In this document: piece by piece, positions 1 to 52,711 of the stretch
Layout of the letters: each line of letters begins with the position of its first letter
How positions within the stretch are numbered: position 1 is the first letter of the stretch
Source of the DNA: Candidatus Brockarchaeota archaeon
GTDB lineage: Archaea; Thermoproteota; EX4484-205; JAAOZP01
Length of the DNA stretch: 52,711 nucleotides
Reading direction: 5' to 3'
NCBI GenBank assembly: GCA_017601395.1
Contig: JAFNIQ010000006.1
Span: 1 to 52,711, forward strand
The notes under the pieces: model-generated
Told to the model about the DNA's origin: nothing
What the model saw: the letters and a program-made list of their open reading frames with translations, nothing else
The model's database searches: none
Translations under genes and position numbers: made by a program

Positions 1-1
1 C

Positions 2-277
2 GACGACGTTTTAACAACGGGCGGAAGCATTATGAGCGCCGTTAAATCGATAAGTGCTTCAGGAGGAAGAGTAGTTTACGCGCTCGTCTTCCTGGACAGG
101 CTTCAAAACGGTGTTAGAAGGCTTAGCGAAGCAGGGGTTAAGGCTTACTCGGTGGTGAAGATAGACCGTTTTCTCAAAATACTTTTCGAGGACAAGCTTA
201 TATCAGAGTTGGAGTATGAAAGGATAATGAAATATTTGGAGGGTTTTTCGAAATGTGGAGAAACAGGGACCTGGTAG
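2..277 (+). CDS. pyrE: Orotate phosphoribosyltransferase, C-terminal part (cut by window edge)
   Basis: The reading frame is open from the first bases and begins inside the PRPP-binding loop DDVLTTGGSI, the hallmark of orotate phosphoribosyltransferase. The enzyme joins orotate to PRPP to give orotidine 5'-phosphate in pyrimidine synthesis. About 91 residues are present, including the helix after the PRPP loop (MSAVKSISASGGRV) and a strand with VVYALVFLDR. The 5' half lies outside the window. The 3' end overlaps the start of pyrB by 25 bases, so the two are probably translationally coupled. The ATG at 32 is internal and not a real start. Family assignment rests on the PRPP loop and the operon context. 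Confidence 0.9.
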   Translation, partial: DDVLTTGGSIMSAVKSISASGGRVVYALVFLDRLQNGVRRLSEAGVKAYSVVKIDRFLKILFEDKLISELEYERIMKYLEGFSKCGETGTW

Positions 278-1197
278 ACTTAACCGAGTTCACCAGGAGA
301 GACTTTGAGACCCTGTTTAAGCAGGCGGACGTCTTCTTGGAGACTGGGCTGGCGCCTACAAAGATGCTTGAGGGAAAGATCATGGCTGCAGCCTTCTTCG
401 AGCCGAGCACCAGGACTAGGCTCAGCTTCGAGTCGGCGATGCATAGGCTCGGAGGATCCGTGTTAGGGTTCTCTTCAGCCGAGGGCACATCCGTCGAGAA
501 GGGTGAGAGTATTGAGGACACTATTAGGATGCTTGACAACTATAGCGACGTGATAGTTGTTAGGCACCGCGAAGACGGTGTGATGCGTAGGCTTGCCCAG
601 CTCGCTAAAAAACCGCTGATAAACGCTGGCGAGGGGCAGAGCCGTCATCCTACTCAGGCTCTCATCGACCTCTACACTGTTCTCAAGGAGAAGGGCGTGG
701 TTGAAGGGCTGAACTACGGCGTGATGGGTGACGTGAAGCATGCTAGGGCTGCTAAGGATTTCATAAGGGGTTTAAGCATGTTCGGTGTTAAAGAGGTTAA
801 CCTAGTGACGCCGAAGGAGCTTATGCCTGAGGAGGCTTTCGTTAAAGAGATGAATAATAAGGGTGTCAGGCTAAACCATTACGAGAGGATTGAGGACTTG
901 GTAAGCATGCTCGACATTCTTTACGTCGTCAGGCTTCAGGTTGAGAGGTTCAGCGATAGGAGTGAGGCTGAGATGCTGAAGGGCAGCTACTCGATAACCT
1001 TGAAAACGCTTGAGCGGGCGAACAGGGGGCTAAGGATTCTCCATCCTCTTCCAAGAGTCTGGGAGCTTTCAGGCGAGGTCGACAGCACGCCTTACGCTGC
1101 ATATTTTAAACAGGTTTACTACAGCATACCCGTGAGAATGGCTGTTCTGAGCCTAATACTCACGGACGTCGAGAGGATTCGAGAGGGCTTGATATAG
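253..1197 (+). CDS. pyrB: Aspartate carbamoyltransferase catalytic subunit
   Basis: This cytoplasmic enzyme condenses carbamoyl phosphate with aspartate, the first committed step of pyrimidine synthesis. At 314 residues it has the usual length. Visible active-site elements are the carbamoyl-phosphate loop PSTRTRLSF, the mobile lysine in SVEKGESIEDT, the His in RHPTQALIDLY, the Arg in DVKHARAAKDF, the VVRLQVERF segment for aspartate binding and the HPLPRVWEL loop. It starts inside pyrE and ends 3 bases before pyrK. No gene for the zinc-containing regulatory subunit PyrI follows, although many archaea keep pyrB and pyrI together. The trimer may be unregulated here, or pyrI may lie elsewhere. 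Confidence 0.97.
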   Translation: MWRNRDLVDLTEFTRRDFETLFKQADVFLETGLAPTKMLEGKIMAAAFFEPSTRTRLSFESAMHRLGGSVLGFSSAEGTSVEKGESIEDTIRMLDNYSDVIVVRHREDGVMRRLAQLAKKPLINAGEGQSRHPTQALIDLYTVLKEKGVVEGLNYGVMGDVKHARAAKDFIRGLSMFGVKEVNLVTPKELMPEEAFVKEMNNKGVRLNHYERIEDLVSMLDILYVVRLQVERFSDRSEAEMLKGSYSITLKTLERANRGLRILHPLPRVWELSGEVDSTPYAAYFKQVYYSIPVRMAVLSLILTDVERIREGLI

Positions 1198-1200
1198 CGC

Positions 1201-2010
1201 ATGAGCGCTTCCCACTACTATTTAGAGGCTACCGTTGCCTCCAACATCAGTGAGACGAGCAGGGTTAACACGCTGGTCCTCAGGCTTCGCGAAGAACTGA
1301 AAATAGTGCCTGGACAGTTCCTAATGGTTTGGAGGCCTGGAGACGGGGAGATACCGATAACGCCGTCGCTTACCATGGGTGAGACGCTCTGTCTCACGAT
1401 AGAGAAGGTGGGCTTCACTTCCAGCAGGCTAGCGTCGCTAAAGCCTGGTGAAAAGGTTTTCCTGAGAGGCCCTTATGGCAATGGCTTCAACCTCAGCCTC
1501 CCAGGAAGATACTTGCTCATCGGGGGAGGAACTGGGGCAGCGTCGCTGACACCAGCCTACCTTAGCCTTGTCAAAAAGGGTGTTGAAACCCTTTTCCTAG
1601 TCGGGGCCAGGAATAGGGAGAGCCTCGTCTACGTGCGTAGGTTGAGGGAGCTTGGAGCAGGGTTCCAAGTGGCTACTGACGATGGGAGCGAGGGCTTCAA
1701 GGGAACCCTGCCGGAGTTTTTCGCGGAGGTGTCTTCAAGAGATCGTTTCGAAAACGTTCTTACAATCGGGCCTGAGAGGATGATGGTTAAGATAGCTGAG
1801 AAGTGTGTTGAACAGGGTGTTTCCTGCCAGGTTTCACTGGTTAGGATTGTTAAATGCGGGCTGGGGGTGTGCGGGTCATGCGTGCTCGACCCTCTTGGGC
1901 TGAGGGTCTGCGTAGACGGGCCGGTTTTCCACGGTGAGAAAATCCTGGGCTCCGACTTCGGAAGATTCATGAGAGACGAGGCTGGCAGGAGGGTTGAAGT
2001 AGTTCAATGA
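1201..2010 (+). CDS. pyrK: Dihydroorotate dehydrogenase electron-transfer subunit
   Basis: PyrK carries FAD and a [2Fe-2S] cluster and passes electrons between PyrD and NAD. The sequence shows a ferredoxin-reductase-like FAD-binding barrel (GPYGNGF), a nucleotide-binding segment with GGGTGAASLTPAYLSL, and a C-terminal cysteine cluster in KCGLGVCGSCVLDP plus a later Cys in LRVCVDG, which fits the PyrK iron-sulfur site. Length of 269 residues is normal. It lies between pyrB and pyrC and overlaps pyrC by ATGA, so it belongs to the pyrimidine operon. Related sulfhydrogenase gamma subunits share this fold, but the context decides for PyrK. Confidence 0.93.
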   Translation: MSASHYYLEATVASNISETSRVNTLVLRLREELKIVPGQFLMVWRPGDGEIPITPSLTMGETLCLTIEKVGFTSSRLASLKPGEKVFLRGPYGNGFNLSLPGRYLLIGGGTGAASLTPAYLSLVKKGVETLFLVGARNRESLVYVRRLRELGAGFQVATDDGSEGFKGTLPEFFAEVSSRDRFENVLTIGPERMMVKIAEKCVEQGVSCQVSLVRIVKCGLGVCGSCVLDPLGLRVCVDGPVFHGEKILGSDFGRFMRDEAGRRVEVVQ

Positions 2011-3314
2011 CGCACTTAGACAGGATTCTAGCCGGCAGAATATACTTTGAGGGTGACTTTATAGAGGGGTGTGTGGGTGTAAGCGGGGGAGAGATAGTCT
2101 TCATCGGTAAGGAGGCTAATGCCCCATCTTATGACGAGAAGATTGACCTTGGAAGACTAATCGTGGTCCCGGGCTTGATAGATATTCATGCGCACCTCAG
2201 GGGGATGAGGCTCAAGCATAAAGAGGACTTCCTAACGGGGACATGCGCCGCGGCCGCAGGAGGATTCACCCTTGTACTGGACATGCCTAACACGGATCCT
2301 CCTACTAACAACCATCTCAGGATGATGGAGAAGATTGAGGAGGCCAGTGATAAAATAGTTGTCGACGTCGGGTTCTATTTCGGGAAGCCTGAAAACAGAA
2401 GGGAGCTTGAAAGGCTTCTCAACACTGTTGCAATAGGGGTTAAGCTTTATCCTGAGGATTACTGTGGGTCCAGTCAGGCTGAATTAGCCGGAATGTTGAA
2501 GACTGTTAGAGAATCAGGTAGGAAAATAGTCTTCCATCCCGAGGATCTTTCAGTCATAAAGGAAAACAGGAGTAAATACCCAGCGCAGTTGAAGGGTGTT
2601 GAGAAACACGGCTTCATAAGGCCTCTTGAAGCGGAGCTTTCAGCCCTAGACCTCTTCAGAAGGCTTTCGGAACCTGGTTCGCACGCTACTCATTTAACAA
2701 GCGTTAGGAGCATTAGGAAGGCTAGGGGGTACGGTTTCACGTTCGACGTGAGCGTGAACCATCTGGCTCTTAGTGATGAAGACCTGTCTTCCATGGGAAG
2801 CATTTGCAAGGTTAACCCTCCTCTTAGAAGCCCTGAGGAGAGAAGCATGCTGGTTGAGAGCGTTAACAGGGGGGAGGTTCCGGTGATCGTTACGGACCAT
2901 GCTCCCCACACGGTTGAGGAGAAGAGTGCAACGCTTTACGACGAGGTTCCCTCCGGGATACCTGGGTTTGAAACAGCTTTCCCGGTTCTTATAGACATGG
3001 TTAACAGGGGTTTTCTGAATCTTCACAGAGTTTTGGAAGCGTTGACAAAGGGTCCTGCCAGCTTCCTTGGAGACGCTAAGCTGGGAGGCATTGTTGAAGG
3101 GAATGTTGCTAACCTGACGGTTTTCGACCATAAGGAGGAGTGGCATGTTGAACCTGAGGATTTCTACACGAGGGCGAAGTACTCTCCTTTTAAAAACAGG
3201 GTTCTCAAGGGCAGGGTTAAAGCAACGCTGGTCAGGGGCGAGTTTGTTTTCCGGGACAACGAGATATTGGTGTCTAGGGGTTTTGGAAAAATATACGGGT
3301 TTAAACGCTCATAG
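2007..3314 (+). CDS. pyrC: Dihydroorotase
   Basis: This metal-dependent amidohydrolase closes carbamoyl aspartate into dihydroorotate. The metal-binding HxH is in DIHAHLRG. A conserved lysine in GVKLYPEDY, likely carboxylated, sits in the expected place. Further metal or substrate residues appear in VFHPED, ATHLTS and the catalytic Asp of VTDHAPH. Its 435 residues match the type I (long) dihydroorotases. It shares an ATGA overlap with pyrK. It is the last gene of the tight group, since pyrD is about 140 bases away behind its own promoter. Confidence 0.96.
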   Translation: MTHLDRILAGRIYFEGDFIEGCVGVSGGEIVFIGKEANAPSYDEKIDLGRLIVVPGLIDIHAHLRGMRLKHKEDFLTGTCAAAAGGFTLVLDMPNTDPPTNNHLRMMEKIEEASDKIVVDVGFYFGKPENRRELERLLNTVAIGVKLYPEDYCGSSQAELAGMLKTVRESGRKIVFHPEDLSVIKENRSKYPAQLKGVEKHGFIRPLEAELSALDLFRRLSEPGSHATHLTSVRSIRKARGYGFTFDVSVNHLALSDEDLSSMGSICKVNPPLRSPEERSMLVESVNRGEVPVIVTDHAPHTVEEKSATLYDEVPSGIPGFETAFPVLIDMVNRGFLNLHRVLEALTKGPASFLGDAKLGGIVEGNVANLTVFDHKEEWHVEPEDFYTRAKYSPFKNRVLKGRVKATLVRGEFVFRDNEILVSRGFGKIYGFKRS

Positions 3315-3392
3315 GAAACGGGCTGCCTTAATAGGCTTCAAAAACCCTGTGTAAATCCGGCTTTCAGCATTGCTCAGCTTTTCCGTTAGAAA

Positions 3393-3428
3393 CGCGGCTT
3401 AGCCGCGAGCCTTGGCAAGATTAATAAA
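3393..3428 (+). promoter_or_regulatory. Probable pyrD promoter with palindromic site
   Basis: A perfect 7-1-7 palindrome, CGCGGCTTAGCCGCG (3393-3407), lies just before an AT-rich TATA-like element TTAATAAA (3421-3428). The ATG at 3452 is about 27 bases after the TATA-like element, the spacing expected for leaderless transcription. The palindrome could be an operator. It is not followed by a T-run that would suggest a terminator for pyrC. Confidence 0.45.
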
Positions 3429-3451
3429 GTTTGAAGCGCGCTGAATGCAGC

Positions 3452-4372
3452 ATGCATCCTGACACGGAGGTGGATGTTGCGGGCCTGGTTCTCAGGTCGC
3501 CACTGATGGTTGCTTCCGGCGTCTTAGGGTCTTCGCCGAGCCTCATCAGGATTATCGCAACCAATCCGGATGTTGGAGCAGTCGTTACGAAAACAGTTAC
3601 ATACCGGCCGAGAACGGGCTACGAGAACCCTACCCTCGTCGACCTTGGCTACGGATTTCTGAACGCGATGGGCCTGCCGAACCCCGGCTACTCGGAATAC
3701 AGGTTTGAGCTGGGTTCCATCAAGAAGAGTTTGGAAATACCCTTGATAGTTAGCATCGGGCCCTCTGATGAGGGTGAGGCGGAGGAGATGGTTGAAGAGC
3801 TGGACAGCGTGGCCGACGGTTTTGAAGTTAACCTTTCATGCCCCCACGTGGAGAACCTTGGGATGGAGGTGGGTTCTGATGCGTCAAAGGCCAGTGGGAT
3901 TGTTAAAGCCGTCAGAGGCTCAACCGGGAAACCGGTTCTAGTCAAGATAAGCCCTAACGTTACGGATTTCGTAGCCAACGCTAGGAGTGCTGTTGAGGCT
4001 GGTGCCGACGCGATAACGGCGATAAACACGGTTAGGGGGATGGCTATAGACGTGAACGCTATGAGGCCGGTTCTATCAAACGTTTACGGGGGGCTTTCGG
4101 GGAAGGCTATACACCCGGTGGCGGTGAGAATCGTCTTCGAGCTCTACGAGAAGATTAAAGCACCCATAGTCGGATGCGGCGGGGTTTATGATTGGAGGGA
4201 TGCTGTGGAGCTTATCCTAGCCGGCGCCACAGCCGTCCAAATAGGGTCTGCAATAGCGCATAGTCAAACCGGGTTGAAAGTTTTCAACGAAATAGGGGAG
4301 GGTGTCAGGAGGTACCTGGCGCTGAAAGGGTTTAGCAGCGTTAAGCAGATCATTGGCTTAGCGCATTCTTAG
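3452..4372 (+). CDS. pyrD: Dihydroorotate dehydrogenase, catalytic subunit (class 1B)
   Basis: This FMN enzyme oxidises dihydroorotate to orotate and works with the PyrK subunit encoded two genes earlier. Visible family elements are the N-terminal VDVAGLVLRSPLMVASGV, the FMN and substrate segments NLSCPHV and KISPNVTD, the AINTVRGMAIDVN segment, and the phosphate-binding end GCGGVYDWRDAVELILAGATAVQIGSA, quoted here in part as GCGGVYDW and LAGATAVQIGSA. I chose the ATG at 3452 because it gives the usual N-terminus and sits about 27 bases after a TATA-like box. A TTG at 3431 would add seven residues with no clear ribosome site. Pairing with pyrK supports the NAD-linked class 1B. Confidence 0.94.
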   Translation: MHPDTEVDVAGLVLRSPLMVASGVLGSSPSLIRIIATNPDVGAVVTKTVTYRPRTGYENPTLVDLGYGFLNAMGLPNPGYSEYRFELGSIKKSLEIPLIVSIGPSDEGEAEEMVEELDSVADGFEVNLSCPHVENLGMEVGSDASKASGIVKAVRGSTGKPVLVKISPNVTDFVANARSAVEAGADAITAINTVRGMAIDVNAMRPVLSNVYGGLSGKAIHPVAVRIVFELYEKIKAPIVGCGGVYDWRDAVELILAGATAVQIGSAIAHSQTGLKVFNEIGEGVRRYLALKGFSSVKQIIGLAHS

Positions 4373-4407
4373 AAGTAATCCAATTTTTCTCACGATAGCC
4401 GCGTTAG

Positions 4408-5328
4408 TTAAACAGGCTCAAGCCAGTGAGAGTATTTCTCTGATTGTCCCCTAACTATCCTGTAGAACTCTTCCTGTATCCTTCTAGTAATGGGCCCAGG
4501 CTTACCGTCGCCGATCTTATAATTATCCATCTCGACCACAGGCACCACTTCCGCAGCAGTTCCGCTCATGAATGCCTCGTCAGCATAGTAGAAATCGACC
4601 CTAGTAAGGTCTCTTTCAACAACCTTCAAACCCATGTCTTCAACAATATGGAAAACAGTGTCCCTCGTTATTCCTTCAAGTATGCCGGACGAGGTTGACG
4701 GAGTGTAGACCACGCTGTTCCTCACCATGAAAATGTTTTCCCCGCTTCCCTCTGAAACCATGCCGCGGGAATCCAGCATAACCGCCTCATCATACCCAGC
4801 CATCTTGGCTTCAACCTTTGCCAGAACACTGTTGATGTATTGTCCAGTGGCCTTAACCCCGGCCGGGATAGTGTTAACGTCGATCCTTCTGAAGGACGAT
4901 GTCTTAACCCTTATGCCGTTTCTAATGCCCTCGTCACCCAAGTATGTTCCCCAGGACCATGCTGCTACAGCAACATCCACAGGCGAGTTTAAGGGGTAGA
5001 GCCCCATCTCCCCGTAGCCTCTGAAAGCTATGGGCCTGACGTAGGCGCTGCTGAGATGATTCTCCCTGACTACTGCTTTGCACGCCTCTCTAAGCTCGTC
5101 GAGCGTGAACGGTATATCCATGAAGTATATTTTCGCCGAGCGATAAAGCCTCTTTAAATGGTCTGTGAGCCTGAAGATGGCTGTACCCTTTACAGTCTCG
5201 TACGCCCTTATGCCCTCAAAAACTCCTGAGCCATAATGCAGTGAATGAACTAAAACATGTACTTTAGCATCCTTCCAATCAACTAGCTTGCCGTTGAACC
5301 AGATCCACTTGGCCTCTTGGATAGGCAT
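4408..5328 (-). CDS. ilvE: Branched-chain amino acid aminotransferase
   Basis: This PLP enzyme of fold type IV moves the amino group between glutamate and the 2-oxo acids of leucine, isoleucine and valine. At 306 residues it has the family length. The PLP lysine is probably K159 in GVKATGQYINS. Other conserved parts are HYGSGVFEGIRAY near the N-terminus, YVRPIAFRGYG in the middle and GMVSEGSGENIF, which contacts the cofactor. It is transcribed alone, convergent to pyrD. A TATA-like AGTTTATCT (5360-5368, read on the minus strand) lies about 35 bases before the ATG. D-amino-acid aminotransferase is a relative, but the motifs favour IlvE. Confidence 0.95.
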   Translation of the reverse strand: MPIQEAKWIWFNGKLVDWKDAKVHVLVHSLHYGSGVFEGIRAYETVKGTAIFRLTDHLKRLYRSAKIYFMDIPFTLDELREACKAVVRENHLSSAYVRPIAFRGYGEMGLYPLNSPVDVAVAAWSWGTYLGDEGIRNGIRVKTSSFRRIDVNTIPAGVKATGQYINSVLAKVEAKMAGYDEAVMLDSRGMVSEGSGENIFMVRNSVVYTPSTSSGILEGITRDTVFHIVEDMGLKVVERDLTRVDFYYADEAFMSGTAAEVVPVVEMDNYKIGDGKPGPITRRIQEEFYRIVRGQSEKYSHWLEPV

Positions 5329-5698
5329 GGCTTCTACGGGTCTGACGCCGGGATGGTTAGATAAACTTTTCGCGTGCTAAATACCTAGAAAAGCATCAGG
5401 GTAGGAACATAAGCCAGATAAGTAAGGGAATAAAACAACTAAAAATATCATTATCATAAGTTGACGCGTGCAGATAACAAGATTACCTGCGCGCGCATGC
5501 CTTTTTGAATTCCTCATTAAGTAGTTCATTAGGATAGTTATTAACCGCGCATTCTAAAAATTATAGACTTCAAACCATTTGAATTTAAAGAAACGATCTT
5601 TTATGTTAGATGGAGTTTACCGTATAAAGAGGATATTGTATCGACAGGTTCTTAAAATTATGCCATAGTTCTATAAAAAAGATGTTAAACGGTAAAAC
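5329..5698. other. AT-rich intergenic region
   Basis: About 370 bases without a convincing gene. The left end holds the ilvE promoter. An imperfect inverted pair, GAGTTTACCG at 5613 and CGGTAAAACTC at 5690, brackets the 3' flank of the beta-propeller gene and could be a decayed operator or a structure at its transcript end. I see nothing else. Confidence 0.5.
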
Positions 5699-6847
5699 TC
5701 ATTCTATGACATAGAGGTATTCCATGTCACCGTAGTACTTGGGCATGCCCACGTACACCACTCCGTCACCTATGACGGGGGACGTTTCAATGTTGCTGCT
5801 CCTGAGTTTCCCGTAACCGTACTCCCACTTCACCGATCCACTCGGGTCGAATGCTTGAAGCTTATCGCCACCGACGTATATCGTTCCATCTTTGCCTATC
5901 GCAGGAGATGGGTTGAAGGTGGTCTCCCCTGGAGGATACCGCCAGTAGTAGAGCTTCCACTTCAACTTACCGTCGGGACCGAATGCAAGGAATATATTCT
6001 CGAACGTAACATAGATCGTCCCGTCCTCACTTATGGCTGGGCACGAACGGCAACTCTCCAACTCGATGTTCTCGTACTTCCACTTTATGGTGCCATCAGG
6101 ATTTATCGCGTAGAAAACATAACAAGCGCCTATGTAAATCGTCCCATCTTCCCCTATCGCCGGAGAGGCCGTGAGATGTGCCGCGTTAAACGGAATCTTC
6201 CACTTCAGATTACCACTCCTGTCGAGAGCATAGAGATAGCTTACAATTAAGCCACCATATACGGTTCCACCATTATCGCTGAAATATACAGTTCCATCAT
6301 CATCTATAGCCGGAGATGAGTAGATGGACCCTGCCGCCTTAAACCTCCACTTCTCGGTACCATCCGGGTTGACTGCACGGAGATAAGCGTCGAAGGAACC
6401 GAAGTAAACTGTCTCATCGTCGCCTATCACTGGAGACGAATCGATAGATGAGATACCCGCCCTTTTTTCCGTCTCCAATTTCCACTTCAAGGTACCATTT
6501 GGATTCACGGCATAGAAGAAGCCGTCGCTGGAGCCCGCATATATTGTCCCATCGTCACTTATCGCCGGAGTTGATTCAATGAGATTCTCAACTCTAAACC
6601 TCCACTTTAGGGACCCGTCGGGCCCGACTGCATAAAGGTAATACCCATGATGGTGCTTCCTGCGGTAGAAGCCGCCGAAGTATATGGTCCCATCGCTCCC
6701 TATGACAAAAGATGAGTAGATTCCCCCTTTCCATCCCAGCCTCCATCTCACCCTCCCCTCTCGGGCGCCCATGAATGGCGACCTTCCCGTATGCTTCCTG
6801 TCGTGCATGAACATGGGCCACGGAGCCATCGTCCCCGATCCCCCCAT
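5699..6847 (-). CDS. PQQ-type beta-propeller repeat protein
   Basis: The protein is built of about eight repeats of 38-45 residues. Each carries a version of SPAIGDDGTIYVG followed by a YAINPDGTIKWK-like strand, the pattern of PQQ/BamB-type beta-propellers. Such proteins are usually extracellular binding or scaffold proteins. The opening PWPMFMHDRKHTGRSP is the standard first strand of archaeal members. The start at 6847 follows GGAGGGG at good spacing; a longer frame would add residues that overlap the gene before it. No signal peptide precedes the propeller, which is odd for this family, so the export signal may have been lost when the upstream secreted-protein gene decayed. Ligand unknown. 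Confidence 0.8.
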   Translation of the reverse strand: MGGSGTMAPWPMFMHDRKHTGRSPFMGAREGRVRWRLGWKGGIYSSFVIGSDGTIYFGGFYRRKHHHGYYLYAVGPDGSLKWRFRVENLIESTPAISDDGTIYAGSSDGFFYAVNPNGTLKWKLETEKRAGISSIDSSPVIGDDETVYFGSFDAYLRAVNPDGTEKWRFKAAGSIYSSPAIDDDGTVYFSDNGGTVYGGLIVSYLYALDRSGNLKWKIPFNAAHLTASPAIGEDGTIYIGACYVFYAINPDGTIKWKYENIELESCRSCPAISEDGTIYVTFENIFLAFGPDGKLKWKLYYWRYPPGETTFNPSPAIGKDGTIYVGGDKLQAFDPSGSVKWEYGYGKLRSSNIETSPVIGDGVVYVGMPKYYGDMEYLYVIE

Positions 6848-6852
6848 CGAAC

Positions 6853-7032
6853 TCACCCCTCCAGACCCACCTTTCTCCAGTAGATTATAACCTTGTTGGG
6901 CGTTATGTTCACGATAATGGCGTAGCCGTAATCGGTTTGAAGCCTCCAAGACTCGTCGAAATTCCTTATAGCTTCTGCAGTATTTCTTAACGATCCTGCA
7001 GCTCTACTAAGCTCATGATTTACATCATCCAT
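6853..7032 (-). CDS. Small hypothetical protein, possibly the tail of a decayed gene
   Basis: About 59 residues starting MDDVNHELSRAAGSLRN and ending WRKVGLEG. I do not recognise a family. The N-terminal half is likely an amphipathic helix and the C-terminal half has beta-strand character (YGYAIIVNITPNKVIIYW). Its ATG overlaps the TAA of the degraded gene just upstream, and its stop is 5 bases before the beta-propeller start, so all three once formed an operon. A CGGAG precedes the ATG. It may still be made, or it may be part of the dying operon. Confidence 0.4.
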   Translation of the reverse strand: MDDVNHELSRAAGSLRNTAEAIRNFDESWRLQTDYGYAIIVNITPNKVIIYWRKVGLEG

Positions 7033-7964
7033 AGGCAACTCCGTCTTAGTGTACCTGTCTTCACCTCGCCCACGAACGTTATCCTATCCGGGATGGGTTT
7101 ATTTGAGTCGTCCGGCGGATTCATCAGGTCGAAGTAATAGCCCTTCTGATTACTTCCGGTCTCGTCGATGATGGTCTCTATATCTGACTTTTTCAGGACG
7201 CCTTGGGCTATCTGGGTGCCGAAGACTCCTTGGCATTCTTAGCAAGGAGCCTCCTTAGGTCGTGGTATGACTCCGCGTAGTCAAGCTCGCCATCTATCTT
7301 TCCCTCATCCCCTTCGAAGCGCATCTGCACGTTGTCTAGGATTAAGGAGAAGTGCTCCGCGGTATATTAGCCCCATTGCTGTAAGGTTGCCTAACGCAGT
7401 TGTCGCGTTGAATATCTCACCCCTCTGGCTGAGCACTTGAGCAGCCTTCATGTACAAGAGGGCAAAGGCTATGGCTGGCATGAGCTCCCCCGGAACCATC
7501 GCAACAGTGCTGAGCATCATCGTGTTCACCATTATCCTGGGGCTCCTCTCAACGAAGCCCAGGATGAAACCGCGCCACCATTGCAGGGAAAAACGGGAAC
7601 GGGAAGTTTAGAAGCTTGGGCATGAAGAGCTCAGCGACAAGCCTTTCACCCTTATGCAGCCTAACCCAGAAAGTCGTGTTTGAGAAGAGCAGGATGCTTA
7701 GCTCCATGCAAGAAACCTTCTCAGTTTTCAACAATGTGCTTTCAACACTGCGCTCTCCAAGGCTAGGCCGTAGAAAACCACGCCGGTTATCCTCCATGGT
7801 GAAGCTGGGGGCCTGACTGCAGCACCACTAGGGTAGAAGTCTGACCAAGCATAGTCGAAACTACCGTCGGCGTAGGAAAGCTCGAAAGGAGAAGCATGAG
7901 CCTTGAGAAGACCTAAGAGGGGGATTAACAGTAAGGCTAGAATAAGCCTGATAATTCTAACTAT
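7020..7964 (-). pseudogene. Decayed secreted or membrane protein gene(s), several frameshifts
   Basis: Read on the minus strand, this stretch holds protein-like pieces in different frames. First comes a signal peptide (IIRLILALLLIPLLGLL) followed by FELSYADGSFDYAWSDFYP. Next is a segment with NTTFWVRLHKGERLVAELFMPK. Then come a hydrophobic piece with IAFALLYMKAAQVLSQRG and the soluble pieces GELDYAESYHDLRRLL and VLKKSDIETIIDETG. Joining them needs at least three frameshifts. The signal peptide lacks a start codon: an ATA at 7962-7964 stands where the ATG should be, about 28 bases after a TATA-like TTATTTAAA. The pieces may come from one long gene or from two neighbouring ones. Function unknown. 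Confidence 0.7.
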
Positions 7965-8134
7965 GATTGAAGTATTAAGGGCTAGGTTTTAAATAAGTTT
8001 TTCGAATACCTGCATATTCTCATCCAGCTAAACATGTATCAAGAAGCTTTTAATTACCAATTTTGCGGAATTGCGCATTAAAAGGATATTGACAAACCCC
8101 CATGATTTCACTCCATTTTAAGATAGCGCAAGCT

Positions 8135-9910
8135 TTACTGCTCAACTTCCAGTATCTTGGACTCGTCCTGAACCTTTTGAACAACTATAACGTGAGCATC
8201 CCTAACCGGAGGAGGAGTCCCAGGAGTAATACACAGATATGCAACCCCGGGATTCTTCTCAACAACATCTGACAATATTTTGAAAAATTTATTTCTATTA
8301 ATTGGATCCATATGCACGTCCAGCTCATCAATCCCCCTCACACTTGACTTGACTAGTGATTGGAGGGCCATTAGGAATGACACGACCGTCGCGCTTCTCT
8401 CTCCGCCGCTCTGAGTGTAGGCATTGAACTCGGTCAGGGTGCTGCCTCCGAAGCTCACGAAGATCATTAGGCCCGCGTTTTCAATGTCCTCTAGGTTTGC
8501 CAGTCTTAACTCGCCTATGCCGCCCATCACCTCCATGTTTCTCCTGAAACCCTCGTTAATCCTGCTTATTGTTTCAACGATCTTCTTTCTCCATATTTCT
8601 ATCCTGTCTTTAAGCTCGTTTTCAGCAGCCCTCCTGTTCTCAACTATAATCTTAACCTTCTGCTCAAGGTCGCTGTAAACGTTGAGATAGTTTTTGTAAA
8701 GCTCCTCAGCATTCTCGCTGACTGTGCCGAGCGACGCTATTTGAATAATGCAGTCGTTAATCCTCTTCTCCAAGACGTCTGGGGGTTCAACCTCCTTGGG
8801 CGCTTCTCCTTCAAGCTGCTCCTTGGCCTCCCTAACCCTTTCTTCAACGGTCTTAATCCTTTCTTGGATTCTGCGACGCTCTCTCTCGAGCTCCCTGATC
8901 CTGTATTTCAAGACCTCGGCCTTAACGTTGAGCTTCACGTAGCTCCTAATCAGCTTGGTTATCTCCTCGTCCAGCTTGCTGTATTCGTCGATGAGGCTGT
9001 CGTCAAACCCTTTTTCAGAGGCTTTGAAGAAAACCCTCTTAAGCTTCATCCTCGCCTTGTTCAGCCTGCTCCAGACCCTCTCGTACTTCTCCACAGTCCT
9101 GGAGACTATCCGGTTGCCCTCAGCCATCCTGGCCTCAAGCTTGGAAACGTTCTCCTCAAGCCTGGTCTTCTCAGCGTTAAGCTGATTGTATATGCTCCAT
9201 TTTAGAAGCCTGTTCAACTCAGCATGAAGAGCTTGAAGCTCCCTCTTTTTAACAAGCTTCTCGTACTCGGCCCTCCACATTCCAAGCGTTTCACGAGCCT
9301 CGTTTAAAAGAGCCTCGACAGACTTCTCCTCGCTGACAATCCTGCTGAGCCTCTCTTGAGAAGCCTTAATGTTATCCCTCAGCCCAGACAGGCCGACGGC
9401 ACCCTCAACGAGCCTGAGCTTCTCGGAAGGGTCGAGCATGGCGAACTCTTCAATCATGTATTGGTGCATTATTATCAGCATGTTGGAAGGGTCTATGCCG
9501 AATAGGGAGAGAATCTCGTCGATCTCCATTTTCGTAGCGGGATTATAATTGATCTGGCTCCAGTACTCGCCGTCCCTCCTCAGATACCTGGTTATAATAA
9601 GCTCGTCGGACCTTATGAATGGGACAGGCCTTTTACCATCTTGCCCGGGAGAATTGTCGAATACCAGAGTAACCCTAGCAATATCCTCCCCGTTTCTTAT
9701 TAGGTCGCTAAGCTTCTCAGCCCTGCCGCTCCGAGACTGGCCAAGGCCCACGGACACGCCGAGGAGGATTGACGACTTCCCGGACCCGTTTGGCCCGAGA
9801 ATAAGGTTGAGCTTAGGGCGAATCGGTATCCTAGCATAACGGTACGACATGAATTGCTCTAAGATCACTTCTTTCAATCGAAGACTTTTTTCTTGCTCCG
9901 TCGTTTTCAC
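8135..9910 (-). CDS. Short SMC/Rad50-type ATPase with Smc5/6-like head
   Basis: An ABC-type ATPase of the SMC superfamily. The N-terminal head has Walker A GPNGSGKSS at residues 39-47. A charged heptad-rich region with two arms spans about residues 200-430. The C-terminal head has the ABC signature SGGERS at 501-506 and a Walker B/D-loop region RGIDELDVHMDPINR. That last segment resembles Smc6 (DEFDVYMD.VNR) and Smc5 (MDP.NER) more than Rad50 or bacterial SMC. At 591 residues it is about half the length of canonical SMCs, and I see no hinge domain. It probably acts on DNA as a dimer. The start is GTG. A kleisin-like and a KITE-like gene lie 2.1 kb away. Rad50-like or coalescin-like relatives are alternatives. 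Confidence 0.8.
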   Translation of the reverse strand: MKTTEQEKSLRLKEVILEQFMSYRYARIPIRPKLNLILGPNGSGKSSILLGVSVGLGQSRSGRAEKLSDLIRNGEDIARVTLVFDNSPGQDGKRPVPFIRSDELIITRYLRRDGEYWSQINYNPATKMEIDEILSLFGIDPSNMLIIMHQYMIEEFAMLDPSEKLRLVEGAVGLSGLRDNIKASQERLSRIVSEEKSVEALLNEARETLGMWRAEYEKLVKKRELQALHAELNRLLKWSIYNQLNAEKTRLEENVSKLEARMAEGNRIVSRTVEKYERVWSRLNKARMKLKRVFFKASEKGFDDSLIDEYSKLDEEITKLIRSYVKLNVKAEVLKYRIRELERERRRIQERIKTVEERVREAKEQLEGEAPKEVEPPDVLEKRINDCIIQIASLGTVSENAEELYKNYLNVYSDLEQKVKIIVENRRAAENELKDRIEIWRKKIVETISRINEGFRRNMEVMGGIGELRLANLEDIENAGLMIFVSFGGSTLTEFNAYTQSGGERSATVVSFLMALQSLVKSSVRGIDELDVHMDPINRNKFFKILSDVVEKNPGVAYLCITPGTPPPVRDAHVIVVQKVQDESKILEVEQ

Positions 9911-10257
9911 TGGTGGTTAGGAAGTTTCGAGGGCTTAAATAAAATTTTGCATCATCTTTACGAGCCCAAACCATGTGTTTAATACCGTTGCCACTGTTAA
10001 AAAGCATGCTTCACAACGCAATAACATTTTTCTTTAGTGTATTCAGAACTTTTTTCTTACCATGCGTGCGCTGAGGGTTTTGATCGCCTCCGCCGGTTAA
10101 AAGCTTGGATTCCTCGTGTTTGACGTGTTGCTGTGGCTGGAGATAGGAGAGCTTTAGGCTCGGTTAAAACGCGGTTCTTCACTTCAACGTTTTCCCAACG
10201 TTGCCGGTGGATTAACTTTTCCACCCTTTAGATTTAGAAGGTTTTTTTACTGGAAAC

Positions 10258-10413
10258 GTAAGTATTGGAGCGGCTGAGGCCAAGCTTTACAAGCTGTATA
10301 CTCGTGCATATGGAAACAAGAATATGGTGGACAGGGAGATAAGCAGGTTGATGAGGGAGGGTCTGAGTAGGAAAGAGGCCATAAACAAACTCTACGAGAG
10401 TCATAGGTGGTAA
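10258..10413 (+). pseudogene. Remnant of a small helical protein gene without a start codon
   Basis: An open stretch of 51 codons reads SIGAAEAKLYKLYTRAYG and continues to EGLSRKEAINKLYESHRW before TAA. The composition is protein-like, with a clear helical pattern, but the first codon is GTA where GTG or ATG would be expected and no other start is in frame. Upstream bases 10110-10140 hold another short protein-like piece, GFLVFDVLLWLEIGEL. I read this as the tail of a dead gene. Family not recognised. Confidence 0.45.
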
Positions 10414-10490
10414 GACTCCTCCAGCGATTCAGTCGCAATAAGAGAAGTATTATTGTAAACTCTGGGGCATATATTATCTTCCAATAAGCA

Positions 10491-10667
10491 GTTTTCGAGG
10501 ATGAGCTGCCGAAACTCGGAGAAATCCTGGTCCACATGGAGGAGAACCATGGCGGGGTGGTGGCTGTTACTCTAAACATGGGCATAACGCCGACGAGCAT
10601 CTCGCTGGGAACGTCTTTCTAGGACGTTAAGGGATTTGGCATAGTTTACAGGAAGCGGAAGCCATGA
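10491..10667 (+). pseudogene. Remnant of a small gene with an internal stop
   Basis: The frame reads FEDELPKLGEILVHMEEN, then VVAVTLNMGITPTS, and hits TAG at 10620-10622. The same frame resumes with DVKGFGIVYRKRKP and ends in TGA overlapping an ATG (ATGA at 10664). The ATGA overlap is typical of an operon junction and suggests the open pieces on both sides were once one gene followed by another. No start codon is obvious. Function unknown. Confidence 0.4.
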
Positions 10668-10864
10668 GCCTCCTTCAAGCATATTTTGACGCTCTTGTTA
10701 TTGTCCTCGCGATGAAGCTCCATACTGGCTGGAAGCCAAGGTTAATCATGGTTACGAAAAAGGCTTCTGAAAAATGGGTTTTCAACTATGTTTTAATCAT
10801 GTACTCGCAGTATGGGTCTCCTTTCGCTACGCATTTTGTTTCGACGGCTTTCGCCTCCTTCTGA
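10664..10864 (+). pseudogene. Possible truncated gene overlapping the V4R gene
   Basis: Starts MSLLQAYFDALVIVLAMKLH from an ATG in an ATGA overlap with the remnant before it. After about 40 codons the frame runs into the 3' end of the convergent V4R gene, where its sequence is only the antisense of that gene. It is best read as the 5' stub of a lost gene. Low confidence that any product is made. Confidence 0.25.
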
Positions 10865-11649
10865 AATATGTTTGTGAAGAATCCCGCTAGAATCCCCCTT
10901 AAAAAGTGGCCGTAAGGTGTTTCGCTACCCTTGCCGGCTTCACACTCGAAGCTTTCATATACGCGTACCTGTGCTTCTCCTTTTTCAACGCTTATCCTCG
11001 CGACATCAATTATTCCCCAGCCCGATGTTCTAAAGTAGGCCTTGCCGAGCCCGACTAGTGCCTCAGGATCCTCTATGCCTGTTTCCTCCCTGTACGCTTG
11101 GCACGTCCTGTGCCCCACGCAAAAGCCCTGGTAGTATAGCATCGCCTCCCCCGCTGTTCCAAACTTCTCCCTAACTCCTTTGAAAAGGGATTCGTAGACC
11201 CTCCTCCTGAAGATTACAGCCCTCTTCTTTCCAACGACGAGCGGGAAGAAATAGTTGTCGAAGAGTAATCCTTCGTAACTCGGAACTATGAGGTGGGCGC
11301 TTCTTACGAAAGGCTGTTTCCTGACGAGCCTCAAAGTCTCCTCGGGGGTGACACTCGTGTTCGAGAAGTCTAGGAAAGCGATCGCCTTAGCAAGACTATC
11401 GTGCGGCTCAACGTTGGAAAACTGGATGAACCTTATTATGATTCCTGCCTGCTCAGCGATCTCGGCAAGCCTCCTGACAACACCCTTCTCAATAATGGTC
11501 TCGACAACAATACCATACCATCTCTGGCCTGCGTCTAGAACCACTATTCTCCCCAGGTTTAAAGGGTTGAAGTATTCACCCGGCTGCGGCTGGTATGCGA
11601 GCTCCTCACGCTCCTCTCCTAAAACTTTACAATCCTCCATTCTTCTCAT
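10786..11649 (-). CDS. V4R domain protein with N-terminal ACT-like region
   Basis: The C-terminal 150 residues fit the V4R (4-vinyl reductase) ligand-binding fold: EAMLYYQGFCVGHRTC, a central GWGIIDVARISVEKGEAQVRV strand pair (quoted in part as GWGIIDVARIS), FECEAG, HFLRGILAGFF and the closing KCVAKGDPYCEYMI. The cysteines in FEC, TKC and PYC match a metal or hydrocarbon-binding site seen in this family. The N-terminal part (VVETIIEKGVVRRLAEIAEQ, DSLAKAIAFLDFSN) resembles the ACT-like sensory region common in archaeal V4R proteins. Role is probably small-molecule sensing, but no DNA-binding domain is visible. ATG follows AAAGG. Confidence 0.8.
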   Translation of the reverse strand: MRRMEDCKVLGEEREELAYQPQPGEYFNPLNLGRIVVLDAGQRWYGIVVETIIEKGVVRRLAEIAEQAGIIIRFIQFSNVEPHDSLAKAIAFLDFSNTSVTPEETLRLVRKQPFVRSAHLIVPSYEGLLFDNYFFPLVVGKKRAVIFRRRVYESLFKGVREKFGTAGEAMLYYQGFCVGHRTCQAYREETGIEDPEALVGLGKAYFRTSGWGIIDVARISVEKGEAQVRVYESFECEAGKGSETPYGHFLRGILAGFFTNIFQKEAKAVETKCVAKGDPYCEYMIKT

Positions 11650-12023
11650 CCTTTAATGATGCTTTTGTAAATTAGTTAATTAAAGAATTGTCAAAGCAAA
11701 AGTTTACTCACTGTAATCTTATAATGGCGAATTATGGGGGAAAACTCGTTTCTTGGCCATAAAAGTGTCGCGCACGCGAGTTCGTTTATCGTCTAATTCT
11801 ACATCGCCTTGAATAATGGCGAATTTAGACAAAAGTATGAAAAGATGGTTAAAGTAGAATCTTAGGAAAAAATCTTAAAGCGTGATATATGTTCCCCATA
11901 GAGAGATTAAACAGGCTTTTCGCATAGGTCTACATATTGATTTGGAATGGTGATTATCTAAGAATTAACACTTATATCCCTTCTTTTAGTTGTCTCAGTA
12001 CTCTGGAAAACAGGTTGAAATGA
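11650..12023. other. Intergenic region with a 13-bp direct repeat and kleisin promoter
   Basis: No gene is seen in these 374 bases. The 13-mer ATAATGGCGAATT occurs at 11721-11733 and again at 11813-11825, 92 bp apart start to start, which could be paired regulator sites. A TATA-like CTTATATC near 11968 lies about 50 bases before the ATG of the kleisin-like gene. Confidence 0.45.
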
Positions 12024-12737
12024 ATGTCGTCAAGCAGATACGCTGAGCTGATCGAGAGAATTGCCAGGCTGTGCGACGAGGTTATTGAGAAGAATATTGA
12101 TCCTTTCGTCGTGGACGTTAAGGAGAGTCTTAGGAGGCTCAGAGAAGGCTTGTCTGAGATGGATGAGAAGACCCTGGTTATGAACATGGCTGCGCTGCTT
12201 AAAATAATCTACGTTATTGCTCTCCAGCAGGAGGATGTTAAGAAGAGGGCTAGCAGGCTATACTTGGACCCGTTTCTAATGGAGGTTAGGCTCATGGGCT
12301 TGGACAGGGAGAGGCTTGCAGAGTCGTTCCTGAAGGCTTTCAGGCCCGTTGCTGAGAACGAGCAGGCCACCCTAGGGTGCATGCGTTTAGCCTACGGCTA
12401 CTGGGCTAGCCTCAGGGAATACAGCCTGCCTGGGGGCGGAGAGGCTCCTGAGGCGGGGACGCTTGACACGCTTGCTGAAATACTTCCGATGGAGGAGGCT
12501 GACTTGGAGAGGGAGATGGAGAAGCTTCTCAGCGAGATTGGACGCGGAATGATCGACTATTATGATTTCGTTGGTAAGGAGGGTGAGGACAGGAAGGTGT
12601 TTAGAGCACTAGTGTTGAGTTTTCTCATGATGAGAGGGCTAGTGGGGGTTGTTCAAGATCCTTTGAAGAACAGGGTCTGGATATTCAGGTCGAGCCCTAA
12701 AAACATTGGCAAGCATTCTGTGGCCCTTCCGATCTAG
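12024..12737 (+). CDS. ScpA/kleisin-like protein
   Basis: A helical 237-residue protein resembling ScpA-type kleisins, the subunit that bridges the two heads of an SMC dimer. The N-terminal part (NIDPFVVDVKESLRRLREG) and the following helices (ALLKIIYVIALQQEDVKKRA, LYLDPF) match the pattern of archaeal ScpA. The C-terminal 70 residues (EDRKVFRALVLSFLMMRGLV, then VVQDPLKNRVWIF) look like the winged helix that docks on an SMC head. It is followed after 13 bases by a tandem winged-helix gene, as in scpA-scpB pairs. The only SMC-type ATPase in the window is the 591-residue protein at 8.1-9.9 kb, a plausible partner. Confidence 0.7.
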   Translation: MSSSRYAELIERIARLCDEVIEKNIDPFVVDVKESLRRLREGLSEMDEKTLVMNMAALLKIIYVIALQQEDVKKRASRLYLDPFLMEVRLMGLDRERLAESFLKAFRPVAENEQATLGCMRLAYGYWASLREYSLPGGGEAPEAGTLDTLAEILPMEEADLEREMEKLLSEIGRGMIDYYDFVGKEGEDRKVFRALVLSFLMMRGLVGVVQDPLKNRVWIFRSSPKNIGKHSVALPI

Positions 12738-12750
12738 GGAGTGTTAAAGG

Positions 12751-13302
12751 TTGGAGCAGGAGGAGAGGATTAGGAGCAGGGTTGCACGGGCCGTCCAACT
12801 ATTGTTCTTCAAAAGCCATAGGATTCCAGGCGTCAAGGGCTGGGAGCTGAAGAAGAACCTTGGGCCAGGCTACCTTTCAATAATAAAGTTTCTAAACACG
12901 CGCCTCCAGGACCTGGGCCTCACGATAAAGATTGTTTCAGACGACGGTAGGGAGCTCAGCATGAGCGAGGATGAGAGCAGGCTTTCAACGGCAAGATTCT
13001 ACGTGACGCTTAGGGATGAGCTCAGCCTGACTGCTGCAAAAACCATGGGCTGGTCTATAGACGAGATAGCCGGCTTGGCTGTAGTGATATCTACAATAAT
13101 CTCTAGAAAGGGCTCGGCTCCGGTTAAGGAGGTTGAGGAGATCCTTAAGAAAAAGTTTCCCGAGTGGCGGGTAAGGTTGAACCTATCCAGGTATGTTAAA
13201 AGAGGCTATATTGCTGAGGACGGGAACAACCTTGTACTGGGTTGGAGGACTTTTGCTGAGCTTGACGTTGAAAAATTCGTCCACTATATTTTAAGCGCCT
13301 GA
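12751..13302 (+). CDS. KITE-type tandem winged-helix protein (ScpB/Nse-like)
   Basis: This 183-residue protein appears to hold two winged-helix units. The first covers VKGWELKKNLGPGYLSIIKF to DLGLTIKIVSDD. The second covers SIDEIAGLAVVISTIISRKG, then VKEVEEILKKKFPEW, LNLSRYVKRGYI and a wing ending VLGWRTFAEL. That layout fits KITE proteins (ScpB, Nse1, Nse3/MAGE) that bind kleisins; the second unit reminds me of the MAGE/Nse3 domain. It starts with TTG, 13 bases after the kleisin-like gene, so the pair is probably co-transcribed. Assignment is by fold pattern and context, not by a unique motif. Confidence 0.6.
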   Translation: MEQEERIRSRVARAVQLLFFKSHRIPGVKGWELKKNLGPGYLSIIKFLNTRLQDLGLTIKIVSDDGRELSMSEDESRLSTARFYVTLRDELSLTAAKTMGWSIDEIAGLAVVISTIISRKGSAPVKEVEEILKKKFPEWRVRLNLSRYVKRGYIAEDGNNLVLGWRTFAELDVEKFVHYILSA

Positions 13303-13307
13303 AATTC

Positions 13308-16178
13308 CTAATCGGCCTGGAGCCTTCTCCTCTCAGCGTCCACAATCATCTTAAGAAGATCCTCCCCGGTTACGCTTCTCCTCGCAAGGATTTTTTCAAC
13401 AGTCTTCAAGCTTAACCCTCTTCCAGCTAGGGCTAGGGCAGCATCACTACCGTACTTTTCAAGCAGCTCCGCGGTCTTAGCGATCCTCTTGAAAACAGCC
13501 TTCATTCTCTTGGATTTTCCACGCCTAATCCTTAAGCCGGGGGTAGGGTTTACTCCAAGCCTGCCGCCGCACCTGCTGCACCTGGCTCCCGGGACGTATT
13601 CCAAGGGTTTAACAGTGCCGTGCATGAGGCCGCATTCGCTGCAGACGAGCTCTAAAGAAGTGTTTCTCAGTCTCGCTGAAGCATACATTAAAACTATCTT
13701 CTCAACGTTCTCAGGCGTATAAATATCGAGATGCCTCTCAGCCTGTCTTAGAATCGGCTGAGCCAAGGGGGAGGGATCGCCAAGGTTCTCGTAGACCACT
13801 GCTTCCACCCTCCCTGAGGACAGGTCTCTTAAAAGCTGTGCGAGAGGTCTTGTCTCATAATCTTTAGATAAAAGCTCTTTAACAGCCTCATCGTAAACCA
13901 CGGTGCCTCTACTACTCCTTATCAAGGTTTCAAGCCTTATGGAGGTTAAGTCAGCATCCTTCTCTATTATCCCCATTCTCCTGGCGACGTGCAGAAACCT
14001 TCTTTTGAACAGTCCGACAGTCTCAATGTTTTCAAGCAGTATTCTCTCAATATCCTTCTCGCTAAGACTCTTAATCCTCTCAAGTATGATTGAGGGTGAG
14101 ATTGCACGTTCAACCATAACCCTGTAGGGGTCTCTGCTCACCGGGACGGTTAAGCCTATTTCTGAAAGCACGATGTGGCCGACGACTCTTGACAGGGCCC
14201 TGTTCCCCAGATCTCCCAGGCAGACGTGTATGACGGTGTAGTCCCTCCATCTTTCGAAAACTATCCTCCGGTCTGTTCCAACAGGGATGTTTCTTTTAAG
14301 ACACTCCACGATTGGCTTAACGGTTTTAAACGCAAGATCCTCGTCAACCCCATAGCTTTGCGAAACGGCTTCAGCAATCTCCTTCAAACCCAGGCCCTCG
14401 GAATACTTCTCCTCAACCATCCTTCTTAAAGCACCCACCTCCATGGCTGTTTCATAAACCACGGGTATTTCCTCGCCGGTCCAGAAGGGTACTGCTCCAA
14501 GCGGGTCCTCAGCCCTCTTCACAATAACCCTGCCCTCGTAAACCTGGATTATCGACCAAACTAGGCCGCCCATTACGAACTTGGTGCCTGGAAGCCCCTT
14601 CTCCGCCACGAACTCCTCATCCAGGTTCCCTATAATCATGTTGTCCTCCTCGTTCACAACAGGGTACTGTTTGATCTCAGGAATGCTTGAAACATGCTCG
14701 AAGAAGAACCTTATCAGCCAGCTTCTCCTCCCCGCTCTAACCGCGTCGCTATACTCGTCTAAGGCCAGTAGCCTCGGGTATTGTGACGAAAGGAATTCCA
14801 GAACCCGTTTCAAGGATTCTCTTGAAAGCCTAGCGTATGGGGTGCTTCCTCGAACCAGTTTCAGGATCTCCTCTATGGTTAGCCTGGGTTTCTCAAGAAG
14901 CATTCCGACGATCTGATGCGCCAATACGTCGAATGGTTCTCCAGGAGGTGAAACAGGCTCGTAAACATTGTTTAATGCTCTTCTCCTTATAACCATGGAT
15001 TCAGCAGCATCATCCTCATCCATGCATATAATCAGCCCCCTGGGCGTCAAGCCGATCCTATGGCCACTCCTCCCTATCCTCTGAACCAGCCTAGAGGCCT
15101 GTCTCGGAGAGCCGTATTGCACAACGAAGTCGACTAGCCCGACATCTATCCCGAGTTCAAGGCTGGAGGTGCATACTAGGCCTCTCAACTCCCCTTCCTT
15201 CAAGCCTTCTTCAGCCTTAACCCGGGCCTGAACACCCAGTGAACCGTGGTGGATTGAAACCGGTGTCGGAAGGTTCATCACGAGCAGCTTGTTAGACAAC
15301 GCTTCAGCAGTCGCCCTAGTATTGGTGAAGAGGAGAACAGCCTGCCTCTCCCTGAGAACCCCCATTATGACTCGAAGCCTCGCGGATACTTCAGGTGTTG
15401 TCAAAAGCTTTTCGGCTGTAACATAGTCTTCCTCCGCAACATCTGGGAGAATCATGCCTATCTCCATGTCTCGAGGAACAGGTGTTGAAACAACCTTGAA
15501 GTCTCCTCCTGAACCCACCATGAAGCGGGCCAGGAGCTCCGGCTCACCTATCGTTGCTGACAGGCCTATTATCTGTATTCTCTCACCCGCAATTCTTTTA
15601 AGCCTTTCCAGGGCTAGCGAGAGCTGGCTGCCCCTCTTGTCTGAGGCTAGCTCATGAAGCTCGTCGACCACAACCCATCTGACGGTTTTAAGATGGCTCC
15701 TCAGCCTAGACCCTATTAGTAGTATTTGGAATGTTTCCGGAGTGGTTACGAGAATATGAGGAGGGCTTAATGATTGCGTCCGCCTCTCAGAGGACGGGGT
15801 GTCGCCATGCCTGACGGAGAGCTTGAAGTCAAGCCTGCTAGCCCACCAGCTGATCCTGCCTACAAGATCCCTGTTTAAAGCCCTCAGCGGAGTAATGTAG
15901 ATTAGGAAAATACCCGTCTTAACGTTAGCCCTGTCCTTGAGCATAAGGCTGAGCACCGGGAGTATTGCCGCCTCAGTCTTACCTATTCCGGTTGGCGCCA
16001 CTATCAAAACGTTCTCTCCTGCGAGTATCCTAGGTATGGCCATTAGCTGAGGCTCTGTGAGTGGGATAAGTCCTTTCTCCACAACCAGCCTGGCTACTGG
16101 TTCCGCAAGCATCGAAACAACTGTCTCGCTGGAAGGGCTTTCCACGAGTGCATTAAACACGCGACGGTTGAAAAACAT
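13308..16178 (-). CDS. Lhr-type superfamily 2 helicase
   Basis: A large ATP-dependent helicase of the archaeal Lhr type, thought to act in DNA repair or RNA-DNA transactions. Walker A APTGIGKTEAA, DEAD-like box VVDELHEL and motif III LSATIGEP form the first RecA-like domain. The second has FTNTRATAEALS, SSLELGIDVG and QRIGRSGHR. A winged-helix and beta-bundle region follow. A zinc-ribbon with CSECG and CSRCG lies near the C-terminus. About 956 residues is the family norm. I prefer the ATG at 16178, preceded by GGAAGAGA, over a TTG seven codons earlier. Its end is 5 bases from the convergent KITE-like gene. Confidence 0.93.
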   Translation of the reverse strand: MFFNRRVFNALVESPSSETVVSMLAEPVARLVVEKGLIPLTEPQLMAIPRILAGENVLIVAPTGIGKTEAAILPVLSLMLKDRANVKTGIFLIYITPLRALNRDLVGRISWWASRLDFKLSVRHGDTPSSERRTQSLSPPHILVTTPETFQILLIGSRLRSHLKTVRWVVVDELHELASDKRGSQLSLALERLKRIAGERIQIIGLSATIGEPELLARFMVGSGGDFKVVSTPVPRDMEIGMILPDVAEEDYVTAEKLLTTPEVSARLRVIMGVLRERQAVLLFTNTRATAEALSNKLLVMNLPTPVSIHHGSLGVQARVKAEEGLKEGELRGLVCTSSLELGIDVGLVDFVVQYGSPRQASRLVQRIGRSGHRIGLTPRGLIICMDEDDAAESMVIRRRALNNVYEPVSPPGEPFDVLAHQIVGMLLEKPRLTIEEILKLVRGSTPYARLSRESLKRVLEFLSSQYPRLLALDEYSDAVRAGRRSWLIRFFFEHVSSIPEIKQYPVVNEEDNMIIGNLDEEFVAEKGLPGTKFVMGGLVWSIIQVYEGRVIVKRAEDPLGAVPFWTGEEIPVVYETAMEVGALRRMVEEKYSEGLGLKEIAEAVSQSYGVDEDLAFKTVKPIVECLKRNIPVGTDRRIVFERWRDYTVIHVCLGDLGNRALSRVVGHIVLSEIGLTVPVSRDPYRVMVERAISPSIILERIKSLSEKDIERILLENIETVGLFKRRFLHVARRMGIIEKDADLTSIRLETLIRSSRGTVVYDEAVKELLSKDYETRPLAQLLRDLSSGRVEAVVYENLGDPSPLAQPILRQAERHLDIYTPENVEKIVLMYASARLRNTSLELVCSECGLMHGTVKPLEYVPGARCSRCGGRLGVNPTPGLRIRRGKSKRMKAVFKRIAKTAELLEKYGSDAALALAGRGLSLKTVEKILARRSVTGEDLLKMIVDAERRRLQAD

Positions 16179-16279
16179 TCTCTTCCAGCTGTAAAACAAT
16201 CAGCTACACGGATTAAGGCTCTTTCTAACCCGTTTGACTGGACCTACCCGGATGAGCAGTTTTAACAGAAATGCTTTCA

Positions 16280-16948
16280 CTATGCTGCTGAAGATAGGGC
16301 TTTTACACCCTCGAGAATAAAGTATGCTCCTATCACTATTATTGCAAGATTGCAAACTATCATTAGGATTCTGAATCCTTTTTCACCAATACTGTCTGCA
16401 CCGCTGGCCGCTGCTTTCGATATTAATCCTAGGACCAGCAGGTCCCCCATTTCATGGCTCAGATAGAAAAAGAGGACTCCTAAGCCCCCCACTGTAAGCG
16501 CCTTAGTAACATAGGCGGCGCCTATTGTAACCCACCAGGTGGTCCAGTAGGGGTTTGAAAAAGACACTGCGGCGCCGAGCATGATGAGCGTTAAGAAACC
16601 GCGTGTCCCAATTGTCTTCCCATCGTCAACGTTCTTCCGGCCAGGCCTAATGACCGCTAGGATTCCTGTTGCAACAAGGAAAACTCCGCCTATAAGGCTC
16701 AGGTAGGGGAAGATACTCTTGTCAACGCTAAGCAGCCCGTAAACCAGTATTACTGTGACGGGTGCTTCAGCCAAAGCATGTCCAAGGGAAAGGAGTAATC
16801 CTGGTTTACTACTCCTGTTGCTCGTGGATTCTCTTAATGCTGTAACCATAAGAGGGCCTGGAGCTAAGGCTCCTGAGAGGGCAACAACGAAGGATGTCAA
16901 GGTTATTTCCACCAGACTGTTCAACCATCCTTTTTTCCACACTCTCAT
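16280..16948 (-). CDS. LysE/RhtB-type amino acid exporter
   Basis: A 222-residue membrane protein with about six transmembrane helices. The LysE-family signature is seen near the N-terminus in LSGALAPGPLMVTALRES, and the second half has the conserved SFSNPYWTTWW segment. Such proteins export basic or other amino acids. The first 11 residues (MRVWKKGWLNS) are unusual for the family; a GTG start at VEITLTSFVVAL would give the normal N-terminus. Upstream gene nadE has the same direction but is unrelated in function. Substrate cannot be predicted. Confidence 0.85.
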   Translation of the reverse strand: MRVWKKGWLNSLVEITLTSFVVALSGALAPGPLMVTALRESTSNRSSKPGLLLSLGHALAEAPVTVILVYGLLSVDKSIFPYLSLIGGVFLVATGILAVIRPGRKNVDDGKTIGTRGFLTLIMLGAAVSFSNPYWTTWWVTIGAAYVTKALTVGGLGVLFFYLSHEMGDLLVLGLISKAAASGADSIGEKGFRILMIVCNLAIIVIGAYFILEGVKALSSAA

Positions 16949-16990
16949 TAATATTCCTTATTGTTTAACCGTCTCGACGTGGAAATGGTG

Positions 16991-17803
16991 TTAAAACGTT
17001 TTAACACTCATTTCCTCATAGTCTATAGCGAACCTTTTCGGCAGCCTCCTCTTATGCCTTGTAAGACTCACTCTTTCAAGGATCTTTCCCACGGTTTCCA
17101 AAGGGATCCCTGAAACCCTGTTTATCGTTTCCTCGCTAAGCTTCTTGTCAAACCTCAGGTAGAGCACTGTGTCAAGGGTCGTATAATCTACTCCTAGCTC
17201 CTCCTCAGCCGTCTGTCCCGGCCATAAGGCTGGTGAAGGCGGCTTAATCCGTATTCTCTCAGGGATTTTCAAATACTCCGCGAGCTGCCGCACATGCGTC
17301 TTATATAGCCCTGCTATTGGAAGAACATCAGCCCCCCCGTCGCCATGTTTCGTAAAATACCCGGAGAGGTATTCACTCTTATCCCCTGACCCTATAACAA
17401 GCCCATTGTTCACAGCAGCCTCATGGTAGAGTATTGTCATCCTAGTTCTCGCCATTATGTTTCCCCTCGCAACCCTGCTTATTTTCCCAAGCTTCCTCTC
17501 AAAGGCTTCAACGATCTCATCTATGCTTATTATCCTCCAGTTCCCACTGGGTATTCCAAGCTTCTCGATGACGCTCACAGCGTCCTCCATGTCCTCGTTG
17601 GGCGTGACGCTTGAAGGCAGGAGGTAAAGCCTTGTCCTGTCTCTCCCCAGAGCCATCGTCGTCAAGTATGCTACTACACTGCTGTCCACCCCCCCGGATA
17701 ACCCTATCACACCTGCCCTCCTTCCGGAGTCCTCGAAATACTGTCTAAGTCTCGCCGCTATGTAGTTCGCGACCCTAGCGTAATCCAGCCTCGGCAAAAG
17801 CAT
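16991..17803 (-). CDS. nadE: NH3-dependent NAD+ synthetase
   Basis: This enzyme makes NAD+ from deamido-NAD+ with ATP and ammonia. The PP-loop is GLSGGVDSSVVAYL. Other family segments are NIMARTRMTILYHEA, LVIGSGDKSEYLSGYFTKHGD (quoted in part: GSGDKSEYLSGYFT), DVLPIAGLYKTHVRQLAEYL and KPPSPALWPGQTAEEELG. It lacks a glutaminase domain, so it uses free ammonia. I chose the ATG at 17803, which follows AGGGG and gives the normal archaeal N-terminus MLLPRLDY. Longer forms would overlap the Nudix remnant upstream. Length about 270 residues. Confidence 0.95.
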   Translation of the reverse strand: MLLPRLDYARVANYIAARLRQYFEDSGRRAGVIGLSGGVDSSVVAYLTTMALGRDRTRLYLLPSSVTPNEDMEDAVSVIEKLGIPSGNWRIISIDEIVEAFERKLGKISRVARGNIMARTRMTILYHEAAVNNGLVIGSGDKSEYLSGYFTKHGDGGADVLPIAGLYKTHVRQLAEYLKIPERIRIKPPSPALWPGQTAEEELGVDYTTLDTVLYLRFDKKLSEETINRVSGIPLETVGKILERVSLTRHKRRLPKRFAIDYEEMSVKTF

Positions 17804-17837
17804 GTTTCCCCTGTTCATAAAAATCGTCTTATGATGC

Positions 17838-18093
17838 TCAAATATATGGGTATTGGTCTCCAGCCTTATCCAACGCATCTGGCTGCTTTAAACTGCTCAG
17901 CCAGCATAACCCGATGATCATCTTAGCGTCCTCAATCAAACCGTTCCTAAGCATCTCAAAAGCCTCCTCCAAGGGTTTCTCAACAACCTCTATGGCCTCG
18001 TCTTCCTCAAGCCTCTGCCCCATGGTACCTGAGAAGCGATACTACGCTTCCACTGTAGAGAGTCTCTGCCTTAACAATGTCTTCATCGCCCAT
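17838..18093 (-). pseudogene. Nudix hydrolase with large internal deletion
   Basis: The N-terminal piece (ATG at 18093) reads MGDEDIVKAETLYSGSVVSL and stops out of frame at 18007. The C-terminal piece, in another frame, reads GQRLEEDEAIEVVEKPLEEA then LIEDAKMIIGLCWLSS, the usual end of archaeal ADP-ribose pyrophosphatase-type Nudix proteins. The central catalytic Nudix box (GX5EX7REUXEEXGU) is missing altogether. An internal deletion of roughly 100 codons plus a frame change explains this. It lies just before nadE, so a nucleotide-related housekeeping role was likely before the loss. Confidence 0.75.
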
Positions 18094-18185
18094 GCCCTAA
18101 CTGGGTGAAGCTGAGCTATTTAAAGCAACAAGCATGAAAACGTTCAGTAAACCTTATATTTTAGGCTGTTGAGGGTTCCCCAAGT

Positions 18186-18758
18186 TTGGGTGCTGTTGAA
18201 AAACCAAGCGTCAGCCATAAGGGTAGTCGAGACATTGGGGGGTTCCCCCCGTTTCTTCACACGAAATGGGGTCTTTTCCCGATTACGGTTTTCCTTTTTT
18301 CAACGGTTTTCCTAATCTCCTCTTCAATCCCCTTGGAGAAATCTTTCGCCGAGGAAATATACACCGCAGTTTCAGGAAGCATGAGCTTCAAAGGGCTGCT
18401 GGATGTTTTTACGCATAATCTTGCCATAAGCATCGTAATGATGATACCGGTTGTAGGGTTTGGTTTCAGCATAGTCTCCTCGTCAACCACCGGGGTAGCT
18501 GTTTCAGCAATCTCGACTATAAACAACTTGGACTCGCTCTCGGTTGCCGTCCGGCTTCTCTCCACGCCAGCCGGTATACTTGAATTCCTAGCTTACGGCT
18601 TGGCTTCCGCCCAAGGGTTAGCCGGTCTCTTCGCCATGGTTGAGAAAAGGTTTAACAGGGAGCTTAAAGGATACTTGTCAACTCTTCTAATAGTCGGCAG
18701 CCTGCTGCTTGCTGCAGCACTTGTTGAAACGATGAGCTTGGCAGAATGGTTAGAATAG
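18186..18758 (+). CDS. SpoIIM/DUF95-family membrane protein
   Basis: A 190-residue membrane protein with about four or five hydrophobic helices, including GLFPITVFLFSTVFLISSS, HNLAISIVMMIPVVGFGFSI and a C-terminal LSTLLIVGSLLLAAALVE. The pattern of a large loop, HNL near the second helix and a Gly/Ala-rich third helix fits the SpoIIM (stage II sporulation protein M) family, which in archaea is unrelated to sporulation. It begins with TTG; a TATA-like CCTTATATTTT lies about 30 bases upstream. It overlaps the HAD gene by 13 bases, so the two are coupled. Function unknown. Confidence 0.75.
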   Translation: MGAVEKPSVSHKGSRDIGGFPPFLHTKWGLFPITVFLFSTVFLISSSIPLEKSFAEEIYTAVSGSMSFKGLLDVFTHNLAISIVMMIPVVGFGFSIVSSSTTGVAVSAISTINNLDSLSVAVRLLSTPAGILEFLAYGLASAQGLAGLFAMVEKRFNRELKGYLSTLLIVGSLLLAAALVETMSLAEWLE

Positions 18759-19381
18759 TTTTCTTCGACATGGATGGCACGCTCGTGGAGGAGGAGAGCA
18801 GTTGGCGTATTGTCCACAGGTTTTTGGGGACTGACCATCTGGCTAGGAGGGCGCTTGAAAAATTTTCTAGGGGGGAAATAAACTATGAGGAGTTCGTTAA
18901 ACATGACGTCAGCCTATGGCCTAAGGGGCTGCCCAAGTCTTTTTTCGAACGGGTTTTCTCCAGCGTTCGGGTGAAGCCGGAGGCCAGCATGGTCTTTAAC
19001 CAGCTTGGGAGCAAGGGGATTTTAAGAGTAATTGTCTCAAGCGGCCTGGATGTGCTTGCTGAAAGAGTGTGTAGAATGCTTGCTGCGGATGAATGCGTCT
19101 CAAATAGGATGGTTTTCGACTCAAGAGGCTTTTTCACAGGGACCGTAGAAATCAACGTGGATCCCTCTAGAAAGATGGATGTTTTAAGCAGGGTGTGTGA
19201 AAAATACTCTATTCCGTTGAACGAGGCCGCTGCCGTCGGGGACACTGTGCACGATAAAAGCATGTTTAAGGCAGTTAAAATATCCGTCTTATGCGTTAAA
19301 CCCGGCGCCCCCGTGCCGGATGCTCATGGAGCCATGTTCGTCGTAAACAGTCTTAAGGACATCGTCCAGTTAATATGTTAA
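18746..19381 (+). CDS. HAD-superfamily phosphatase, SerB-like
   Basis: A 211-residue haloacid dehalogenase-type phosphohydrolase. The nucleophile motif is FFDMDGTLVEEESSW, motif II is VIVSSGLD, the lysine is in DPSRKMDVLSRV and the acidic motif III is AAAVGDTVHDKSMF. The helical cap (RRALEKFSRGEINYEEFVKH) and overall order resemble phosphoserine phosphatase SerB. A sugar or nucleotide monophosphate substrate is also possible. It overlaps the membrane protein gene upstream. No serine pathway gene is nearby. Confidence 0.85.
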   Translation: MVRIVFFDMDGTLVEEESSWRIVHRFLGTDHLARRALEKFSRGEINYEEFVKHDVSLWPKGLPKSFFERVFSSVRVKPEASMVFNQLGSKGILRVIVSSGLDVLAERVCRMLAADECVSNRMVFDSRGFFTGTVEINVDPSRKMDVLSRVCEKYSIPLNEAAAVGDTVHDKSMFKAVKISVLCVKPGAPVPDAHGAMFVVNSLKDIVQLIC

Positions 19382-19425
19382 GCATGCGAGAAAAAAGGAA
19401 TTTGTTTTAGCACGTGCTTTAGCCC

Positions 19426-19581
19426 TTATTTCTTGGTTTTCTTAGCCTTCTTAGCCTTCTTTGCTTTCTTAGCCGGCTTCTTAGCCTTCTTAGCCGGAGG
19501 CTTCGCAGGCGTGGGTGCTGGCGCAGGCGTGGGTGCGGGCTGTGCAGGCTTAGCTTCTCCACCAGTACTAGCTCCGCTCAT
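19426..19581 (-). CDS. Small Lys/Ala/Pro-rich basic protein
   Basis: A 51-residue low-complexity protein: MSGASTGGEAKPAQP, a Pro/Ala hinge of PTPAPAP units, then a tail made almost only of PAKKAKK and KKAKKAKK repeats. The composition is like histone H1 and bacterial HU/Hc1 tails, so a nucleic-acid-binding or nucleoid role is likely by analogy; no folded domain is visible. I chose the ATG at 19581, which lies 27 bases after TTTATATA (about 19604-19612, minus strand). That is the spacing for a strong leaderless archaeal promoter. An upstream in-frame start would place the promoter inside the gene. Confidence 0.7.
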   Translation of the reverse strand: MSGASTGGEAKPAQPAPTPAPAPTPAKPPAKKAKKPAKKAKKAKKAKKTKK

Positions 19582-19643
19582 GGTTAATATTTCCCGATAA
19601 GTCATATATAAATCTTTAACGTTTAGCATGAGTCCCATTATAT

Positions 19644-20192
19644 TTAATGCTTAAGCTTCAGAGCCTCGATTATGAATGATGCAACTTCTTCATAAGGCAC
19701 CTTTGAGGTGTTTATCATAATGTCGTACAATAAGGGGTCTCTCCAATTCCTGTGGTAAAGCCTTTCAACAAGGCTGCTCCTATCCATGTCTGAAGCCTTA
19801 ATATCCTCCTCTATCTGCTTCAAATCTTCAGTCCTCCTTTTCTCCGCTATATGCTTCAACCTCCCGTCGAAATCACTATAAAGGAAGACTTTCAAATCAA
19901 CTTCGCGCGTCAATGCGAAGAAAGCGCTCCTTCCCTCTATTATTGCTGGACCGTTATTAACCACGTCTAGAACCATGCTCTGCAAAACCTTCTCTATCTC
20001 TATCTCTCCTGAAATGGATTTTGCCACAAGCGTCTGGAAGCTTAAGTGCGGGGAAGAAACTATGCTTCTTATAAATCTCTCAGTGTTGTAAACCTCTATG
20101 CCGCCGAGCTTTCTGGAAACAAGCTCCCCCACCTCTGTGCAACCAGCCCCAAGCTCTCCAGCAATCAGAATAATTGGTTTACTCTTGCTCAT
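19644..20192 (-). CDS. Cytidylate kinase-like P-loop protein
   Basis: A 182-residue protein of the cytidylate-kinase-like group. The phosphate loop is GELGAGCTEVGELVSRKLG, which keeps the Gly spacing but lacks the usual GK[ST]; several members of this group have an atypical loop. NNGPAIIEGRSAFFAL and VFLYSDFDGRLKHIAEKR match the lid and substrate regions, and YHRNWRDPLLYDIMINTSK is the typical C-terminal segment. The substrate is uncertain. It overlaps the membrane-protein gene upstream by ATGA, so they form an operon. Confidence 0.7.
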   Translation of the reverse strand: MSKSKPIILIAGELGAGCTEVGELVSRKLGGIEVYNTERFIRSIVSSPHLSFQTLVAKSISGEIEIEKVLQSMVLDVVNNGPAIIEGRSAFFALTREVDLKVFLYSDFDGRLKHIAEKRRTEDLKQIEEDIKASDMDRSSLVERLYHRNWRDPLLYDIMINTSKVPYEEVASFIIEALKLKH

Positions 20193-20728
20193 TTCCGTAA
20201 TATGTCATTACCACTGCTTTTTAAATGTTTTATCTGTTTTGGCGATGTAATGAGTCTCCTGATGAAGAGCAGTGCTAGCAGCAAGTAGACAGCTATGAAG
20301 TAGGGTGATGTAAGCAGGTGGTTAGTCGTATAGTTTAAATAGACGATGGTGTCGCGATCGGCTTTAAACTCTATTGAGCGACCAGTACCGTTAACGCTGT
20401 CCAGCCGGTACCAAAAACCATAGTCGCCAGCTATCTCCAGCTCTCCGCTTATCCGCAGGTAGCTGCCCTTGGTGACTTTAAAAACCAGGGGTTCTGAAGG
20501 GCTTACTTTAAGCTCCACTCCGAATGGGTTTGAAGAACCGTTTACGTAAACCTTGAAATCAGGCCTCCCAACGGGGTCGAAGGGAATGACTTTCAACACT
20601 ACAGTGATGTTCACTTCCCCATTGCTCCCAGCCGTCCCGACTGGCGTCAGCAGGACCATTATCATCAGCGCCCAGGCAGCGTTCAACACAGTTTTACGCT
20701 TCAAACCATAAATATAATTCTTCCTCAC
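20189..20728 (-). CDS. Exported membrane-anchored protein of unknown function
   Basis: I do not recognise a family. The protein has an N-terminal signal or anchor helix (NAAWALMIMVLLTPVGTAG) and an external domain of about 100 residues rich in beta strands (VNITVVLKVIPFDPVGRPDF, GSYLRISGELEIAGDYGFWY). A C-terminal transmembrane helix (YFIAVYLLLALLFI) and a short basic tail follow. The topology is outside domain, cytoplasmic tail. It is the first gene of a two-gene operon with the kinase-like gene and is divergent from the nuclease-like gene, with only 12 bases between the starts. Confidence 0.6.
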   Translation of the reverse strand: MRKNYIYGLKRKTVLNAAWALMIMVLLTPVGTAGSNGEVNITVVLKVIPFDPVGRPDFKVYVNGSSNPFGVELKVSPSEPLVFKVTKGSYLRISGELEIAGDYGFWYRLDSVNGTGRSIEFKADRDTIVYLNYTTNHLLTSPYFIAVYLLLALLFIRRLITSPKQIKHLKSSGNDILRK

Positions 20729-20740
20729 CCATGCTTCAGC

Positions 20741-21382
20741 ATGTTTCCGGAGGAGGATGGCGAAACACTGTTTCTCAGGCTTTTAAAGAGGCTTCTGGAA
20801 AAGGGGCCGCTTGTAAGCAGGAAGGAGGCTTCAGAATACGCTGGGTGTTTAAGGCTGCTCTCCCGGGAAGGCGGGGCCGTTGAGCTGAGCAGAGGGATTA
20901 AAGTTCTTCCGGAAGGATTCCTAATGCTTATTAAACACGCAGTCGAGTCAGGAGTCAGCCTCGAGAATGTTTTCAAATCAGTTAACTGGAGAGGTTTTGA
21001 AAGAATTATCGCCGAAGTGTTCAGGGCCAAAGGATTCAGAGTCTTGGAGCATTTCAGGTTCAGCTTTAAAAAGACTGTTAGGGAGATAGACATCCTTGTT
21101 GAGACGCCGAGAATGCTTGTCTCAATAGACTGCAAGCAATGGGTCAGGAGGAACTATAATATTCGTTCAGCCTGCAGGCTCCAGTTTGAAAGGACTAGGC
21201 TTCTCTCCCAATATCTGGCGGAAAAGAGGAATATTAGGAAGGCTGTTTACCCGGTGGTGATTACTTTCCTAGGCTCTGAGGCAATGGTTTTAGAAGGCTG
21301 CTTAATACTGCCTTTTTGGAAGATAGGGAGTTTCTCTGAAAACCCTGAAAACGTTACGAGCGTGGTTAAGCCGGTTTCCTAA
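20741..21382 (+). CDS. PD-(D/E)XK restriction-endonuclease-like protein
   Basis: A 213-residue protein with the core of the Mrr/restriction-endonuclease-like fold. WRGFERIIAEVFRAKGFRVL forms the first helix and strand, REIDILVE carries the Asp and IDCKQW the [DE]XK-type lysine of the active site. The N-terminal 70 residues look like a helical or winged-helix DNA-binding part. Such archaeal proteins are single-gene nucleases of unknown target, possibly repair or defence. No methylase gene is nearby. Its 3' end overlaps the convergent gene by 4 bases. Confidence 0.75.
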   Translation: MFPEEDGETLFLRLLKRLLEKGPLVSRKEASEYAGCLRLLSREGGAVELSRGIKVLPEGFLMLIKHAVESGVSLENVFKSVNWRGFERIIAEVFRAKGFRVLEHFRFSFKKTVREIDILVETPRMLVSIDCKQWVRRNYNIRSACRLQFERTRLLSQYLAEKRNIRKAVYPVVITFLGSEAMVLEGCLILPFWKIGSFSENPENVTSVVKPVS

Positions 21383-22086
21383 TCGAAAACCCACATCTCT
21401 CTAGACCTTATCAGGAAGACAAGTCTCGCTCTTAAAATAAGCTTCTTCTCATCCAGAACCCCGTCTACGAGAATTACGTCGCCATACATGATCGGGATGT
21501 TCGCGTCAGCAAGCGTTTTAAACGTTTTTAAACCATTGTTTAAGTCAAAGATGGTGAGGCACTCGCCTGCTCCTTCGACATGCGGAACCATCACCCCGGT
21601 TCTGACCGGCACTTCTATGGGGACGTTCCTCCTCCTGATTATCATCCCCTCAACCTTGCCTGCGAACCATTCGCCAGCCAATCCAGGTATGCCTGCCAGC
21701 CTGTCTTCGACCCCGGGAGTTAAGTCCTGACCGGGGACGTCTATCTGAAGGATGTATCTGGTTCCGGATACTGGCTTAAACATTTCTAACGGGACTAGGG
21801 TTTTCATAACCGGTTTGGTGAAGGGCAGTGCTACCAGGTTGGCTAGAGCACTGCTGACCAGTATTGAATCCTCATCCAGTAGTTCAGCGGCTTCTGGGGG
21901 AAGAGTCTTATGCGGCTTTGGGAGCCTTCTTAACGCCTCCTTAAGAGCCTTAAGATCTATCTGTTTCTCAGGCTCGCGTGTCAGAATGACCTCTATCAGC
22001 CTAGCTGTTTCATACTCTTTCTTAACAAACCCGATGAGCTCTCCTTCGTGCATAACCGGAGCTCCTTCAACCATGTTTAGACACAT
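21379..22086 (-). CDS. Conserved hypothetical protein
   Basis: A 235-residue soluble protein that I cannot assign. It begins MCLNMVEGAPVMHEGELIGF; a start at MVEGAPVMHEGE is also possible. Features are a Pro/Glu-rich helix (LRRLPKPHKTLPPEAAELL), a central region with GTRYILQIDVPGQDLTP, the basic RRRNVPIEVPVRTG and a C-terminal beta-rich part ending ILRARLVFLIRSREMWVFD. No membrane segment or catalytic motif stands out. Its upstream side faces the TnpB relic. Confidence 0.55.
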   Translation of the reverse strand: MCLNMVEGAPVMHEGELIGFVKKEYETARLIEVILTREPEKQIDLKALKEALRRLPKPHKTLPPEAAELLDEDSILVSSALANLVALPFTKPVMKTLVPLEMFKPVSGTRYILQIDVPGQDLTPGVEDRLAGIPGLAGEWFAGKVEGMIIRRRNVPIEVPVRTGVMVPHVEGAGECLTIFDLNNGLKTFKTLADANIPIMYGDVILVDGVLDEKKLILRARLVFLIRSREMWVFD

Positions 22087-22143
22087 GGTTTAAGGGTTAT
22101 TAACAGTTTCTTCACGGGTTTAAAGATCCACCATATTCGGCGA

Positions 22144-22176
22144 GAAAGCCCATGTCCTTCAGGCACGGGGGCGAAT
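22144..22176 (+). repeat. Hairpin resembling an IS200/IS605 end
   Basis: CCCATGTCCTTCAGGCACGGG forms a stem of eight positions with one A-C mismatch and a five-base loop, followed by GCGAATCGC. Hairpins of this shape followed by GAATCGC are familiar at the ends of IS200/IS605-type elements, so this may be a second, older relic next to the TnpB relic. The inference is tentative. (The stem pairs 149-156 with 162-169 of the 22 kb block.). Confidence 0.3.
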
Positions 22177-22235
22177 CGCAAACGTCCGAGGCGTATCCGA
22201 GAACGGTCTGAGTACGACCGGAGTAATAATATACC

Positions 22236-22454
22236 GCCCATTAACTAATATGATGTGGGACTGCGAAACGAGGAGCTTTTAGGGAGCATCTCAGTTCGCT
22301 TCATAACGCCGACTACAACTAGCTACGAAATAATGAAGCGGGCCATTCGCTACACGCGGATGGCAGGGCTGGGTTGACACAGCCCTGAACCCGGCGGGAT
22401 GAAGCCCCGGCCGACGAGCCGGGAATCCACCGGCTTCAACCGTGGGAGTGTCAA
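22236..22454 (+). mobile_element. TnpB (IS200/IS605-type) 3'-end relic with omega-RNA-like structure
   Basis: About 219 bases are homologous to the inverted copy at 44534-44755. Pieces of a TnpB C-terminus are readable out of frame: the RuvC-type DYN followed by a stop, then MKRAIRYTRMAG. The 3' part keeps RNA-like features: stem GGGCTG/CAGCCC (22366-22371 with 22380-22385), stem CCCGGC/GCCGGG and a terminal CCAC-GG hairpin. In addition TTGACAC (22374-22380) is exactly complementary to the final GTGTCAA (22448-22454), a pseudoknot of the kind known in omega-RNAs of TnpB. The last bases TCAA, read on the other strand, give the TGA stop of cofE. Confidence 0.75.
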
Positions 22455-23197
22455 AGGAACAAGTTGTTTTTCATATTTCTCAGAATGCTTTTAACGCCTT
22501 CATCTGAGAATTCATACTGGTATCCTTTTATTAAGGCTCCTATGAAGCCTTCCGAAGAGCTTCCCGTCACCAGCTCGCTCGCAGCAGCAAGCTCGTCAAC
22601 TATCGCCATCCGCTTAAACCTTAAAACATATCCGAAAAGGTCTGTTTTACCCCTAAGGTCCTTAATAGGGGCTATTCCTGAGCATCCTATCGCCATGTTG
22701 ACCTGCCCCATTCTGAAGGGTCTCTCAAAGGAATCAGTGATTATTATTCCCACATCAACATTCTCGTCGAGAAACTGTCTCCTTATCTTCCTAGCAATCC
22801 TATCTGGGTTCCTCGGCTGAAAAGCCATGCTTAAGCCACCATCCACATTCGAAAAATCTATTCCGGAATTAGCACAGATTATACCACCCCTATTCCTAGT
22901 TATTATGCGCCCCCCTGAAAGCCTCACTATTTCTCTGCTCTCTCTAAGTATTATTTCCACCTCTTCCGGCGGCTTGTGAAGCCTGTCTGCAAGAGCTATT
23001 GCCAAAGGTGTTGGCTTGACGTCGCTAAGCCTAATCGTGTAGCCCATCGCCTTTGAAACCGCGACATGCGTGAGCGTCACCACATCCCTGTTCTCAATCT
23101 CCACGCCTGTCCTCCTGAGAGACTCTATTGTTATCTTAGCAAGGTTATCGCCTTTTTTAATGAAGCCGTCATACTTTATTCCGAATATCCTGATCAT
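22451..23197 (-). CDS. cofE: Coenzyme F420-0:L-glutamate ligase
   Basis: CofE adds glutamates to F420-0 with GTP. The 248-residue protein shows the family order: an N-terminal KKGDNLAKITIESL, GGRIITRNRGGIICANSGID, DENVDVGIIITDSFERPFR (metal and GTP site), GQVNMAIGCSGIAPIKDLRG and DELAAASELVTG. All are typical of archaeal CofE. The TGA stop (22451-22453) is formed by the TCAA end of the TnpB relic. The element therefore sits at the 3' end of the gene and may have changed the last residues. Next upstream, after 1 base, is a nucleotidyltransferase-like gene. Confidence 0.92.
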   Translation of the reverse strand: MIRIFGIKYDGFIKKGDNLAKITIESLRRTGVEIENRDVVTLTHVAVSKAMGYTIRLSDVKPTPLAIALADRLHKPPEEVEIILRESREIVRLSGGRIITRNRGGIICANSGIDFSNVDGGLSMAFQPRNPDRIARKIRRQFLDENVDVGIIITDSFERPFRMGQVNMAIGCSGIAPIKDLRGKTDLFGYVLRFKRMAIVDELAAASELVTGSSSEGFIGALIKGYQYEFSDEGVKSILRNMKNNLFL

Positions 23198-23198
23198 C

Positions 23199-23819
23199 TC
23201 AACGCCCCCTTTTCGCCCCCTTAAGGAGCTTCTCTATGAAAGGTATGTCTGAGGCACGGGTTACCCTTATGTTCGTGAAAAGCATGGGGTCTATGTCTTT
23301 CAAACCGGAGTGAGCTATGTACATGACTCTCCTAAGCCCATCCACAAGTTCTTCGAAGCCAGCCGGCCTCCTTGTTTCAACAATATTCATGAAGCTCCGC
23401 CTGTTGTAGGCTGACAGAAGCCAGTCTACTCCCCCCTTCACATCCCTGACCAGCACGGCATCCCTTTTCTCACAAAGCTCCGCTAACAGGGCAAGTATGT
23501 CCACAGGTATTAGGGGAGCGTTAGCCGGGGCGGTGACAACCACTTCGCCTGAAACCTTCTCCAAGCATTCTTTAACAGTGCTAAACATGTCTCCAGTATG
23601 GTTTAAACCTATAATGCTGCACTCTTCAAAGCCGTATTGGGAAGCAGCTTCGGCAAACATGTTCTGAGAATCCCTAGCCACCGCTAGGGCTACTTCCTCA
23701 GCCACCTCACCAATGTTCCTGACGACGTGAAGGAAAACTGGGAATCCCTCAAGCTGGCTCAGCTCCACAAAACCCTCCCCTCCGTGCCCAAGCGCAATAA
23801 CTATGCCAGTAGTCCTCAA
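23199..23819 (-). CDS. Nucleotidyltransferase-like protein in F420 cluster (CofC or CobY type)
   Basis: A 206-residue protein with the outline of MobA/CobY/CofC-type nucleotidyltransferases. It has an N-terminal IVIALGHGGEGFVELSQLEG, a central VVVTAPANAPLIPVDILALL in place of the usual acidic D-x-P-L loop, and a closing MLFTNIRVTRASDIPF. The Gly-rich start loop lacks the standard GGxGxR, so activity may be altered. Between cofE and an ATP-grasp gene, a role as the guanylyltransferase that activates the lactate moiety of F420 (CofC) is tempting. An adenosylcobinamide-phosphate guanylyltransferase role (CobY) is the alternative. Confidence 0.6.
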   Translation of the reverse strand: MRTTGIVIALGHGGEGFVELSQLEGFPVFLHVVRNIGEVAEEVALAVARDSQNMFAEAASQYGFEECSIIGLNHTGDMFSTVKECLEKVSGEVVVTAPANAPLIPVDILALLAELCEKRDAVLVRDVKGGVDWLLSAYNRRSFMNIVETRRPAGFEELVDGLRRVMYIAHSGLKDIDPMLFTNIRVTRASDIPFIEKLLKGAKRGR

Positions 23820-23821
23820 GA

Positions 23822-24688
23822 CTATTCCCCTGCCTTGGAAAGCATGTGGCGGATTATCTCTCGGGCCACGTTCACCCCAGTGGCTTCCTCCACACCCATG
23901 AAATCTGGTTGAGGGTTAACGTCGAGTATAAAAGCTTCGCCGTTCTTGAAAGATACGTCGACACCCGCGAAAACACAGCTTAAAGCCTCGGTAGCATTGA
24001 CCGCGAGCTCCGCCACCTCCCCGTCCCCTTTAAAGGCTTCCCCAAACCCTCCTTGAGATACGTTTGTAACAGGCTTGTTAGAAACTCTTTTCATCGCTGC
24101 TAGCACATTCCCGTTTAAGACTAACACCCTCAGGTCCCAATCCGCATCCCTAGCCGGGGCTTGAATCACCCAAGCCCCGTGGGCTTCAAGACTGGAGACA
24201 GCGTTCACGCTTTCAACAAGCTTGACCCCCCTGCCCCTTGAGCCGTATATCGGCTTCAAGAAGAAGGGCGGCGGCGTCTCTCTAACGCTTTTCCGCGAAG
24301 GCGTGAGTATGGAATCCGGCACTGGAAGTTTTCTCATGCAAAGGTTCCTGTAGGTGATCATCTTGTCTAAAGTATTCATGAATCCTTTAAACGGGTTAAC
24401 AACGTAGAATCCTTCTTCCTCGAGAATCCTGGTTAATGAGAGTGCGTACAGCAGTATGGGTCTTAACAGGGTTTTAGGCCTTGAGAAAATCTTTCTAACA
24501 CCCTTATCATGGAATACATTCAGCTTTACGATGCCTTCTTTCAAAAGAAGCGCGGTTTCGCTGAACGAGACCAGCTGGCAATCGACACCAAGCTTACCCG
24601 CTTCCTCCCTCAGGCGTATGGATGAGTATGAGTATGGCTTATGCGTTAAAACGGCTATTGTCAACCCGCTGTCAATGTTTCCCACCAA
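23822..24688 (-). CDS. RimK-type ATP-grasp ligase (CofF/MptN-like)
   Basis: A 288-residue ATP-grasp protein. The ATP-binding central domain includes FFLKPIYGSRGRGVKLVES, ARDADWDLRVLVLNG, AAMKRVSN and the metal-binding FILDVNPQPDFMGVEEATG. RimK-family enzymes of archaea attach glutamate to coenzyme F420 (CofF) or to tetrahydromethanopterin/tetrahydrosarcinapterin (MptN), or modify proteins. Co-localisation with cofE, 2 bases upstream of the nucleotidyltransferase-like gene, favours CofF-like alpha-glutamate ligase activity. This is inference from context. Confidence 0.75.
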   Translation of the reverse strand: MVGNIDSGLTIAVLTHKPYSYSSIRLREEAGKLGVDCQLVSFSETALLLKEGIVKLNVFHDKGVRKIFSRPKTLLRPILLYALSLTRILEEEGFYVVNPFKGFMNTLDKMITYRNLCMRKLPVPDSILTPSRKSVRETPPPFFLKPIYGSRGRGVKLVESVNAVSSLEAHGAWVIQAPARDADWDLRVLVLNGNVLAAMKRVSNKPVTNVSQGGFGEAFKGDGEVAELAVNATEALSCVFAGVDVSFKNGEAFILDVNPQPDFMGVEEATGVNVAREIIRHMLSKAGE

Positions 24689-24691
24689 GAT

Positions 24692-25306
24692 TTAAGCTTG
24701 ACGCATGATCAGCTCCAGAAGTATTGACCCTAGGGCTCCCAGGGCTGAGCGTTCATCCTCCCCGCCCACGATAAGTATGAAATCGTTATCTTTAAGGCTC
24801 AGTTTGCTCAGCTCCTCATGGTCTTTCACCGAGAAGCTTCTAAGGTCCTCCGCAACATAGGGTATTCTAAAACCCCCCTCCTTCAGGGTTAGAAGCACCG
24901 CTCCACTCCCCCCAAGTCTAACCGCCATATCCCTTGTCTTTAAAGCGTCAAGAGGCCCGATGCCTCTTAAGACGGCCATGTAGTTTACCCTTCCAACAGA
25001 TAAGTAGTCTAAACCGGTTTTACTCAGCTCTGGAACGTGAAGCCTTACGCGTTTAAGAATCCCAATCCCCCTGCCGGTTAACCTGCTGCCACTGGCTGAG
25101 GTGGAGATTAAACCGTATTTCTTCATGCATTTAACCATGCTTTTGACAGAGCCCTCACCTAGGCCAAGCAGCCTTTGAAGCTTAGCCCGTGAAACAGTCC
25201 CCTCCCCTATTTGGAGAATGGTCAGCAGTACGTGGCCGGGCGTGTAGTCCTTTGGGTGCTTCTCGCACTCTTGGACAAGCCTTTTCAAATACTCAAGCAC
25301 GGACAA
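24692..25306 (-). CDS. DUF4443-type winged-helix protein
   Basis: A 204-residue protein with an N-terminal winged helix (TPGHVLLTILQIGEG, SRAKLQRLLGLGEGSVKSMV, YGLISTSASGSRLTGRG). A C-terminal domain covers VNYMAVLRGIGPLDALKTRD, MAVRLGGSGAVLLTLKEGGF and DNDFILIVGGEDE. The combination fits the archaeal DUF4443 family, which is often found beside F420 genes. It could regulate the cluster or sense a product. It is the first gene of the four-gene operon running to cofE. The start is TTG at 25306 or GTG six bases later. Confidence 0.7.
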   Translation of the reverse strand: MSVLEYLKRLVQECEKHPKDYTPGHVLLTILQIGEGTVSRAKLQRLLGLGEGSVKSMVKCMKKYGLISTSASGSRLTGRGIGILKRVRLHVPELSKTGLDYLSVGRVNYMAVLRGIGPLDALKTRDMAVRLGGSGAVLLTLKEGGFRIPYVAEDLRSFSVKDHEELSKLSLKDNDFILIVGGEDERSALGALGSILLELIMRQA

Positions 25307-25340
25307 CTAGTTATAGACTTGCAGAGCAAGTAGAAAAACG

Positions 25341-25835
25341 TTAAGGCTTAGCCGGGGGCCAACTACTCGTGTCCACCAGGTACCACGCTAAGACATCGCC
25401 ATGCTTGAGGACATACGCGTCTGCACCTGTTTCTCCGAGAACCCAGTCCCGCGTCCCCGGATCCCACCTATACCAGAACCAATAATGGTTCCCATGCTGG
25501 TTCACGCCGCCTATCCCTGTGACGAACACGCCGAAAGGATATGCTTGGTAATCCACGTTTCCCCCTAGAGCGTAAAGGGTTAAGTTGAATAGGGTCCAGC
25601 CGACGGGCACAAGAGTATTGTTAAACCACCTCTCGGTGCCGTCATACTTCACGAGGAGGCTTGCTCTTAGGGTTATTGGCTCAACACTCTTGGCTAGGGT
25701 GTTTATTTCCTCCTTAAGAGTGTCTAGCTGTCTTATAAGACCGGCCAGGTAGAGTGTTTCTCCGACAAGTACTGCTGTGAAGATTAGAACTGTGACTATG
25801 AGGAGCCTTCTATAGTATGAGGGCTCTTTAGACAT
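25341..25835 (-). CDS. Membrane-anchored DUF4430 (transcobalamin-like) protein
   Basis: A 164-residue protein with one N-terminal transmembrane helix (LLIVTVLIFTAVLVGETLYL) and a short coiled region (QLDTLKEEINTLAKSV). An external domain follows whose YPFGVFVTGIGGV, WFWYRWDPGTRDWVLGE and KHGDVLAWYLVD match the DUF4430 fold found at the end of transcobalamin-like ligand-binding proteins. It may bind a cofactor outside the cell. I chose the ATG at 25835, preceded by AAGGTGAT. The gene upstream is an ECF S component with the same operator, so the two probably act together in uptake. Confidence 0.75.
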   Translation of the reverse strand: MSKEPSYYRRLLIVTVLIFTAVLVGETLYLAGLIRQLDTLKEEINTLAKSVEPITLRASLLVKYDGTERWFNNTLVPVGWTLFNLTLYALGGNVDYQAYPFGVFVTGIGGVNQHGNHYWFWYRWDPGTRDWVLGETGADAYVLKHGDVLAWYLVDTSSWPPAKP

Positions 25836-25849
25836 TATGATCACCTTGA

Positions 25850-25880
25850 GTTGGACAATTTATCCAACGACTATTTAAAC
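25850..25880 (-). promoter_or_regulatory. Promoter and palindromic operator of the DUF4430 gene
   Basis: The near-perfect palindrome GTTGGACAATTTATCCAAC (25850-25868) matches eight of nine pairs around a central T. On the minus strand it directly follows a TATA-like GTTTAAATAG near 25875, so it covers the expected transcription start. The same motif stands in the same position before the ECF S-component gene. The arrangement is typical of a repressor site. Confidence 0.6.
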
Positions 25881-25919
25881 TTTTATGGACTGAACATCTA
25901 AACACCTGCCTCTAAGATT

Positions 25920-26462
25920 TCAGGCAGGCGCACCGCCCTTCAAAATCCTACAGATAACTGGTGTAACGATCGGAAAGAACAATGCGTTAGAGAGCTCGTG
26001 TAAAATACTCATGGGGAGTGGGAAGTTCATTGTGATTAGCCCCATTAGAACGGACCCGTAAAACAAATATCCTGTAAAAGCATTGGTTGCAAGATCGTAT
26101 ATCAGGGTTGAAAACAGCCCTATTGAAGCGAGAACCAGAGGCTCATGAGTGCCAGTTTTAGTTGCATCGAATCCTAGGGCTGCAGGTATTTTGGAGAACA
26201 ACACGTATATCATTTCACTGAGCATGACTGCTATTAGAGTGGGAAGGTTGAACCCGTATGGGTTTAGTGTTCCATAAACCATCCATATGAGTATTGCGAG
26301 TATTGCTCCAAACTTTAAACCCATAGCCATGCTTGATGCGAAAACTATCGCATCCATGAGCTTAACATTGGGTAAACCTATTAGAACATAGTTTGAGGAA
26401 ATAGCTAGGGCAGCCAATATGGATAGTGAGGCAACCCTCTTCGCCAAGAGTCTTGGTGGCAT
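25920..26462 (-). CDS. ECF transporter S component
   Basis: A membrane protein of about 180 residues with some five or six helices, resembling substrate-binding S components of energy-coupling-factor vitamin transporters. Visible are LSILAALAISSNYVLIGLPN, VKLMDAIVFASSMAMGLKFG, AILIWMVYGTLNPYGFN and a final FPIVTPVICRILKGG. LPNVKLMDAIVF is a conserved feature I associate with a vitamin-type subgroup. The ATG at 26462 is preferred because an upstream TTG would lie inside the operator. No EcfA/EcfT genes are in the window, so it would use a shared energising module. A cobalamin-like substrate is a guess based on the DUF4430 neighbour. Confidence 0.75.
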   Translation of the reverse strand: MPPRLLAKRVASLSILAALAISSNYVLIGLPNVKLMDAIVFASSMAMGLKFGAILAILIWMVYGTLNPYGFNLPTLIAVMLSEMIYVLFSKIPAALGFDATKTGTHEPLVLASIGLFSTLIYDLATNAFTGYLFYGSVLMGLITMNFPLPMSILHELSNALFFPIVTPVICRILKGGAPA

Positions 26463-26473
26463 GTGAGTCAATT

Positions 26474-26512
26474 GTTCGGATAATTTATCCAACTGCCTCG
26501 CTTTTAAACCTA
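26474..26512 (-). promoter_or_regulatory. Promoter and operator of the ECF S-component gene
   Basis: GGATAATTTATCC (26478-26490) is a perfect 6-1-6 palindrome within TTCGGATAATTTATCCAAC, closely matching the operator at 25850-25868. A TATA-like GGTTTAAAAG (about 26503-26512, minus strand) lies just upstream. The spacing TATA-operator-start is nearly the same at both genes. Confidence 0.6.
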
Positions 26513-26671
26513 CCGCATTAACACTGTATAGGGAAGGTTTAAAATTTAGAACGGACTCTCCGATTGCAAAAATTTTCGGGGTTTCTCTGGTGGAAAGGTG
26601 TTTAAGATGTTGAGCTGTCTGGAATGGACTCTAATATGCTAGCACTAATGTGGATTCTTTCCGGCAACACT

Positions 26672-27990
26672 TTAAGAGGCTTGACTATAATGGGAAAGGT
26701 AGGTGGACCTTGTCCCCGTACCAGAGGAACGGTACGAACTTCCTCCAAAGTTAAGCGTCCCGGTTACGGTTCCGTCTAACCTGCCCAGATATTTAAAGAC
26801 GACTTCAAGAAACCTGTCTGCAACTTCACTACTGTACTTCTTGAGGGCCTTAAGATAAGCGTCAACTATACCTCCTATCTTTAATCCAACTACTTTCGCA
26901 GCGTCTCCCTCTATCTCGAGCAAGACTTCGTCGGGGGTCCTCGTCTTCTCCATGTCCTTGTGTTCTCGCTTAGCCAGTTGTCTAAAGATTCTATGGCTTC
27001 ATCTCCATCCTTGATCCACATTGAGACTATGCTTCCCACAGCTTTTTCCTCCCTTCTCCTTCAACTCTCCCGGAGGATAGTGCTCCATGATCATGCTTAT
27101 CGCATCCAGCATCCTGCTGGAGCTTTCCCTGCTCGGGGCATTGTCTAAGACTTGCTTCGAGAGCTCCGAATATGCTTCTAGGACGCCTTCAACCTTAGGT
27201 GGGTCATCATTCATGTTTCCCACCATGTTTCCAGCAGTTTCCCTGAACTTGCTGCTGTACTTGTTTCCAAGCAGGAGGTCGGCAATTTTACTGAAGATTT
27301 TAGTCCCCTTCCTTTCTACCACGAGCGCCAGGGCATCCCATATCGCTGGGGTTATCCACCTGTAGACCCCGCCGCCGACAAGCCTAAGCACATGCTTCAT
27401 GCTGGGCGGCTTGCCGCCTACCCTCTCAGCCCTTATCTTACTGACCTTGTAGAGAAAGTGGTAACATAGGCTGCGCAGCTCGCTATTGCTCCAGCAACCC
27501 TCCCCGTTGCATACCCACCCTGTAATCCCTATCCCCTGTGGAAGGTGGTTCCTTTAGTCCAAATGGCTATCCTTATCTCGTCCCATGAGATATCTTGGGC
27601 TAGGTCTGAAAACACGTTAAGGAGAAGATTGTCATTAATATCCTTGGCTTCCGACCCGCACGTCTGGGCAAGCTTGAATAGCTCGTTGGCGTGCTGAGCC
27701 ATGCCGATTTCATTGAACTCCTTACCCATGCCTTCGCAAACGTCAGCGAGCTCGTTTAACGAGTCCATGGCGGCTAGTGCGTTATGAACGTCTATCCAGA
27801 CCTCAGCCATGTTCATCGCAACGCCGATGACAAGGATAGCCAGCGAGGCTGCTGCAGCCCACTTGGGTGGAAGCATGATGCCAACGATGACCATTATTCT
27901 GCAAGTCGCCACTATTCCCAATCCCTTTTAGGCGAAACCGTCCCAGAAGCCCCTCCAGAACCGCGGGAGCTTGCCGTTTCTAAAGCTCAC
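26672..27990 (-). pseudogene. Multiply disabled membrane protein gene
   Basis: On the minus strand a GTG at 27990 opens SFRNGKLPRFWRGFWDGFA and meets an in-frame TAA at codon 21. The same frame then reads on as a double membrane segment (CRIMVIVGIMLPPKWAAAAS, LAILVIGVAMNMAEVWID) and a helical region to a TAG at 27529-27531. Further pieces follow in other frames: MKHVLRLVGGGVYRWITPAI with NNAPSRESSS-like helices, SMWIKDGDEAIESLDNWLSE, and TRTPDEVLLEIEGDAAKVVG to the end. Two stops and at least three frameshifts separate parts that look like one protein of some 430 residues. Family not recognised. It follows the ATPase operon in the same direction. Confidence 0.7.
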
Positions 27991-28109
27991 TTGGAGCGTT
28001 GCAAAATTCTGTTTTGATACTTCAGGTTGATGAAGATCGGATGCTCCATATCTTCCAATTGGACGAGTTGCAACTGGACTGAGCCGTGGACTGAAAGAAG
28101 GCTGTTCAA
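27987..28109 (-). CDS. Possible small protein at the end of the ATPase operon
   Basis: A 40-residue frame starts with TTG eight bases after GAGGAGG, a strong ribosome site, and begins 13 bases after the RecA-like gene. The product reads NSLLSVHGSVQLQLVQLEDM and ends NRILQRSK. Its TGA overlaps the GTG of the disabled gene that follows. It might be a real short gene or another fragment of the dying region. No family recognised. Confidence 0.3.
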   Translation of the reverse strand: MNSLLSVHGSVQLQLVQLEDMEHPIFINLKYQNRILQRSK

Positions 28110-28122
28110 GACGCCATCCTCC

Positions 28123-28986
28123 TCATTCCTTCAGGATTTTCTTCTTAATCATCTCGGCGACTGGCGCTGGGCTGATATCCTTGTAGGGCTCTATGCCCGC
28201 CTCCGTGATCCTGACTAGACAGCAGGTCATGGATGGTTTTGAAAGCGATTTCTCCAGAATCACCGCCTTGACTTCCTCGCCCAGGCTTGTGGAAACCATC
28301 CTGAGGATGCTCTTGCTCATGTAAACGAGGTGCTGTCCCCCAATCACGTCGAACTCCCTGGCGCCGAAGCCAGCCTCCGGGTCTATAGAGAAACTCTTCT
28401 TATCAATGCTTTCCGCCATCTCCCTCCTAGACTTCTCTTGAAAACTCCTGGCGGCTTCACTCCTCCGCCAGCTCGTTATTAAGAGAAGCGTCTCGTAGCC
28501 CGTCGCCATTCCCACGAGAGTGTTAACTTCCAACGAGAGCTTGCCTTGAAGGATCCTTGCTGTGGAGGCCAGATGTTGAGTAGGCGTGTTCAAGAGCTGT
28601 GCGTGATAGTGGGGAACCAGTGAGTCGACGATGATAAGCACCGGGGTCCAGTCGTTCTTATCCACCTCTCTAGGTATTGTCTCGACTATCGCCTTGTGTT
28701 GCTCGAAGAGGCCACTAGCCTGGTACATCTTAATCCTGGACAGAGCATCCTCCCTAATGCCCCTCTTCAAGCATATTGTCTTCAGGCGGTCGGGGTCCCA
28801 TTCCTCTGTTTTTACAACTATTATCACATCCTTCTCTCTACAGCCCTTTAAAGCCTCAGCCACTAGGGTCAGAGAAATGGTGGTCTTACCGGTTCCAGGG
28901 CTCCCGTAGACCAGGTTTGAAACACCAGTTGGAAGGCCTCCGGTTAGCTCGTCCAGCGGCTTAATACCAGTGCTTAACTTCCTCAT
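28123..28986 (-). CDS. RecA/KaiC/RadB-type ATPase
   Basis: A 287-residue single-domain RecA-fold ATPase. It opens with LSTGIKPLDELTGGLPTGVS, the usual KaiC/RadA entry, followed by Walker A GSPGTGKTT at residues 28-36. The Walker B strand is VLIIVDSLVPHYHAQLL. The later FDVIGGQHLVYMSKSILRMV and a C-terminal VRITEAGIEP resemble RadB and archaeal KaiC-like proteins. It overlaps the HerA-like gene upstream by ATGA and is the only member of this three-gene operon with intact ATPase motifs. It may act on DNA or on the two partner proteins. Assignment as true RadB is not certain. Confidence 0.8.
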   Translation of the reverse strand: MRKLSTGIKPLDELTGGLPTGVSNLVYGSPGTGKTTISLTLVAEALKGCREKDVIIVVKTEEWDPDRLKTICLKRGIREDALSRIKMYQASGLFEQHKAIVETIPREVDKNDWTPVLIIVDSLVPHYHAQLLNTPTQHLASTARILQGKLSLEVNTLVGMATGYETLLLITSWRRSEAARSFQEKSRREMAESIDKKSFSIDPEAGFGAREFDVIGGQHLVYMSKSILRMVSTSLGEEVKAVILEKSLSKPSMTCCLVRITEAGIEPYKDISPAPVAEMIKKKILKE

Positions 28987-30212
28987 CCCGATCTGCCCTC
29001 CGCAAGAACCAAGAGTTGTCTCTCCCCTTCCTGAACCTGTCTTAGATAACCCTGCCTAATGAGTGCAGCAAGGGCCCTGAGGCCCTCCGCGCCCAACGAG
29101 GCCCTTACCTCTTCTATGAACTCGTTCAAGCTTGCTTTTCCACCCGACCCCTCCAGCTTCCCGATTATCTTAGATCCGGCCTCGTAGAACTCGCCAAGCC
29201 TCTCCCTCAACTCGTCATCAGAGCTTAAGACTTTCATGACCGGTTTACGGGCTTCCCTCTCCTTCTCGCTAAGGGGCTTAAGGAAAATGTTCACAGGAGC
29301 CTCTACGAAGCCATACTCCCCATTCTTAATGAGGATAAGCATGAAGTAGTTTGAAGCATCCCTCTCGGGCGTGCGCCCCATCCTCCATGGGTTAACGGCT
29401 TCAGAAGGAGGCGAGAAGACTACGGAGTCAAGGTTCTCCAAAACCCTTTCGGAGACCTGTGATAGGTTTTTCTCTGCTAATATTATCAAATAGCCTTTCC
29501 TCTCCAACTCTCCGGTTAAGGACTCTTCAACGAAGAGTTTAGCATTGTCAAGCCTCCTGTTTCTCGGCCATATCAAGCTTGGATAGCTTACGACTATGAG
29601 CGTCCTGCGTTTAGGCTCAAGCTGAGCGAGCTTCGCCAGCATCAAAAGCGTTGCGAAGACCTTGTGCGAAGCTATTGTAAACCCGGAGAGGTTGAAGACC
29701 ATCCCCGACTCCAAAACATCACTGAACTCCATTGCTTCTTTTCTGCCGAAGGCCCGCCTCAGGGTTCCGAAGGTGAATGGTTCGAAAGGCGTGTAAATCG
29801 ATAACCCGCCCTCCGGTGTCTCGAAGTCAAGCCTTGAAGCGATCTCAGTTATCGTGGTTTCCGAAAGCCTTAATACATCATCCAAGAGCGCTTTCGCCGC
29901 AATGGCCTTCACGTTGAAAGTTCCAAAGCAATAGTCAAGTATCTCCACAACCGATTCGATGTATTGCTCAACCTTTTCACGGTTCGGAGGTTTAATTGGA
30001 TTTAAACCATATTTGACGACATCATAGTATCTCGTCTTACCCATCCTTGCCACGCAGCTAAACTCATCATTTAAATCGAGCAGGATTACATTCGCATCCT
30101 TAAACACGTCTTGAAGCAGGTATACGAGAGCAGCTTTGAAGTTACTCCCGGCTACGCCTATCCTCACAGATGCCTCCAGCAACCCTAGGCTCTGCTCAGG
30201 CACAACCCTCAT
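28983..30212 (-). CDS. HerA/VirB4-like protein with degenerate ATPase motifs and C-terminal winged helix
   Basis: The order of segments recalls HerA-type P-loop ATPases, but key motifs are altered. The phosphate loop position reads IGVAGSNFKAALVYLL, with no GK[ST]. The next strand VILLDLNDEFS matches the HerA LDxxGE-like strand, GMVFNLSGFTIASHKVFATL recalls the Walker B-side helix, and the Walker B strand itself reads TLIVVSYPSLIWP without Asp-Glu. GYLIILAEKNLSQVSERVLENLDSVVF, here given in part as GYLIILAEKNLSQVS, matches the HerA sensor region. The last 90 residues form a probable winged helix (KASLNEFIEEVRASLGAEGL, ALIRQGYL). The enzyme is probably inactive and structural. It overlaps both neighbours by ATGA. 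Confidence 0.6.
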   Translation of the reverse strand: MRVVPEQSLGLLEASVRIGVAGSNFKAALVYLLQDVFKDANVILLDLNDEFSCVARMGKTRYYDVVKYGLNPIKPPNREKVEQYIESVVEILDYCFGTFNVKAIAAKALLDDVLRLSETTITEIASRLDFETPEGGLSIYTPFEPFTFGTLRRAFGRKEAMEFSDVLESGMVFNLSGFTIASHKVFATLLMLAKLAQLEPKRRTLIVVSYPSLIWPRNRRLDNAKLFVEESLTGELERKGYLIILAEKNLSQVSERVLENLDSVVFSPPSEAVNPWRMGRTPERDASNYFMLILIKNGEYGFVEAPVNIFLKPLSEKEREARKPVMKVLSSDDELRERLGEFYEAGSKIIGKLEGSGGKASLNEFIEEVRASLGAEGLRALAALIRQGYLRQVQEGERQLLVLAEGRSG

Positions 30213-31573
30213 TTCAGCACCCTCACCCCCTGTTGGGAGATCAGGACAGTCCTCCGCTCAAGTGCAAACCCCCTGGACGGTAGGAGCGACTCGACCAGCT
30301 CCTTTTTGCAGTGCATTAGGATGATGTTGTCCGCTTCAAAGCCCGAGCGTATCCATGGTTTTTCCAGCGTCAGTATCTCAATTGGGGCCTTCACGTCTAG
30401 GTTTCCAGCAAGGCCTCTAAACCAGATAGCGGCTAGGGGTTTAGCTAGGGTTTTCTTAAGCAAGGCTTCATCAGAGGGCCCGTTGGCGAAGACCACTTCC
30501 ATCCCACCGTGGTGCCTATAAGTCTTAACTGGTTTCTTACGCAGCCTGTTCTTGCTAGGCTTGAAACCCCTCTCAACAAGCTTCTTTTTCATCTCACCCT
30601 CGGTATCCTCAGATATCCCCTTAACGTCGACTACGATAGCCATCGAGTTCCTCCTCAACTGCGAGAGACATAGCTGGAGGGCAAGATCCTCCGCATCCCT
30701 TCTCTCACCAACTATTAGTAGCCTCCCTGCCAGTCGACTAGGGTTTAGATCGATTAGCCAGGGGACCGGCATTACGTAGGGCTTCAGGGAGAGCCACTCT
30801 TCCAAAGCTTGCCGTAAACACTGCCCAGAGCCCTGTCCTGCTTCCTTCAGGTTCTTCTTGAACTCCTCCAGGGCCTGGGGATTATCTGAAGCAACTTCAA
30901 CCTTCATTAATTGCCTGCTAGGTTTAGCCTCGCAGAGTATAGCGGTATTGCCTGTCGCGCTCTTTCCGACAGCTTCTACGAAAGAAGACAGGCTCCCCTT
31001 GAGCTTAAGCGTCTGACGATGCTCAAAGGACTCCATGAAGGCATCTTCAGGGAGCTTCCAATGGAACCTTGCCTTCCCCCTTAAGACTTTCAGCAAACCT
31101 CCTAGGTCAAACCCGTGAAGGAAAGCAACTTTAGGAACCGGTGCAAGCGACAGGAGAATCGTGTGGTCTTCAGGTTGGACGGCCTCTTCCTCGCATACTA
31201 TCCTTAGCTCACTAAGCCTAATCCTAGCATTCAGGGATTTGCGAGTAACGAAGACAACGCAGAGGGATGCTGCTATGAATCCTATTTGAGTATAGTGCTT
31301 GATGCGGAAGAAAGCTAAGAAGAGTGCTGACATCAACCAGATTAGCAGGAAGGAGAATACCCCTTTAAAGATCCTTCTCACGTTTTCCTTAAAGTACTTT
31401 CTCGGAAATAACAGGGACATGGTCAAGAACGCCATCACCACCATAGAGATCAGGCTCGTCAGGCCTCCTAGGTCTAAGCCGAGGGAGTACCCGATGGAAT
31501 CTAAAAGCCTCTTAACCAAGCTTCCCGACAGAAGTACTGCAGCGAGCTTCAGGACAGTCTTAATGATGCCCAT
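30209..31573 (-). CDS. Membrane-anchored HerA-like protein, ATPase motifs degenerate
   Basis: The N-terminal 130 residues hold about four transmembrane helices (TVLKLAAVLLSGSLVKRL, LTSLISMVVMAFLTMSLLF, GVFSFLLIWLMSALFLAFF, QIGFIAASLCVVFVT). The cytoplasmic part has a mixed domain and then VPWLIDLNPSRLAGRLLIVG, which is where HerA/VirB4 proteins reach Walker A, but the next residues are ERRDAEDLALQLCL, so nucleotide binding is unlikely. AIVVDVKG matches the following strand, and the C-terminus TLEKPWIRSGFEADNIILMH resembles a HerA end. It is first in the operon, behind a minus-strand TATA-like CTATAAAAATA near 31605-31615. It could anchor the complex at the membrane, as VirB4/CedB-type proteins do in DNA transfer. 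Confidence 0.55.
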   Translation of the reverse strand: MGIIKTVLKLAAVLLSGSLVKRLLDSIGYSLGLDLGGLTSLISMVVMAFLTMSLLFPRKYFKENVRRIFKGVFSFLLIWLMSALFLAFFRIKHYTQIGFIAASLCVVFVTRKSLNARIRLSELRIVCEEEAVQPEDHTILLSLAPVPKVAFLHGFDLGGLLKVLRGKARFHWKLPEDAFMESFEHRQTLKLKGSLSSFVEAVGKSATGNTAILCEAKPSRQLMKVEVASDNPQALEEFKKNLKEAGQGSGQCLRQALEEWLSLKPYVMPVPWLIDLNPSRLAGRLLIVGERRDAEDLALQLCLSQLRRNSMAIVVDVKGISEDTEGEMKKKLVERGFKPSKNRLRKKPVKTYRHHGGMEVVFANGPSDEALLKKTLAKPLAAIWFRGLAGNLDVKAPIEILTLEKPWIRSGFEADNIILMHCKKELVESLLPSRGFALERRTVLISQQGVRVLK

Positions 31574-31636
31574 TCTCCACCACGCATAGAAGCATTGTGA
31601 AACATATTTTTATAGCATGAGGTAAGCGAAAATTTC

Positions 31637-31651
31637 CGCTGACAGTCAGCG
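31637..31651. promoter_or_regulatory. Palindrome between divergent operons
   Basis: CGCTGACAGTCAGCG is a perfect 7-1-7 palindrome, flanked by GGTAA and AATTTC on the left and GAATTTACC on the right, which form a looser outer pair. It lies between the minus-strand operon start (31573) and the plus-strand regulator gene (31912), close to the minus-strand TATA box, and is a good operator candidate. Confidence 0.5.
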
Positions 31652-31689
31652 AGAATTTACCAACGGAAGATTTATATCACTGTTCTCAG

Positions 31690-31761
31690 CCGGCTTGGCG
31701 AGTGCCATTCGAGCGCGAATTCTCCGAGAATTGGGCGGATAAAGACCGCTTCAAGCGCCGG
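31690..31761 (+). ncRNA. Candidate structured RNA or leader: closing stem with three hairpins
   Basis: CCGGCTT (31690-31696) pairs with AAGCGCCGG (31753-31761) with a two-base bulge. Inside are three hairpins: GGC-GAGT-GCC (31697-31706), AATTCT-CCG-AGAATT (31718-31732) and GCGG-ATAAAGA-CCGC (31735-31749). The outline is cloverleaf-like, but there is no T-loop or anticodon pattern, so it is not a tRNA. A TATA-like TTTATATC at 31671-31678 would place the transcript start near 31697, slightly inside the outer stem. The element may therefore instead be a set of DNA operator palindromes. No family recognised. Confidence 0.3.
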
Positions 31762-31796
31762 GGGAAGAGATGACAGCCCATCGGGATTCCTCGCTT

Positions 31797-31841
31797 GTAA
31801 GCAGGTAAACATTCGTTTACCTCAGGTAAACATCTGCTTAC
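31797..31841. promoter_or_regulatory. Compound operator with nested inverted and direct repeats
   Basis: An outer inverted repeat GTAAGCAG...CTGCTTAC (31797-31804 with 31834-31841) encloses an inner GGTAAAC-ATTC-GTTTACC (31804-31810 with 31815-31821) and a third GGTAAAC copy (31825-31831). CAGGTAAACAT is a direct repeat. The site lies about 70 bases before the ArsR-like gene, so autoregulation is likely. Confidence 0.6.
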
Positions 31842-31911
31842 CATGTTTTGGCCATTCACACCATCAAGGTTTCAAACCCTTGATGTCTTTCTCCTAAATC
31901 CTTAAAAGGTA

Positions 31912-32466
31912 TTGGACGCTTTTTTAAAGACGTTGCCAAACGAAGGCAAGAAACCGGAACTGGAGCCGGAGAAACTCAACATGATAAAGGCTGCAGCTGA
32001 GCCTCACAGGATGAGAATATTGGTAAAACTGCTAGAGAAAGAGGACACTATTACATCGCTATCCAAATCCCTCAGTTATTCCAAACAGCTCTTAATCCAC
32101 CACCTTGAGGTTCTCGAGAAGAACGGGCTCGTCTCGAAGAGAAGGGTTGAGAACGCTGAGGTCTATAGTATTAGTGAAGCCGCCAAGACTATAGTCTCGG
32201 AGGTCTTGAAAATACATTCAAGAATCGGAGAGGCTGAGGGCCCTGAGGCGGGTGCTGAGAGACGCATGGTTACTCCGCCGGCTCTGAGAAGGCCAGCATC
32301 CCCTCTGAAACTCATACCCTTGATCATTGGAATATCCGTAGCGTTCTTCGCATCCGCCAGAGGGATCCTGGAAGGACAACCCCTGTGGATCCTCAGCGGA
32401 ACCTTGGTCGGCATCTGCCTCTACGCGATCGCTTCAAAGCTAATCCGGTATGCACTAGCCTCATAG
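31912..32466 (+). CDS. Membrane-tethered ArsR-type transcription regulator
   Basis: The N-terminal 90 residues form a winged helix of ArsR type: MIKAAAEPHRMRILVKLLEK, SLSKSLSYSKQLLIHHLEVL (recognition helix) and GLVSKRRVENAEVYSI (wing). A Glu/Ala linker and two transmembrane helices follow (LKLIPLIIGISVAFFASARG and LWILSGTLVGICLYAIAS). The protein is thus a DNA-binding domain held at the membrane. It starts with TTG after AAAGGT. It is divergent from the HerA-like/RecA-like operon and has a compound operator just upstream, so it probably controls itself and perhaps that operon. Confidence 0.75.
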   Translation: MDAFLKTLPNEGKKPELEPEKLNMIKAAAEPHRMRILVKLLEKEDTITSLSKSLSYSKQLLIHHLEVLEKNGLVSKRRVENAEVYSISEAAKTIVSEVLKIHSRIGEAEGPEAGAERRMVTPPALRRPASPLKLIPLIIGISVAFFASARGILEGQPLWILSGTLVGICLYAIASKLIRYALAS

Positions 32467-32617
32467 CCATGGATAATGAGATGAGGAACAGATTCGCGCG
32501 CTGTGTAGTTGATATATCCCTGTTAAAATGCTGAGAGGAGAGGTTTTCAAAGCGTTTGAAGGAGCTTGATAATGCATTCCGTTCAACTTTTTAAACATGT
32601 CAGCAGCGTGGTAAACC

Positions 32618-34087
32618 ATGCGTCTACTTGAGCAGAAGAATCTGGAGAAGATAGGCATAGTGGCCAGTGATTCGAGTGAAACCAGGGCTAAGCTCCTCCT
32701 AGAGGAGGAGAAGGAGCTTAAGGTTAGGGCTGAGGAGATCATTGTTATCGACACGCCTATGGGGGAGGTTCTTGGTGTTCTTAGAAGCGGCAGCGGGGTT
32801 AACGAGGCTCTCAGGGCAAACGCTTACAGGCCGAGCGTTGCTTACGCTAAGAGGGGAGGAGTTCCCTCAGGAGCCAGGGAGATATATACTTTCGAAATAA
32901 TGGTGATAGGTGTTTTGACTGAGAACGGGGTTGAGCAGAACCGCATGATAATACCTCCTAGAAGCAACGTCTACATGTTTAAGCCAGGCGTCTCCAATCC
33001 CCTTGAACACGTTGCGAGAAATAAGCCGGTTGTCTGGAACGCTTGTCTCGAGGGCCATGAGGATTGGCGAATACCTTTCGACAGCTCCTTCCTACCGTAC
33101 CATATCGGCGTGTTCGGCGCAACGGGAAGCGGAAAGTCTTGGCTGACAAGGTTTGTCCTGGTCCCAGTCCTCCTGGAGTCAGGCTTCAAGGTTCTGGTTC
33201 TAGACTGGAGCGGCGAAGATTATGCTCCGTATTACAAAGATAAGGCGGTTCCCATATCCTACCTTAAGCTAGACGAGGAGGCGATAGTGAGATACATTCT
33301 GGAGAAGGCTGAGCACTTCGGCTACACTGGCCAGGCTAGAGATTCCAACCCCGTAAGGGAGGCTCTGGAGGACTATGTTTCGAGAAGATGGGAGGAGATA
33401 AGTCGGAAATCGTCTGAGGAAATGTTCCTAGACATGAAGAACCATTTGGAAAACAGTGTTAGACAGTCTTCGACAAGAGAGGATTTTAAGAGGGCTGCTC
33501 TACGCCGGCTGGAGTACGGTTTCAAGAAGCTTAGGCCGATCGACCTGGAGGCCGTCAGGGGCTCGTTAAGCATCGAGGAGCTAGTGGAGGATTTGAGGAG
33601 GGAGGAGAAGGGTCTTAGAGTTGTTGACATGAGCCTGGTTGGGAGTGACGAGAAGCTCTCCTTCTTCAACTCTCTCGCAAGGTTTCTCGAGGAGGGGATG
33701 GAGCTGGGGGAGTCGCTTGGGGTCGCGCTGGTGATAGATGAAGGACCGCAGTACGCCCCATGGGAGCCCAAGGGAATACAGTACGAGTCCACTGAGCACA
33801 TTAAGAACCTCTGCGCCCTCGGGAGGAAACACAGGCTTTGCATCGTCTTAATATCGCAGGGGATAGCTGGAGACATAGGCATAAACGCTGCCGTAAGAAG
33901 GAATCTTAACACGCAGTTCTTCGGAGCCCTTCACCCGCTTGACATGCAGGAGGCTGACAACTGGCTTAAGCCCTACGGGATTCAGAGGGAGTATCTTCTT
34001 TCACTGAAGCCGGGCCAGTTCTACTTCGTGGGGAAGGCGAATCCCTCGCCGATACCTCTCCTCATATCTTTCAAGCCAGGGAAATGA
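32618..34087 (+). CDS. herA: HerA-type bipolar DNA helicase
   Basis: A 489-residue hexameric ATPase of the HerA/FtsK group that normally works with NurA nuclease and Mre11-Rad50 in end resection. The N-terminal HAS-barrel region spans about residues 1-150. Walker A GATGSGKS is at 167-174 in IGVFGATGSGKSWLTRF, and the next strand VLVLDWSGED is typical of HerA. Walker B is GVALVIDEGPQYAPWE, and the arginine-finger region is AVRRNLNTQFFGAL. Start ATG follows TTTTTAAAC about 30 bases upstream. No nurA, mre11 or rad50 is adjacent, which is unusual. It may serve with the degenerate HerA-like operon on the other strand instead. Confidence 0.88.
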   Translation: MRLLEQKNLEKIGIVASDSSETRAKLLLEEEKELKVRAEEIIVIDTPMGEVLGVLRSGSGVNEALRANAYRPSVAYAKRGGVPSGAREIYTFEIMVIGVLTENGVEQNRMIIPPRSNVYMFKPGVSNPLEHVARNKPVVWNACLEGHEDWRIPFDSSFLPYHIGVFGATGSGKSWLTRFVLVPVLLESGFKVLVLDWSGEDYAPYYKDKAVPISYLKLDEEAIVRYILEKAEHFGYTGQARDSNPVREALEDYVSRRWEEISRKSSEEMFLDMKNHLENSVRQSSTREDFKRAALRRLEYGFKKLRPIDLEAVRGSLSIEELVEDLRREEKGLRVVDMSLVGSDEKLSFFNSLARFLEEGMELGESLGVALVIDEGPQYAPWEPKGIQYESTEHIKNLCALGRKHRLCIVLISQGIAGDIGINAAVRRNLNTQFFGALHPLDMQEADNWLKPYGIQREYLLSLKPGQFYFVGKANPSPIPLLISFKPGK

Positions 34088-34100
34088 TGTCGATCTGACT

Positions 34101-34253
34101 TTGTCAAGATCAGGGGCAGTGAAGAACGACTTTATCTTACCAGGGGATTTCTCAAGTATTGTTCGAGTTCTGCTTGGAACGTGGACGATTATCCATCTAA
34201 TACCTTCTGAAAAAACTCTTGCGAAGTACGGGATAAAGAGAAAGAGAGTATAG
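34101..34253 (+). CDS. Possible small protein after herA
   Basis: A 50-codon frame (TTG at 34101 or GTG at 34119) reads KNDFILPGDFSSIVRVLLGT and ends KYGIKRKRV. Residue use looks protein-like, and the frame starts 13 bases after the herA stop. A competing frame on the other strand covers the same bases, so only one can be real. I prefer this strand for its composition, with low confidence. Confidence 0.3.
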   Translation: MSRSGAVKNDFILPGDFSSIVRVLLGTWTIIHLIPSEKTLAKYGIKRKRV

Positions 34254-34274
34254 AACAATCTTTAAATTCTTCTA

Positions 34275-37200
34275 TTACAGATTAGTCAGACGGTTCAGCT
34301 TCTTGCTAATCGCTCTGTCAAAACTTTTCCTCTGCTTAAACTCCTCCTGCTTACCCAAGTTCCACTGGTCTATAGGTCTTAGATACCCGACAACTCTCGA
34401 GTAGACCTCCGTGGCCCTCCCGCACTTCGGACACGTGGGCTGCTCCCCGCTGAGATACCCGTCCTCTGGGCAAATGCTGAACGTTGGTGTGAGCGTGAAG
34501 TAGGGTAGCTTGAAGTTTTCACAAACCTTCTTAACAAGTGTTGCAACCGACTCAACCGGCGGGTTGCTCTCGCCCAGCCATACGTGTACAACCGTACCGC
34601 CCGTATACCTTGTTTGAAGAGGATCCTGAAGCCTAAGGTAATCCCAGAGATCGTCAGTATAGTAGACGGGCAGGTGGGTTGAATTCGTGTAGTATGGTGC
34701 AGCACCCTTCTCAACCTGCTCCTCGTTCGCAACTATTATACTGGGATGGGTTTTCTTATCAATCCTCGCAAGCCTGTGAGAAGTACCCTCGGCAGGAGTA
34801 GCCTCGAGGTTGAATATGTTGCCCGTTTCCTCCTGAAAATCCTGCAGCCTCTTCCGCATGAAGTCTAAAACTTTAATAGAGAAGCCGAGGCCCTTAGGAT
34901 CACCGATAGTGCATCCTAGGAAGTTTAAGCAGGCCTCGTTCATGCCGATTAAACCGATAGTGCTAAAATGGTTCTTCCAGTAGTAGCCGAAAGCCTCTTT
35001 TATATGTCTCAAATAGAATCTGGAATACGGGTATAAACCTGCCTCAGTAAACTTTTCAAGCCATTTCCTCTTAATCTCAAGCACATCTTTCGCTAGAACC
35101 ATCGTCCTGTCAAGCCTGGCGAAGAACTCGCCCTCGCTCTTCGACAAAAAGCCTATCCTAGGCATGTTTATCGTGACAACGCCTATCGACCCGGTTAACG
35201 GGTTTGCCCCGAAGAGGCCTCCACCCCTCTTTTTTAACTCCCTCTTGTCGAGCCTCAGATGGCAGCACATTGAGCGAACATCCTCAGGATTCATGTCGGA
35301 GTTGATGAAGTTCGCGAAATATGGGATACCGTACTTCGCAGAAGTCTCTAGGACCTTCCTAACCGTTTCATCATCCCAGTTGAAATCCCTAGTTATGTTT
35401 ATCGTTGGAATGGGAAAAGTGAAAACTCTTCCTACAGCGTCTCCCTCGAGCATTACTTCAGCCAAAGCCCTGTTGAAAATATCGACCTCTTCTTGAAAAT
35501 CTCCATAAGTAGCATCCATTGTTTCCCCTCCTATTATAACCGGCTCGTCTTCCATGAAGCTTGGAACCTTAAGGTCGAGCGTCACATTCGAGAAAGGCGT
35601 GTTGTGGAAGACCAAGAGTCCAGCTCCTCCAACAAAGTTTTCCTGGGGCAGATCAACTGAAATATCGTATTCGTATTCCCTCTCGTAGTTGAATTTTTCA
35701 ACCCCTAGGCAAACCCTAGCCTCGAAGTCGTTAACGGAGTATGTTTTCTTCGGTGTCGAATTTTCTTTGAAGATTCGAATTATGAATCTATCTCGCCATT
35801 TTTCATTATTCCTACTGGTTTTTTCAGTGTAAACGGCGAATCTAAATTTGTTTTGGCTTAAAAGCAGACACAGTCCTGCACATAGTTTTCTAGAAGTAGT
35901 TGAATAATCCCAATACTTTTGATATTCTGCCCCATCGCCTTTCAAGACTGTTTCAATGAAGACCCTCTGATATTTTGGAGAAAGATCAAAGATAAACCAT
36001 GGGACTACTTTATTGAAAGACAAATAGCCGCAGGTTCTACTAACGATTTCAGCTAAAAGACCTTTTCCAGTTATCTTTAGAACTGTCTTAATCTTTCCTC
36101 CATTCCTAGAATACCCTTTGTTGCGGGCTACTTGACCCAAGGCGTTTAAAGCCTTTAAGAGCTTGAGGATCTCCCTAGCGTTTCCGGAAGGCGATTGGGA
36201 AATATAGAGCGGGGTAGAAATGGCTGTACGACCTTCGGAAACATACCATGCGCAAAGTTTTACGAAGTTCTCTAACAGTTTCCCTTTTAGAAATCTGGGA
36301 TACCATACGTCACTGTTCTTGAGCCTAAATTCGGCTTTCACGTTAAGCTCCCCGTATTTCCTCCAGATATCGTATCTAATCGATCCACTCTCTAACCAAC
36401 TTTCCCACACACCCCTGTCCTTAAGCCCAAACTCCTTGTAGAATGGGATAAGGCTCTGCTCCTCTAAAATGGCCTTTTGTTTGATTTTTCTCAATGTATG
36501 CGTTGGGTTTATCTTAACGAAAACGTTTTTTTGAAGACCGGGAAGATCATCTATGATCTCAACCAAGTCTATTTCCTCTTTCTCACCCTGATTGTCTAAG
36601 GACCTTAATGCGATGAAGTGGTTTTCCTCGTTTAAATGACAGTAATCATCAGCTATCTTAACATCCTCAGCTGACTTTGGCACTGGATTAAACTTACCGT
36701 TGAATTTTGAGAAGGCGAAGAGAGAATGGGCTTTTGAAACTTTCGCCTCGCCACGATTAGTTCTAATTCTTACGAACTCCGAGTTCTTAGGAACTCTATG
36801 TCTTATGAATGCCTTAACCCTGGTCCAAACAGCCTTCCCATCGGTATTGAAGGATAAAACTTGGTAATCATCATGATTCTCTAAGGCATAGCTCTGGGGT
36901 TTTTGCTCAATCACCTTGTGATGATATTTCTCAAATTCACGGTCAACTAGCTTACCGATCTCCATGATTTTAATCTTCCCCTTTTCCTTTATAACTATCG
37001 GCTCATCCCAGCATAAGCTTTGAAAGCCAACCCTAGTGGGTATATTCATGTTGAACATGAATTCTTGAAGCACTTGCTTAACCGACTTGTAGTCAAGGCT
37101 ATCATACCTTATGAACGGGGCCAAGTAAGTGTCGAAGTTTGAGAAGGCTTGGGCGCCAGCAGCCTCTCCTTGCAGTGTGAAGATGAAGTTGACGACGTGG

Positions 37201-38810
37201 CCAAGAGCAACTCGGAAATGCCTTGCCGGCTTGGCTGAGACCTTTCCCCTAACACCCTTGAAGCCGGTAGTTAACAAGTCCTTTAGATCCCACCCTACGC
37301 AATTGCCGGATACGACGACTTTACCGTTTCTTTCCACAACCAAAGTCCCGTTGGGCACGGTTAAATCGTAAACTTTCCCTCGATACCGAATCAACTTAGG
37401 GCGTTTGTTAAAGACTGGGGTAAGTTGCTCCGTCTGCACCGAAACTATAAATCTCTCGCCATCCCATCTGATCGTACCGTTTTTCCCGATTTTTAAAAGA
37501 CATTCCAATACGTCTTCAGCAAGCTTTTTCGATTTAGTGGAGAACCTCCTTAATTCCCCATTTTCTATAGTCCCGTCTACCTTAAAAAGGGCGAAGAGAA
37601 ATACCTTAATTTTTTCCGGGTCTAAATCCTTGATAAACTGAGGAACAAACTTTTCACTCGATTTTCCAAACTGTTTTAAATACGAGTATAGTTCCTTTGA
37701 GCAGAACTGAATATGATCCTTATCGCTCAGGTTTGGAGAAAATCCCAGTTTCCTGATCAGAGAAGCGATTTCCTTTCTGTTTTTCTCATTTCTTTGGCCT
37801 ATAGAGATTATGTGGTGGAGTGAATTCCTGTCTTTCCTATTATTCCTCCAAGCATTCCCTTCTGCCAGATACCATCCCATGAACTTGAGAAAAATCTCAA
37901 TCGGGATTTTCCCCAAATGTCTAAGTCTATTTCCACCCTTTACCATAGGGATTTGGAAGAATTTTGAGTTTTTCCCTTTCCATTTCACCTGTTTAAGGAA
38001 TTCCGATCCTATCTTAAAATTGGTCGGGTTTACGAACTTCCATTTCTTATCACGTCTTTCTCTGACCAATAACCTATGCTCAGGCGTTACCCTGAGGCTT
38101 AACGACCTGCTCTCAAAGCAAAATAGAGGACCGGAATATTCGAATACCTGCTTGTCTGTGGGATGTTGATATTCTAAGTGGCCAGTCTTCAGGTTAACTG
38201 TAGCAACCTCATCTTGGAGTGTTACATCCTTGAAGAACTTAAAGCCCTTTTTTGTTAAAACTCTAGTTTGATCATCGAAGCAGTACGGGCCAAGTACCCC
38301 GAGATTGTGAATGTGGAAATCCCCGTTTAAATGCGCCTCCCTTATTTCAGTCCTACCCTTGTTGAAAATCCTGTGAAGCCAGTATTGTGAGATGACTTGA
38401 GACGATATGTGGAAGTTTAAAGCCTGCAGCGAGTATGTTGTGTTAGCGTTCTCCTTCACCAGCCAGCTCTTGTTCTCAAGATAGCTGTCAACGAACTCCC
38501 TTATCTGAGCGTGAAGCGCCCTGTAAAGAATATATGCTTTAGCGACATTGTAAAGATTGTTCTCAACAAGCACTTTCTCAACCAGGTCTTGAACCTGCTC
38601 AACGTGAGGAATCTCGCCGGGCTTCAGCTGCCTCTCTAAGCGTTCAACAACCTGGTTTGAAAGCATCTCGGCGAGGCTCCTGTCCTTGCCGCCGACGGAC
38701 TTTATTGCTTTCCATATTGCCTCAGTAATCTTGCTCTTGTCGAAATCTACTATTCTACCATCTCTCTTAATTATCCTGCTTATAGTTTGTTTCGAATCCG
38801 TCTGTTGCAA
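34275..38810 (-). CDS. nrdD: Anaerobic ribonucleoside-triphosphate reductase with two inteins
   Basis: This oxygen-sensitive glycyl-radical enzyme reduces ribonucleotides for DNA synthesis. The precursor is 1511 residues; removing inteins at 177-503 and 598-1070 leaves 711, normal for NrdD. The ATP-cone regulatory domain is at the N-terminus (ISRIIKRDGRIVDFDKSKIT). Catalytic cysteines are in the spliced GPY-CVGWDL and in RSMCCHLRLD. A zinc site (CPEDGY, CPKCG) and the glycyl-radical segment YSRVVGYLRP lie near the C-terminus. The start is TTG after AGGGTTAGGG, behind a leader of about 120 bases. No activase gene nrdG is in the window. The enzyme signals an anaerobic life. Confidence 0.95.
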   Translation of the reverse strand: MQQTDSKQTISRIIKRDGRIVDFDKSKITEAIWKAIKSVGGKDRSLAEMLSNQVVERLERQLKPGEIPHVEQVQDLVEKVLVENNLYNVAKAYILYRALHAQIREFVDSYLENKSWLVKENANTTYSLQALNFHISSQVISQYWLHRIFNKGRTEIREAHLNGDFHIHNLGVLGPYCFDDQTRVLTKKGFKFFKDVTLQDEVATVNLKTGHLEYQHPTDKQVFEYSGPLFCFESRSLSLRVTPEHRLLVRERRDKKWKFVNPTNFKIGSEFLKQVKWKGKNSKFFQIPMVKGGNRLRHLGKIPIEIFLKFMGWYLAEGNAWRNNRKDRNSLHHIISIGQRNEKNRKEIASLIRKLGFSPNLSDKDHIQFCSKELYSYLKQFGKSSEKFVPQFIKDLDPEKIKVFLFALFKVDGTIENGELRRFSTKSKKLAEDVLECLLKIGKNGTIRWDGERFIVSVQTEQLTPVFNKRPKLIRYRGKVYDLTVPNGTLVVERNGKVVVSGNCVGWDLKDLLTTGFKGVRGKVSAKPARHFRVALGHVVNFIFTLQGEAAGAQAFSNFDTYLAPFIRYDSLDYKSVKQVLQEFMFNMNIPTRVGFQSLCWDEPIVIKEKGKIKIMEIGKLVDREFEKYHHKVIEQKPQSYALENHDDYQVLSFNTDGKAVWTRVKAFIRHRVPKNSEFVRIRTNRGEAKVSKAHSLFAFSKFNGKFNPVPKSAEDVKIADDYCHLNEENHFIALRSLDNQGEKEEIDLVEIIDDLPGLQKNVFVKINPTHTLRKIKQKAILEEQSLIPFYKEFGLKDRGVWESWLESGSIRYDIWRKYGELNVKAEFRLKNSDVWYPRFLKGKLLENFVKLCAWYVSEGRTAISTPLYISQSPSGNAREILKLLKALNALGQVARNKGYSRNGGKIKTVLKITGKGLLAEIVSRTCGYLSFNKVVPWFIFDLSPKYQRVFIETVLKGDGAEYQKYWDYSTTSRKLCAGLCLLLSQNKFRFAVYTEKTSRNNEKWRDRFIIRIFKENSTPKKTYSVNDFEARVCLGVEKFNYEREYEYDISVDLPQENFVGGAGLLVFHNTPFSNVTLDLKVPSFMEDEPVIIGGETMDATYGDFQEEVDIFNRALAEVMLEGDAVGRVFTFPIPTINITRDFNWDDETVRKVLETSAKYGIPYFANFINSDMNPEDVRSMCCHLRLDKRELKKRGGGLFGANPLTGSIGVVTINMPRIGFLSKSEGEFFARLDRTMVLAKDVLEIKRKWLEKFTEAGLYPYSRFYLRHIKEAFGYYWKNHFSTIGLIGMNEACLNFLGCTIGDPKGLGFSIKVLDFMRKRLQDFQEETGNIFNLEATPAEGTSHRLARIDKKTHPSIIVANEEQVEKGAAPYYTNSTHLPVYYTDDLWDYLRLQDPLQTRYTGGTVVHVWLGESNPPVESVATLVKKVCENFKLPYFTLTPTFSICPEDGYLSGEQPTCPKCGRATEVYSRVVGYLRPIDQWNLGKQEEFKQRKSFDRAISKKLNRLTNL
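35601..37019 (-). other. Intein 2 of NrdD (473 residues, LAGLIDADG endonuclease type)
   Basis: Begins with Ser (SLCWDEPIVIKEKGKIK) and ends VFHN, with Thr as the first residue of the following host segment. Excision restores GFQ-TPFSNVTLDL, the conserved NrdD sequence. Splicing block B is near EAKVSKAHSLF. The two LAGLIDADG helices are FVKLCAWYVSEG (about intein residue 252) and VFIETVLKGDGA (about 353), both with acidic residues, so homing activity may persist. A start at the nearby Cys would leave two extra residues in the host protein and is less likely. Confidence 0.9.
37302..38282 (-). other. Intein 1 of NrdD (327 residues, LAGLIDADG type)
   Basis: Begins with Cys (CFDDQTRVLTKKGFKFF) and ends VVVSGN before a host Cys. 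Splicing gives GPY-CVGWDLKDLL, so the insertion lies at an active-site cysteine. Block B is RVTPEHRLLV. LAGLIDADG helices are FLKFMGWYLAEG (about 132) and FLFALFKVDGTI (about 228). The residue before the final Asn is Gly instead of the usual His, which occurs in some working inteins but can slow cleavage. Confidence 0.9.
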
Positions 38811-38874
38811 CCCTAACCCTCCTCAACCAGACTGCCGAGAATACTTTCAGAATCGTGAGAAAAGAGATAATGGT

Positions 38875-38966
38875 TGACCCCACACGGGTCAGGGGTCTTT
38901 TGCTCAACTCTTTTTTCTTCCAACGTCAACAATAGTCGAGTTTCCAACTCTTCAGAATATAAATTT
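38875..38966 (-). promoter_or_regulatory. nrdD promoter and structured leader
   Basis: Minus-strand TATA-like AAATTTATATTC lies near 38955-38966. The expected transcript has a leader of about 120 bases, long for this genome. In it, TGACCC-cacac-GGGTCA (38875-38891) forms a hairpin, and the overlapping GACCCC (38876-38881) can instead pair with GGGGTC (38892-38897). The two structures exclude each other, as in an attenuator or an operator pair. Confidence 0.4.
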
Positions 38967-39108
38967 TCTCTAAAGATTTTTTGATAATCAAAAGTTGGCC
39001 ATCCATGGGGGAAAACAGTTAATCCATTACTAAACATGGAAGACTCATCTACCCGGAGAAGGAGAAAGTTTATCCGTGCCGCTTCCAGCTTAATCAGCAG
39101 AAACAGCG

Positions 39109-39936
39109 TTGAACACGGCGGCAGTAACCATAATGCTGCTCTACGTTGCAACAGGCTTACTCGCACTCCTATTGGCGCCGCTATACGTGGTTAATCAGCT
39201 AACCCTTTTTGAAAACCCTGAGAACCCGGTTAACATCCTGTACTTAATGCTCACGATAGTTGCTGTTTTCATCATAATCCTCATCATCGTTAGGCTGCGC
39301 TTAGAAATATTGTTTAAAGGGCTTTTCTACTTCAGCGCCTTCACGGTTCTAACCATAACAATCAGCGTTATTCTCCCAGACTCCACGGTCTGGCTTGGCG
39401 TATCAATCTTAGCATCCGCGTCAATACTCGTACTTTTAAACAGGTTCTACAAGTGGTATGTTGCTGACGCTGTAGGCGTTTTCCTAAGCGCGAGCATAGC
39501 AGCCTGGTTCGGAGCATCGCTCGCGCCGCCAGTCCTCACAATACTCCTACTGTTAATGGCTGTGTACGACTATTTCGCAGTCAGATCCGGGGGAATGGTG
39601 AGCCTCGCTGAGAAAACGTTGAAGATGAACCTGCCTACAATGGTGATGTCACCGGTGAAAGAAGTGCCTAGGGATTTAAAGACTAGTAACGGGGAGAGGA
39701 GGGGGGCATTCCTCGGATTAGGAGACCTAGCGTTTCCAAACATGCTTACAGTATCAACCTTCCTGGAGACAGGAAACCCCATTGCCGCCCTCATGGTTTT
39801 AAGCTGCAGCGCAGCAGGGCTTATAATAGTCCTGTACGCGGTGCGGCGCTTCAAACGGCCTCAGCCAGGATTACCGTACATAGGTCTTGGAGCAGCCTTA
39901 GGCTGGGTCGCGTTGAAATTCTTAGTCAGCGTTTAA
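39109..39936 (+). CDS. Presenilin/signal-peptide-peptidase-type intramembrane protease
   Basis: A 275-residue protein with about nine transmembrane helices. The two catalytic aspartates of the family are visible: Asp154 in LMAVYDYFAV and Asp207 in FLGLGDLAFP. The third motif appears as PGLP in RPQPGLPYIGLGAALGW. Archaeal members cut membrane-bound remnants such as cleaved signal peptides. The hydrophilic loop between the two Asp (PVKEVPRDLKTSNGERRG) is in the expected place. The start is TTG; an ATG eight codons later is possible. It is transcribed alone, divergent from nrdD. Confidence 0.9.
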   Translation: MNTAAVTIMLLYVATGLLALLLAPLYVVNQLTLFENPENPVNILYLMLTIVAVFIIILIIVRLRLEILFKGLFYFSAFTVLTITISVILPDSTVWLGVSILASASILVLLNRFYKWYVADAVGVFLSASIAAWFGASLAPPVLTILLLLMAVYDYFAVRSGGMVSLAEKTLKMNLPTMVMSPVKEVPRDLKTSNGERRGAFLGLGDLAFPNMLTVSTFLETGNPIAALMVLSCSAAGLIIVLYAVRRFKRPQPGLPYIGLGAALGWVALKFLVSV

Positions 39937-40250
39937 AACTTGAGAAAAGGCTTAAAACCATACTTTAGACTATTAAATAGGTCACAAAAAACCCGGGTTA
40001 ATAGTTCGCTAGCCTAACAGGTATTAAACATAAGCCTCCTGTTTAGACTTATGGTTTCCATTATTCGAGGAAGCAGTTTCAAGAAGACTGCCAACCATAA
40101 GTTAGGTTACCAGTCGGAATCCGCTTCAACTCCTTAAAGCCTCCAACTCTTTAAGTTTGTTTAAAAAGCGCCTTAACGAGGGTTTGTTTAATATTAGTGC
40201 ACACTATAGTTCGGCAAAGACTTAAGTAAGGTTCCAGTCTTCAACCTCAT
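39937..40250 (+). other. Intergenic region with alternative hairpins and aldo/keto reductase promoter
   Basis: No gene is seen. CATAAG (40029-40034) can pair with CTTATG (40048-40053). The same CTTATGGTT (40048-40056) can instead pair perfectly with AACCATAAG (40093-40101), enclosing a smaller GCAGT/ACTGC hairpin. Only one pairing can form at a time. A TATA-like CTTAAGTAAG near 40222 lies about 27 bases before the aldo/keto reductase ATG, so that gene is probably leaderless and the hairpins are outside its transcript. Confidence 0.4.
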
Positions 40251-41234
40251 ATGGAGTACGTCAGACTGGGTTCATCTGGATTAAAAGTGTCTAGAGTATG
40301 CCTAGGATGCATGTCCTTCGGAAACGCTCGCGAGTGGATGGTTGAGTCGGAGGAAGCGAAAAAAGTAATCAACAGGTCTTTAGACCTAGGTGTTAACTTC
40401 TTCGACACCGCCAATGTTTACTCACGCGGAAGGTCTGAGGAGATTTTAGGAGAAGCATTGAAAGAAGTCAGAGAAGACGTTGTGATTGCGACCAAGGTTT
40501 TCGGGGCGATGGGAGATAAACCTAATCAGAGAGGGCTTTCCAGGAAGCATATTATGCATCAATTAAAGGAGTCTCTAAGGAGGCTTGGTACCGACTATAT
40601 AGACCTGTACCAGATACACAGGTGGGATTACGAGACGCCTATCGAGGAAACATTGTCGACGCTTACAGAACTAGTTAGGCAGGGAAAGGTCAGGTATATA
40701 GGGGCCTCAAGCATGTGGGCATGGCAATTTGCTAAATCGCTTTACATCAGTGATAAACTGGGCTATGAAAGATTTGTGAGCATGCAGAACGTTTACAATC
40801 TCCTTTACAGGGAGGAGGAGAGGGAGATGATTCCCCTGTGCAGGAGCGAGAACATTGGGTTAATACCGTGGAGCCCTACGGCAGCAGGTGTCCTTTCAGG
40901 GAAGTACTTTAAGAATGGTAAGCTGGTAGTCGCTGAAACAGACATCAGCAGGATACAGCCTAATACTCCTGAATACAGAACGTACATAGAGCCTCCTGAA
41001 AACGCCGAGATAGTTAGAAGAGTAGTAGAGTTAGCGCAAAATAAGGGAGTGAAACCAGCACAGATAGCACTATCCTGGCTTTACTACAAGGGGGTTACTT
41101 CTCCGATAATAGGGACGACTAAGCCTGAGCATGTTGATGAGGCTGTTGAAGCACTGGGAATCAGGCTTCGGGATGACGAGGTCAAGTATTTAGAGGAACC
41201 CTACAGGCCTAAACCTGTTTTCGGCCACGTTTAA
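40251..41234 (+). CDS. Aldo/keto reductase
   Basis: A 327-residue NADPH-dependent oxidoreductase of the TIM-barrel aldo/keto reductase family. The N-terminal VRLGSSGLKVSRVCLGCMSF and GVNFFDTANVYSRGRSEEIL carry the catalytic Asp and Tyr. VVIATKVFG holds the Lys and DYIDLYQIHRWD the His. The cofactor-binding end is SPIIGTTKPEHVDEAVEALG. It resembles YajO/PhdR-like general reductases. The substrate cannot be named from sequence. It is a single gene; the next region holds dead trp genes. Confidence 0.93.
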   Translation: MEYVRLGSSGLKVSRVCLGCMSFGNAREWMVESEEAKKVINRSLDLGVNFFDTANVYSRGRSEEILGEALKEVREDVVIATKVFGAMGDKPNQRGLSRKHIMHQLKESLRRLGTDYIDLYQIHRWDYETPIEETLSTLTELVRQGKVRYIGASSMWAWQFAKSLYISDKLGYERFVSMQNVYNLLYREEEREMIPLCRSENIGLIPWSPTAAGVLSGKYFKNGKLVVAETDISRIQPNTPEYRTYIEPPENAEIVRRVVELAQNKGVKPAQIALSWLYYKGVTSPIIGTTKPEHVDEAVEALGIRLRDDEVKYLEEPYRPKPVFGHV

Positions 41235-41286
41235 AAATTTAGCGCGTGCTATGCCCTACTGCTTGAAGATATCTGCATACTCCTAG

Positions 41287-41419
41287 AGGATTGTGAGGTT
41301 ATGGGTTTAAGGCATGTGGAGTATCCTGTTAAGGGAATACAGTTTCACCCGAGTCTATTCTAACTAGGGAGGGAGAGAGGATTTTGAAGAATTTTCTGGA
41401 TATGGGTGTCCGAGCTTGA
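41287..41419 (+). pseudogene. trpG: Remnant of anthranilate synthase glutaminase subunit (trpG)
   Basis: Only the C-terminal 40 or so codons remain: EVMGLRHVEYPVKGIQFHP, then a one-base deletion at the catalytic HPE motif, then ILTREGERILKNFLDMGVRA in the next frame. Restoring one G in the run CACCCGAGTCTATT gives HPESILTREG, the expected glutaminase sequence with the triad Glu. The rest of the gene upstream is gone. The stop overlaps the TTG start of the trpD remnant, as in trpGD operons. Confidence 0.85.
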
Positions 41420-41604
41420 TAAGAGAATGTATAGCGAAGCTCGTTGAGGATAAGAGCCTGACGGTGGCTGAGGCTGAGCTTAAAGATGTGAGAAAGAAGA
41501 AGGAGTTGGCCATGGAGCATGATACATACACCTTCTTCTGCACAAAGGATAAGATGCTTGTGAAGGAAATACTTGATGCACACGCCATGATACGCGTTAC
41601 GTAA
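41416..41604 (+). pseudogene. trpD: Remnant of anthranilate phosphoribosyltransferase (trpD), N-terminus
   Basis: The 62-codon frame starts IRECIAKLVEDKSLTVAEAE, which matches the first helix of TrpD. It then diverges into LKDVRKKKELAMEHDTYTFF and regains VKEILDAHAMIRV, recalling the end of the first TrpD helical bundle. The catalytic domain with the PRPP-binding GTGGD motif is absent. With the broken trpG before it, this marks a lost tryptophan operon. Confidence 0.7.
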
Positions 41605-41672
41605 ACTACTTTCTACCCTTCTAACTGGCGTTTTTAAGTTTAGAGACAAAGAAAAAGTTGCTTCGCGTAAGG

Positions 41673-41915
41673 TTACTCTATAGTCTCCACAGTTATCGCC
41701 TGAACTGGACAAGTATCCTTAGCTGACTGAGCACAGTCAGCAACACTGTCGTCAATAATGCCTTCAGACGCGTTCTGGCTGGCTGAAACCCTGTACTTGG
41801 AGACAACCTGACTCTTATTTTCCTCGTCAGGCTCGAAAACATCGGGGCAGGTTGAGTAGCAGACTCCGCACGCTATGCAGGTGTCCTTATCCACTTTAAC
41901 TCTGTATTTGGCCAT
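41673..41915 (-). CDS. [4Fe-4S] ferredoxin
   Basis: An 80-residue single-cluster or double-cluster-derived ferredoxin that carries electrons in the cytoplasm. Cysteines lie in DKDTCIACGVCYSTCPDVF (three plus one) and near the C-terminus in DSVADCAQSAKDTCPVQAIT. CxxCxxC...CP near the N-terminus with a distant CP supplies the four ligands of one cluster; the other two cysteines can form a disulfide, as in monocluster ferredoxins. The ATG at 41915 follows GGAGG. A longer frame of 20 codons would start before that site and is unlikely. Confidence 0.9.
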   Translation of the reverse strand: MAKYRVKVDKDTCIACGVCYSTCPDVFEPDEENKSQVVSKYRVSASQNASEGIIDDSVADCAQSAKDTCPVQAITVETIE

Positions 41916-42073
41916 TGTTTCCTCCGCCTCATCCGTAAATTGCTCCAATAAAAAGTTTTCTAAGGCATCTAACAAGCCTAGGTGGCTGTTTTAGTGAGGC
42001 TCATGCTTGCGGGAAGTTTTCGTCAGAGTAAAAAATAAACGGTTAAAAGGTGTTGTAAACCGTTTTAACCGAA

Positions 42074-42958
42074 TTGGGCAGAACAATACTGTTGACTAAC
42101 GATGATGGGGTGCATTCTCCGGCTTTCAAAGCATTTTGGAGAAGGCTTGTCGACCTTAGGCTAGGCGAGGTTGTCGCGGTTACTCCGGAGCATGAGATGA
42201 GTGCCGCGGGTAAATCCATAACTCTTCACAAGCCTTTGAGGGTTAACCGGGTTTCAAGCAAGATCCATGGGGATAAATATGGCTATGTACACCTTGTCTC
42301 CGGGACGCCGGCCGACGCTGTGGTGGTTGCGTTAAACCTGATTATTGGCGAGAAGCCTTGCATAACTGTGAGCGGGATAAACATGGGTGATAACATAACG
42401 CTGGACAATCTTTTCACGAGCGGGACGATTGCTGCTGCGATACAATCATTGCTAAGCGGGGTTCCGGCAATAGCTTTCAGCGTTGAAATACCGCCTAGCG
42501 TTGAGCGTAGGGAGGTTAAGGTAGGTAGCTTTCAGCATCACGGTGAGCTTGCAGCCGAGATCACTAGGTTTATGGTTGAGAATCCTCTTTCAACCCCGCA
42601 TGTTTTAAACGTGAACTTCCCGTTTCACATGAGTAGGGACACGAGTGTTGAGCTAACTTCCCTAGCGAAGATAAAGTTTGAAAACTATATTCTGGAGAGG
42701 AAGGATCCCAGGGGCCTCCCGTATTATTGGATAGGGAGCTCTGAGATAAACGTTGACAAGTCTCACGAGGGAACTGACCTCTACGCGCTCACGGTTCAGA
42801 AAGCAGTATCGATATCACCCATAAGCCTGGAGGTGAACACTCCGATTCTCATCGACCCTGAATCATTCTATAACAGGGAGCACTTGGAGAAAGACAGAAA
42901 GATACTCGTAGACCTGCGGAAAAGAGTCAGGGATATCCTAGTCTCTAAGTCGCGCTAG
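42074..42958 (+). CDS. surE: 5'/3'-nucleotidase SurE
   Basis: A 294-residue metal-dependent phosphatase acting on nucleoside monophosphates and polyphosphate. The metal-binding motif is ILLTNDDGVHSPAF with adjacent Asp residues. The Ser and Asn metal or phosphate ligands are in EHEMSAAGKSITL and VSGINMGDNI. The SGTPADAVVVAL segment and the C-terminal DLYALTVQKAVSISPIS complete the family pattern. Start is TTG; the AT-rich stretch upstream (AAAAAATAAACGG) can serve as promoter. Confidence 0.94.
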   Translation: MGRTILLTNDDGVHSPAFKAFWRRLVDLRLGEVVAVTPEHEMSAAGKSITLHKPLRVNRVSSKIHGDKYGYVHLVSGTPADAVVVALNLIIGEKPCITVSGINMGDNITLDNLFTSGTIAAAIQSLLSGVPAIAFSVEIPPSVERREVKVGSFQHHGELAAEITRFMVENPLSTPHVLNVNFPFHMSRDTSVELTSLAKIKFENYILERKDPRGLPYYWIGSSEINVDKSHEGTDLYALTVQKAVSISPISLEVNTPILIDPESFYNREHLEKDRKILVDLRKRVRDILVSKSR

Positions 42959-43020
42959 CATATTTCTTGAAGAAAGGCTTAAATGACACTTAATCAGCAT
43001 TATTAAGAAAGCGGGGAATA

Positions 43021-43467
43021 GTGTTGATTGAGAAAACCGTTGCCTTAGATGTTCAGAAGGCTTATGAAGAGTTGAGAAGCATCTTGCTTGAAAACAATTG
43101 TAGGATAATAATGGAGGAACCCTTGAAAAGCATTACTGTTGAGCACGGTTATCCTTCCAGCATGTTACCAAAAGACACGTGGAAGAAGGTAAGCTTTTAC
43201 CTTTTCCCAGATTCTACGGGAACCAGAATCATCGGCTCCTCGTCAATAATCTTTCCAATACCCATCAGTATTATCACTCGATTAATAATTGCACTACTAG
43301 TCCTCTTCACAATCGGCATTTTCATAAGTGAAATTGGAGGTGCAGCACTCGTGGGGCTTATTGCAACCATAATAATTTATGAAAACTATTATCGTCTTCA
43401 TCGTAAAAGAAACTTGTTTTTAGAAGAGGTTTTCAGATGGCTTGAACTGAAAACTGGGAAAAACTAA
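43021..43467 (+). CDS. Membrane protein of unknown function
   Basis: A 148-residue protein that I cannot assign. The N-terminal 75 residues are soluble and may form an alpha-beta domain (VALDVQKAYEELRSILLENN, DTWKKVSFYLFPDSTGTRII). Two transmembrane helices follow (IPISIITRLIIALLVLFTIG and AALVGLIATIIIYENYY), then a short basic tail with HRKRNLFLEEVFRWLEL. Start is GTG, after surE in the same direction with 62 bases between. It overlaps the CinA-like gene by 4 bases at the 3' end. Confidence 0.6.
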   Translation: MLIEKTVALDVQKAYEELRSILLENNCRIIMEEPLKSITVEHGYPSSMLPKDTWKKVSFYLFPDSTGTRIIGSSSIIFPIPISIITRLIIALLVLFTIGIFISEIGGAALVGLIATIIIYENYYRLHRKRNLFLEEVFRWLELKTGKN

Positions 43468-44276
43468 GTATTGGGACCTTCAGGAAAGCTCACGACTTTA
43501 CCATAAGCCTCCTCGATGAGGCGGGTAAGCTTTTCAGCAGCCTCTGAAACGATCCTCTTGGCTTCTGCCTCATCCCTGTGGAAGGCGTTAAAATATATCT
43601 CTATCAAAGGTCTCTCCTCTGAAACCTTGGGATGGGATTTTATATAGGTGCTAGGGCAAAGCTCCTTAACCTTGCTGATGAGAGGCGCTAAAGCCGACTC
43701 CTTGACGCCGGTAACTCGGAGGGAAAGCTCAGCAACCCTGAACCCGGATTCCCTTGAAACGTCTCTAGAAATAGTCTCGTTGAATATTGCCTCCATCTCT
43801 CTTGGAACACCAGGCAGAGCATAGATGACGGTTTCCTCGAGAAGCACCTTGGCTGCGGGGGCCGTTCCAACAGGGTTGGGCAGAGGCTCAGCTCCTTCAG
43901 GCATCTTAGCCATCTTTAAACGTGCTTCAGTCAGTCCTTCACCCATTTTCTCGTATTTTCTCCGAACCATTTCAAGAGCCTCCGGGTTCAGAATCAAGGG
44001 TTTTCCGAGAGCCCTCGCTAAACCTTCGAGAGTAATGTCGTCGTAAGTGGGCCCCAGCCCGCCCGTCGTTATGATGTACCTGGGCTTTCTTGAAAGAGCC
44101 TCAGTGACGCAGGATGCGATTTCGCTCAGGCTGTCTCCGACGACAGTTATCCTCTTGACGGCTACACCCAGCCTGGTTAGCCTTTCAGCAAGCCAGGAGG
44201 CGTTTGTGTTAACAACCTTGCCTATTAAAAGCTCGTTCCCAACGGAGATTATTTCGCAGGTCAGCTGAGCACCCAA
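43464..44276 (-). CDS. CinA-like molybdopterin-binding-fold protein
   Basis: A 270-residue protein equal to the N-terminal domain of CinA (COG1058 type), without the C-terminal NMN deamidase domain. It opens with CEIISVGNELLIGKVVNTNA and continues with WLAERLTRLGVAVKRITVVG. The MoCF-fold core is YIITTGGLGPTYDDITLEGL. Further elements are NPVGTAPAAKVLLE and VIYALPGVPREMEAIF. CinA N-domains hydrolyse ADP-ribose or related nucleotides. Length is typical for archaea. It is a single gene. Confidence 0.88.
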   Translation of the reverse strand: MGAQLTCEIISVGNELLIGKVVNTNASWLAERLTRLGVAVKRITVVGDSLSEIASCVTEALSRKPRYIITTGGLGPTYDDITLEGLARALGKPLILNPEALEMVRRKYEKMGEGLTEARLKMAKMPEGAEPLPNPVGTAPAAKVLLEETVIYALPGVPREMEAIFNETISRDVSRESGFRVAELSLRVTGVKESALAPLISKVKELCPSTYIKSHPKVSEERPLIEIYFNAFHRDEAEAKRIVSEAAEKLTRLIEEAYGKVVSFPEGPNT

Positions 44277-44358
44277 ACCAGCTAACCGCTTTAAACTGTA
44301 AAACTTAAATCTTTACAATGGTCCTCAAGGACACTGGCCAACATTAATCTACCGGTTT

Positions 44359-44487
44359 CTAGCTTGGGGATTTTTGTCTGAAGGCGAGAGCAGCCTTTCT
44401 ATAAGGGCCTCTTCTCCTGAACCTAGCCCTACGCTTTGCTTCAATCTTCCTACGCAGCTTATCCTCAAAACCTTCTTCGATACCCAT
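44359..44487 (-). CDS. Small, highly basic protein
   Basis: A 42-residue protein: MGIEEGFEDKLRRKIEAKRR followed by ARFRRRGPYRKAALAFRQK. About one third of residues are Arg or Lys. The ATG at 44487 is 26 bases after TTTTATC (about 44510-44518, minus strand), the leaderless pattern. The charge and size recall small ribosomal or nucleic-acid-binding proteins, but I recognise no family. Its promoter lies immediately after the 3' end of the TnpB relic, where the guide of an omega-RNA would begin. Confidence 0.55.
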   Translation of the reverse strand: MGIEEGFEDKLRRKIEAKRRARFRRRGPYRKAALAFRQKSPS

Positions 44488-44533
44488 TAAACCTAATGGG
44501 AAGCCGGGAGATAAAAGTTTTAACCGTAAGTTT

Positions 44534-44755
44534 TTGACACTCTCCACGACCGAAGTCGGGAGATTCTCGGTCGGCTCATCTAAGTTCCCCGTCGCCGGGT
44601 TACGGGCTGTGTCAAACCAGCCCCTGCCACCCGCATATAGCGGATGGCCCGCCTCATGATGTTCATTGCTCGTTGAGTCGCGTTATAAAGCAGGCTGAGA
44701 CGCTTCCTCAGAAAACTCCCCGTTTCACGCTCCTCCGCAGCTCCCAATTATGTTA
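44534..44755 (-). mobile_element. Second TnpB 3'-end relic with omega-RNA-like structure, inverted
   Basis: On the minus strand it aligns with 22236-22454. The TnpB C-terminus is better preserved: YNATQRAMNIMRRAIRYMRV, then AGAGLTQPVTRRRGT and a stop. Stem GGGCTG/CAGCCC is identical to the other copy. TTGACAC in its loop (plus-strand 44609-44615 as GTGTCAA) is complementary to the terminal GTGTCAA (plus-strand TTGACAC at 44534-44540). The last hairpin differs in sequence, CCGAC-TTC-GGTCG, but keeps its shape. The rest of TnpB and any TnpA are gone. Confidence 0.75.
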
Positions 44756-44779
44756 ACAGATGGACAGTATATAGACATT

Positions 44780-44823
44780 CCGATGGCACTCGGATGACAC
44801 GCGGATGGAATACGGATGGCACA
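44780..44823 (+). repeat. Four tandem copies of an 11-bp unit
   Basis: CCGATGGCACT, CGGATGACACG, CGGATGGAATA and CGGATGGCACA follow one another without gaps; the consensus is CGGATGGCACN. The repeat lies 25 bases beyond the 5' edge of the TnpB relic and just before a TATA-like CTTTATATG at 44829-44838. It may be an iterated protein-binding site or a scar of the insertion. Confidence 0.7.
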
Positions 44824-44902
44824 CGATAGCCTTTATATGTGGAAAGGACGTTGCACGGAGTAAAGCATTTCTACCTCCCCCAAATGTTAAAAAATAGGGC
44901 AA

Positions 44903-45049
44903 ATGGTGATGCTGGGACACATAGTGAGGCTGTTTTCCACCGTAATCATTGGACTACAGTACTCGAGCGACGTTGAAAAGATTGCTGATACGATACACCT
45001 AAGCGAGGAGCAGAGGCTGAAGCCACAGGAGGGTGGGGAGAGGCGATAG
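44903..45049 (+). CDS. Possible small protein or gene fragment
   Basis: A 48-codon frame reads GHIVRLFSTVIIGLQYSSDV, then EKIADTIHLSEEQRLKPQEG before TAG. A GTG overlaps the stop and opens a second short frame, LLPKMRTAIPIRLYYEYN (45049-45108). A TATA-like CTTTATATG lies about 70 bases upstream. The pieces look protein-like but match nothing I know. The remaining bases to 45324 show no gene. Confidence 0.3.
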   Translation: MVMLGHIVRLFSTVIIGLQYSSDVEKIADTIHLSEEQRLKPQEGGERR

Positions 45050-45324
45050 TGCTGCTGCCGAAAATGAGAACAGCAATACCCATTAGACTGTACTACGAGT
45101 ATAACTGATTACATCGTGCGCTACACGCTTAAGAGTTGTCCTTGCGTAGTTCGAGGTTCTTAGCCTTAATGGTCTTTTCGGCCAACGTGAGCGATTCGCC
45201 CAAGCATAAGATGTATTCATCCCATATTTAAAACCTTCGACGATTCGTCCCCCGATAAAAACCGTAGGTTTTCTTGTCGAATTTCTTGTAAAATTTAAAG
45301 AGCAGTAGCCCATCTGAAAAAACG

Positions 45325-46008
45325 TTGAAGAAAATAGACGGGGAAACCATTCTGAAGAAGCTGGGTGAAGCCATAAGGCTCGACGAAGAAAGCTTCCCAC
45401 CGTTGTCTAGCAGGAGCGTTTTCGAAATGCTTGTCGCCACGGTTCTCTCACAGAACACTAATGATAAAAACACGGCTAGAACAGTGAGGAGGCTTAGGGA
45501 CACGATCGGCATAACGCCGGATAGTATTTCTAAGGCTGGGCTGCGCGAGTTGAAGTCAGCAATAAGAACCTCAGGCCTCTACAACGTTAAGGCCAGAGTT
45601 TTGAAGAAGCTCGCTAGAATCGTCGTTAAGAATTATGGTGGCAATATTGAGAAAGTTTTTGAGAAGCCTCTGGAGGAGGCTAGGAGGGAGTTGAGGAGCC
45701 TACCGGGTGTCGGTCCTAAGACTGCTGACGTAATACTTCTCTTCGCAGGCGGTAAAAAGACCTTCCCAATAGACACCCATGTTTTCCGAGTGTCCCGCAG
45801 GCTGGGTTTAATAGGGTTGAGAGACGGCTACGAGGAGGCTCGTGAAAAACTGATGAAAACATTTCCACCAGACTCCTACTTGAAGGCGCACCTCCTACTC
45901 ATAGAGCATGGGAGAAAAACCTGCCGAGCCAGGAAACCGTTATGCTGGAGCTGCGTTCTTCTAGAACACTGCTTCTTCGGACAGGATTTATTGAAAGGGG
46001 AAACGTGA
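45325..46008 (+). CDS. nth: Endonuclease III-type DNA glycosylase/AP lyase
   Basis: A 227-residue base-excision repair enzyme that removes oxidised pyrimidines and cuts the abasic strand. The helix-hairpin-helix is LRSLPGVGPKTADVILLFAG with the catalytic Lys132, and the catalytic Asp150 is in TFPIDTHVFRVSRRLG. The four cysteines of the [4Fe-4S] cluster (C200, C207, C210, C216) have the standard C-X6-C-X2-C-X5-C spacing. Start is TTG about 30 bases after a TATA-like AATTTAAAG. A thymine-glycol or mismatch-type relative cannot be excluded. Confidence 0.95.
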   Translation: MKKIDGETILKKLGEAIRLDEESFPPLSSRSVFEMLVATVLSQNTNDKNTARTVRRLRDTIGITPDSISKAGLRELKSAIRTSGLYNVKARVLKKLARIVVKNYGGNIEKVFEKPLEEARRELRSLPGVGPKTADVILLFAGGKKTFPIDTHVFRVSRRLGLIGLRDGYEEAREKLMKTFPPDSYLKAHLLLIEHGRKTCRARKPLCWSCVLLEHCFFGQDLLKGET

Positions 46009-46024
46009 AAAACTTAATCTTGAT

Positions 46025-46507
46025 TTACTTTCTAGAATGCGCGTTGCAATCCGGTATTATGTAAAGATATATTTTGTGCCATGAGAGTTCAGCGACTTTT
46101 TGAGGCACCCAGCCTTTGAAGGTGAACTCGTGGCTAACAATCCTTGTCCCAGGCTTAAGCTCAGCCTCAAGCTTAGGCTTAATCTTCTCATTAGCGGTCG
46201 TAGTCAGGAAAAGGGTTAGAACAGTGGCTTCAGAAAGGTTAGCTTTCAACAGGTCCTCGTTGTAGACGATTATCCTTTTCGACAACCCCTCCCTCTCAAT
46301 CGTTTTTACAAGCTCCTCGTAAAGATCCTTCCTTATCTCGTATCCAACAGCCTTCCTCGCGCCGAACTTTTTAACAGCGGCAATAAGCATCCTACCGTCC
46401 CCGCAGCCAAGGTCGTAAACAACATCTCTAGGGGTCACGCAGGCCAGCTCGAGCATCTTTTCGACGACCTCAGGCGGCGAAGGCACGTACGGGACTGTTA
46501 TCTCCAT
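46025..46507 (-). CDS. aKMT-type protein lysine methyltransferase
   Basis: A 160-residue SAM-dependent methyltransferase that matches in size and motifs the crenarchaeal broad-specificity lysine methyltransferase aKMT. It opens with VPYVPSPPEVVEKMLELA, and motif I is VVYDLGCGDGRMLIAAVKKF. Motif II is AVGYEIRKDL, then LSEATVLTLFLTTTANEKIK and LKPGTRIVSHEFTFKGWVP. aKMT methylates surface lysines on chromatin and many other proteins in thermophilic archaea. The gene is single and convergent with nth. Confidence 0.88.
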   Translation of the reverse strand: MEITVPYVPSPPEVVEKMLELACVTPRDVVYDLGCGDGRMLIAAVKKFGARKAVGYEIRKDLYEELVKTIEREGLSKRIIVYNEDLLKANLSEATVLTLFLTTTANEKIKPKLEAELKPGTRIVSHEFTFKGWVPQKVAELSWHKIYLYIIPDCNAHSRK

Positions 46508-46635
46508 GTTTTCACCGAGTTCGTCGAGGAAAGAAATAAACTTATCGCCTGAAATTTCGACTTCGATAAATTCTCACAAACAGCAATTCATGAGTTTTCC
46601 CCATCTGTAATCCCTTACAAGAGTTTAACTAAAAC

Positions 46636-46794
46636 ATGTTGGGTTTAGAGAGAAATGAGAAAATATCCAAGATTCTCAAAGACCGTTTGACAAAGGTCGA
46701 TATTGGATTTTGGATGCTTGATCACTACTCGAGTATAGCGCGAATGCTTTCTCCTGAGATTGTGTTATGCTTAAAAAGCTCGCTTAATAAGTAA
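46636..46794 (+). CDS. Possible small protein
   Basis: A 52-codon frame from ATG reads LGLERNEKISKILKDRLTKV, then DIGFWMLDHYSSIARMLSPE and ends CLKSSLNK. An AT-rich stretch precedes it. It is close upstream of another unknown gene and may be part of the same unit or the remains of one. No family recognised. The rest of the 348-base gap shows nothing further. Confidence 0.35.
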   Translation: MLGLERNEKISKILKDRLTKVDIGFWMLDHYSSIARMLSPEIVLCLKSSLNK

Positions 46795-46855
46795 CTACGA
46801 AAAATGGCGGGTCCGAAAGTCAGGGAGCGTAGATTCCCTAAACTACCTCAGGAAG

Positions 46856-47323
46856 ATGGACTTCTTTAAGGACTATTCCAATTTAACATCGGAGGAGATT
46901 CTCAATAAGATCTTTTGCAATGAGATTAATTACGCATCTGGCTGGAACTATGAGGAACCCAGCATCTCTCCTCCCCATAACGTGTGGGAACCCATACCTC
47001 ATGGATTTTATCTACAATGTAGCATAGAGGAGAAACCAGAGCACTGGGTGGGGGCTAGCGATTTCGAAATAGACCTCGACCTGATCTCCTTTGATACCAA
47101 GAGGGTTGTGGTGGAGCCTTCGGAAACATGGATAGACGATAATATGGGCCCCGCAATGCTAAGAAGACTAGCAAGGATATCCAGGGGAGTTTTTCGGCCA
47201 ACGAATATAAGTAGCAAGTGGCTGATCAGGCCGCGGGAACGCCGAGAGCGATCAGTACAGGAGGTTAGCTTTAATTTTAGGGGTGAGAAGTATAGCATTC
47301 AAATAATCCTTCAGGAGGATTAG
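46856..47323 (+). CDS. Hypothetical protein
   Basis: A 155-residue acidic, Trp-rich soluble protein that I do not recognise. It starts MDFFKDYSNLTSEEILNKIF and has GASDFEIDLDLISFDTKRVV, ETWIDDNMGPAMLRRLARIS and a basic stretch RPRERRERSVQEVSFNFRGE near the C-terminus. No membrane segment or known catalytic motif is visible. The frame is unbroken over 468 bases, so it is probably real. The neighbours give no clue. Confidence 0.5.
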   Translation: MDFFKDYSNLTSEEILNKIFCNEINYASGWNYEEPSISPPHNVWEPIPHGFYLQCSIEEKPEHWVGASDFEIDLDLISFDTKRVVVEPSETWIDDNMGPAMLRRLARISRGVFRPTNISSKWLIRPRERRERSVQEVSFNFRGEKYSIQIILQED

Positions 47324-47682
47324 CTACTCAAGGAGCTTGAGGCTTGGCTTAGGAAGACGGTCCATATAGGAAGGCCGTTATAGTTCTTAAGGAGAAGCTC
47401 GTGAGGTGGTCCGATGTTACGACGCAATCCTCATTAAGGGAGTGATATACTATGTATTCAGGGAAGAAGCAGGATGCTTCGTAAAGACGTGAAAAAATAG
47501 ATGTATAGAAGTGATAAGGGCCGAGAAAAAGAGGCTACTTCAATACTTCCCTTAGACCCCGAATGCCTCTTTTTCGTTTCTCAGGCCCACCCTCTTCTAG
47601 AACTCTCTCGACCATGATGTCCCTTCGCATTGCATAGACCAAGATGAGAGCCTTGCCTCCTTTTTATTTCTTTTAGACAAAT
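47324..47682. other. Intergenic region with an 11-bp inverted repeat and a gene scrap
   Basis: No full gene is present. On the minus strand a 31-codon scrap (47535-47630) reads RRDIMVERVLEEGGPEKRKR and GIRGLREVLK. GAAAAAGAGGC (47525-47535) and GCCTCTTTTTC (47565-47575) form a perfect 11-bp inverted repeat around 29 bases. It overlaps the stop codon of the scrap, and on the plus strand ends in a T-rich arm. Confidence 0.45.
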
Positions 47683-48399
47683 TTACCCTGGGGTCGTGGC
47701 CTCCCTTAGCATTTTTAGGAGCATGCGGGCATTGTTTAACATATAGTGATTATTATTTAAAAAAATAAATATTCTCTTAGGCTTCGAAGCCAGCACTTTG
47801 AGGACAACCTCCTCCAGCTCCTCAACCGTGTAATTATGAGAATACCATGATGAACGGCCGTGCATCCTGAGATAGATTGTGCCCGTAGTGTTGAAGACAT
47901 GCCTAGGCAGGTCCGGCGAGTCCACTGAGACTATTGTGAGACCCCTGCTGCTGGCCCACTCCTCCCATTCCCCGCTGAACCACTTACTGTTCCTCCATTC
48001 CACCGCAGCCTTCTCTGCGACCCCGGTCTTGGCGAAAAACCTTTCAATGTTCCTGACGGTGTTTTGACTAGGCTCGACGAACGGAGGGAGTTGAAAAAGA
48101 TAGTAGTCCATGCTACCTTCCAACGGTTTGAAAAGGCTGGCGAACCTGTTGAAAACGCTAACCGCCTTGGAGCCCATACGGTAAACGTGAGTAACCATAC
48201 GGTTGACCTTCACCACCCATCTGAAGCCACGGGGGGTCTTCCTGGACCACGAGTAAACCTGGCTGCTAAACGGGAACCTGTAGAAGCTGGCGTTAAGCTC
48301 AACACTATTAAGGCCAGAGTTGTTAACATACCAGTCAAACCCATCAGGATTCCAGTCGTAGCTCCAACCTGAAGTACCTACGAAAATGTTTCTCCCCAA
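47683..48399 (-). CDS. DUF72 family protein
   Basis: A 238-residue TIM-barrel protein of the DUF72 family, whose biochemical function is unknown. The family opening is FVGTSGWSYDWNPDGFDWYV and the characteristic NSVELNASFYRFPFSSQV follows. Later elements are FRWVVKVNRMVTH, YLFQLPPFVEPSQ, AVEWRNSKWF, TIYLRMHGRSSWYSHNYTVE and FIFLNNNHYM. Members often sit near DNA repair or nucleotide genes. Here it is 15 bases after the NAD(P)HX repair gene in the same direction, so the two are probably co-transcribed. Confidence 0.92.
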   Translation of the reverse strand: MGRNIFVGTSGWSYDWNPDGFDWYVNNSGLNSVELNASFYRFPFSSQVYSWSRKTPRGFRWVVKVNRMVTHVYRMGSKAVSVFNRFASLFKPLEGSMDYYLFQLPPFVEPSQNTVRNIERFFAKTGVAEKAAVEWRNSKWFSGEWEEWASSRGLTIVSVDSPDLPRHVFNTTGTIYLRMHGRSSWYSHNYTVEELEEVVLKVLASKPKRIFIFLNNNHYMLNNARMLLKMLREATTPG

Positions 48400-48414
48400 C
48401 CCTCTTTCAGCAGC

Positions 48415-49956
48415 CTACTCCTCCTTGTCGAACATTTTCATCACACCCGGTATTTTCTCAACAAGGTCTGAGGCGGTTATGTGGAAGCCTTTTTCCTCAA
48501 CAGCCTTCAAGCCAGCCTCCCCATGAACATAGGCTGCTGCAGCAGCTGAGGTAAACCCGCTGTTACCCCAGGCTAGGAAGGTTGCGATGATGCCTGAAAG
48601 CACGTCCCCAGTGCCGCCGACCGCTAAACCGGGTGTAGCATGCTTGTTCACCTTAAGCCTTGAAGAGTCTGTGATAATTGTTTCAAAACCCTTCAGCAAG
48701 ATGGTGAACTCATATTTCCTGGAGAGTTCGATTAATGTTGGAAGATTTTCAAACCATTTTTCTTTAGTTTCCTTCCCGAATACGTATTTGAATTCTCCAT
48801 GATGCGGAGTTGCGATAGTTCCTTTAAGTAATTCCGGCGATGATTTAAGTGATTTGAAACCGTCTGCATCAACAACCGTGGGTAATGATTTACTCCTGGC
48901 TTCTTCAATTAGGTTCTTAACTGTTTCAATAGTCTCTCCGCGAATACCCAGGCCAGGACCTATTACTAGTGAATCCGCTTTCCTCATGATCTCTGAAAGC
49001 AGGGGCAACGCTTCGTTAGATAGATACTTGCCGGGAAGCTCGTATACAACAAGGTCTGGCGACATTGCTCTAATCGAGCCTGCTACTGATTCCGGTGCTG
49101 CCACTAGGGATAGGCCAGCTCCTACCCTGAGTGCTGATAATGCTGCTAAAGCTGGTGCGCCTGAGAACGTTTCACTACCTCCCACAACCAGAACGTAACC
49201 GTAGTCTCCCTTGTGCGAATGCTTTTTCCTACTCTTAATAACCCTCCTAACATCACCTGGACCAGTATATAGCTCAGCCTCGAGAGGAATGCCTATGTCA
49301 ACCGTTGCAATTTCGCCAGCATACTGACTTTTTTGCAAAAAGTCTTTAACCTTGTGGAAAGTAACCGTATAGGATGCTTTAACAATTAAGCTTTCCCTAA
49401 TGCTTTCGGAGCCAAGTCCAGTCGGAACGTCGACGGCAAAAACGATCCTATTGGAAGAATTCAGTTCTCTCACGATCGAGGCAAACGGTTCTTTTAAAAC
49501 TCCTCTAAAGCCCGTACCCAGCATGGAGTCGACTACATAGTCGCATACTTCAAGCAGCTTCTTGACAATCCCCGTTTCCGATGAGTCGCTGACTATAATC
49601 TTCTCCACATCATCCATGTGCGAGATAAGATTCCAATTAATCCTAGCCTCTATACTCCTAATGTCTTGTGGCCTACCTACGAGTACGACCGTAATGTGGG
49701 CACCCATGTTTCTAAGGTGCCTAGCCACCACGAAACCATCACCACCATTATTACCGGTACCGCATAGGATTAGGAATCTTTTTCCTTTAACATTCGTCTT
49801 CGAAGCTATGAATCTTGCTGTTGCAGAGCCAGCGTTCTCCATCATACATCCCCTGCTGAAACCCAGTGCTTCAGCATTCTCCTCGAGAATAGCCATATAG
49901 TCGCTCGTCACGACTCTGGGCAAGAGTTGCTTTACTGTCTCAAGCCAGTCCTCCAT
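48415..49956 (-). CDS. nnr: Bifunctional NAD(P)HX epimerase/dehydratase
   Basis: This enzyme repairs hydrated NADH and NADPH. The N-terminal epimerase domain (about residues 1-215) has GTGNNGGDGFVVARHL, DYVVDSMLGTGFRG and FAVDVPTGLGSE. The C-terminal ADP-dependent dehydratase domain has HKGDYGYVLVVGGSETFSGA, LVIGPGLGIRGET, TVVDADGFKSL, ATPHHGEFKY and VGGTGDVLSGIIATFLAWG. Its 513 residues equal the fused form found in many prokaryotes. It lies next to DUF72 and divergent from the Ogg2 gene. Confidence 0.96.
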   Translation of the reverse strand: MEDWLETVKQLLPRVVTSDYMAILEENAEALGFSRGCMMENAGSATARFIASKTNVKGKRFLILCGTGNNGGDGFVVARHLRNMGAHITVVLVGRPQDIRSIEARINWNLISHMDDVEKIIVSDSSETGIVKKLLEVCDYVVDSMLGTGFRGVLKEPFASIVRELNSSNRIVFAVDVPTGLGSESIRESLIVKASYTVTFHKVKDFLQKSQYAGEIATVDIGIPLEAELYTGPGDVRRVIKSRKKHSHKGDYGYVLVVGGSETFSGAPALAALSALRVGAGLSLVAAPESVAGSIRAMSPDLVVYELPGKYLSNEALPLLSEIMRKADSLVIGPGLGIRGETIETVKNLIEEARSKSLPTVVDADGFKSLKSSPELLKGTIATPHHGEFKYVFGKETKEKWFENLPTLIELSRKYEFTILLKGFETIITDSSRLKVNKHATPGLAVGGTGDVLSGIIATFLAWGNSGFTSAAAAAYVHGEAGLKAVEEKGFHITASDLVEKIPGVMKMFDKEE

Positions 49957-50016
49957 CTTAAAGTACTGTTTGAAGAAGCCTTATAAGAATATTCTACGGC
50001 AGGCTTAGCTGTAACA

Positions 50017-50652
50017 GTGAGGCGTACGAGGCTCCTTAAAGACCTAGGGAAGATCTTATCGGACGATAAGGTTAGGAGAACAGTTTTAAGAAGGCTTAGA
50101 CAATTCGAGGAGGCGAGAGCCAGCAGGAAGAGGGTTTTTAGCGAGCTCTGCTTCTGCATTCTAACAGCCAACTGTTCCGCGGAGGGAGGGCTTAGGGTTC
50201 AGGGGGAAATCGGGGAGGGCTTCTTGAAGCTTAGCAGAATCGAGCTGAGCAGGAGGCTCAAGAGCCTAGGTTACAGGTATCCCAATACTAGGGCGAAATA
50301 CATCGTTAAAGCTAGGAAACACTGCGAAGAAGTTTGGAGAATCGTTAACGAGGATGATGATCCTACAAGGGTGAGAAGATGGCTTGCGGACAACGTGCCC
50401 GGGATAGGATTTAAGGAGGCAAGCCACTTCTTGAGAAACATAGGCTTCAAGAACCTTGCCATAATAGACAAGCATGTTCTGAGGGTTCTCCACAAGTACG
50501 GCTACGTAAGAAGCATCCCCCAGACCCTTTCCAGAGCCAGATACCTAGAGATCGAGAAGATCCTTTCGAAAATAGCTGGTGAGCTAAAAATTTCGCTAGC
50601 GGAGCTCGACCTCTACCTTTGGTACATGGATACGGGGAGAATACTGAAATAA
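50017..50652 (+). CDS. ogg: N-glycosylase/DNA lyase, archaeal Ogg2 type
   Basis: A 211-residue enzyme that removes 8-oxoguanine and cleaves the abasic site. ELCFCILTANCSAEGG near residue 44 is typical of Ogg2. The helix-hairpin-helix is NVPGIGFKEASHFLRNIG with catalytic Lys133, and the catalytic Asp151 is in LAIIDKHVLRVLHKYG. The C-terminal LDLYLWYMDTGRILK matches the Ogg2 end. AGOG, the other archaeal type, has a different helix-hairpin-helix. Start is GTG, 60 bases from the divergent nnr gene. Confidence 0.93.
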   Translation: MRRTRLLKDLGKILSDDKVRRTVLRRLRQFEEARASRKRVFSELCFCILTANCSAEGGLRVQGEIGEGFLKLSRIELSRRLKSLGYRYPNTRAKYIVKARKHCEEVWRIVNEDDDPTRVRRWLADNVPGIGFKEASHFLRNIGFKNLAIIDKHVLRVLHKYGYVRSIPQTLSRARYLEIEKILSKIAGELKISLAELDLYLWYMDTGRILK

Positions 50653-50719
50653 AAACAGGACTATAATAATGTGATAAGCCGAAAACAGTGGGGGAAGGCT
50701 CACATGGTTACAGCGAAAG

Positions 50720-51952
50720 CTAAACGAGTTCAACAATGTACTCTCTGCCACGCTTGATTTTCCTGATCAGCCCTTTCCTCTGAAGCTCGTTTAAAACTAT
50801 CGAGGTCTTAGACTTTGAAAACTTAGCAGCATCCTTAATCTGGGACTGCGTCAGCCTCCCGCCAGCCTCCCTTAGAAGCTTCATCACGAGATCCTCGTCT
50901 GAAAGCGTCTGCATATCCGGAGGCTTCAGCCTCCCCCCGCGGGAACGGTGAAACAGTATTATTGCTAAAAGCACCACTGGCGGAACCAGCAAAGCCAGGA
51001 AAAACACCGGGGGTAGGCTCTCAGCCTGGGTCTCGCTCCCGCTCTCCTCGTAAACCGAGAGTTGGATGGGCTGCGGCTCCGGGCTGAACCTGTATGGCGA
51101 GTCGGAAGGCAGGCGCAGCGAAACCCTCCATTCCCCAGCAGTATTCATGCTAAAAACGTCCGAGAAAACCCCGTTTTCCCCGACAGTCACTTCCCTAACT
51201 GTTTCAGAGCCTTGGGGATTCAGATATATGATCCTGAGGGTGAGGCCGGGGGTCGGTGGGCTGATCCTGCCCTGAATGCTTAGCATAGAATCCTTCTTAA
51301 CCCTGCTGCTTTCCGGAGAGAATTCCTCAACCCTTATAGTTCTGCTTTGAAATATGAGTCTAGGCTCCCCGTCTGAGAAATCCAGCTTGCCCACCCATGC
51401 TACTCTTAAAACATCTTCGTTCGACGGCTTTGGGCTAGCAAGCTTAAGGAAATACTCTTGGTCCAGCTCAGAGTAGTCTATCTCAAGCCTTTCATCAGCA
51501 AAAAGGTAAAACCCTCCTTCAAACACGTCTCCAACCTCAATCCTGTCTGAAGTCTTAAGGCTGAAGTTAACCCATTTGAACCTGTACTGGATAACCCCCA
51601 GCCGCTTCAATATTCCCGTCACATCGATCTTGAGGCTGAAGTTCTCTGCAGCCATGGGTCTCCCGGTTAAGGATGCTGCTCTGCTAACGATGCTGCTTAT
51701 TGTTGATTCGAAGCCTGAGAGAAGAGTATTCCTATCAGCATTATCCTTGAAAAAAATGAAGCTGTCAAGATCCTCCTTGGAACTGAGTGCGGTCGAGAGT
51801 TCAACAACCCATGTGGCAGAAGAATCCTTGTGGAGAGTTATCCTGTAGGTTGTTTGAAACTCGAACTCACCCTCAACCAGTGGAACCAGTTCAAAAAAGC
51901 AGACTAGGATGAATGCCAGTAGCGCACCCGCAACGGCTTTTTTAAGCGTCAT
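50720..51952 (-). CDS. Exported sensor-like protein with C-terminal cytoplasmic winged helix
   Basis: About 410 residues. A signal peptide (KKAVAGALLAFILVCFFELV) leads into a beta-rich external region of some 300 residues, including an Ig-like part (LTLRIIYLNPQGSETVREVT). A transmembrane helix (VFFLALLVPPVVLLAIILF) follows, then a winged helix: SDEDLVMKLLREAGGRLTQS, KFSKSKTSIVLNELQRKGLI and KIKRGREYIVEL. The layout is a one-component membrane sensor that binds DNA from the membrane, as in archaeal proteins with DUF7343-like ends. I chose the ATG at 51952, about 30 bases after a TATA-like CTTTTATAC. Confidence 0.75.
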   Translation of the reverse strand: MTLKKAVAGALLAFILVCFFELVPLVEGEFEFQTTYRITLHKDSSATWVVELSTALSSKEDLDSFIFFKDNADRNTLLSGFESTISSIVSRAASLTGRPMAAENFSLKIDVTGILKRLGVIQYRFKWVNFSLKTSDRIEVGDVFEGGFYLFADERLEIDYSELDQEYFLKLASPKPSNEDVLRVAWVGKLDFSDGEPRLIFQSRTIRVEEFSPESSRVKKDSMLSIQGRISPPTPGLTLRIIYLNPQGSETVREVTVGENGVFSDVFSMNTAGEWRVSLRLPSDSPYRFSPEPQPIQLSVYEESGSETQAESLPPVFFLALLVPPVVLLAIILFHRSRGGRLKPPDMQTLSDEDLVMKLLREAGGRLTQSQIKDAAKFSKSKTSIVLNELQRKGLIRKIKRGREYIVELV

Positions 51953-52037
51953 ATTTGGAAAAATAGGCGTGAGAAGAAGTATAAAAGCTTGCAAACAGAC
52001 TACTTTTTACAAACAGATTTAAAATGCTGCTTTCCAA

Positions 52038-52670
52038 CTATTTATTCTTACCTTTTCCCTTAGCCTGCTTCTGCTCCTCGACCCTAGCCTTTATCTCAGC
52101 CTTCTTCTCCTCTTGAAGAGCCTTCATCTCATCCCTGAACCTATGATTGGCTTCCACGATCCTTCTAGCCAGCTCCTTATTGTTCTCAGGAATATCCTCC
52201 TGCAATGCTTTCAAAGCCTCTTTCTCAACCCCCTCCAGCTGTCTCAACCGGGTTCTAATCTCAAGCCTCAGTCTGTTCATCTCCATTATGAATTCTCCCT
52301 GAGTTATTTCCCCGTTCCTCAGCCTCTCCTCCAGCCTAGTCATCTCCTCCTCCATCAATCTTACAGTCTCCATTACTTGCTCCTGTTCACCATCCAGCTG
52401 GGAAAGCCGTTCCTCCCATGTTTGACACAGCATCATTTTCCTTTCGAGCCTGATTTCTAGAAGCTCCTCCTTATGCTGTTGAACAAGCTCCTGTATCTGT
52501 GCGGACAGGCTTTTACCCAAGTAGGGAGGTAGGGTTTCATTCTCACCAGTATCCTCGTCGCCAGCAACCCTTGAGACGAATAATGCTGAAACCGAGGTTA
52601 TGGCAAGCACTGCCAATGCTAATGCGAACATTATTCTCCAACGCTTCACCCGCATCTTGCTCCCGTTCAT
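52038..52670 (-). CDS. Exported coiled-coil protein
   Basis: About 210 residues: a signal peptide or anchor (WRIMFALALAVLAITSVSAL), a short linker, then a nearly continuous charged coiled coil (QELVQQHKEELLEIRLERKM, LMEEEMTRLEERLRNGEITQ, LRQLEGVEKEALKALQEDIP) and a Lys-rich end KQAKGKGKNK. No enzyme motif is present. It may be a secreted or membrane-bound structural protein. The frame stays open to a TTG at 52691. I prefer ATG 52670, since a TATA-like stretch (CGCTTAATA) sits at the window edge. It lies upstream of, and in the same direction as, the sensor-like gene. Confidence 0.6.
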   Translation of the reverse strand: MNGSKMRVKRWRIMFALALAVLAITSVSALFVSRVAGDEDTGENETLPPYLGKSLSAQIQELVQQHKEELLEIRLERKMMLCQTWEERLSQLDGEQEQVMETVRLMEEEMTRLEERLRNGEITQGEFIMEMNRLRLEIRTRLRQLEGVEKEALKALQEDIPENNKELARRIVEANHRFRDEMKALQEEKKAEIKARVEEQKQAKGKGKNK

Positions 52671-52711
52671 TTCCACCGGTATATCAGTCAATAGGGCCTC
52701 TATTAAGCGTT

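What the first reader, a model, noticed from the sequence alone, without database searches (positions are those of the whole stretch)
28123..31573. Operon of one intact RecA-like ATPase with two HerA-fold proteins lacking catalytic motifs
Three genes joined by ATGA overlaps encode a membrane-anchored HerA-like protein (P-loop position GERRDAED), a second HerA-like protein with a winged helix (GVAGSNFKAA and IVVSYP instead of Walker A and B), and a RecA/KaiC-like ATPase with intact GSPGTGKTT. Two probably dead P-loop subunits around one live ATPase, one anchored in the membrane, suggest a DNA-handling or DNA-transfer machine rather than ordinary repair. An intact herA and a membrane-tethered regulator lie divergently beside it. 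I know of no described system with this composition.
Basis: partly seen in the sequence, partly recalled or inferred. Interest (0 to 1): 0.8.

Follow-up and report, generated by a model that had tools for sequence, protein, structure and literature searches.

The report
Membrane pseudo-translocase with RadB-like ATPase
A conserved three-gene operon in hot-spring archaea pairs a membrane protein and a DNA-pump protein that has lost its ATP-using motifs with one fully intact RadB-like recombination ATPase, which suggests an undescribed membrane-bound DNA-handling complex.

Summary
The operon is real. Genes A (membrane, 454 aa), B (409 aa) and C (287 aa) overlap by ATGA, and all three are under purifying selection. 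The genome is Ca. Brockarchaeota. A-B-C occurs in all 8 genomes of the genus, in 2 of a second family, and in part (A', B', C fragment) in a third.

B is a HerA/CedD-type domain: its AlphaFold model matches HerA and VirB4, and its profile matches intact CedD at 9e-17. Every homologue lacks Walker A. C is intact but is a Rad51-superfamily, RadB-like protein rather than KaiC. A is membrane-anchored, but its claimed HerA fold could not be shown. In family f4 the gene in A's position carries an intact HerA domain.

Outside Brockarchaeota, two genomes of family f31 encode C (35% identical) beside a membrane HerA-fold protein that also lacks Walker A. So the pairing of pseudo-HerA with RadB-like ATPase is an old association.

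The neighbouring intact herA is the ordinary HerA of a HerA-NurA locus and is not part of the system. Intact CedD-like genes lie elsewhere in the same genomes. Best reading: a membrane-tethered DNA scaffold made from a demoted translocase, switched by the RadB-like ATPase. Function is inferred.

The parts
30209..31573 (-). Gene A: membrane protein, 454 aa, three or four N-terminal membrane helices plus a cytoplasmic alpha/beta region; segment LLIVGERRDAED at a possible former P-loop
   Evidence: ORF; hydropathy; conserved in 8/8 genus genomes, a 355-aa counterpart in two more; HerA fold not shown
28983..30212 (-). Gene B: HerA/CedD-type pseudo-ATPase with a C-terminal winged-helix-like module, 409 aa; Walker A replaced by GVAGSNFKAA, Walker B by IVVSYP
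   Evidence: AlphaFold2 model and Foldseek; profile match to CedD E 9e-17; alignment of 10 homologues
28123..28986 (-). Gene C: RadB-like Rad51-superfamily ATPase, 287 aa, intact Walker A and B
   Evidence: NCBIfam RadB 75.5 bits; PDB RadB 2cvf; tree; slowest-evolving gene of the three
31912..32466 (+). Divergent HTH_5 (ArsR-type) regulator with two C-terminal membrane helices; likely regulator of the operon
   Evidence: Pfam HTH_5; hydropathy; near the operon in all 8 genus genomes; a protein of the same architecture heads the f31 operon
31802..31842 (.). Operator-like array: two GGTAAAC-N4-GTTTACC-type palindromes 21 bp apart between A and the regulator
   Evidence: 2 matches against 0.01 expected; conserved in sister species, one 21-bp unit missing in G005
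32618..34087 (+). Ordinary intact HerA (neighbour, NOT part of the system); followed by nurA in sister genomes
   Evidence: Pfam DUF87 65 bits; NurA neighbour; absent from the operon neighbourhood in G001, G002, G007, G008, G011

Best explanation
A-B-C is a membrane-tethered DNA-handling complex in which a Ced/VirB4-type DNA translocase has been demoted to a scaffold. (1) A anchors the complex in the cytoplasmic membrane (membrane helices predicted by hydropathy only). (2) B keeps the HerA/CedD fold and a DNA-binding type winged helix but cannot bind or hydrolyse ATP in the usual way (motif loss shown, inactivity inferred). It probably still forms a ring or clamp on DNA or a docking platform (inferred). 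(3) C, a RadB-like ATPase, is the only nucleotide-using subunit (motifs shown). It docks on B and acts as an ATP switch that delivers or organises a recombinase such as RadA on DNA held at the membrane, as RadB does for RadA in Haloferax (inferred by family). (4) The divergent membrane-bound HTH protein probably controls the operon through the GGTAAAC palindromes (inferred). Probability that A, B and C work as one complex: about 0.8. Probability of this particular mechanism: about 0.4.
For: A-B-C is conserved as an overlapping operon in 10 genomes of two families despite only 20-22% identity of A and B between them. B lacks Walker A in every homologue, including G010. f31 pairs C with a membrane HerA-fold protein (profile E 3.7e-7) that also lacks the P-loop. 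C has the RadA/RadB catalytic motifs and a lysine/arginine-rich loop where RadA has its DNA-binding L2. Selection is strongest on C. RadA-type proteins with HhH domains and an intact CedD-like gene are present elsewhere in the genome, so A-B-C replaces neither. A distant C homologue in G054 sits beside ParB-like and Hel308-like genes. RadB as recombination mediator: PMC5480776.
Against: No interaction, DNA-binding or ATPase data. A's fold is unknown. Loss of Walker motifs does not prove that B cannot bind a nucleotide. The f31 protein keeps a Walker-B-like VIDEL, so it may not be fully dead. C falls well short of the RadB equivalog score (75.5 against 172.4 bits), so transfer of mediator function is an extrapolation. 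No nuclease, polymerase or other repair gene is consistently linked.
Confidence: 0.42

Rival explanations
1. DNA-transfer machine: A-B-C is a Ced-like importer or exporter in which C powers or gates DNA passage and A/B form the membrane ATPase ring.
For: B and G010's B' match CedD; in G010 the gene in A's place is a membrane protein with an intact HerA domain (GGKSSGKT); CedB and CedD of Sulfolobales are HerA-type membrane ATPases essential for DNA import (PMC11868833).
Against: No channel (CedA/VirB6) or pilin (CedA1/VirB2) gene recognised among the neighbours; an intact CedD-like gene exists elsewhere in 11 of 12 class genomes, and where examined lies with an AAA secretion ATPase, TadC-like membrane proteins and a short pilin-like ORF. 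In the genus and in f2 no intact translocase motor remains in the operon, and RadB-type ATPases are not known translocases.
Confidence: 0.2
2. Membrane signalling switch: C acts like a KaiC-family nucleotide sensor, A/B form a membrane receptor platform, and the HTH-membrane regulator is the output. DNA is not processed.
For: Two membrane-bound partners, an HTH regulator with two membrane helices near the operon in 8/8 genus genomes and heading the f31 operon; f31 adds two small membrane proteins, one with a single N-terminal membrane helix and a long outer part.
Against: C groups with RadB/RadA-type proteins and apart from KaiC; B keeps a DNA-translocase fold and a winged-helix-like end.
Confidence: 0.2
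3. Secretion or control apparatus for the large secreted D-E toxin-like proteins found immediately downstream in some genomes.
For: D and E directly follow C in G003 and G006, with D or E remnants at the same place in G000, G004 and G005.
Against: Several to about fifteen other E loci per genome in G000, G003 and G004 lie elsewhere without A-B-C; A-B-C occurs without any E in G001, G002, G008 and G011.
Confidence: 0.05
4. Decaying relic of a translocase operon, without function.
For: Graded motif loss from G010 to f2 and the genus.
Against: dN/dS well below 1 for all three genes and no internal stops in ten genomes; the operon is kept across families.
Confidence: 0.04

Closest known systems
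CedD/CedB of the Crenarchaeal DNA-import (Ced) system (PMC11868833, PMC9905601)
   Same: HerA/VirB4 fold; membrane helices plus ATPase domain (as in G010 A' and the f31 protein); B' of G010 is hit by the NCBIfam CedD model
   Different: Window B lacks Walker A and B and has no membrane helix; coupled to a RadB-like gene; no CedA, CedA1 or CedA2 recognised; an intact CedD-like gene is separate in the same genome
RadB, archaeal recombination mediator (PMC5480776)
   Same: Single RecA-core domain without the HhH N-terminal domain; intact Walker motifs; best curated family match
   Different: 75.5 bits against a cut-off of 172.4; own clade in the tree; encoded with membrane and pseudo-HerA partners; RadB itself is reported absent from crenarchaea
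HerA-NurA end-resection complex
   Same: HerA fold of B; an intact HerA gene lies nearby in five genomes
   Different: B has no ATPase motifs and no nuclease partner
KaiC-like archaeal ATPases
   Same: RecA-superfamily core, Pfam KaiC hit to the P-loop region
   Different: Rad51-type motifs and tree position

Membership tests
HerA/CedD (FtsK-HerA superfamily), gene B | HerA/VirB4 ATPase-domain fold | tested here: met
   Foldseek HerA 4d2i 1.1e-7, VirB4 8rtd 1.5e-7, probability 1.00
HerA/CedD (FtsK-HerA superfamily), gene B | Sequence-profile homology to intact members | tested here: met
   hhalign to 28 CedD-like proteins, probability 98.8, E 9e-17; no Pfam or NCBIfam hit for window B alone
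HerA/CedD (FtsK-HerA superfamily), gene B | Walker A GxxxxGK[ST] and Walker B DE/EE | tested here: not met
   GSNFKAA and VVSYP in the aligned columns, with a 3-residue P-loop gap
HerA/CedD, gene A | HerA/VirB4 fold | tested here: inconclusive
   Model pLDDT 54, no Foldseek hit below 1e-3, profile E 0.12 against decoy 0.19
RadB, gene C | NCBIfam RadB equivalog score of at least 172.4 bits | tested here: not met
   75.5 bits, best of all families
RadB, gene C | Core-only RecA fold with intact Walker A and B and Rad51-type motifs | tested here: met
   Alignment of 13 homologues, PDB profile hits to RadB/RadA, tree
RadB, gene C | Stimulates RadA filament formation | not testable with these tools
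   RadA-type genes with HhH domains are present in the genome
Ced/Ted DNA-import system | CedA/VirB6 channel and CedA1/VirB2 pilin in the locus | tested here: not met
   ORF survey of neighbourhoods shows none recognised; divergent small membrane proteins could be missed
Ced/Ted DNA-import system | Active HerA/VirB4 ATPase encoded with the system | tested here: not met
   None in the window operon; only G010 A' is intact
Known anti-phage HerA systems | Match to PADLOC HerA or partner models | tested here: not met
   No hit for B; only weak P-loop hits for C

The most novel reading that the evidence does not exclude
A previously undescribed class of membrane-bound DNA-processing machine, present in at least two separate archaeal lineages, in which a HerA/VirB4-type pump has been turned into an ATP-independent scaffold and energy use has passed to a dedicated RadB-like subfamily, coupling recombination to the cell membrane.
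Probability: 0.3. Interest if true: 0.8.

Novelty: new variant of a known kind. Interest (0 to 1): 0.5.

Why it matters
Pseudo-ATPases that take over a motor's place in a complex are known in other ATPase families, but I found no report of one in the HerA/VirB4 superfamily tied to a recombinase-like ATPase. The series in related genomes (intact HerA domain in A's position in G010, degenerate or lost in the others) offers a way to follow the conversion of a DNA pump into a scaffold. If the complex brings a RadB-like ATPase to the membrane, it would make the question of how archaea couple DNA uptake or repair to the membrane directly testable.

Tried and rejected
Viral/plasmid origin: no relatives of B or C in IMG/VR, and no hit of B to PHROGs. 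Known defence system: PADLOC gave nothing for B. KaiC identity for C: rejected by NCBIfam, PDB and tree. Intact herA as a component: rejected by neighbourhoods. A as HerA fold: AlphaFold2, Foldseek and profile comparison all failed to show it, so it was left open. Homology of A to G010's A' could not be shown by sequence; it rests on position and on the membrane-plus-cytoplasmic layout. The same holds for the 355-aa A of family f2. Full-length relatives of G010's A' were not found in 200 phylum genomes. Rfam: nothing in the window. The palindromes between A and the regulator are not found in the more distant half of the genus. The KaiC survey (Makarova 2017) is not held, so its gene families could not be compared. 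The whole genome was not available as a file.
Full report
WHAT IS THERE. The window holds three overlapping minus-strand genes: A (30209-31573), B (28983-30212) and C (28123-28986), joined by ATGA overlaps. Pfam sees only C (KaiC/Rad51 clan) and nothing significant in A or B. Divergent to A lie an HTH_5 regulator with two membrane helices (31912-32466) and an intact HerA (32618-34087; DUF87, 65 bits). Contig titles of the nearest relatives identify the organism as Candidatus Brockarchaeota.

CONSERVATION. B and A are found in all eight genomes of the genus (50-92% and 36-89% identity). An operon of the same layout (A 355 aa, B 403 aa, C 284 aa) is present in two genomes of a second family, f2. 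A third family, f4 (G010), has a 670-aa membrane protein with an intact HerA domain (VVGGKSSGKTRF...VVDPHGEY) in A's position, overlapping a degenerate B'. A C fragment starts another contig, so an A'-B'-C' operon is likely but split by the assembly. One genome of the class (G009) has no detectable B. Outside the class, B gave nothing convincing in the sampled genomes of the phylum; its one weak extra hit, 47 residues in G193, is not counted. Pairwise dN/dS is 0.20-0.34 for A, 0.07-0.31 for B, 0.03-0.10 for C and 0.04-0.07 for HerA, so all are maintained genes and C is the most constrained of the three.

WHAT B IS. The AlphaFold2 model of B (mean pLDDT 77) is closest to Sulfolobus HerA and to R388 VirB4 in the PDB, E about 1e-7, probability 1.00. 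A profile of B plus B' aligns with 28 intact CedD-like proteins at E 9e-17. In that alignment GVA---GSNFKAA occupies the P-loop and VVSYPSLIWP the Walker-B strand. No B homologue has a Walker A lysine-serine/threonine (G010). The C-terminal 80 residues form helices followed by a beta hairpin, as in winged helices.

WHAT A IS. A has at least three hydropathy-predicted membrane helices, and the model shows four N-terminal helices. Its cytoplasmic part is not reliably modelled (pLDDT 54) and has no structural match below 1e-3. Profile comparison with CedD puts A's LLIVGERRDAED on the P-loop, but at E 0.12 against 0.19 for a decoy. The intact HerA domain of the G010 protein in the same position makes it plausible.

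WHAT C IS. C is a single RecA core whose best curated family is RadB (75.5 bits, below the 172.4 cut-off), ahead of RadA and KaiC. In the PDB its best single-core match is RadB 2cvf, followed by RadA. In a tree, C homologues form one clade near short RadB-like proteins, apart from RadA and KaiC. In the phylum the full-length family is discrete: 13 of 398 genomes at E of about 1e-107 or better, with the next match at 3e-25 (the 13 sequences were in the profile). With the earlier profile of Brockarchaeota sequences alone, the three outside genomes already stood out at 3e-59, 2e-58 and 4e-40, against 4e-19 for the next. Invariant features include EQHK, YH after Walker B, and IGG..L.Y..K. RadA-type genes with HhH domains are present elsewhere in the window's genome.

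A SECOND LINEAGE. Two genomes of another family, f31, carry: an HTH protein with two membrane helices; a 693-aa membrane protein; C (35-36% identical to window C); and two small membrane proteins. The 693-aa protein aligns over its HerA domain with CedD at E 3.7e-7, has GSYG---LNIM where CedD has GSTGSGKST, but keeps IVIDEL at Walker B. No other genome of 398 matched it. Its direct similarity to B is weak (E 0.0066), so common origin and parallel loss are both possible. A more distant C homologue (G054) sits beside ParB-like and Hel308-like genes with no HerA-type neighbour.

NEIGHBOURS. The intact HerA is followed by nurA in sister genomes and is absent from the neighbourhood in the other half of the genus and in f2, so it is not a component. 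In the window it borders the ribonucleotide reductase gene instead, which fits an inversion relative to G004 and G005. The HTH-membrane regulator is near the operon in all eight genus genomes. Between it and A lie two GGTAAAC-N4-GTTTACC-type palindromes 21 bp apart, conserved in sister species, 0.01 expected by chance. They were not found in the more distant half of the genus.

MECHANISM. What is shown: a conserved operon, a membrane protein, a CedD/HerA-fold protein without ATPase motifs, and an intact RadB-like ATPase under strong selection. What is inferred: that they form one complex, that B is inactive, that B still contacts DNA, and that C acts as an ATP switch or recombination mediator at the membrane. 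RadB in Haloferax acts as a mediator for RadA (PMC5480776), and CedB/CedD are needed for DNA import in Sulfolobales (PMC11868833). The transfer model is less likely, because no channel or pilin was recognised and an intact CedD-like gene exists elsewhere in 11 of 12 class genomes.

COMPARISON AND NOVELTY. B fails the catalytic definition of HerA/CedD, and C fails the score definition of RadB, so neither is filed as a member. I found no report of this composition in the open-access library, but subscription papers, including the main survey of archaeal KaiC-like proteins, were not available. I rate it a new variant of a known kind.

SIDE FINDING. Downstream of C in G003 and G006 lie D (about 380 aa) and E (about 1,600 aa). 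E has a roughly 1,100-aa conserved part, 74% identical between the two genomes, and an unrelated roughly 500-aa end. The family recurs at many loci per genome, most of those examined with D upstream and several with a 217-240 aa gene downstream, an arrangement like polymorphic toxin systems. The window keeps a broken E remnant at 27110-27984. This deserves its own study.

Noticed in passing
window 27110-27984 (-); L032:10038-16678; L033:1925-7914; L166-L173: Multi-copy D-E family in Brockarchaeota: E is 1,200-1,700 aa with a conserved ~1,100-aa part and unrelated C-terminal ends, several carrying PD-(D/E)xK-like motifs (EVK, IEVK, IEAK), usually preceded by D and often followed by a ~220-240 aa gene, as in polymorphic toxin-immunity loci; the window holds a broken remnant.
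   Followed up: partly
L032:16705-16800: Displaced piece resembling the C-terminal end of E from another species, downstream of E in G006, like the orphan tips of polymorphic toxin loci.
   Followed up: no
window 32618-38810: HerA borders the ribonucleotide reductase gene here but nurA in sister genomes, which fits an inversion that parted HerA from NurA.
   Followed up: partly
window 34275-38810 (-): Ribonucleotide reductase ORF of 1,511 aa that appears to carry intein-like insertions; sister copies are 1,576 and over 2,190 aa.
   Followed up: no
L041:4708-9958 (G002); G000:C134: Intact CedD-like gene (207 bits) beside an AAA secretion ATPase, TadC-like membrane proteins and a 62-aa pilin-like ORF: a likely Ced/pilus-type locus in Brockarchaeota.
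   Followed up: partly
L093 (G005:C29) around 7036-7686: Broken fragments of A and C at a second place in G005, apparently a decayed second copy of the operon.
   Followed up: no
L142:9227-11330 (G054): Distant C homologue next to a ParB-like gene (ParB_N, 46 bits) and a Hel308-like helicase, without HerA.
   Followed up: no
window 7755-7895 (-): Short D-like remnant (47% identity), another trace of the D-E family in this window.
   Followed up: no
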